DNA of 64,000 nt from Sitta carolinensis (lineage: Eukaryota > Chordata > Aves > Passeriformes > Sittidae), in assembly GCA_032173965.1 (NCBI GenBank), contig CM063312.1, positions 1,446,304-1,510,303 of the forward strand. Reading direction: 5' to 3'. A model generated the notes under the pieces. It was not told the DNA's origin. It was given only the letters and a program-made list of their open reading frames with translations, and made no database searches. The position numbers and the translations under genes are program-made. Below, piece after piece: positions 1 through 64,000 of this stretch. Numbering within the stretch: the stretch's first letter is position 1; each line of letters opens with the position of its first letter.

Positions 1-520
1 TCTCCTCAAAATGGCGCCCAAAGCCTTCACAAAATGGTGCCCAGAGTCCTCACAAAATGGCCCCCTATGTCTCCCCAAAATGGCCCCGAAGCCCTCACAA
101 AATGGCGCCCAGAGTCCTCACAAAATGGCAACCCAACGTTCCCACAATAACGGCGCCCAAAGTCCATCACAAAATGGCGCCCAAAGTTGCCCCAAAATGG
201 CCCCAAAAGCCCTCAAAAAATGGCCGCCCAAACCCTACCCCAAAATGTCGCCCTAAGCCCTCACAAAATGGCCCCAAAAGTCTCCCCAAAACGGTGCCCA
301 AAGCCCTCACAAAATATCAACCAAAGCACTCACAAAATGTCACCCAAGCCACCCAAAATGGCCCCCTATGTCTCCCCAAAATGTCGCCCTAAATCCTCAC
401 AAAATGTCACCCAAAGCCGCCCCAAAATGGCACCCGAAGCCCTCACAAAACGGCGCCCAAAGTCCTCACAAAATGGCCGCCTACGTCTCCCCAAAATGGC
501 CGCCTCCCCCACACTCTGCC
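1..520. repeat. PPP1R10 intron minisatellite, ACAAAATGGCGCC family
   Basis: Units of about 20-22 bases built on CCTCACAAAATGGCGCCCAA. 521-613 is non-repetitive intron before the donor at 617; no further PPP1R10 exon is seen there. Confidence 0.85.
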
Positions 521-617
521 CTCAAACACAGCATCCCCCATGGCTGAGCCGCTCCCACAGGACGCCCGGGATGCAGCCCCCCTCCCCAAATCCCCAAATC
601 CCCAAATCCCCTCTCAC

Positions 618-3600
618 CTCTCCTTGGAGAGGAAGATCTCCTGCAGGATGCCCTTGACGCGCTCGGCCTGCGTGAAGCGCTCGCGGCTGCCGCTGCCGGG
701 GATGACGAGCGGCGCCGGCAGCTCCAGGGCTTTGGGGTAGGCCCAGGGCACCTTCTCCTCCATGGAGTCGTGGCTGAGGCGCCGCGCCGTCTCGAAGGCG
801 TGCCGGTCCTTCAGCATCTCCCGCTTGGCCGCCTCGCCGAAGTCTTTGATTTTGTTCACGTTCACTGCGGAGGGGAAAGGGGAGGAGGGTTTGGGATGGG
901 GGGAAAGGAAAGCCGGGGATCGGGCTGGCTGTGGGAGGGGTTGGGTTGGAAAGGTTGCAAAATGGCGCCCGAAGGGGGTTGCAAAATGGCGCCCGAAGGG
1001 GTCACAAAATGGGACACAAAGGGGTCACAAAATGGTGCCCAAAATGCTCACAAAATGGCGGCCAAAGGGGTCGCAAAATGCCCACAAAATGGCACCCAAA
1101 GGGGTCACAAAATGGTGCCCAAAGTGTTCACAAAATGGCGCCCAAAAGGGTCACAAAATGGCGCCCGAAGGGGTTGCAAAATGCCCACAAAATGGCACCC
1201 AAAGGGGTCACAAAATGGTGTCCAAAATGCTCAAAAAATGGTGCCCAAAGGGGTCTCAAAATGCCCACAAATGGCACCCAAAGGGTCACAAAATGGTGCC
1301 AAATGTTCACAAAATGGGCTAAAGGGTTCAAAATGCGCCCAAAATGCTCAAAAATGGGCCCAAAGGGTCTCGCAAAAATGGACCAAAGGGTCACAAAATG
1401 GGCCCAAAAGTCAAAATGGGCACAAAGCCAAAATGGCACCAAGTGTCACAAAATGGTGCCAAAGTGTTCACAAAATGGTGCTTAAAGGGGTGCAAAATGG
1501 GGCCCAAAATGCTCAAAAAATGGCGCCCAAAGGTGGTCGCAAAATGGGACACAAAGGGTTCACAAAATGGCGCCCAAAAGGGTCGCAAAATGGGACACAA
1601 AGGGTCCAAAATGGCACCTAAAGCTCACAAAATGGTGCCTAAAGTGTTCATAAAATTTGGACCCAAAATGCCCACAGAACTGGACCCAAAATGCCCACAA
1701 AATGGGCCCAAAGTGTTCCACAAAATGGCGCCCAAAGTGGTCACAAAATGGCACCCAAAGTGTCCACAAAAAGGGACAAAATGGCACCCAAAGTGTCCAC
1801 AAAAATGGCACCCAAATACTCAGAAAATGGCACCAAAAATCTTCAAAAAATAGGGCTCAAAATGTCCACAAAAGGCGCCTAAAGTGTCCAAAAATGGCCC
1901 AAAGTGTCCACAAAATGGGCCAAAATGCCACAAAATGGGCCCAAAGTGCCACAAAAATGGGTGGCCTTGAAATGTCCACAAAATGGCGCCCAAAGTACCC
2001 AGAAAATGGCACCTAAAATCTTCAAAAAAGGGCTCAAAATGTCCACAAAATGGCGCAAAAGTTCCAAAAATGGCACCCAAAATGCCACAAAATGCGCCCA
2101 AAATGCCCACAAAATGGCGCCCAAAGTGCCCACAAAATGGGGCTCGAAATGTCCACAAAATGGCGCCCAAAGTACCCAGAAAATGGCACCCAAAATCTTC
2201 AAAAAATGGGGCTCAAAATGTCCACAAAATGGGGCTCAAAAATGTCCACAAAACGGCACCCAAAGTACCCACAAAAATGGGGCCCAAAATCTTCAAAAAA
2301 CCGGGGCTCAAAATGTCCACAAAATGGGGCCCAAATTGTTCACAAAAAGGGACAAAATGGCACCCAAAGTGTCCACAGAATGGCACCCAAGTACCAGAAA
2401 TAGCACCCAAAATCTTCAAAAAATGGGGCTCAAAATGTCCACAAAATGGGCCCAAATTGTTCACAAAATGGCGCCCAAAATGCCCACAAAATGGCGCCCA
2501 AAATGCCCACAAAATGGGGCCCAAAGTGCCACAAAATGGGCCCAAAATGCCCACAAAATGGGCCCAAATGCCCACAAAATGGGGCCCAAAGTCCCACAAA
2601 AGGGCCAAAGTGCCACAAAATGGGCTCGAAATTGTCACAAAATGCCCCAAATACCAAAATGGCACCCAAAATCTTCACAAATGGGGCCAAGTGCCCACAA
2701 TGGGCCCAAAATGCCCACAAAAGGGGTTTTCCCGGGGATTTGGGGGCCGCCCCAGGTGCGGGCTCACCTGCTCCGTCTCGTCCAGCTCGAAGTAGAAATA
2801 CTCGCGCAGCCGCCCCTCCTCGGGCCACGACACGATTCTTCTTGCGGGGTCTGCGCGGGGCCGGGCCCCCCTCAGAGGGGCCATCGGTGGCTTTGGGGTC
2901 ACCCCCCGCCTCCGACGAGCCTGGGGGACAGCGGGGCACGTCAGCACGAGCTCAAAAATGGGGGGGTTGGACCCCAAAATGGGGAAAGTGACCCCAAAAT
3001 GGCCCCGGGGAGAAAGGGATTAAAGTGTTCTAAAAATGGGGATAAAAGAGCAGCTCAAAGTGCTCCTAAAATGGGCTCTAAATCCCACAAACTGGCATAA
3101 ACCTCCCCAAAGTTCTTCAAATTGTCCCAAAACTGTCCCAAACTCATCCTAAACGGTCCCAAATTTCCTCAAACTGTCCCCAAACCTCACCAAAGTGTCC
3201 CCAAAGTTCCCTAAACTGTCCCAAATCTCCCCAAATCCAGCCTAAAACCCACCCTAAACTGTCCCAAAGTGCCCTCAAACCTCCCCAAACTGTCCCAAAC
3301 CCACCCTAAACTGTCCCAAACCCACCCTAAACTGTCCCAAACCCACCCTAAAATGCCCCAAACCCCCCCAAACCCTCCCTAAACTGTCCCAAACCTCCAT
3401 GAAATGTCCCCAAACCCCCCCAAACTCACCCCAAACTGTCTCAAACCCACCCTAAACTGTCCCCAAAGTGCCCTCAAACCTCCCCAAAATGTCCCAAACC
3501 CACCCTAAACTGTCCCAAACCTCCCCAAACCCACCCTAAACTGTCTCAAACCCACCCTAAACCTCCTCAAACCCACCCTAAACTGTCCCAAACCTCCATG

Positions 3601-6600
3601 AAATGTCCTCAAACCCACCCCAAACCCCCCAAAGTGTCTCCAAACCTCCCCAAACTGCTCCAAACCCACCCTAAACAGTCCCAAACCTCCATGAAATGTC
3701 CCCAAACCCACCCCAAACTATCCCAAACCCACCCTAAACTTTCCCAAACCTCCTCAACCCCACCCCAAACCTCCCCAAACCCACCCAAAGCCCCCCAAAC
3801 CCATCCCAACCCCACCCAAATCTCCCCAAACCCACCCTAAACTGTCCCAAACCCACCCCAAACCGTCCCAAACCCACCCCAAACCCCCCAAACCCATCCC
3901 CACCCAAATCTCCCCAAACCCACCCTAAACTGTCCCAAACCCACCCTAAACTGTCCCAAACCACCCCTAAACTGTCCCAAACCCACCCTAAACTGTCCCA
4001 AACCCACCCTAAACTGTCTCAAACCCCACCCTAAACTGTCTCAAACCACCCTAAACTGTCCCAAACCCACCCTAAACTGTCCCAAACCCACCCTAAACTG
4101 TCCCAAACCCACCCTAAACTGTCTCAAACCCACCCTAAACTTTCCCAAACCTCCTCAACCCCCCCCCAAATCTCCCCCAAGCCCCCCCAGGTGTCGCAGC
4201 CCGTACCTGTGTCCATGGGCTCGGGCACCTCGATGGCGGGCACGGGCGTGCCCGGCCGCTCCGTGTCCATGGGCTCGGCCGCCGCCGGCTCGGGCGACGA
4301 CGGTTTGGCTGTGCTGGGCTCCGGCGCCGGCTTCCCCTCGAAGGGGCTGGGCTGGGGGGAAAGCAGGGGGGTCAGAACAAGGCAGGGTTACCCCAAAACC
4401 ACGCTCAGAGGGTCCCCAAAATGGAGTCTGTGGTGCTCTCAAAATGGCACCCGAGTCGGCCCACACGAAGGGAGTCGAAGAGTTCTCAAAATGGCCGCCA
4501 AGGAGGTCACAAAATGGCCGCCAAAGAGGTCAGAAAATGGCTGCCAAAGAGGTCACAAAATGGCCGCCAAAGAGGTCACAAAATGTGCCATGCCCAAGAG
4601 GTCACAAAATGGCTGCCAAAGAGGTCACAAAATGGCTGCCAAAGAGGTCAGAAAATGGCTGCCCAAGAGGTCACAAAATGGCTGCCCAAGAGGTCACAAA
4701 ATGGCCGCCAAAGAGGTCACAAAATGGCTGCCAAAGCGGTCGCCAAAAGGGGACTCAAAGTGTGCACAAAATGGCTACCAAAAAGTCCACAAAATGGCAT
4801 CAAAAAGTCCACAAAAAAGGACCTAAAATGTCCACAAAAAGGGACCCAAAAAGCCCACAAAATGGGCATCAAAAAATCTACAAAATGGGCATCAAAAAAT
4901 TCACAAAATGGCATCCAAAAGTCCACAAAAAGGGACCCAAAAAGGCCACAGAATGGGACCCAAAAAGGCCACCAAGAAGTCCACAAAATGGCACCTGAAG
5001 TGTTCACCAAAAAGCCCACAAAATGGCCATCAAAAAATCCACAAAATGGCATCAAAGCCCACAAAATGGGACCCAAAAGTCCACAAAAAAGGACCCAAAA
5101 AGGCCACAAAATGGGACCCAAAAAGCCCAAAAAATGGGACCCAAGAAGTCCAAAAAATGGGACCCAAAATTCCACAAAATGGCCATCAAAAAGTCCACAA
5201 AAAGGGACCCAAAAAGCCCAAAAATGGGACCCAAAAAGGCCACAAAATGGGACCCAGAAAGGCCAAAAAATGGGACCCAAAAAGTCCACAAAATGGCCAT
5301 CAAAAAAATCCACAAAATGGCATCAAAAAGTCCACAAAAAGGGACCTGAAATTTCCACAAAATAGCACCAGAAGCGTTTGCAAAAATGGCACCTGAATGT
5401 CCCCAAAATGGTCCTCAAGTTGTTCCCAAAATGGCCTCAAAATGGCCCTAAAATTGGCATTCTAGATGGTGCCTAAAAAGCAACAAAATATCCCCCAAAA
5501 AAACACTCAAAAGTGCAACAAAATGGCTCTAAATTGCACTTTTGAGTCCTTTTTTTGGGGACACATTTAAGGGCAAAATGACATTTTTGAGGTCCTCAAA
5601 AAAACCCCAAATTCAGCTGGGGATTCAAAAATCCTAAAAGAAAATCACCTCAAAAGAAGAGGGATTTAAAATACTCACAAAACAGCCCCTAAATGTGTCT
5701 CTAAAAAAACCCCAAAGTGTCCTCAAAAAGGGACTCGAGGTAGCTCTAAATTTTCCCAAAATTTTCCCAAATCATCCCCAAAAAAAGGGACTCTGAGTGT
5801 CCCCAAAATGTCCCTAAAATGTCCCCAAAGTGTCCCTCACCTTGGCTGCTGTTGGGGACAGAACTTTCTTCTTTTTCTTGATCTTGATGCCGGGGACAGG
5901 AGCCGAGTTCAGGGCGTCCAGGAACCCGAGGCCTTCCATGGCTGGGGGGGGACAGAGGGGTCACCAAAAAAACCCCAAGTTCACCCCAAAATGGTGCCTA
6001 AATTGCCCCAAAAAAATCCCTAAAAGGTGCCCAAATTTTCCCTAAAATGGGTGCCCACAAATTCCCTCAAAAGGATCCCAAATTTTCCCTAAAATGGTTC
6101 CCAAATTTTTCCCTAAAATGGTGCCCAAATTGCCCCAAAAAAGGATCCCAAATTCCCTCAAAAGGATCCCAAATTCCCCCCAAAATGATCCCAAATTTTC
6201 CCTAAAATGGTGCCCAAATTGCCCCAAAAAGATCCCAAATTTGCCTCTAAAATGGTGCCCAAATCTCCCCAAAAAGGATCCCAAATTTTCCCTAAAATTG
6301 TGCCCAGATTTCCCCACAAAACGATCCTAAATTCCTCCTAAAAAGTATCCCAAATTCCCCCAAGAAGGATCCCAAATTTTCCCTAAAATGGTGCCCAAAT
6401 TCCCCCTAAAATGGCTCCCAAATTTCACCCCAAAATGGTTCCTAAATCACCTCTCAAAACTGGACCTCAACTGTTCCCAAAATGGGACCCAAATCAGTCC
6501 CTAATTGTTCCCAAATTGTGCCTGAAATTGGTCCCAAAATATCCCCAAAAAGGAACCAAAGTTCTCCCAAAATAGCACTGAAAGCCTCCCCTAAAAATCA

Positions 6601-9600
6601 TCAAAACATCACCTGAATTATCCTCAAAATGTTCCCAAAACCAATCCCAAAATGTCCCAAAAGCAACCCCAAAATGGCACCAAAACCAACCCCAAAATGA
6701 AATCAGAAATGTCCCCAAAACCAAGCCCAAAATGAAATCAGAAATGGCACCAAAACCAATCCTAAAATGGCACAAAAACAAAACCACAAATGGTACCAAA
6801 ACCAATCCCAAAAAATGTCCCCAAAACCAACCCCAAAATGGCCCCAAAATGAAATCAGAAATGTCCCCAAAACCAACCCCAAAATGGCACCAAAACCAAC
6901 CCCAAAATGAAATCAGAAATGTCTCCAAAACAACCCCAAAATGGCACCAAAATGAAATCAGAAATGTCCCCAAAACCAACCCCAAAATGTCCCCAAAACC
7001 AACCCCAAAATGGCACCAGAATGAAAACAAAAAGAAACCAAAATGTCCTCAAAACCAACCCCAAAATGGCACCCAGGGGTCCTGAAAGCCCCTCAAGGTG
7101 TCCCCAAATCCCCCCAAATCCCCAAATCCCCCAAACTCACGCTGGGGGGGGATGATCTTCACTTTGATCTCCTTGGCCGCGTTCGGGGCCGTGTTCAGGG
7201 GTTTGTATTTCTTCTCTGCCAGAGGAGCCTCCCCTGGAGCTGTTGGGGCCCTGAGATTGCACTGGGAAAAAAAAAGTCAGGAGCCTCAAACACCCCCAAA
7301 TACCCTGAATTGCCCCCAAAATGGCCTGAAAACCCGAATGCCTCAAACAGCCCAAAATAAACCTGAAATCCCTGAGATTGCACCAAAAAAATCCCTGGAT
7401 CCACCCCTAAAGTGACCCCAAAACTGCCCCAAAAGTGGGCTGAAACCACCCCCAAAATAAACCTGAAATCCCTGAGATTGCACCAAAAAATCCCTGAATC
7501 CACCCCTAAAGTGACCCCAAAAATGGGCCTAAAACTACACCCCAAAATGGTCATAAAACTGCCCCAAATTTGCCCTAAAATTGCCCCCAAAATGGCCCCA
7601 AAAATGACCCTAAAACAGGACAAAGAATGGCCCTAAAGCTGCCCCAAAATGGCCCTAAAACCACCCCAAATTTGCCCTAAAACTGCTCCTAAAAAGGCCC
7701 CAAAATGACCCTAAACTGGACAAAACTAACCCTAAAACTGCCCCAAAAATGACCCTAAAACTGGACCAAAAATAACCCTAAAACCACCCCAAAAAAGCCC
7801 TAAAACTGCCCCAAAAATGATCCTAAAACTGAACCAAAAATAACCCTAAAACTGGACCAAAAATAACCCTAAAACCACCCCAAAAAAGCCCTAGAACTGC
7901 CCCAAAACTGACCCCAAAATGACCCTGAAAATGCCCCAAAATGACCCTAAAACTGAACCAAAATTGACCCTAAAACTGAACCAAAAATAAGCCCAAAACT
8001 GGACCAAAAACGACCCTAAAATGACTCTGAAAATGCCCCAAAATGACCCTAAAACTGCGTCCAAAATGATCCTAAAACTGAATAAAAAATGACTCTAAAA
8101 CTGAATAAAAAATAACCCTAAAACTAAATAAAACTGACCCTAAAACTGGATAAAAAATGACTATAAAACTGGACCAAAAATGACCCTAAAACTAAATAAA
8201 AAATGACCCTAAAACTGCCCAAAAAAAGTCCTAAAACTGCCCCAAAAATGATCCTAAAACTGAATAAAAAATAACCCTAAAACTGAATAAAAAATAACCC
8301 TAAAACTGGACCAAAAATGATCCTAAAACTGAATAAAAAATAGTCCTAAAACTGCCCCCAAAATGATCCTAAAACTGAATAAAAATAACCCTAAAACTAA
8401 ATAAAAAATAACCCTAAAACCACTCCAAAAAAGCCCTAAAACTGCCCCCAAAATAACCCTAAAACTGCCCCAAAAATGACCCTAAAACTGAATGAAAAAT
8501 AATTCTAAAACTGGACCAAAAATGACCCTAAAACCGCCCCAAAAATAACCCTAAAACTGCCCCAAAAATGATCCTAAGACTGAATGAAAAATAATTCTAA
8601 AACTGGACCAAAAATGACCCTAAAACTGAACCAAAAATAACCCTAAAACTAGACCAAAAATAACCCTAAAACCACCCCAAAATGACCCTAAAACCACCCC
8701 AAAAATAACCCTAAAACTGAACCAAAAATGATCCTAAAACTGAATAAAAAATGACCCTAAAACTAAATAAAAAATAACCCTAAAACCACCCAAAATGACC
8801 CTAAAACCGCCCCAAAAATAACCCTAAAACTGCCCCAAAAATGATCCTAAGACTGAATGAAAAATAATTCTAAAACTGGACCAAAAATGATCCTAAAACT
8901 GGACCAAAAATAACCCTAAAATAACCCCCAAAAAAGCCCTAAAACTGCCCCAAAAAAGATCCTAAAACTGAATAAAAAATGACCCTAAAACTGAATAAAA
9001 AATAACCGTAAAACTGGACCAAAAATAACCCTAAAACCACCCAAAATGACCCTGAAACCACCCCAAAATACCTCCAAAAACAGCCCCAAAATCCCCCCAA
9101 TCCCCCCAAATCCCCCCAATCCCCCCAATCCCCTCCCACCTCTGCCTCTTGACCGGGATGGGTTTCAGGTTGTATTTGTCGGACGCGGCCGAGTTCGGTT
9201 TCTTCACCGGCGCCAAGGACGGCGTCTCCAGCTCCAGCCCTGTGGGGAAACGGGGTCAGAGAGCCCCCAAAAGGGCCAGGAATCCCACAAAGAGACACAA
9301 GAATCCCTAAAGAGACACAAGAATCTCCTAAAGAGACCCAAAAATCCCTAAATAAACCAAAAAGTTCCTAAAGAGACACAAAAATTTCTAAAGAGACACA
9401 AAAATTCCTAAAGAGACACAAGAATTCCTAAAGAGACTCAAAAATTCCTAAAGAGACACAAAAATTTCTAAAGAGACACAAGAATCCTAAAGAGACCCAA
9501 AAATCTCCCAAAGAGACCCAAAAATTCAGAGACCCAAAAAATTCCTAGAGACCTAAAAATCTCCCAGAGACCCAAAAATCCCCAGAGATTCCCAAAAAGC

Positions 9601-12600
9601 CCCAAACTCCCTCTAAATTCTGAAAACCAGCCCAAATTTCCCTTTAAAATTCCCAAATTCCCCCCCAAACCCACCCAAATCAGCCCCAAACTCCCCAAAT
9701 TCCAAATCAGCCCCAAACCCACCCAAAATTCCCCAATTTCCCCCAAACTCCCAAATTTCCCCCTAAACTCACCCCCAAATCCCCAAATTTCCCCCCAAAT
9801 TCCCCAATCCCCCCAAATTTCCCCTCCAAATTCCCCCAAACCCACCCCAAAATTCCTCAAACTTCCCCCCAAATCCCCAAATTTCCCCCCAAACCCACCC
9901 CAAATTCCTAAATCAGCCCCAAACCCACCCCAAATTCCTCCCCAAACTCCCAAATTTACCCCAAATTCTCCAATTTCTCCCCAAATTTCCCCCAAACTCC
10001 CAAATTTCCCCTCCAAACCCCCCCAAACTCCCAAAATTCCCCCCAAATCCCCAAACTTCCCCCCAAACCCACCGCCCCAAATCCCCCAATCCCCCCCCCC
10101 AAATCCCCAAATTTCCCCCAAATCCATCCCAAATTCCCCCCCAAATCCCAAATTCCCCCTTAAACCCATCCCAAATCCCCAAACTTCCCCCCAAATCCCC
10201 AAATTTCCCCCCAAATTCCCCCCAAACCCAACCCCAAATCCCCAAATTCCTCCCCAAATCCAAATCCCCCCAAATTCTCCCATTTCCCCAAATCCCCAAT
10301 TTCCCCAACCCAAATTCCACCCCAAATTCCCCCCAAATTCCCCCAAATTCCCCATCCCCCAATCCCCAAATTCCCCCCCAATTTCCCCAAATCCAATTTC
10401 CCCCAAATTTCCCCAACCCAAATTCCCCAAATCCCAATTTCCCCCAAATTCCCCCCCAACCACCCCAAATTCCTCCAACCCCAAATCCCAATTCCCCCCA
10501 AATCCCAATTTTCCCCCAAATTCCCCCAAATCCACCCCAATTCCCCAAATCCCCAAATCCCCAAATTCTTCCCCCAAATCCCCCCAATCCCCCAAACCCA
10601 CCCCAAATTCCCCTCCAAACCCCCCAAACTCCCAAATTCCCCACCCAATCCCAATCCCAATTTCCCCCCCAAATCCCCAAATCCCACCCCAAATCCCCAA
10701 TTTCCCCCAAATCTCCCCAAAATCCCCAATTTTCCCCCCAAATCCCCCCAAACCATTCCTCCCCAAATCCCCCAAATCCCCCCCAAATCCCCAATCCCCC
10801 AAATCCCAATTTCCCCCCCAAATCCCCCAAATCCCCCAAATCCCCAATTTCCCCCCCAAATCCCCAAATTCCTCCCCAAATCCCCAATTTCCCCCCCAAA
10901 TCCCCAATTCCCCCGAAATCCCAATTTCCCCCCAAATCCCAAATCCCCAATCCCCCCAAATCCCCAATTTCCCCCCAAATCCCCAAATCCCCAAATCCCA
11001 TCCCCAAATCCCCAATTCCCCCCCAAATCCCAAATTCCTCCCCAAATCCCCAATTTCCCCCCCAAATCCCCAATTTCCAATCCATTCCCCCAAATCCCAA
11101 ATCCAATTTCCCCCCAAATCCCCAATTTCCCCCCCCAAATCCCCAAATCCCCCCCAAATCCCAATTTTCCCCCCCAAATCCCCAAATTCCCCCCCAAATC
11201 CCAAATTTCCCCCCCAAATCCCCAATTTCCCCCCCCAAATCCCAAATTCCCCCCCAAATCCCCAATTTCCCCCCAAATCCCCAAATCCCCCCAAATCCCC
11301 AATTTCCCCCCCAAATCCCCAATTTCCCCCCCAAATCCCCAATTTCCCCCCAAATCCCCCCCAAATCCCAATTCCCCCAAATCCTCCCAAATTTCCTCCC
11401 CCCCAAACCTTTTCCCCCAATATCCCCACCTGTGGAGCGGAACTTGGCGTGGCTGGGCGCCGTGGTCCTTAAGGATTTGGGTTTTTCCCGTTTTTTCTCG
11501 GCCGGTTCCTCGCCCTTGACCTCGGCTTTGGCCTCCGGGAGCTTCTCGGGCACCGCGGGTTTGGATTTGGGCTCCTCCCGCCGCTTCTTGCGCTCCCGCT
11601 CTGCCGCGGGAATGGCGGGAATTGGGGCGGATTCGGGGGGAATATTGAGGAATGTTGGGGAAATTGGGAATATTGGGAAGTGGGAGAATTTGGGGGAATA
11701 TTGAGGAAATTTGGGGGGAATATTGAGGAAATTTGGGGGGAATATTGAGGAAATTTGGGGGAATTTTGTGGAAATTTTGGGGGAATTTTTGGGGGATTTC
11801 AGGGGAAATTTGGAGGAAATTTTGGGGGAATTTTGAGAGGGTTTTGCGGAATTTTGGGGGGTTTTTGGAAGATTTTGGGGGAATTGGGGGGATTCGGGGG
11901 GGTTTTGGGGGGGTTTCGGGGGGAATATTGAGGGAATGTTGGGGAGAATTTGGGGGAATATTGAGGAAATTTGGGGGGAATTTGTGGAAATTTTTGGGGA
12001 ATTTTTGGGGGATTTCGGGGGGAATTTTGGGGGGGGGTTTGGGGGAATTTTGGGGGATTTCAAGGGGAATTTGGGAATTTCGGGGAAAATTTGGGGGGGT
12101 TTTGGGGGATTTTGGGGAAATTTTGGGGGTTTTGGGGGAATTTTGGGGGAATATTGAGGAAATATTGGGGAGATTTTGGGGGAATTTTGGGGGATTTTGG
12201 GGAATATTGGGGGGATTTTGGGGAAATATTGGGGGATTTCAGGGGGATTTTGGGGGAATGTTGAGGGAATTTTGGGGGGTTTTGGGGGGATTTTGGGGGA
12301 AATATTGAGGGAATGTTGGGGAGAATTTGGGGGAATATTGAGGAAATTTTGGGGTAATTTTGTGGAAATTTTGGGGGAATTTTGTGGAAATTTTGGGGGG
12401 TTTTGGGGGAATTTTGGGGGGATTTCGGGGGAAATTTGGAGGAAATTTTGGGGGAATTTTGAGAGGGTTTTGGGGGAATTTTGGGGGGATTTGGGGGGAT
12501 TTGGGGGGATTTGGGGGGTTTTGGGGAATTTTGGGGGATTTTGGGGGGTTTTTGGGGGATTTTGGGGGGATTTGAGGGAATGATTGGGGACAATTTGGGG

Positions 12601-15600
12601 GAATATTGAGGAAATTTGGGGGGAATTCGGGGGTTTGGGGATTTTGGGGGGATTTTGGGGGGAATTTTGGGGGGATTTTGTGGAGAATTTGGGGGGATTT
12701 CAAGGGGAATTTTGGGGAAAATTTGGGGGGTTTTGGGGGATTTTGGGGAAATTTTGGGGGATTTTGGGGGCAATATTGAGGGAATTTTGGGGGGATTTTG
12801 GGGGAATTTTGGGGGATTTGGGGGGATTTCGGGGGGAGATATTGAGGGAATGTTGGGGAGAATTTGGGGGAATATTGAGGAAATTTGGGGGGAATATTGA
12901 GGAAATTTGGGGGGAATTTTGGGGAGAATTTGGGGGGAATATTGAAGGAATTTTGGAGGAATTTGGGGGGATTTTGGGGGAAATATTGAGGGAATTTTGG
13001 GGGGATTTTGGGGGGATTTGGGGGGGATTTGGGGGATTTGGGGGGGAGATATTGAGGGAGTGTTGGGGGACTATTGAGGAATTTGGGGATATTGAGTGAA
13101 TTTGGGAGAATTTGGGGGATTTCAAGGGGAATTTTGGGGAAAATTGGGAATTTTGAGAGGGTTTTGGGATTTTGGATTGGAATTTTGGGGATTCGGGATT
13201 TGGAATTTGGGATTTGGGGTTTTTGGGGAATTTGGGGATTTTGGGGTTTGGGGGATTCGGGGGAGATATTGAGGAATGTTTGGGAGAATTTGGGGGAATA
13301 TTGAGAAATTGGGGGAATTTTGTGAAATTTTTGGGAATTTTTGGGGGATTTCAGGGGAAATTTGAGGAAATTTTGGGGGATTTTGGGGGGTTTTGGGGAA
13401 TTTGGGGAATTTTGGGGATTTCGGGGATATTTGAGGGAATGTTGGGGAATTTGGGGAATATTGAGGAAATATTGGGAGGATTTTGGAGTTTGGGGGAATT
13501 TGGGGGAATATTGAGGGAATTGGTGTGGGGAATGGGAATTTGGGGGAATATTGAGGAAATTTGGGGGATTTTGGGGAAATTTATTGGGGGAATATTGGAT
13601 GTTGGGGGAATTTGGGGAATTTGAAGGAATTTTGGGGGAATTTTGTGGAAATTTTGGGGAGAATTTGGGGGAATTTTTTTGGGATTTCGGGGGGAATTTT
13701 GGGGGGGGTTTTCGGGGAATTTTGGGGGATTTCAAGGGGAATTTGGGAATTTCGGGGAAAATTTGGGGTGTTTTTGGGTGAATTTTGGGGATATTCTGAG
13801 TGGATTTTGGGGTGTTTTTTGGGGTGTCTCTGGGTGTTTTTGGTGAGATTTTGAGTGGGATTTTGGGGCTGTTTTTGGGGTGTCTCTGGTGTTTTGGTGG
13901 ATTTTGGTGTCTTGGGTGTCTCTGGGGTGTCTCTGTGTTTTGGTGGTTTTAGGGATTTTGGGGTGTCTTGGGGTGTTTTGGGTGATTTTGGGTGTTTTGA
14001 GGGGATTTTAGGGGTGTCTTTGGGGTGTTTTTGGGTGAATTTTGGGGTGTTTTTGAGGGGGATTTTAGGGGTGTTTTGGGGTGTTTTTGGGTGTCTTGGT
14101 GTTTTTGGTGATTTTGGGGGATTTGGGTGTTTTGGTGATTTTGGGGGATTTTGGGGTGGTTTGGGGTGTTTCTTGGGGTGTCTCTGGGTGTTTTTTGGTG
14201 GATTTTGAGGGGGATTTTAGGGGTGGTTTTGGGGTGTTTTTGGGGTGTCTCTGGGGTGTTTTTGGGGCTCACCTGTGGGCTGGGAGCTGCTCTGTGAGCG
14301 GATCACCCCCATCCAGTCGCTGACCAGGATGGAGGCCAGGCGGCGAAGCTCTGCGGGGTCACGGACAAACCTTAATTAATCCTTAATTCATCCTTAATTA
14401 ATCCTTAATTCATCCTTAATTCATCGCTCATTAACCAGGGATTAACCAGGCAAGGGTGGGGAGTGGGGCCATGGGGGGATCTGAGGGGTTCAAGGGAGGT
14501 TTTGGGGGTCTCAGGGAGGTTTTTTTGGGGTCTGAAGGGGAGGTTTGGGGGTCTCAGGGAGGTTTGGGGGTCTCAGGGGGGCTCTGGGGGTCTCAGGGAG
14601 GGTTTTGGGGGTCTCAGAGGGATTTTTGGGGGTCTCAGAGGGATCTTTGGGGGTCTCAGAGGGATCTTTGGGGGTCTCAGGGAGGTTTTTAGGGGGTCTC
14701 ACTGGGATTTTGGGGGTCTCAGGGAGGTTTTTGGGGGTCTCACTGGGATTTTGGGGGTCTTAGAGGGACTTTTGGGGGTCTCAGAGGGATTTTTGGGGGT
14801 CTCAGGGAGGTTTTTAGGGGGTCTCAGAGGGATTTTGAGGGTCCCAGGGAGGTTCTGGGGGGTCTCAGAGGGATTTTTGGGGGTCTCTGAGGGATTTTTG
14901 GGGATCCCAGGGAGGTTTTTTTGGGGTCTGAAGGGGAGGTTTGGGGGTCTCAGGGGGGGTTTGTGGGGTCTCAATGGGATTTTGGGGGGTCTCAGGGAGG
15001 TTCTGGGGGGTCTCAGAGGGATTTTTGGGGCTCTCAGAGGGATTTTGAGGGTCCCAGGGAGGTTCTGGGGGGTCTCAGAGGGATTTTTGGGGGTCTCAGA
15101 AGGATCTTTATGGGTCTCAGGGAGGTTTTGGGGGTCTCAGAGGGATCTTTGGGGGTCTCAGGGAGGTTTTTTTGGGGTCTGAAGGAGAGGTTGAGGGTCT
15201 CAGGGGGGGTTTGTGGGGTCTCAATGGGATTTTGGGGGTCTCAGAGGGATTTTGGGGGTCTCAGAGGGATTCATGGGGGTCCCAGGGAGGTTTTGGGGGT
15301 CTCAGGGGGGGTTTGGGGGTCCCAGGGAGGTTCTGGGGGTCTCTGGGGGGGGTTTGGGGGTCCAGGAGGTTCTGGGGGTCTCAGGGGAGCTTTGGGGGTC
15401 TCAGGGAGGTTCTGGGGGTCTCAGGGATTTTTGGGGTCTCAGGGAGGTTTTTTGGGGTTCTGAGGGTGGGGTTTGGAGTGGGGGTCTCAGGGAGGTTTTG
15501 GGGTCTCAGGGGGATTTTTGGGGTCCAGGGAGGTTTTTGGGGGTCTCAGATGGGATTTTGGGGGTCCCTGGGATTTTTGGGGTCTAAGGGAGGGTTCTGG

Positions 15601-18600
15601 GAGTCTCAATGGTTTTGGGGTCTCAGGGGGTTTTTGGGGGTCTCACTGGGATTTTGGGGGTCTCAGGGAGGTTTTTGGGGGTCTCACTGGGATTTTGGGG
15701 GTCTCAGGGAGGTTTTTGGGGGTCTCACTGGGATTTTGGGGGTCTCATGGGAGTTTTGGGGGTCTCACTGGGATTTTGGGGGTCTCACTGGGATTTTTGG
15801 GGGTCTCAGGGAGTTTTGGGGGTCTCACTGGGATTTTTGGGGGTCTCAGGGAGGTTTTTGGGGGTCTCACTGGGATTTTGGGGGTCTCAGGGAGGTTTTT
15901 GGGGGTCTCTGCTCACCCTCATCATCGCTGGATTTGCTGAGCTGCTTCACCAGCTTGGCCGTGTTGTTCTGGAGAGGAAAGGAGGGGTCAGGGGGGACAC
16001 AACCCCCCCTAAAGCCCCCTGAGCCCCCCTGAGCCCCCCTAAAGCCCCCCAGAGCCCCTGAGCCCCCCTAAAGCCCCTGAGCCCCCCTAAAGCCCCCCAG
16101 AGCCCCCAGAGCCCCCAGAGCCCCCTGAGCCCCCTAAAGCCCCCCTGAGCCCCTGAGCCCCCCTAGAGCCCCTGAGCCCCCCTAAAGCCCCCCGGAGCCC
16201 CCCTAAAGCCCCCCTGAAGCCCCCCTGAAGCCCCCGACCCTAAAGCCCCCCGGAGCCCCCTGAAACCAGAGCCCCTGAGCCCCCCTAAGCCCCCTGAAGC
16301 CCCCTGAGCCCCCCTGAGCCCCCTGAAGCCACCTGAGCCCCCCAGAGCCCCCCAAGCCCCCAGAGCCCCTGAGCCCGAGCCCCCCAGAGCCCCCAGAGCC
16401 CCCTGAGCCCCCTAGAGCCCCCCTAAAGCCCCCAGAGCCCCCCAGAGCCCCCGAGCCCCCTGAGCCCCCCTAAAGCCCCCTAGAGCCCCCAGAGCCCCCT
16501 GAGCCCCCTGAGCCCCCCTGAGCCCCCTGAGTAGCCCCCTAAGCCCCCCAGAGCCCCCTGAGCCCCCTGAGCCCCCAGAGCCCCCTGAGCCCCCATGAGC
16601 CCCCTAAAGCCCCTGAGTGCCCCCAAAACCCCAGAGCCCCCTGAGCCCCCCAGAGCCCCGAGTGTCCCCAAAAGCCATCCTAGAGTCCCGTAGAGCCCCC
16701 CTAAAGACCCCCAAAACCCCTGTGTGCCCCTAAGACCCCCTAAGACCCCCCAAGTCCCCCCCAAATCCCCCTGTGTGCCCCTAAGACCCACCCTAAATCC
16801 CCCTAGAGCCCCCCGCATGCCCTAAGACCCCCCAAAGCCCCCCCAAAATCCCCCCTAAGACCCCCCAAGCCCCCTGTGTGTCCCCTAGAGCCCCCTGCGT
16901 GCCCCTAAGACCCCCCAAAAGCCCCCTAGAGTCTCCTAAAGCCCCCTGTGTGCCCCTAGAGCCCCCCAAAAACCCCCCAAATTCCCCCTGTGTGCCCCTA
17001 AGACCCCCCAAGAGCGCCCCCAAAGCCCCCTGTGTGCCCCAAAAGCCCCTGTGTGCCCCTAAGACCCCCTAGAGCCCCCTGCATGCCCCTAAGACCCCCC
17101 AAAATCCCCCCTAAGACCCCCCAAGTCCCCCCCAAGCCCCCTGTATGTCCCCTAGAGCCCCCTGCGTGCCCCTAAGACCCCCCCAAAGCCCCCCTAGAGT
17201 CTCCTAGAGCCCCCCAAAGCCCCTGTGTGCCCCCAAATCCCCCCAAAGCCCCCTAGAGCCCCCCAAAAGCCCCCTAGAGCCCCCAAAAGCCCTCTGCATG
17301 CCCCTAAGACCCCCAAAAGCCCCCTAGAGTCTCCTAGAGCCCCCCCAAGCCCCCTGTGTGTCCCCTAGAGCCCCTGTGTGCCCTAAGACCCCCTAAGACC
17401 CCCAAAAGCCACCCTAGAGTCTCCTAAAGCCCCCTGTGTGCCCCTAGAGCCCCCAAAAAACCCCCAAATTCCCCCTGTGTGCCCCTAAGACCCCCCAAGA
17501 GCCCCCCAAACCCCATGTCCCCTTAGTGACCCCAAAATCCCCCAAAGCCCCTGCTGTGCCCCAAATCCCCTAGAGCCCTGCATGCTCCAGCCCCAAAATG
17601 CCCCCCAAATCCCCCTGTGTGCCCCCAAATCCCCCTAAATCCCCCTAAAGCCCCTGCATGCCCCTAAGACCTCCCAAAGCTCCCCCAAAGCCCCCTAGAG
17701 CCCCTGTGTGCCCCCAAATCCCCCCAAATGCCCCCTTAGAGCCCCCAAAAGCTCCCTGAGTGCCCCCAAAATCCCCCTTGTGCCCCTAAGACCCCCCAAG
17801 CCCCCCCAAAGCCCCCTAGAGCCCCCCTTAGGCCCCTGGCCCTAATCCCCCCAAAGCCCCTAGAGCCCCCAAAAGCTCCCTGAGTGCCCCCAAAATCCCC
17901 CTTTGTGCCCCTAAGACCCCCTAAGACCCCCAAAAGCCCCCCAAAAGCCCCCTGTGTGCCCCTAAGCCCCCCCCAAGACCCCCAAAACCCCTAAAGTCCC
18001 CTGTGTGCCCCAAAATCCCCCTTAAATCCCCCTTGTCCAAAAGCCCCCATGCCTATGACCCCTAAGACCCCCCAAAAGCCCCCTAATTCTAGCCCCCAAA
18101 GCCCCTGTGTGCCCCCTAGACCCCCTATCCCCCTAAGACCACCCTCATAGCCCCTAAGACCCCCCAAAGCCCCCAAATCCCCCTGTGTGCCCCAAATCCC
18201 CCAAATGCCCCCAAAATCCCCCTGGCCCTAGCCCCCTAAGACCCCCAAAGCCCCCCCCAAAAGCCCCTGTGTGCCCCAAATCCCCCTAAATCCCCCCTAG
18301 AGCCCCCTGCGTGCCCCTAAGACCCCCCAAAGCCCCCCAAAATCCCCCTGTGTGCCCCAAATCCCCCCTAAATCCCCCTAGAGCCCCCTGCATGCCCCTA
18401 AGACCCCCAAAGCCCCCAAAATCCCCCTGTGTGCCCCCAAATCCCCCTAAATCCCCCCTAGAGCCCCCTGCATGCCCCTAAGACCCCCAAAGCCCCCCAA
18501 ACCCCCTGTGTGCCCCAAATCCCCCTAAATCCCCCTAGAGCCCCCTGCATGCCCCTAAGACCCCCAAAGCCCCCAAAAGCCCCCTGTGTGCCCCAAATCC

Positions 18601-21348
18601 CCCTAAATCCCCCCTAGAGCCCCCTGCATGCCCTAAGACCACCCCCCCCTGTGCAATCCCTAATGCCCCAGGCCCGCATGCCCTAAGACCCCCCTAAGCC
18701 CCCAAGCCCAACCCCACTGCTTGAGGTGGTCCACGGTGAGCGGCAGGTGCTGCAGGGTGAGCAGCAGCTGCTGCAGGAAGGGCACGTTGTTGGCAGCCTT
18801 GGAGCCCGTGAGCCACGTGTTGAGCAGCTTGTACCCCCCAATCCGGATGAACCTGGGGGGCAAAAACGGGAATTGTGGCCAGGGGGGTCCTGGGGGGCTG
18901 AGCCCCAGCACAAAGGCAAAAAAAACCCGAGGGAAATCCACCCAAAGATGAGGAAAATGGGGATTTTTGCGTGGTCGCGAAAATTTGCTGCTCCGTGGGA
19001 GGGGAGTGAGGGGGGAAAATTGGGAATTTTGTGCAGATTCAGGTGGGAAAAGCTAAAATCCATCTGAATTCACGTGAAATCCAAAAAAATCCTGGTCAAA
19101 ATCCACCTAAAATCAGCCAAAATCAATTAAAATCTGATTTTTTGTGTGATTGTGAAAATCTGCTGCTCTGTGGGAGGAGAGTGAGGGGGAAAAATTGGGA
19201 GTTTTGTGCAGATCCAGGTGGGAAAAGCTAAAATCCATCTGAATCTATACAAAATAAAAAAAAAATCCCAGTGAAAATAAAAAAAAAATCCACCAAAATC
19301 CAATTAAAATCTGATTTTTTGTGTGATTGTGGAAATCTGCTGCTCTGTGGGAGGAGAGTGAGGGGGAAAAATTGGGAATTTTGTGCAAATTCAGGTGGGA
19401 AAAGGGAAAATTCAGCAAAAATCCACCCCAAAGCCAAAAAAATCCTGGTCAAAATCCACCTAAAATCAGCTTAAATCCAATTAAAATCCACTTTTCTATG
19501 GGATTATTAAGCCAGGATGAATCTGAGGGAATAAAAATGGGAATTTTGTCCAAATCCAGGTGGGAAAAGCTAAAATCCATCTGAATTCACGTGAAATCCA
19601 AAAAAATCCTGGTCAAAATCCACCAAAATCCAGTTAAAATCCACTTTTCCATGGGATTACATAGTCAGGATAAATCTGAGGGGGATAAAATGGGAATTCT
19701 CTCAGGATCCAACTGAAAAATCCCCAAATCCAACCCAAAAATCCCAAAAAATTCACTCAAAATTCACTTTTCCATGGGATTACTTGCCCTGAACTGAAAA
19801 AAACCTGGGAATTCTCTCAGGATCCGACTGGAAAATCCCCAAATCCAACCCAAAAATCCCCAAAAATTCACTTAAAATCAACTAAAATCCACTTTTCCAT
19901 GGGATTACTTGTCCTGAACAAATCTAAACTGAAAAAACCTGGGAATTCTCTCAGGATCCGCCTGGAAAATCCCCAAATCCAACCCAAAAATCCCCAAAAA
20001 TTCACTTAAAATCAACTAAAATCCACTTTTCCATGGGATTACTTGCCCTGAACTGAAAAAAACCTGGGAATTCTCTCAGGATCCGACTGGAAAATCCCCA
20101 AATCCAACCCAAAAATCCCAAAAATTCACTTAAAATCAACTAAAATCCACTTTTCCATGGGATTACTTGTCCTGAACAAATCTAAACTGAAAAAACCTGG
20201 GAATTCTCTCAGGATCCGACTGGAAAAAGCCCCAAATCCCATCCAAATACACCCAAAAATCCCAAAAAATTCACTCAAAATCCACTTAAAATCCACTTTT
20301 CCCTGGGATTACTTGCCCTGAACTGAAAAAAACCTGGGAATTCTCTCAGGATCCGACTGGAAAATCCCCAAATCCAACCCAAAAATCCCCAAAAATTCAC
20401 TTAAAATCAACTAAAATCCACTTTTCCATGGGATTACTTGTCCTGAACAAATCTAAACTGAAAAAACCTGGGAATTCTCTCAGGATCCGACTGGAAAAAG
20501 CCCCAAATCCCATCCAAATACACCCAAAAATCCCAAAAAATTCACTCAAAATCCACTTAAAATCCACTTTTCCCTGGGATTACTTGCCCTGAACTGAAAA
20601 AAACCTGGGAATTCTCTCAGGATCCGACTGGAAAATCCCCAAATCCAACCCAAAAATCCCCAAAAATTCACTTAAAATCAACTAAAATCCACTTTTCCAT
20701 GGGATTACTTGCCCTGAACTGAAAAAAACCTGGGAATTCTCTCAGGATCCGACTGGAAAATCCCCAAATCCAACCCAAAAATCCCCAAAAATTCACTTAA
20801 AATCAACTAAAATCCACTTTTCCATGGGATTACTTGCCCTGAACTGAAAAAAACCTGGGAATTCTCTCAGGATGCGACTGGAAAATCCCCAAATCCAACC
20901 CAAAAATCCCCAAAAATTCACTTAAAATCAACTAAAATCCACTTTTCCATGGGATTACTTGCCCTGAACTGAAAAAAACCTGGGAATTCTCTCAGGATCC
21001 GACTGGAAAATCCCCCCAAATCGCCCAAATTCCCAAATTCCCAGGAGCTCACTTGGCCAGGATGTCCTGAGCCCGGGTCTGCAGGAGGATGTTCAGGTAA
21101 ATGCAGCGACTCACCATCTTCTGGGAATCCTTCATGAGGCTGTGGAGCAGCAATTAATCACAATTAATCACAATTAATCACAATTAATCAATGCCAGGGT
21201 CGGGCTGAGCTGCCCAGCTGGGAATTTTTTAGGGATTTCACCTGAAAATTTTGGAAATTCCATCCATGGTTTTGACCTCGCCATCCCTGCCCAGGAAACA
21301 ATCCAAGCCCTTGAGGAGCTCCTTGGGATCGATGGGGCCAGAGCCCAT
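618..21348 (-). CDS. PPP1R10: PPP1R10 (PNUTS), PP1 nuclear targeting subunit, 3'-partial
   Basis: Nuclear scaffold that targets protein phosphatase 1 and, in the PTW/PP1 complex with WDR82 and TOX4, acts in Pol II termination (family knowledge). Coding exons on the minus strand, in transcript order: 21348-21242, 21139-21053, 18852-18717, 15968-15917, 14350-14273, 11600-11430, 9239-9140, 7250-7141, 5941-5841, 4351-4207, 2920-2768, 864-618. They total 1,487 nt (495 codons plus 2) and all junction phases match. The start is fixed by [25 protein letters not shown] domain follows ([28 protein letters not shown]), then a basic linker ([20 protein letters not shown]), [31 protein letters not shown], the PP1-docking exon and [12 protein letters not shown]. 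The last exon stops after FLSKE plus two bases, so the C-terminal Gly-rich and CCCH parts are off the window. Two anomalies: a double frame slip in exon 2768-2920 and a donor lacking GT at 18717. Confidence 0.95.
955..2735. repeat. PPP1R10 intron minisatellite, second ACAAAATGG block
   Basis: Same family as 1-520: GGGTCACAAAATGGCGCCCA then CCACAAAATGGGGCCCAAA, with an inserted AAATCTTCAAAAA spacer in the later part. One copy at 1052-1062, AAAATGGCGGC, is a full YY1-type core. Confidence 0.85.
2768..2920 (-). CDS. PPP1R10: PPP1R10 exon with the PP1-docking segment, frame-slipped
   Basis: This exon should carry the RVxF-type PP1 motif of PNUTS. In one frame it reads [18 protein letters not shown] then DETEQ, almost identical to mammals. 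But the acceptor-side half ([18 protein letters not shown] then PAPRRPRKK) and the join to the next exon (VNVNKIKDF) lie in a different frame. Moving between them needs one base removed near 2836 (AAGAAGAATC on the minus strand) and one G added at the donor near 2768. The exon length, 153 nt, stays a multiple of three. Read straight through, the frame is open, but about 25 residues including the docking motif are replaced by unrelated sequence. Confidence 0.85.
2990..4185. repeat. PPP1R10 intron minisatellite, CCCACCCTAAACTGTCCCAA
   Basis: Units of about 22 bases with variants CCTCCCCAAAC and CCTCCATGAAATGTCC. C/A-rich on the plus strand, so the pre-mRNA is G/U-rich. Confidence 0.85.
4400..5830. 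repeat. PPP1R10 intron minisatellite, GGTCACAAAATGGC
   Basis: Begins as 18-base AAAATGGCCGCCAAAGAGGTC units (to about 4745), shifts to AAAAAGTCCACAAAATGGG units (to about 5350), then decays into non-periodic A-rich intron before the exon at 5841. Confidence 0.85.
5950..7135. repeat. PPP1R10 intron minisatellites
   Basis: CCAAATTTTCCCTAAAATGG units to about 6450, then CCAAAACCAACCCCAAAATG units mixed with ATGAAATCAGAAATG to about 7070. No exon inside. Confidence 0.8.
7265..9075. repeat. PPP1R10 intron minisatellite, ACCCTAAAACTG
   Basis: Units of 11-22 bases mixing CCCTAAAACTG, GAATAAAAAATGA and CCAAAAATGA. The CCCTAAA strings resemble some telomere repeats but are irregular, embedded in an intron and mixed with other units. 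Confidence 0.85.
9275..11425. repeat. PPP1R10 intron minisatellites (AAAGAGACACAAGAATTCCT; CCCCAAATCCCCAATTTCC)
   Basis: About 9,300-9,550 is a 19-base AAAGAGACACAAAAATTCCT repeat. About 9,600-11,420 is a dense CCCCCAAATCCCCAATTTCC repeat of 15-17 bases that stays open in two minus-strand frames for 650-700 codons. Confidence 0.85.
11625..14268. repeat. PPP1R10 intron G-rich minisatellites
   Basis: GGGGGAATATTGAGGAAATT units (11,640-13,790), then TTTTGGGGTGTTTTTGGGG units (13,790-14,265). G-rich on the plus strand, opposite to the array on the other side of exon 11430-11600. Confidence 0.85.
14365..15910. repeat. PPP1R10 intron repeats
   Basis: A short CCTTAATTAAT tract (14,372-14,430), then GGGGGTCTCAGGGAGGTTTT and GGGGGTCTCACTGGGATTTT units of about 27 bases to the exon at 15917. 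Confidence 0.85.
15985..18655. repeat. PPP1R10 intron C-rich minisatellites
   Basis: CCCCCTGAGCCCCCCTAAAG units (to 16,640) merge into CCCCTGTGTGCCCCTAAGAC and CCCTAGAGCCCCCTGCATGC units of roughly 30-60 bases. Strongly C-rich on the plus strand. Confidence 0.85.
18717..18852 (-). CDS. PPP1R10: PPP1R10 exon of the TFIIS-N (LW) domain, donor lacks GT
   Basis: Forty-five codons encode [13 protein letters not shown] to TVDHLKQ, the helical core that matches the mammalian LW/TFIIS-N domain. The acceptor (CCCCCCAG) and the phase (AA|G lysine shared with exon 21053-21139) are good. After the last codon CAG the genomic sequence reads TGGGG, where a donor GTGGGG would be expected, so a single G seems to be missing. 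Splicing at CA|GTGGGG would shift the frame into the next exon (AACAACACGG). Confidence 0.88.
18905..21030. repeat. PPP1R10 intron long-unit tandem repeats
   Basis: Two families. 18,960-19,700: about 180-190-base units marked by TGCTGCTCTGTGGGAGGAGA and CAGGTGGGAAAAGCTAAAAT. 19,700-21,010: about ten units of 125-140 bases marked by GGGAATTCTCTCAGGATCCG and ACTTTTCCATGGGATTACTT. They have longer units and higher identity than the surrounding minisatellites, so they probably spread recently. Confidence 0.85.
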
Positions 21349-21799
21349 GGCAGGAAAAACCTGGAAAAATGGGGAAAAAATGGGAATGAAACAGATTTAG
21401 GGATGAGGGGAAAGCTGGAGAAATCCCAGTGTGGAAAAATCTGGGGGTGGGAGTAAAGTAAGGGGGAAAAAAAAGAGAAATTTGGGTGAAAAAGGAAGGG
21501 ATTGATGTGGGGAAAGGGGAGGATATTAAAAATTTAAGGGGTTGTGGTTAAAAAATTGTGTGTTTAGCAAAAAAAAAAAAGTGGGAAATAATCCTGGGAA
21601 AGGGAGGTGAAGGTGGAAATAAGCACAGAAAGTTGGGAATTAGCCTTAAAAAAGGAGGAAATCCAAGGGAAAAGGTGAAAAATTGAGCTTAAAATGAGGG
21701 AAGGGAGATGGAAATGTGAAATAAAAAAATTAACAAGGGTGGAAAAAAACCCTGGAAAGGTGGGAATGATCCCAAAAGGCACTCAGGGAATTAAGAGCC

Positions 21800-22830
21800 C
21801 CCCAAAAAGCTGGAAAATCACCCTAAAATTCCAGAATTCTGCCCTAAAAAGCTGGAAAACCACCCTGAAATTCCAAAATTCTGCCCAAAAAACCAGGAAA
21901 ACCACCATGAAATTCCAGAATTCTTCCCAAAAAGCTGGAAAACCACCCTGAAATTCCACAATTCTGCCCTAAAAAGCTGGAAAACCACCCTGAAATTCCA
22001 AAATTCAGCCTAAAAAGCTGGAAAACCACCCTGAAATTCCACAATTCTGCCCAAAAAACCTGGAAAACCACCCTGAAATTCCACAATTCTGCCCTAAAAA
22101 CCAGGAAAACCACCATGAAATTCCAGAATTCTTCCCAAAAAGCTGGAAAACCACCCTGAAATTCCAAAATTCAGCCCTAAAAAGCTGGAAAACCACCCTG
22201 AAATTCCACAATTCTGCCCAAAAAACCTGGAAAACCACCCTGAAATTCCACAATTCTGCCCTAAAAACCAGGAAAACCACCATGAAATTCCAGAATTCTT
22301 CCCAAAAAGCTGGAAAACCACCCTGAAATTCCACAATTCTGCCCAAAAAACCTGGAAAACCACCCTGAAATTCCACAATTCTGCCCTAAAAAACCAGGAA
22401 AACCACCATGAAATTCCAGAATTCTTCCCAAAAAGCTGGAAAACCACCCTGAAATTCCAAAATTCAGCCCTAAAAACCTGGAAAACCACCCTGAAATTCC
22501 ACAATTCTGCCCAAAAAGCTGGAAAACCACCCTGAAATTCCACAATTCTGCCCAAAAAACCTGGAAAACCACCCTGAAATTCCACAATTCTGCCCTAAAA
22601 ACCAGGAAAACCACCATGAAATTCCAGAATTCTTCCCAAAAAGCTGGAAAACCACCCTGAAATTCCAAAATTCAGTCCTAAAAACCTGGAAAACCACCCT
22701 GAAATTCCACAATTCTGCTCCAGAAAGCTGGAAAACCACCCTGAAATTCCAAAATTCTGCCCTAAAAACCTGGAAAACCACCCTGAAATTCCAGAATTTT
22801 GCCCCAAAAAGCTGGAAATCAACCCCAGAA
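21800..22830. repeat. 41-42-base tandem repeat upstream of the PPP1R10 start
   Basis: Units AGCTGGAAAACCACCCTGAA / ATTCCACAATTCTGCCCTAA, about 24 copies with a few variants (AACCTGG, AACCAGG, CACCATG). 21,361-21,800 is A/G-rich unique intron with no feature seen. Confidence 0.85.
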
Positions 22831-22859
22831 GGAGGAATTCAACCCTAAAATCTGGGAAA

Positions 22860-24715
22860 ATATAAAAAAAAAACCTGGAAAACGACACCAAAAAAGGGGA
22901 AATCAACCTGCAAGAGCTGGAAAGAGGCCCCAAAAAGCTCAAAATTGACCCCAAAATGATGAAAATCGACCCTAAAATGATGAAAATTGACCCTAAAAAG
23001 CTCAAATCGACCCTAAAAAGTGGAAAATCCACCCCTAAAAGCTCAAAAATCGACCCAAAAACCTGAGAATCAACCCCAAAAAGTGGCAAATCAACCCCAG
23101 AAAGCTGAAAATTGACCCCAAAAAGGTGAAAATCAACCCCAAAAAGCTCAAAATCGACCCTAAAATGATGAAAATTGACCCCAAAAAGCTCAAAATCATC
23201 CCCAAAATTATGAAAATCAACGCCAAAATAATAAAAATCGACCCCAAAAACCTGAAAATGAAACCCAAAAAGCTGAAAATGAACCCTAAAAACCTGAAAA
23301 TCAACCCCAAAATTATGGAAATCAACCCCAAAAAGCTCAAAATCGACCCCAAAATTATGAAAATCGACCCTAAAATGATGAAAATCGACCCCAAAAAAAT
23401 GGAAATCAACCCCAAAATGCCAAAAATTGACCTCAAAATAATGGAAATCGACCCCAGAAAGCTGAAAATTGACCCCAAAAAGCTGAAAATTGACCCTAAA
23501 AAGCTCAAAATCGACCCAAAAACCTGAGAAGCAACCCCAAAATTATGAAAATCAACCCTAAAAAGCTTAAAATTGACCCCAAAATGATGAAAATTGACCC
23601 CAAAATGATGAAAATCAACCCCAAAATGATGAAAATCGACCCCAAAAAATGGAAATCAACCCCAAAAAGGTGGAAATCGACCCTAAAATGATGAAAATTG
23701 ACCCCAAAATAATAAAAATTGACCCCAAAAACCTCAAAATCAACCCCAAAATAATGAAAATTGATCCTAAAAGAATAAAAATTAACCCCAAAATAATAAA
23801 AATTGCCCCCAAAATAATAAAAATCGACCCCGAAAAGCTGAAAATTGACCCTAAAAACCTCAAAATGAACCCCAAAATAATAAAAATCAACCCCTAAGTA
23901 ATGAAAATCGACCCTAAAAAGCTCAAAATCATCCCCAAAATAATGGAAATCAAACCTAAAAAGGTGAAAATCGACCCCAAAATGATGGAAATCAACCCCA
24001 AAAGGATGGAAAATCGCCCTAAAAAGGTGAAAATCAACCCTAAAACCCTGAAAATGAACCCCAAAATAATGAAAATCGACCCTAAAATAATAAAAATCGA
24101 CCCTAAAATAATAAAAATTGACCCCAAAATGATGAAAATCGACCCTAAAAACCTGAAAATTGACCCCAAAATAATCAAAATCGACCCCAAAATGATGAAA
24201 ATTGACCCCAAAATGATGAAAATCGACCCTAAATTAATAAAAATCGACCCCAAATTAATCAAAATCGACCCTAAATTAATCAAAATCGACCCTAATTAAT
24301 AAAAATCGACCCTTAATTAATAAAAATCGACCCCCAATTAATAAAACCCGACCCTAATTAATCAAAATCGACCCTAATTAATCAAAATCGACCCCAAATT
24401 AATAAAAATCGACCCTTAATTAATCAAAATCGACCCTAAATTAATCAAAATCGACCCTTAATTAATCAAAATCGACCCTAAATTAATAAAAATCGACCCC
24501 AAATTAATCAAAACCGACCCTAATTAATAAAAATCGACCCTTAATTAATAAAAATCGACCCCAATTAATAAAACCACCGACCTAATTAATCAAAATCGAC
24601 CCTAATTAATCAAAATCGACCCTTAATTAATAAAAATCGACCCCCAATTAATAAAACCCGACCCTAATTAATCAAAATCGACCCTTAATTAATCAAAATC
24701 GACCCCCAAGGGACT
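22860..24715. repeat. AAAATCGACCCCAAAATGATG repeat array
   Basis: Units of 17-21 bases. From 24,220 the spacer becomes TTAATTAATAAAAATCGACC. It reads as MKIDPK-type frames on the plus strand, which is a repeat artefact. Confidence 0.85.
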
Positions 24716-25109
24716 CCCCTCCCCAGCATTAATTAATTAATAACTCAATTAACTAATTACCAGCAGTAATGAGGGGGTGGGGTCACAACGGGGGAGCCCC
24801 CACCCCCCTCAAATTGGGAATTTCTTAATTAATCTCATTAATTATTTTAATTAACGAGGTTCTGATAAGGGGGGGGGTGTCAAGCCTGACCCCCTCCCTA
24901 AATTTAATTAATTAAATTAATTAACAAGCTGTCGCTTAATGAGGGGTCACCCCTCCCCCTAAAAAAACCCCCGAGCTTAATTAAACGCGGTGATTAACGA
25001 AGTAATCATTAATTAACAGCTGGTTAATTAGGGCCCGACCCCCCCTTAATGAGCTCACAATGGTTCAGCCCAATCCGGCCGCTCCCATTCCTGGGGGGGG
25101 GGATTCAGG

Positions 25110-25205
25110 CTCTGACGTCATTAATTAGCGCTAATTAACGATTAATTAGGACCCAGCAGGCTCTGACGTCATTAATTAAGCGCTAATTAATGGTTAATTA
25201 GGAGT
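25110..25205. promoter_or_regulatory. Duplicated CRE plus TAATTA palindrome in PPP1R10 intron 1
   Basis: CTCTGACGTCATTAATTAGC followed by GCTAATTAA occurs at 25111-25138 and again, with one extra A, at 25162-25190. Each has a perfect CRE (25113-25120, 25164-25171) and paired inverted TAATTA homeodomain-type sites; the first forms a perfect 18-base palindrome at 25121-25138. 24,720-25,230 around it is otherwise TTAATTAA-rich single-copy DNA. Confidence 0.5.
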
Positions 25206-25234
25206 TAATTAGGGCGGGGGGGGGGGTTGGGGGG

Positions 25235-26210
25235 AAAAACTTGGTAAAAATTTTAATTTTGGGGGGAAAAACCGAAAAAAAATTTGAAGTTTTAGGGGGA
25301 AAATTTGGTAAAAATTTCAATTTTTGGGGTTAAATTCCCCTAAAATCTCAATTTTTGGGGTTAAAACTCACACAAAAATTTGAATTTTTCGGGTTAAATT
25401 CCTTTAAGATCTTAATTTTGGGGTTAAACTCCCTAAAATCTCAATTTTTTGGGAAAAATTCCTTTAAAATCTCAATTTTTAGGGTTAAAATTTCGTAAAA
25501 ATTTCAATTTTTGGGATTAAAATCTCACAAAAATCTCAATTTTTAGGATTAAATCCCCTAAAATCTCAATTTTTAGGGAAAAATTCCTTTAAAATCTCAA
25601 TTTTTAGGGTTAAAATTTCATAAAAATCTCAATTTTTAGGGTTAAAACTTGGTAAAAATTTCAATTTTTGTGTTTAAAACCGCACAAAAATCTCAATTTT
25701 GGGGAAAAATTCCCCTAAAAATTCCATTTTTTAATTTATTTCACCCCAAAAAATTCAATTTTTAAGGCGAAAAAAATTAATTTTTTAATTAATTTCACCC
25801 CTAAAAATTCAATTTTTTAAGGGCATAATTAATTTTTTAATTTATTTCACCCAAAAAATTCAATTTTTAAGGCAAAAAAATTAATTTTTTAATTAATTTC
25901 ACCCTAAAAACTCAATTTTTTAAATAATTTCACCCCTAAAAATTCAATCTTTTAATGGTATAATTAATTTTTTAATTTATTTCACCCAAAAAATTCAATT
26001 TTTAAGGAGAAAAAATTAATTTTTTAAGTCGTTTTACCCCTAAAAATTCCATTTTTTAAGGGATAATTAATTTTTTAATTAATTTCACCCCTAAAAATTC
26101 AATTTTTAAGGCATAATTAATTTTTTTAAGTCATTTCACCCCCAAAAAATTCACTTTTTAAGGCAAAAAAAATCAATTTTTTAATTAATTTCACCCCTAA
26201 AAACTCAGCA
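25235..26210. repeat. AATTTTTAGGGTTAAAATTTC and TTAATTTTTTAATTAATTTC arrays
   Basis: A/T-rich units of about 25-35 bases in PPP1R10 intron 1. No coding signal. Confidence 0.75.
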
Positions 26211-26471
26211 ATGCTACCACTGGGGCACAAAACCCCCCAAATCACCCCAAAATAAATCAATTTATCCCAAAAAAAATCCCCATTCCCCTTAAAATTTACA
26301 AAAATCCCAATTAAAAAGGGCAAAAAAACCCCAAAAAAATGAAAAAAAATGGAATTTTTTACACCTAAAACAGCCAAAAGCCCTAAAAGAGAAATAACCC
26401 CCCCTATAATTAATTCAAAATAATTCAAATTAATTAAAATAATTAAAAAAAAAGGAATTTTTGTTGCTTAC

Positions 26472-26514
26472 CCGGCTTGTGGCTGTTCCCTCCCTTTGCT
26501 GAGGAATTCCTAAG
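26472..26514 (-). other. PPP1R10: Probable PPP1R10 5'-UTR exon
   Basis: On the minus strand a short non-repetitive stretch follows TTTTTCCAG and ends at a good donor, CCGG|GTAAGC. It lies between the promoter exon at 30.6 kb and the coding start at 21,348 and differs sharply from the surrounding homopolymer-rich sequence. The acceptor could also be five bases later (CTTAG). It contains no start codon in frame with the protein. This is an inference from splice signals only. Confidence 0.45.
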
Positions 26515-29500
26515 CTGGAAAAATGGGGCAAAAACCGTTGGAAATTGGGAAAAAATCCAAGTTTTTGGGGGGTTTTCCATCTTAAATATTTAATTTTATT
26601 TTGATTTTTTTTGGGTTTTTTTTTTTTTTTTTGGGGTGAAGCCCAGTGGTAGCATTTGGGTTGGGGGATTTTTGGGATTTTTTTGGGATTTTTTGGGAAT
26701 TTTTTGGGATTTATTTTTGGGATTTTTTGGGATTTTTTGGGGATTTTTTTGGGGATTTTTTTGGGGATTTTTTTGGGGATTTTTTGCGAATTTTTTGGGA
26801 TTTTTTTGGGATTTTTTTGGGATTTTTTTGGGGAATTTTTGGGAATTTTTTGGGATTTTTGGGGGTTTTGGGGTGGTTGAGTTTTGCCCAAAATCCTGGG
26901 AAATTTGGGGGGAAAATGGGGGGGAAATTGTAAAATTATGGGGGAAAAATTAAAAAATTATTGTGGGAAAAAATATAAAATTAAGGGGGAAAAATTATAA
27001 AATTATTGTGGGAAAGAGGAAAAAAATATAAAATTAATGGGAAAAAATTAAAAAATTATGGGGGAAAAATTATAAAATTATTGTGGGAAAAAGGGGGAAA
27101 AATATAAAATTAAGGAGGAAAAAAGGGGAAAAATTATAAAATTACTGTGAAAAAAAATATCAAATTAAGGGGAAAAAATATAAAATTAAGGGGGAAAAAA
27201 TTATAAAATTATTGTGGAAAGGGGGAAAAAATATAAAATTAAGGGGGGAAATTGTAAAATTATTGTGAAAAAAATTATAAAATTGTTGTGTAAAAAAAAG
27301 GGGAAAAATTATAAAATTAAGGGGGAAAAATTATAAAGTTAAGGGGGAAAAATTAAAAAATTAAGGGGAAAAAATTAAAAAATTGAGGGGGAAAAATTAA
27401 AAAATTAAAGGGGAAAAATATAAAATTAAGGGGGGAAAAACTGTAAAATTATTGTGAAAAAAATTATAAAATTAAGGGAAAAAGAGGGGAAAAATATAAA
27501 ATTAAGGGGGAAAAAATTATAAAGTTAAGGGGGAAAAACTGTAAAATTATTGTGGAAAAAATTATAAAGTTAAGGGGAAAAAAAATAAAATTACTGTGAA
27601 AAAAATTATAAAATTACTGTAAAAAGAAGAGAAAATAAATATAAAATTAAGGGAAAAAGAGGGGAAAAAATATAAAATTAAGGGGGAAAAATTGTAAAAT
27701 TACTGTGAAAAAAATTATAAAATTATGGGGAAAAAAATATAAAATTAAGGGGGAAAAATATAAAGTTAAGGGGAAAAAATTGGTAAAATTGCTGTGAAAA
27801 GAATTATAAAATTTTTGTGAAAAAATTATAAAACTGCTGTGATAAGAGGGGAAAAAATATAAAATTACTGTGAAAAGAGGGAAAAAATTGGATAAAATTG
27901 CTGTGAAAAGAGGGAATAAAATTATAAAATTACTGTGAAAAAGAGGGAAAAAAATTGATTAAAACCCTGTAGGAAAAAGGGAAAAAATTGATAAAATTAC
28001 AGTAAAAAAAAGGGAAATAAATTATAAAATAATTATAGAATTACTGTGAAAAGAAGGGGGAAAATTGATAGAATTGCTGTGAAAAAAAAATTATAAAATT
28101 AATGTGAAAAGAAGGGAAAAAAATTGATAAAAACCCTGTGAAAAGAGGGGGAAAAATTATAAAATTACTGTGGGGAAAAAAGAGAAAAAATTGATAAAAT
28201 TACTGTGAAAAAAAAAGGAAAAAAATTATAAAATTACTGTGAAAAAAAGGGAAAAAATTATAAAATTACTGTGAAAAAAAGGAAAAAATAATAAAACCCC
28301 TGTAGGAAAAAAAAGTGAATTTTGTAGGTGGGAGGTGAGAGGGTTAAAAAGGGATTTTGGGAAAAGGGGGAATTCAGGGGGGTTAAAAAAGGGAAAAAAA
28401 TGAAAATATAAAGGAAAAAAAATGGAAATAAAAGGAAAAAAAACGGAAATAAAAGGAAAAAAAAAGGAAAATAAAAGGAATTTTCCGGGGGGGGCCCAGG
28501 GTGGGAGGAGCGAGAGCTCAGCGCCATTTTAGAGCTTAAAAATCCGCAAAATTTGGGAATTTTCTGGGAATTTTCAGGGATTTTAGGAAACTTTTAAAAA
28601 AAAGAAAACAAAAAAACCCACACACAAAGAGCTAAAATCGCTTTTTAACCCCGAATTAACGCCAAAACCCGCGTTGAAATCGTAAAAAAATAAAATAAAA
28701 TAAACCCGAGGGGGGGGGTTAGGGTGAAAATAATTAAAATAAAAAATAAAACCGGCGGATTATAAAAAAAAATAAAAAAAATCGGATTTTTTGGGATAAA
28801 ACAAAGCGGGCGCCATTTTGTGCTGCCCTAAAGGGGGGGGGGAAATTCAAAACGAATTTTTTTTTTAGGGAAAAACCCCAGGATTTAGGGAAAAACTCAC
28901 CCTACCTACCGAGCTTTATTAATTCCCACCCCCCCCGCCCCGAAATTCCCGAAATTCCCAATTTTTTTCCGCCTTTTTTTTCCACCCCCCCCCAACCCCC
29001 TCCCCGCGTTTCTCAGCGCAAAAAAACCAATCCTAAAATGGCACCTAAAAAATAAAAATAGGAAAAGAAATCAACTTTTTTTTTTGGCTTTTTTTTTGGG
29101 ATTTTCCATCCCCTTCCCCACCACGCGCGGGTTTGGGTTTTTTTTTCCCTCCCCCTCCCCTTTTTTTTGGGTTTTTTTAGGGTTTTTTTTGCAATCTTTA
29201 TGTACAGATTGCCGGCCGGGAATCGCCCCGAAAATTCCCGAAATTCCAAAATCCCCTCACCCCCCACCGCGCGATTTTTTGGGGTTTTTTTCATTTTTTT
29301 TAGGGCCGTTTTCCAGCTTTTTTTGGGGTATTTTTGTGGGTTTTTTTTGTTTTTTAAACCGTGGGAGCTGCTCGTGGACCTTTCCTCCTCCACCCACCCA
29401 AAATCGCTTTTTTTCCACCCGAAAATCCCTCCCGAAATTTCCATTTTTTCACCATTTTTTAGGCACAGCCCACGTTCCTCCTCAAGCACACCGAGGGGGT

Positions 29501-30450
29501 TTTGTTCTTCCTCCCATTGTATTTTTTTTTTTTGCTCTTTGTGACAGATAAATCATGATTTTAAAAGGGTTTTTTTTATATTTTTTAAAAGGGGAAATAA
29601 AAGGGGAACCTGCTGAAAATTCAACACTTACTATCCAATTTTTTTTCTCAGCCGACAGCGCTTCAAGGTTTGGGTTTTGGCATTTGGAGTTGGTGTCAGA
29701 GCCAAAAAATTCGTTTGGTTTTAATCATGGCTTATTTAAAAAAAAAAAAAAAACGCAGCAACTTTTTTTTTTCTTTTTCTGCAGCTTGACGTGTTTTTAA
29801 ATTTGTTTTTTTTAAAGCCCTAAAGTGAATCGAGCTAAAAAACCGAAAAAAAAACCAGAATTAAAAAAAAAGTTGCCTGAGTTTTTTTTTTTTTTTTTTT
29901 TAACGCTCAAAAAAAAAAGTGGGTTTTGCCTTTGTATTTTTTTTTTTTTTGGTTTTTTTTGGGGGGAAAGAAGAGGGAAATATGTTTTTTAAAGTGGTAG
30001 TTTCCTTCAGGTTTGGAACGGCTTCCAAGGACGGTCCAAAGGACGGAGAGGCTGCGGCGGCTCTTCACGGGAAAGAGGGACAGAAAACCTGGTTTTTTTT
30101 TCCTTCCCCTCTTTGTTGTATATATATATATATATATTTTGTTGTTTTGTTGGCGTTTTGTATTGTATTTTTTTTTGTATTGTGTTTTTTTTGTCTCTCG
30201 TGGCGGCGGCGTCTCTCAAACCTGGAGCGGGGAAAGGAAAAATAAAAAGGAGGGGTGGGGTGGGGGGGTGGCATAACGACAAAAAAAAAAAAAGGAAAAA
30301 AATGAAAAAAAAAAAGAAATTAGAAGCGAAGAAGAAAAAGACACGAAACGATTAGAAGCTGTTATCCCCGGGGAGAATTTAAAGAGTTTTAAAGGGGGGA
30401 AAAAAGGAAAAAAAACCTAACGAGGAAACGCCCTTGGAGGGTGGGGGGGG
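26515..30450. repeat. Low-complexity A/T intron 1 of PPP1R10
   Basis: 26,640-26,880 GGGATTTTTTTG units; 26,930-28,310 GGGGAAAAATTATAAAATTA units of about 22 bases; 28,310-30,450 long A and T homopolymers with a (TA)9 microsatellite at 30119-30137. Apart from the possible UTR exon ending at 26514, I see no gene. Confidence 0.75.
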
Positions 30451-30643
30451 CTCAGCGCTGAGGGGAGCTGAGGGCGGCGGCGGCCCCGGAGGGCTCGGCA
30501 AGGGGGCGAACCGCGTTTTACCCCCGGTAAACGCTGCTTAGCGCTTTAAGAGCCCCCCGTGAAATTAAAGAAATAAACTAAAAACCTCCCCCGCGCCCCA
30601 AACCCGCCCGAAAACGCTCGGCCCAGCGCGGTGCGTTACTCAC

Positions 30644-30664
30644 CTCCACCAGCCCTCAGAATGG
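30644..30664 (-). other. PPP1R10: PPP1R10 first non-coding exon (donor side)
   Basis: The minus strand reads GGTGGAG|GTGAGTAAC, a near-perfect donor, at 30644. It lies about 45 bases downstream of a TATAAAAG box and just after CCGCCATTC, a YY1-type initiator. The upstream end is an estimate made by placing the start site about 25-30 bases from the TATA box; the exon may be longer if transcription starts further upstream. Confidence 0.5.
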
Positions 30665-30686
30665 CGGCGGCGCCGCCGCCCGCCGG

Positions 30687-30694
30687 CTTTTATA
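30687..30694 (-). promoter_or_regulatory. TATA box for PPP1R10
   Basis: A TATAAAAG motif on the minus strand inside a CpG-rich promoter, 22-30 bases before a CCGCCATTC initiator-like element and the first-exon donor. The geometry fits a focused start site near 30,660. Confidence 0.55.
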
Positions 30695-30906
30695 CCGGGC
30701 CACGCCCACTGGTTGGTCACGCCCTTCGCCTCGCGCCGGCCACGCCCCCTCCGCTCAACGGCGCCTGCGCGGGGACCGCAGTGCGCAGGCGCGGCCGCCG
30801 CCCGCCATTGTCCTCTGGGCCGTGTGGCGCAGTTTTAATTCGGGCGGGGCGCTCTGCGCATGCGCGGCCGCAGCGGGCGGGAGGGAGGAGGAAGAAGGAG
30901 GAGAGA

Positions 30907-30940
30907 CAAGATGGCGGCGCCCCGCCCCCCCCGCGCCTGA
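30907..30940 (+). promoter_or_regulatory. TISU/YY1 element with a 9-codon upstream ORF
   Basis: CAAGATGGCGGC at 30907-30918 fits the TISU consensus (SAASATGGCGGC) and the YY1 core. Its ATG at 30911 opens a short frame (MAAPRPPRA) ending at TGA 30938-30940, ten bases before the MRPS18B start. The main ATG (30950) has a weaker related context, CAAGATGGCGCT. If transcription starts downstream of 30911 the uORF would not be in the mRNA. Confidence 0.55.
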
Positions 30941-30949
30941 GGCGGCAAG

Positions 30950-33900
30950 ATGGCGCTGGCACGAATGGCGGCGGCGGCGGCGCTGCCGCTGCTGCTGAAA
31001 GCGGCGGGGAGGCCGCGGTGGGCTCGGGTGAGGAGGAGCGGGAGAGGTGGGGAATGGCGGAGGGAGCGCGCGCGCGCCGGGAATTTGTGGGGATGTGAGG
31101 GGTGAGGCGGGGGGGGGGGGGGGGGAAGGGCAAAGCGCGCGCGGCACGCGGGGCGATGGGCGTGGCGAGTGACGTCATTGCGCGGCATCGCTTTTTAAAA
31201 CTTTATTTAATTTTTTTTTTTAATTGTTTTTTTTTTCCCCGCCAGGCGGCGCGCGCGGGAGGGGAAGGGGGTGGGCGTGGTTTCCTCGGGGCATTACGTC
31301 ATGCTCCGCAGTGCGGTGACGTCACGTGGCGCCACGGCGCGTGTTTTATATGGGAGGGGGCGGCCGGAGTGACGTCACTGCCGAGGAGAGGGGAGGGGGG
31401 GGTCTCACTGACGTCACTGTGTGATGAACACAACTATGATGTCGCTGCGTGACGTTATCGCTCTGACCATATGTATGACGTCACTACGGGATGTCATCAG
31501 CTCTGAACGAAACATGACGTCATACCCTTCCCCCCGCAGGAGCTCCCCCGCCTCTGCAGCACCCAGGAAACCCCCAAGGACCCCCCGCCCGCCCCCTCCC
31601 CCTACCAGCAGCGCCCCTGGGAATACCTGGAGAGCGAAGGTTTGGGGGGGAATGGGAATTCGGGGAGGGGGTGTTGGGGTCCCCCTGCCCCCTCGAGCCC
31701 CCCCCCATCCCTTGTCCCCGTCCCCCCCAGAGTACCGGGCGCTGTACGGCGAGCAGCCGGTGTGGCACGGCTACCGGCGGCACCACAAGGGCTCCGTGCC
31801 CCCCCAGCGCGCCCGCAAGGCCTGTCTGGTGAGCACGGGGGGGGGGGCGGGGGTCTGGGGGATATGGGGGGACTGGGGGGCTGGACTGGGGGTATGGGGG
31901 ATTGACTGGGAGGCACTATGGGGGTAGCATCGTGGAGGGATATGGTATGGGCACTGGGGGCATTGGGGCACTGGGGACTGGAGGGCAACTGGGAGGGCAC
32001 TGGGGGGCTGGAGCTGGGGGTGGGAAGGGGGTCACTGGGGGGGGAACTGGGAGGGCACTGGGGGGGGAACTGGAGGGACTACTGGGTATGGGGGGCTGGG
32101 AGCATGGGGGATGGGGGGACTGGGAGGGGGGGGGCCTGGGAGGACTGGGACACTGCTGGGGGATGGGGGGATGGAGCACTGGGGGGTATGGGGGATTGGG
32201 GGGCACGCAGGTATGGCATAGGGGGTATGGGGGGCACTGGGGGCACTGGGTGTTTTGGGGGTTACTGGGAGGGCACTGGGGGGCACTGGGAGGGACTGGG
32301 TGGGCACTGGGAGTACTGAGGGCACTGGGAGGGACTGGGGTGTACTGGGGGGCACTGGGGTTCCTGGGAAGCACTGGGGGTCCCTGGCAGTGCCTGGGAC
32401 ATTCTGGGGGTCACTGGAAGGCACTGGGGGTCACTAGGCATATTTTGGGGGTCCCTGGGAGGCACTGGGGGGTCACTTGAAGGCATTGGGGGTCACTAGG
32501 CACATTCTGGGGGTTCCTGGGAGGCACTGGGGGTTTTTGGGAGGCACTGGGGTCCCTGGCAGTGACTGGGACATTCTGAGGGTCCCTGGGAGGCACTGGG
32601 GGTCACTTGAAGGCATTGGGGGTCACTAGGCACATTCTGGGGGTCCCTGGGAGGCACTGGGGGTCCTGGGCCAATTCTGGGGGTCCCTGGGAGGCACTGG
32701 GGGTCCCTGGGCACATTCTGGGGGTCCCTGGGAGGCACTGGGGGTTCCTGGCGCCATTCTGGGGGTCCCTGGGAGGCACTGGGGGTCCCTGGGCACATTC
32801 TGGGGGTCCCTGGGAGGCACTGGGGTTATTCTGGGGGTCCCTGGGAGGCACTGGGGGTCCCTGGGCACATTCTGGGGGTCCCTGGGAGGCCCTGGGGCTC
32901 CCTGGCAGTGCCTGGCCCCGGCCCCATGCCCCCTGTGCCCCCAGCGCCGGGGCAAACCCGTGGGCAACCCCTGCCCCATCTGCCGGGACCGCAACCTGCT
33001 CGTGGATTTTCGGGTGAGTTTGGGGCCAAATTTGGGGAGGGGTCTGCATTGCTCCCCTCTCCCTGCTTTGCCTTCTGCTCTTTTTTACTCCTTTTCCTTT
33101 ATTTCTTTTTCTGGTTATTTCCTCTTTTTTTATCATTTTTTTTACTGTGTTTTTTCTCTTTATTCTCTTTTTGGGGTTTTTTAGCCCTTTTCCTCCTCCT
33201 CCCTTTTTTCCCCTCCATTTTACCCCCTTTTCCCTCTTCTTTATCCCTTTTCCCCTTTTTTTAACCTTTTCCCCATTTTTAACCTTTTTTTCCTTTCTTT
33301 CTCTCCTCTTTCTCTCTTTTTTCTGCAATTTCTATAATTTTCCATATTTCTTACCCCATTTTACTACTTTTTAATTCCTTTTTTCTTTTCAGCTCCTGCT
33401 TATCTTTCCCTACTTCTTTTCCTCTTTCTTTTACCCATTTTTTCCCCTATTTTACCCCATTCTCCACCCCTTTTCCCCCTTTTTTCACCCCTTTCCCCCC
33501 TATTTTACCCCATTCCCCACCCCTTTCCCCTCTTTTTTCACCCATTTTTCCCCTATTTTTACCCCATTCCCCACCCTTTTCCCCCTCTTTTTTCACCCAT
33601 TTTTTCCCCATTTTACCCCATTCCCCACCCTTTCCCCCTCTTTTTTCACCCATTTTTCCCCTATTTTTACCCTTTTCCCCCTTTTTTTCACCCATTTTTC
33701 CCCATTTTTACCCCATTCCCCACCCTTTTCCCCTCTTTTTTCACCCATTTTTTCCCCTATTTTTACCCCATTCCCCACCCCTTTCCCCTCTTTTTTCACC
33801 CATTTTTTCCCCTTTTTTACCCCTCCCCCCACCGTACCCTCTTGCAATCATTTTTCCCCATTCTCGCCATTCCCCCACCCTACTCCCCCTTCAGGTCCTT

Positions 33901-35500
33901 TTTTCCCCTCATTACCCTATTCCCCACCCCTTTTTCCCCCATCTGTTCACCAGCTTTCTTCAGCCATACCCCAGCTCCCACACCCGTTCCCCACTTTCGA
34001 CATTTTTTTATTTTACCATTCCCCACCACCCCCCTTTGTCACCCCCAACCTCTTACAATCCCCCCTTTGCCCCTCTTGTGCCCACTTGTCCCCTTTTTAC
34101 CCTTCCCCTGTTTTTCACCCATTTTTTCCCCTATTTTACCCCATTCCCCACCCTTTTCCTCCTCTTTTTTCACCCATTTTCCCCCCTATTTTTACCCCAT
34201 TCCCCACCCCTTTTCCCCCTCTTTTTTCACCCATTTTTTCCCCTATTTTACCCCATTCCCCACCCCTTTCCCCTCTTTTTTCACCCATTTTCCCCCCTAT
34301 TTTTACCCATTCCCCACCCCTTTTCCCCTCTTTTTTCACCCATTTTTCCCCTATTTTACCCATTCCCCACCCCTTTCCCCCTCTTTTTTCACCCATTTTT
34401 TCCCCTATTTTTACCCCTTTCCCCTCTTTTTTCACCCATTTTTCCCCTATTTTACCCCATTCCCCACCCCTTTCCCCCTCTTTTTTCACCCATTTTTTCC
34501 CCTATTTTTACCCCTTTCCCCCTCTTTTTCACCCATTTTTCCCCTATTTTACCCCATTCCCCACACCTTTCCCCCTCTTTTTTCACCCATTTTTCCCCTA
34601 TTTTACCCATTCCCCACCCCTTTCCCCCTCTTTTTTCACCCATTTTTTCCCCTATTTTTACCCCTTTCCCCCTCTTTTTTCACCCATTTTTCCCCTATTT
34701 TACCCCATTCCCCACCCCTTTTCCCCCTCTTTTTTCACCCATTTTTTCCCCTATTTTACCCCATTCCCCACCCTTTTCCCCCTCTTTTTTCACCCATTTT
34801 TCCCCATTTTTTACCCCATTCCCCACCCTTTTCCCCCTTTTTTCACCCATTTTTCCCCTATTTTTACCCTTTTCCCCCTCTTTTTTCACCCATTTTTCCC
34901 CTATTTTACCCCATTCCCCACCCCTTTCCCCCTCTTTTTTCACCCATTTTTCCCCCTTTTTTCCCCTCCAGAACGTGAAGCTGCTGGAGCAATTCATCTG
35001 CCCCCACTCGGGCGTCATCTTCCACCCCATCCACACAGGTGAGGAGACACCTGAGGGTCCTTTTTGCACCCTCACCATCACCTTTAGGTGCCCCTAACCC
35101 CTTTTTTTCCCCTCAGGGATCTGCATGAAGCAGCACCAGGCTCTTGCTCAGGCCATCACCCAGGCTCAAGACCACGGTGAGCGCCACACTCGAGATTTTA
35201 TTTTAGGGATTCCCAACCCTCCCTGGCTGCCCCCCAAACCTCTCAATCCCCGCTTTGCCAGGTCTGCTGTGGCTCCACGTCCCCTTCGTGCCCGTCCCTG
35301 AGGAGGATTTCTCCAACCAACACGCGGCCGTGGGTAAAACTCCCCCGGCGCCCGCCCTGGCGGGGTCGGGCCGCGCCTGGTACCCCTGGTACGAATGGCA
35401 ACAACCTCCCGCCGCCGAGGTGGCCCGGATGCGCCGCCTTTACCGCGAATTCCTCAAGGAGAATTACCCCGATACGCCTCCAAACCCGTCGGGGAAATAA
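30950..35500 (+). CDS. MRPS18B: MRPS18B, mitochondrial small-subunit ribosomal protein bS18m-type
   Basis: Component of the mitochondrial 28S ribosomal subunit. Seven exons: 30950-31027, 31540-31639, 31731-31828, 32945-33013, 34972-35038, 35117-35176, 35262-35500. They sum to 711 nt, 236 codons plus TAA, with every phase consistent. The N-terminus ([20 protein letters not shown]) is Ala/Leu/Arg-rich without acids, like a mitochondrial presequence. The S18 core includes [54 protein letters not shown] (CxxC, zinc-type), [19 protein letters not shown] and [12 protein letters not shown]; the tail has [11 protein letters not shown]. Human MRPS18B is about 258 residues, so the tail is shorter here. 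The second donor (G|GTTTGG) is weak. No frame break is seen in any exon, unlike the four neighbours. Confidence 0.96.
31170..31522. promoter_or_regulatory. Cluster of CRE (TGACGTCA) sites in MRPS18B intron 1
   Basis: Six perfect palindromic CREs lie at 31170-31177, 31317-31324, 31370-31377, 31409-31416, 31476-31483 and 31515-31522, with near matches at 31294-31301 (TTACGTCA) and 31450-31457 (TGACGTTA). They sit directly downstream of the promoter in the only non-array intron of the gene. CREB/ATF binding is inferred from the motif. Confidence 0.6.
31850..32880. repeat. MRPS18B intron 3 minisatellite
   Basis: GGGGGCACTGGGAGG units pass into GGGGGTCCCTGGGAGGCACT units of about 23-46 bases with the spacer GGGCACATTCTG. 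Confidence 0.85.
33050..34965. repeat. MRPS18B intron 4 homopyrimidine minisatellite
   Basis: Almost pure C/T on the plus strand for 1.9 kb. From about 33,430 units of roughly 48-52 bases carry CCCCTCTTTTTTCACCCATT and CCCCATTCCCCACCCC. It abuts the acceptor of exon 34972 and so supplies an enormous polypyrimidine tract. Confidence 0.85.
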
Positions 35501-35501
35501 A
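35496..35501 (+). terminator. MRPS18B poly(A) signal overlapping the stop codon
   Basis: AATAAA spans the last bases of the coding frame, the TAA stop (35498-35500) and one base beyond. A T-rich element follows at 35526-35541, as expected downstream of cleavage. The 3'-UTR would be only about 15-30 bases. Confidence 0.75.
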
Positions 35502-35564
35502 CCCCTTTAGAATCCGCCTAAAATTGTTTTTTTCTTTTTTGTCGAAAAAAACTGAGGCGCGAGG

Positions 35565-35617
35565 CAAAGATGGCGGCCGGGATTCAAGATGGCGGCCGGG
35601 ATTCAAGATGGCGGCGT
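35565..35617 (+). promoter_or_regulatory. Three YY1-type AAGATGGCGGC sites
   Basis: Perfect YY1-type cores occur at 35567-35577, 35585-35596 and 35604-35615, the last two in a 19-base tandem duplication (GGGATTCAAGATGGCGG). They lie just after the MRPS18B end and upstream of the ATAT1 promoter array, so they may be distal ATAT1 promoter elements. Confidence 0.55.
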
Positions 35618-35679
35618 GCAGAGGGGGAGTGTATCCCACAATGCTCTGCGGGAAGTGGGGGGGGGATACTTCCGGTCAT

Positions 35680-36080
35680 GCTGCGGGTTGCTAAGGAGGG
35701 CGGGGTTTGGTTGCTAAGGCGGGAAAAACGGGCGGCAGCGATTGGGCGAGCGGGTGCTGGGGGGTGGAGCTTAGCCCAGGAGGGCAGACGTGATTGGCTG
35801 ACGGTTGCTAAGGGCGTGGCTTGCTTGCTAAAAGCCGTCAAACTCAGCCGCGATTGGCTGGCGGTTGCTAAGGGCGTGGCTTGCTTTCTAAGTGCTGTCA
35901 AACTCTCAGCCGCGATTGGCTGACGGTTGCTAAGGGCGGAACTCGGTTGGCAAAGACGGGCGCGGCAGCGGCACCGATTGGCTGACGGTTGCTAAGGGCG
36001 GGACTCGGTTGCTAACACCGGCGGAACGGCGCGCTCCGATTGGCCGTCCGCTTGGCGGGCTTTACCGCCATTGGCTGCTT
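35680..36080 (+). promoter_or_regulatory. ATAT1 promoter: array of inverted CCAAT plus GTTGCTA sites
   Basis: Inverted CCAAT boxes (ATTGG) occur at 35741, 35793, 35853, 35915, 35977, 36039 and 36070. Four are followed at exactly 11 bases (start to start) by GTTGCTA: 35804, 35864, 35926, 35988; further GTTGCTA copies are near 35683, 35710 and at 36008. The module TGATTGGCTGACGGTTGCTA repeats every 60-62 bases, separated by GGGCGTGGC/GGGCGG GC boxes. ATTGG is the NF-Y site; GTTGCTA resembles an RFX/X-box half-site, which suits a gene acting in ciliary axonemes. The factor assignments are inferred. Confidence 0.6.
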
Positions 36081-36226
36081 CTCCCCGCGGGGTGGGCGTG
36101 GCTTCTTTGCCGCCCGGGCGCGGCCGTGGCGGCGGCGGTGGCGGCCGGGCCGGGCCCGGCGGGCGGAGGCGGCGGCGGCGGCGGCGGCGGCGGGGCCGGG
36201 CCGGGCCAAACCCCCGGTTCTGAACC

Positions 36227-47305
<11,079 letters not shown>

Positions 47306-47309
47306 CCCC

Positions 47310-48500
47310 TCCCCCCAGCCACTGGGACCAGTCCCTGCCCTCAACTGGGACCAGTTCCCCCCCCATAACCCCACTGGGAAACAATTCCCACCCCACTGGG
47401 ACCAGTTTGTGCCCTACTGGAAACCAGTCCCTGCCCCATAACGTCACTGGGACCAGTCCCTGCCCTCAACTGGGACCAGTTCCCACCCCATAACCCCACT
47501 GGGAAACAATTCACCCACTGGGACCAGTTCCCACCCCACAACCCCACTGGGACCAGTTTGTGCCCTACTGGGACCCAGTTCCTGCCCCATAACCTTACTG
47601 GGTTTGTGCCCTACTGGGACCCAGTTCCCACCCTATAACCTCACTGGGAAACAATTCCCACCTTACTGGGAACCAGTCCCTGCCCTACTGGGAACCAGTT
47701 CCCACCCCACTGGGAACCAGTTCTTGCCCCACATCCTCACTGGGAACCTGTTCCCGCCCTATAACCTCACTGGGAAACAATTCCCACCTTACTGGGAACC
47801 AGTCCCTGTCCCACAACCTCACTGGGAAACAATTCCCATCTTACTGGGAACCAGTCCCTGCCCCATAACCTCACTGGGAAACAATTCCCACCCCACTGGA
47901 AACCAGTCCCTGCCCCACAACCTTACTGGGAACCAGTTCCCTACCCCACTGGAAGCTTCAACTGGGACCAGTTCCCACCCCATAACCCTACTGGGAACCA
48001 GTCCCTGTCCCCAACCTCACTGGGAAACAATTCCCATCTTACTGGGAACCAGTCCCTGCCCATAACCTCACTGGGAAACAATTCCCACCCCACTGGAAAC
48101 CAGTCCCTGCCCCACAACCTTACTGGGAACCAGTTCCTACCCCACTGGAAGCTTCAACTGGGACCAGTTCCCACCCCATAACCCTACTGGGAACCAGTCC
48201 CTGTCCCACAACCTCACTGGGAAACAATTCCCATCTTACTGGGAACCAGTCCCTGCCCTATAACCTTACTGGGAAACAATTCCCACCCCACTGGGACCAG
48301 TCCCTGCCCCACAGCCCCACTGGGACCAGTTCCCACCCCATAACCCCACTGGGACCAGTCCCTGCCGCACTGGGACCAGTCCCTGCCCCACATCCTCACT
48401 GGGAAACAATTCCCACCCCACTGGGACCAGTTCCCACCCCATAACCTCACTGGGACCAGTTCGTGCCCTACTGGATCCAGTCCCTGCCTTACTGGGACCG
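47310..48500. repeat. ATAT1 3'-UTR minisatellite
   Basis: Units of about 20-50 bases built on ACTGGGACCAGTTCCCACCC and CACTGGGAAACAATTCCC. It lies after the TGA at 47303-47305 and before AATAAA at 48598, so it would be in the mature mRNA. ACTGG/CCAGT pairs give many short inverted repeats. Confidence 0.8.
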
Positions 48501-48597
48501 GTTCCCGCCCCACTGGGACCCCCCCTTCTCTCTCCCCGCCCCCCGCCCGGCCCCGGGGGTTCTTTCCCCTCCCCCTCCCCATTTTTGGGGCCGTTTC

Positions 48598-48603
48598 AAT
48601 AAA
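48598..48603 (+). terminator. ATAT1 poly(A) signal
   Basis: AATAAA in CCGTTTCAATAAAATCCGCG, after the 3'-UTR minisatellite and immediately before the CpG-rich promoter of the next gene. It implies an ATAT1 3'-UTR of about 1.3 kb. Confidence 0.7.
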
Positions 48604-48609
48604 ATCCGC

Positions 48610-48985
48610 GATCGCCGCCTGCGCTTTTTTCCCGCCATTTCTACCGCGCCTGGGCGTGGCCTCCCCGCCCTCACACCCATATATGGCAATAACCCCGCCC
48701 CGACCGCGAGAACGCGCACCCTATTGGCTGCGGCCGCTCGGCCACGCCCCTTGCGCCGCCTCCTCAATGAACGCCTTGCGGGCGGGAAGGCGGTGACGCC
48801 TCCGCGCATGCGCGGCTCGCTCCGGGTCACCTTCCCGCGCTCGGCGCAGGCGCGGGAGGCGCCGCGGGGCAGAGCGCGCGGGGTTCTGCGCAGGCGCAGA
48901 GGGAGCGCCCGGTGTGAGGGGAGAGAGGAGGAGGAGGAGGAGGAGGCGGCGGCGGCCGGGGCTGAGCGGCAGCGCCGGGCCCGCC
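48610..48985 (+). promoter_or_regulatory. C6orf136 CpG promoter with NRF1-like sites
   Basis: Non-repetitive CpG-rich DNA between the ATAT1 poly(A) signal and the next start codon. It holds a perfect NRF1-type palindrome at 48803-48814 (CGCGCATGCGCG), two related GCGCAGGCGC motifs near 48843 and 48888, and an inverted CCAAT box at 48723-48727. NRF1 sites are typical of genes for mitochondrial proteins. Confidence 0.6.
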
Positions 48986-51900
48986 ATGTACCGGCACGTC
49001 CGCGCCGCCATCACCGCCAGCGCCGCCGGGGTTCGACTCCGACCCGGCCGTGCCTGGGTCCCGGCGGCGGCGGCGGCTGCGGTGTCCGGGTCGGCCCCGC
49101 CGCGCCGGCGTTACCGAGCGCGGCCGCAGGTGAGGGGAGGGCGGGGGGGGGGGGGGGGGGGATAATGCTGGGATGGGCGTGATTATGGAAATAGAGGGGC
49201 GGGGTTATGGAAATTGGGGTGGGGATCATGCTGGGAGGGGCGGGGTTATGGAAATAGATGCGCGGAGTGGGCGTGGTTATGGAAATAGGGGTGGGGGTAA
49301 TGCTGGAGGGGCGGGGTTATGGAACTAGATGCGCGGAGTGGGCGGGGTTATGAATATAGGGGTGGGGTTATGGAAATAGATGCGCTGAGTGGGCGTGGTT
49401 ATGGAAATTGGCTAGGGATAACGCTGGGAGGGGCGGGGTTATGGAAATTGAGGTGGGTAATGCCGGGAGGGGCGGGGTTATGGAAATAGAGGTGCAGAAT
49501 GGGCGTGGTTATGCAAATCGGTAATTGGGGATAGCGGGTATGTAAATACAGATCGGTGTGTGGCCGGGGTTATGTAAATAGGGCGGGTGTTTAAAAATAA
49601 TAGCGGGTTATGTAAATTAATGGCTTTAATTGGTGCCGCTTTGCCGCTAGCGGGGCGTGGTTATGCAAATGAAGGGGGGTCCTGGTGGGAAGCAAATGGG
49701 GAAAAATCCTCCCAAAATGGGGAAAAATCCTCCCCAAGTCGGGCAAAATATTCCTAAAATGGTCCAAAGTATTCCCTCAATCAGGAAAATTCCCTTTGCT
49801 GTGGGGTAGGTCTCCTTTTCCATGCAGAAAGTCCTTGCAAAATGGGGCAAAATCCTCCCAAAATTAGGAAAATCCCCTTTTCCATGGGGTAAATTCCTCT
49901 AAAATTGGGAAAGTCCCCTTTCCCATGGGATAAATTCCCTTTTCCATGGGGTAAATCCCCCCTAAAATCAGGAATATCCTCTATTCCATGGGATAAATCC
50001 CCTTTCCCATGGGATAAATTCCCTTTTCCATGGGACCAATCCCCTTTAAATCAGGAATATCCCCTTTCCCATGGGATAAATCCCCTTTCCCATGGGGTAA
50101 ATTCCTCCAAAATCAGGAAAACCCCCCTTTCCCATGGGACCAATCCCCCTAAAATTAGGAATATCCCTTATTCCATGGGGTAAATCCCCCCCTAAAATCA
50201 GGGAAACCCACCCCAGAATCAGGAAAATCCCCTTTCCTATGGGACCAATCCCCCTAAAATCAGGAACATCCCCTTTTCCAGGGGTAAATCCTCTTTTCCA
50301 TGGGATCAATGCCCTTTAAATCAGGAACATCCTCTTTCTCATGGGGTAAATTCCCCCAAAATCGGGAATATTTCCTTTTCCATGGGACCAATCCCCTTTA
50401 AATCAGGAATATCCCCTATTCCATGGGATAAATCCCCTTTCTCATGGGATAAATCCCCTTTCCCATGGGATAAATTCCCTTTCCCAAGGGATAAATCTCC
50501 TTTCTCATGGGATAAATCCCCTTTCTCATGGGATAAATCCCCTTTCTCATGGGATAAATCCCCTTTCCCATAGGATAAATCCCCTTTCTCATGGGATAAA
50601 TCCCCTTTCCCATAGGATAAATCCCCTTTCTCATGGGATAAACCCCCCTAAAATGAGAAACCCCCCCCCCCCAATCACTAAATCCCCCCTTTCCCAGTCG
50701 CCACCCCCCCTTAAACCCCACCCCGGGGGGGTTCCCCTTCCTATCGCCGCCCCCTGCCCGAATCCCCCAGTTCCCAAATCCCCCCTGTTCCCGCGCAGGA
50801 CGCGGAGCCCCCCCAGGCGCTGGCGCTGCCCCCGCGGGGGCTGGCGGGGCTGGGCGGGCCCGTGACCACCGTGGACGGCAGAAGGGAGGATGACATCGCT
50901 GTCAGGGACCCCCCCCGGCTGCTGCTGGGCCCCCCCGCGCCGGGACCCCCGGGCCGGGCAGCCCCCGGGACCCCCCCCGGGACCCCCCCCGGGCGAGGGG
51001 CGCAGCCCCCCCCAGCATGGAGGAGCACCTGGCCAGGATGCACGAGAGGCTGCGGGGAGAGTGGGATGGGGGGATTGGAGGGATTTGGGGGGATTGGGGG
51101 GATTTGGGGGGGATTTGGGGGAGGAGCACCTGGCCAGGATGCACGAGAGGCTGCGGGGAGAGGTGGGATGGGGGGATTGGAGGGATTTGGGGGGATTGGG
51201 GGATTTGGGGGGATTTGGGGAGGAGCACCTGGCCAGGATGCACGAGAGGCTGCGGGAGAGTGGATGGGGGGGATTGGGGATTTGGGGGGGATTGGGGGGA
51301 TTTGGGGGGGATTGGGGGGATTTGGGGGGGATTTGGGGGGAGGAGCACCTGGCCAGGATGCACGAGAGGCTGCGGGGAGAGGTGGGATGGGGGATTGGAG
51401 GGATTTGGGGGTATGGGGATATGGGGGGACTGGGGGAATTTGGGGGGATGGGGGATTGGGGGGATATGGGGGGATTGGGGGGAAATGGGGGGTATGGGGG
51501 GATTTGGGGGGGATATGGGGGGATTTGGGGGGGATATGGGGGATTTGGGGGGAGGAGCACTGGCCAGGATGCACGAGAGGCTGCGGGGAGAGGTGGGATT
51601 GGGGGGGATTTGGGGGGTATGGGAGGATTGGGGGATATGGGGGGAAGGGGGGACATGGGGGAATTGGGGGGGGACAGGGGCACATGGGGGAGAGGTGAAA
51701 TGGGGAGGGGGGATCATGAGGGGTTGGGAGGATTGGCAAGGGAGGGGGACAATGGGGGGGGGGGACAAAGGGGGGGGGGTCACATGAGGAAGGGGGGGGG
51801 TGGGACAGGGTGGGGGAGGTGACAGCAGCAGGGGGAGGTGACAGCAGCCCCAGTGACCCCCCCTGTCCCCCCCCCCAGCTCCCCAATTTCTTCCTGAAGG

Positions 51901-53926
51901 TGCCGGACTACGGGCTGTACGCCCCCGACGTGGAGTTCCAGTGCCAGCACCTGCACCTGCACACACGGTGGGGACACTGGGGGGACACTGGGGACACTGG
52001 GAATGGGATACTGGGGACACTGGGGACACTGGGGGGACACTGGGGACACTGGGAATGGGATACTGGGGACACTGGGGGGACACTGGGGGACACTGGGAAT
52101 GGGATACTGGGGACACTGGGGTGAGTCAGTGCCAGCACCTGCACCTGCACACACGGTGGGGACACTGGGGGGGACACTGGGGACAATACTGGGGACAATA
52201 CTGGGGATACTGGGGACACTGGGGACACTGGGAATGGGATACTGGGGACACTGGGGGGATACTGGGGGGACACTGGGGACAGTACTGGGGATACTGGGAC
52301 AGCCCTGTCCCTGCAGGATGGCCCTGGGGAGGCAATAGGGGAGGTGACAGGGAGGTGACAGTGGGTGCCAGGGTGGCACAGGGAGGTGACACTGGGTGAC
52401 ACTGGGTGACAGGGTGGCACAGGGCTGTGCTTGGGTGGCTCAGGGTGGCACAGGGGTGGCACAGGGGTGGCACAGGGGTGGCTCAGGGTGGCACAGGGCA
52501 GTGACAGGGCCGTGCCAGGGCTGTGCCAGGGTGGCACAGGGTGGCTCAGGGTGGCTCAGGGTGGCACAGGGGTGGCTCAGGGTGGCTCAGGGTGGCACAG
52601 GGTGGCACAGGGGTGGCACAGGGTGGCACAGGGGTGGCACAGGGCAGTGACAGGGCCGTGCCCATCCCCCAGGGGCCGCGCCACCTACGCGCTGGCCGTG
52701 GCGCTGGCAGTGGGTGACACTGGGTGCCAGGGCTGTGCCGGGGTGGCACAGGGTGGCACAGGGTGGCACAGGGTGGCTCAGGGTGGCACAGGGGTGGCTC
52801 AGGGGTGGCTCAGGGTGGCACAGGGGTGGCTCAGGGTGGCACAGGGGTGGCTCAGGGTGGCACAGGGGTGGCTCAGGGTGGCACAGGGTGGCACAGGGGT
52901 GGCTCAGGGTGGCACAGGGGTGGCTCAGGGTGGCACAGGGGTGGCTCAGGGTGGCACAGGGGTGGCTCAGGGTGCACAGGGTGGCTCAGGGTGGCACAGG
53001 GTGGCTCAGGGGTGGCTCAGGGGTGGCTCAGGGTGGCACAGGGTGGCACAGGGGTGGCTCAGGGTGGCACAGGGTGGCTCAGGGTGGCACAGGGTGGCAC
53101 AGGGGTGGCACAGGTAGGTGACAGGGCCGTGCCCATCCCCCAGGGGCCGTGCCACCTACGCGCTGGCCGTGGCGCTGGCCCGGGCCCTGGCCTGGGTGTA
53201 CTTTGCCAGCCTGCGGCTGGAGGTGCTGGCGCTGACGCGGCACGCCGAGGACTGGAGCGTGCGGGCGCGCTGGAGAATCACGGGGCTGCCCCTGCACCTG
53301 CTGCTGCTGCGCTGGTACCGCCGGGACAAACGCACCCTGCTCAGGTGAGGCACTCACCTGGGTCACCGCCCGGCTCATCCCGGGGTGCCCATGTTGTACC
53401 TGGGTCACCTCCCTGTCACCTGTGCCACCCCCACCCACACCTGTCACCCATACCTGTGTCCCCTGTCACACCTGTCACCCCCACCCACACCTGTGCCACC
53501 TCCTGTGCCACCCCCATCATCCCTGTGTCCCCTGTCACACCTGTCACCCCCACCCACACCTGTGTCCCTTATCACACCTGTGCCACCCCCACCTGTGTCA
53601 CCTGTCACACCTGTGTCACCCCCACCCACACCTGTGTCACCCACACCTGTGCCACCCCCACCTGTGTCACACCTGTGCCCCCCCCGGGTCCCCCCCAGGT
53701 CCTACGACGCCTTCTCCACCTTCTTCCTCAACTCCCAGGGTCTCATCCGCTGCCACCGTGTGGACAAGGTGAGTCTGGGCACACCTGGGCACACCTGGGC
53801 TCCTCCCCAGGTGTGCCCTGACTCTGTGCCCCTCCCCCCCAGGTGATGCCAGCCCCCACAGCCGTCCCCGAGCCCAAGAAGCTGCTGGTGGCCGCGGCGC
53901 TGGCGGTGGCCCTGGCCCGGTCCTGA
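48986..53926 (+). CDS. C6orf136: C6orf136 orthologue (DUF2358-like), presequence-like N-terminus
   Basis: Function of the family is poorly known. Exons: 48986-49129, 50799-51061, 51879-51967, 53144-53344, 53699-53768, 53843-53926, about 283 residues. The first 48 residues (MYRHVRAAITASAAGVRLRP...) are rich in Arg and Ala with no acidic residue, as in mitochondrial presequences. A proline-rich linker (exon 2) follows, then the conserved domain: MEEHLARMHERLRGE, LPNFFLKVPDYGLYAPDVEF, YFASLRLEVLALTRHAEDW, RWRITGLPLHLLLLRWYRRD, YDAFSTFFLNSQGLI, and a C-terminal hydrophobic tail KKLLVAAALAVALARS. In exon 2 the frame from the acceptor does not reach MEEHLARM; one base is missing before 51017, probably in the C8 run, and the copy-1 donor (GAG|TGGG) also lacks a G. 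Exon 2's end and the start of exon 53144 are both copied in neighbouring arrays. Confidence 0.9.
49145..50650. repeat. C6orf136 intron 1 repeats
   Basis: 49,170-49,680: GGGGCGGGGTTATGGAAATA units of about 40 bases. 49,690-50,640: CCCCTTTCCCATGGGATAAA units of about 24 bases, many with an NcoI site. Confidence 0.85.
51017..51592 (+). repeat. Five copies of the C6orf136 exon 2 end within an intronic array
   Basis: About 42 bases coding EEHLARMHERLRGE recur at 51017-51061 (true exon end), 51121-51162, 51221-51260, 51341-51381 and 51553-51592, separated by GGGGGGATTTGG repeats. Copies 2, 4 and 5 keep a donor-like GAGAGGTGGG; copies 1 and 3 read GAGAGTGG; copy 5 lacks one C. None of copies 2-5 has a pyrimidine tract upstream, so they are unlikely to be separate exons, but their donors could extend exon 2. 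Confidence 0.85.
51600..53110. repeat. C6orf136 introns 2-3 minisatellites
   Basis: 51,600-51,850 GGGGGGATATGG/GGGGACA; 51,970-52,310 GGGGACACTGGGGACACTGG; 52,370-53,105 GGTGGCACAGGGGTGGCTCA, interrupted by the exon 4 copy at 52,664. Confidence 0.85.
52664..52712 (+). repeat. Partial upstream copy of C6orf136 exon 4 with its acceptor
   Basis: GTGCCCATCCCCCAG followed by GGGCCGCGCCACCTACGCGC and the next 20 bases matches the start of the true exon at 53144, then breaks into GTGGGTGACACTGG repeat. It sits 473 bases upstream of the true exon, with the GGTGGCACAGG array between them. Confidence 0.8.
53350..53690. repeat. C6orf136 intron 4 minisatellite
   Basis: CACACCTGTGTCACCCCCAC units, about 20-60 bases. 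Confidence 0.8.
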
Positions 53927-54028
53927 AGGCGCCACACCTGAGGGGACACCTGAGGGGACACCTGAGCGCCCCTCCCACCTCCTGTCACCTGCCCTGGCCC
54001 CTCTCTCCCACCCCACCCCCCCCATTAA

Positions 54029-54034
54029 TTTAAT
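54029..54034 (-). terminator. DHX16 poly(A) signal (ATTAAA)
   Basis: On the minus strand GTACATTAAATTAATGG contains ATTAAA, 70 bases past the DHX16 stop at 54104-54106. It lies inside the 3'-UTR of the convergent gene, so the two transcripts should overlap by a few tens of bases. Confidence 0.65.
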
Positions 54035-54040
54035 GTACAG

Positions 54041-54046
54041 AATAAA
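54041..54046 (+). terminator. C6orf136 poly(A) signal
   Basis: AATAAA in GTACAGAATAAATGACTCC, 115 bases after the TGA stop at 53924-53926. Confidence 0.8.
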
Positions 54047-54103
54047 TGACTCCAGTGGTGACACGGGGCTGTATTGGGGCGTGCCCAGGTGTGCCCAGGT
54101 GCC

Positions 54104-64000
<9,897 letters not shown>

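Follow-up and report, generated by a model that had tools for sequence, protein, structure and literature searches.

In the stretch of DNA analysed here (64,000 nt; hereafter the window), blastn with a 51-nt query finds the 3′ end of a C6orf136 homolog's coding exon 2, together with its splice donor, five times in a G-rich intronic repeat. Ten further exon edges in the window are likewise copied, so exon 2 is one case of a regional process that has already been described: the copies match exon stuttering, reported from chicken (Hron et al., 2026, PMC12954441), and they occur here at an unusually high density. In the literature since 2015 we found the terms "sequence stuttering" and "exon stuttering" in that paper alone, whose main text names neither C6orf136 and DHX16 nor the MHC or passerines, the gene list being placed in its supplement. 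New here are the songbird-like MHC block, the high density, and two relatives in whose gene models the same edges are repeated.

Judged by its nearest relatives, the window is songbird-like bird sequence. It carries PPP1R10 on the minus strand (PDB match 9ci7, E 1.8e-78), ATAT1 on the plus strand (PDB match 4if5, E 8.4e-73), the C6orf136 homolog on the plus strand (PF10184; best named matches in Pseudopodoces and Cinclus), and the C-terminal part of DHX16 on the minus strand (matching human DHX16 residues 567-1041, E 1.7e-273), the last with 98% identity to several songbird models. The order PPP1R10(−), ATAT1(+), C6orf136(+), DHX16(−) is that of the duck MHC D-P block, which counts DHX16-C6ORF136-ATAT1-MRPS18B-PPP1R10 among its 12 genes and is reported to be almost lost, as a block, in chicken (PMC10845735). 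Tandem repeats make up 75% of the window according to Tandem Repeats Finder; one array in a PPP1R10 intron (19748-21015) consists of a 271-nt unit repeated 4.9 times with 94% matches by the same program, and is free of exon copies. Homologs place coding exon 2 of C6orf136 at 50799-51061 (plus strand, 263 nt as assembled), and blastn and homologs place exons 3 and 4 at 51879-51967 and 53144-53344 on the same strand. The introns flanking exon 2 measure 1669 and 817 nt.

Identity between the query and the five edge copies is 94-100% (E 6e-17 to 5e-23). They start at 51020, 51121, 51220, 51340, and 51552, that is, at spacings of 101, 99, 120, and 212 nt. Copy 1 (51020-51069) is the true exon edge and the only one joined to the upstream exon body; it lacks one G at the junction, a loss that can be assigned to exon or intron and that leaves the GT in place. 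Copies 2 (51121-51171) and 4 (51340-51390) match the query in full. Copy 3 (51220-51267) has lost three single bases, a G each in the coding part, at the junction and in the intron part, and keeps its GT, while copy 5 (51552-51599) is one C short in the coding part and has a complete donor; all five lie on the plus strand. The donor context GAG/GTGGGA (slash at the junction) is whole in copies 2, 4, and 5, and an intron start like GTGGGATGG is present in every copy. Copies 2-5 start at GAGGAG after a G-run, without the ATG found before copy 1. The repeat unit comprises about 42 nt of exon and, for copies 1-3, 57-79 nt of intron, and is longer after copy 4. A preliminary description of this DNA had named the gene and exon correctly, as homologs and PF10184 confirm, and its five copies of exon end plus donor are borne out by blastn; the spacing it gave (85-210 bases) is near the measured one, and the array unit does include exon sequence and donor, to which the intron start has to be added.

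We repeated the published exon-stuttering screen (blastn-short, at least 20 nt and at least 42.1 bits) on 35 coding exons of PPP1R10, ATAT1, C6orf136, and DHX16. Their borders were set by hand from reading frames, GT/AG and homologs, some of them guided by human protein sequences, and are uncertain by one or a few bases at the start of DHX16 exon D08, in PPP1R10 exons c, k, and l, and in ATAT1 exons 1 and 5; the start of D01 was left unset, and the annotation covers ATAT1 up to its sixth exon, with MRPS18B outside it. The screen returned 22 exon-edge copies at 11 of the 62 edges tested (seven donor-side, four acceptor-side), distributed over 10 of 31 introns. The copies contain junction-spanning sequence, and each of the 22 sits on the expected side of its exon, in the adjacent intron. 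In a search of the whole window the high-identity copies were on the same strand as their exon, with donor-side copies following it and acceptor-side copies preceding it. Among proximal matches 22 of 23 reached 42.1 bits, the remaining one being dropped, against none of four distal matches (maximum 32.2 bits). Three rounds with mononucleotide-shuffled introns gave a single match of at least 20 nt, at 18.3 bits, as opposed to 42.1-109 bits for the real matches, which excludes chance as the source of the 22 copies. Their exon part is 21-55 nt long (median 37), edges have 1-5 extra copies (median 1), and 18 of the 22 start no more than 1 nt from the hand-set border, the other four lying 3, 4, 5, and 13 nt away. 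A separate edit-distance scan of the introns, with 28 exon and 8 intron nucleotides of each edge, recovered the same 11 edges out of 62, again with 22 copies, at edit distances of 0-8 of 36. Low-identity matches (62-82%) of exons AT1, C1, C2, and C6, mostly in other places and one of them (C2, 81.8%, 33 nt) in the adjacent intron, were set aside, as was a resemblance of 27-32 nt (84-89%) between C6orf136 coding exons 4 and 6.

The copied edges are unevenly shared among the genes: copies are found in none of 11 introns of PPP1R10, one of five of ATAT1, two of five of C6orf136, and seven of 10 of DHX16. On the plus strand, the 3′ edge and donor of C6orf136 exon 3 recur at 52127-52168 (42/42 identical), the acceptor and 5′ edge of exon 4 were found by the screen at 52661-52708, and those of the ATAT1 exon at 39890-40004 (border set by hand) have a copy at 39712-39777. 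The DHX16 copies are on the minus strand. There, the 3′ edge and donor of D01 were copied to 63275-63341 and, in decayed form, to 63156-63201; the acceptor and 5′ edge of D03 occur again at 61269-61317, 61376-61424, and 61720-61766; and the 3′ edges and donors of D04 and D06 have one copy each, at 60032-60086 and 58542-58579. Both edges of D08 are affected, the acceptor and 5′ edge with a copy at 57456-57515 and the 3′ edge and donor with five copies within 56908-57224, the last of which carries a two-base insertion at the junction. Two copies of the 3′ edge and donor of D09 lie at 56402-56456 and 56248-56302.

Tandem repeats cover 0.72-0.95 of the 10 introns with edge copies. However, repeats cover 0.69-0.98 of every PPP1R10 intron except a single short one, yet none of its introns holds a copy, and the intron features tested do not account for the difference between genes. 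Stuttering and other introns were not clearly separated by GC content (p 0.09), repeat cover (p 0.55), sense G4 (p 0.81) or a C-run motif (p 0.04, uncorrected); intron length and skew gave no clear separation as predictors across the 31 introns, among which gene is a confounder.

These observations closely parallel those made in chicken, where exon stuttering was reported in 115 genes and 236 introns, 190 of the latter on dot chromosomes, a preference that is strong and not exclusive (PMC12954441). Here as there, a lateral part of the exon is copied with its splice donor or acceptor through the adjacent repeat-filled intron, copies are confined to proximal introns and stem from the exon border, and repeat cover is heavy; the published introns are heavily covered by simple repeats and vary in length within the species. 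The median exon part is 37 nt here and 36 nt in chicken (range 20-187), and four of the five sequence features of exon stuttering that we tested are present in the window. The two cases differ in that the share of copies stemming from within 1 nt of the border (18/22) is below the published value of more than 90%, and in that the median of one copy per edge, though inside the published range (1-44), is below the published median of four. They also differ in material, chicken in the published screen and genes of a songbird-like MHC D-P block in ours, and in density, with 10 of 31 introns in one chosen window compared with 190 of 5,572 annotated dot-chromosome introns. Expansions that the same authors noted in some further bird species appeared to them to be independent (PMC12954441). 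Two further systems share part of the picture. Intron gain by tandem duplication in potato RdRp also duplicates across an intron-exon boundary and doubles a splice site (PMC4974935), but the window copies lie inside existing introns with no new coding intron evident from the sequence, and the conceptual proteins align to their relatives without the need for one. The G-rich tandem-repeat introns that Beauclair et al. (2019, PMC6792250) described for GC-rich avian genes resemble those of the window, except that exon edges do not figure as part of the repeat in the description consulted.

Gene models of other birds provided a second view of the same edges. Among 111 C6orf136 homologs the exon 2 edge motif is found once in 96, not at all at the cut-off in 14, and three times in one, the Passerculus sandwichensis model P0031, which has three EEHLASMHERLRHE units at this edge. 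A second model from this sparrow, P0012, differs from P0031 by no more than a 47-residue gap and one residue in 308 aligned columns. The pair, two exon-edge copies apart, may represent a second locus, two alleles or differing predictions, and is at most suggestive of intron-length variation within the species. Since the unit of P0031 includes NPPSM, its breakpoint differs from that of the window. The Molothrus ater model P0091 repeats the start of C6orf136 exon 4, an edge also copied in the window, and copies in the DNA would underlie the protein models of both species. In the Chiroxiphia lanceolata model P0017, tandem GGPVTTVEGL-like units occur in the stretch that corresponds to coding exon 2; should this model be correct, the repeat grew within the exon and not at its edge. 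The C6orf136 model of the window itself departs from all compared models at residue 135 in exon 2 and at residues 170, 178, 184, 200, and 211 in exon 4, the departures at invariant positions including H135G, M170T, C178A, and G184V. Among the 120 DHX16 relatives listed of 7847 matches, many of them not birds, no repeated exon edges were found, and a multiple match of P0128 to the start of D07 was dismissed as chance resemblance.

Exon stuttering by local tandem duplication across the splice junction, with the exon-side junction kept, very probably offers the best explanation of the copies. Repeated local duplication would take place inside unstable, repeat-filled introns, with one breakpoint about 21-55 nt inside the exon and its partner in the intron; the duplicated unit would thus consist of exon edge, splice site and intron repeat. 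Because the junction on the side of the exon body would stay intact, such an event should be nearly neutral and persist, while duplications lying wholly within coding exons would mostly be purged by selection; edge copies would afterwards grow or shrink through slippage or unequal exchange. Under exon definition the spliceosome is expected to favour the junction beside the exon body, so that the mRNA would be normal and the extra sites used little if at all. As the donor of copy 1 is one G short as assembled, the argument for neutrality leans on a sequence error at that point. Replication stress with G-quadruplexes and meiotic misalignment have been suggested as causes (PMC12954441).

Could the array be a product of the assembly instead? 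Mis-assembly of unreadable G-rich sequence might create or inflate repeats, and the consensus does seem imperfect. As assembled, the start of C6orf136 exon 2 is in a different frame from EEHLARM, probably because one base is missing in a C-run, so that the sequence near copy 1 seems to lack two bases, this one and the junction G. DHX16 exons D02 (62188-62091) and D05 (59649-59486) are each read in two frames overlapping by one base, as if each lacked a base. We take these breaks for consensus errors, DHX16 being a conserved splicing helicase, and they make the fine details of frame unreliable in both genes; high error rates in stuttering introns were also met in chicken (PMC12954441). Nevertheless, an artefact would have to account for 22 copies at 11 edges of three genes with differing spacers and substitutions, and for gene models of two other species that repeat the same edges, and in chicken PHF8 the general structure was confirmed on raw nanopore reads (PMC12954441); we therefore regard it as extremely unlikely. 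A separate suggestion, made in the preliminary description, is that the copies serve as gene-conversion donors that rewrite the true exon edge. The private residues H135G, M170T, and C178A, at positions invariant in the compared models, do fall in captured edges of C6orf136. But in samples chosen by hand (20 of the 111 C6orf136 homologs and 12 of the 120 listed DHX16 proteins), deviant residues number 3/25 in captured edges and 7/142 elsewhere in C6orf136 (p 0.17), and 0/86 and 1/369 in DHX16, so that the suggestion found no significant excess in its favour and was rejected. Moreover, some D08 copies have I in place of the V encoded by the exon, and hence have not been imposed on it. Such conversion is very unlikely.

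The remaining alternative concerns use of the copies: distal donors would be spliced, exon 2 would end in a coding repeat of variable number, and protein length would vary. Extra donors could indeed alter exon length, as the preliminary description proposed from the sequence. None of the four C2 extensions to distal donors contains a stop codon, and in the present assembly the 531-nt extension that reaches copy 5 keeps the frame. Were the G lacking from copy 1 a sequence error, the spacings of copies 1-4 would become 102, 99, and 120 nt, each divisible by three (chance about 1/27). The Passerculus pair points the same way, one model reading three copies in frame and its near-identical partner one, although the former may be a prediction unsupported by RNA, and the motif is single in the great majority of the homologs. 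In the assembly as it stands, however, the other three C2 extensions are out of frame, stops occur in all extensions of C3, D08, and D09, and of the 15 donor extensions checked, among 16 donor copies in total, only three are both in frame and free of stops. Published minigenes also favour the exon-side donor: with two identical strong donors and 365-nt flanking introns the upstream one was used exclusively, and with weak identical donors the preference was kept in smaller exons while two larger exons were mostly skipped; short flanking introns, in contrast, favour the donor nearest the 3′ site (PMC9225289). The donors of the window copies are not consensus. Given introns of 1669 and 817 nt around exon 2, the minigene rule predicts copy 1 as the donor used. 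We consider it unlikely that distal donors are used, and give equally little credence to the wider proposal that stuttered edges are used throughout, as an in-frame end of songbird C6orf136 exon 2 varying in copy number and as decoy junctions in seven of 10 DHX16 introns.

Exon stuttering in this window adds a detailed case from a bird other than chicken, in an MHC block that chicken is reported to have almost lost, with DHX16 as a dense example. As the same edges are repeated in gene models of two other songbirds, a comparison of hot spots becomes possible, and the models carry a warning that gene predictors can merge edge copies into false protein repeats. Near-identical splice sites placed at varied distances mean that cDNA could test the rules of splice-site proximity in nature. 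Should the stuttered edges be used after all, the block would amount to a set of natural experiments in splice-site duplication, accompanied by polymorphism in protein length, in which competing identical donors would set the end of C6orf136 exon 2, and one of whose genes, DHX16, is itself a splicing helicase.
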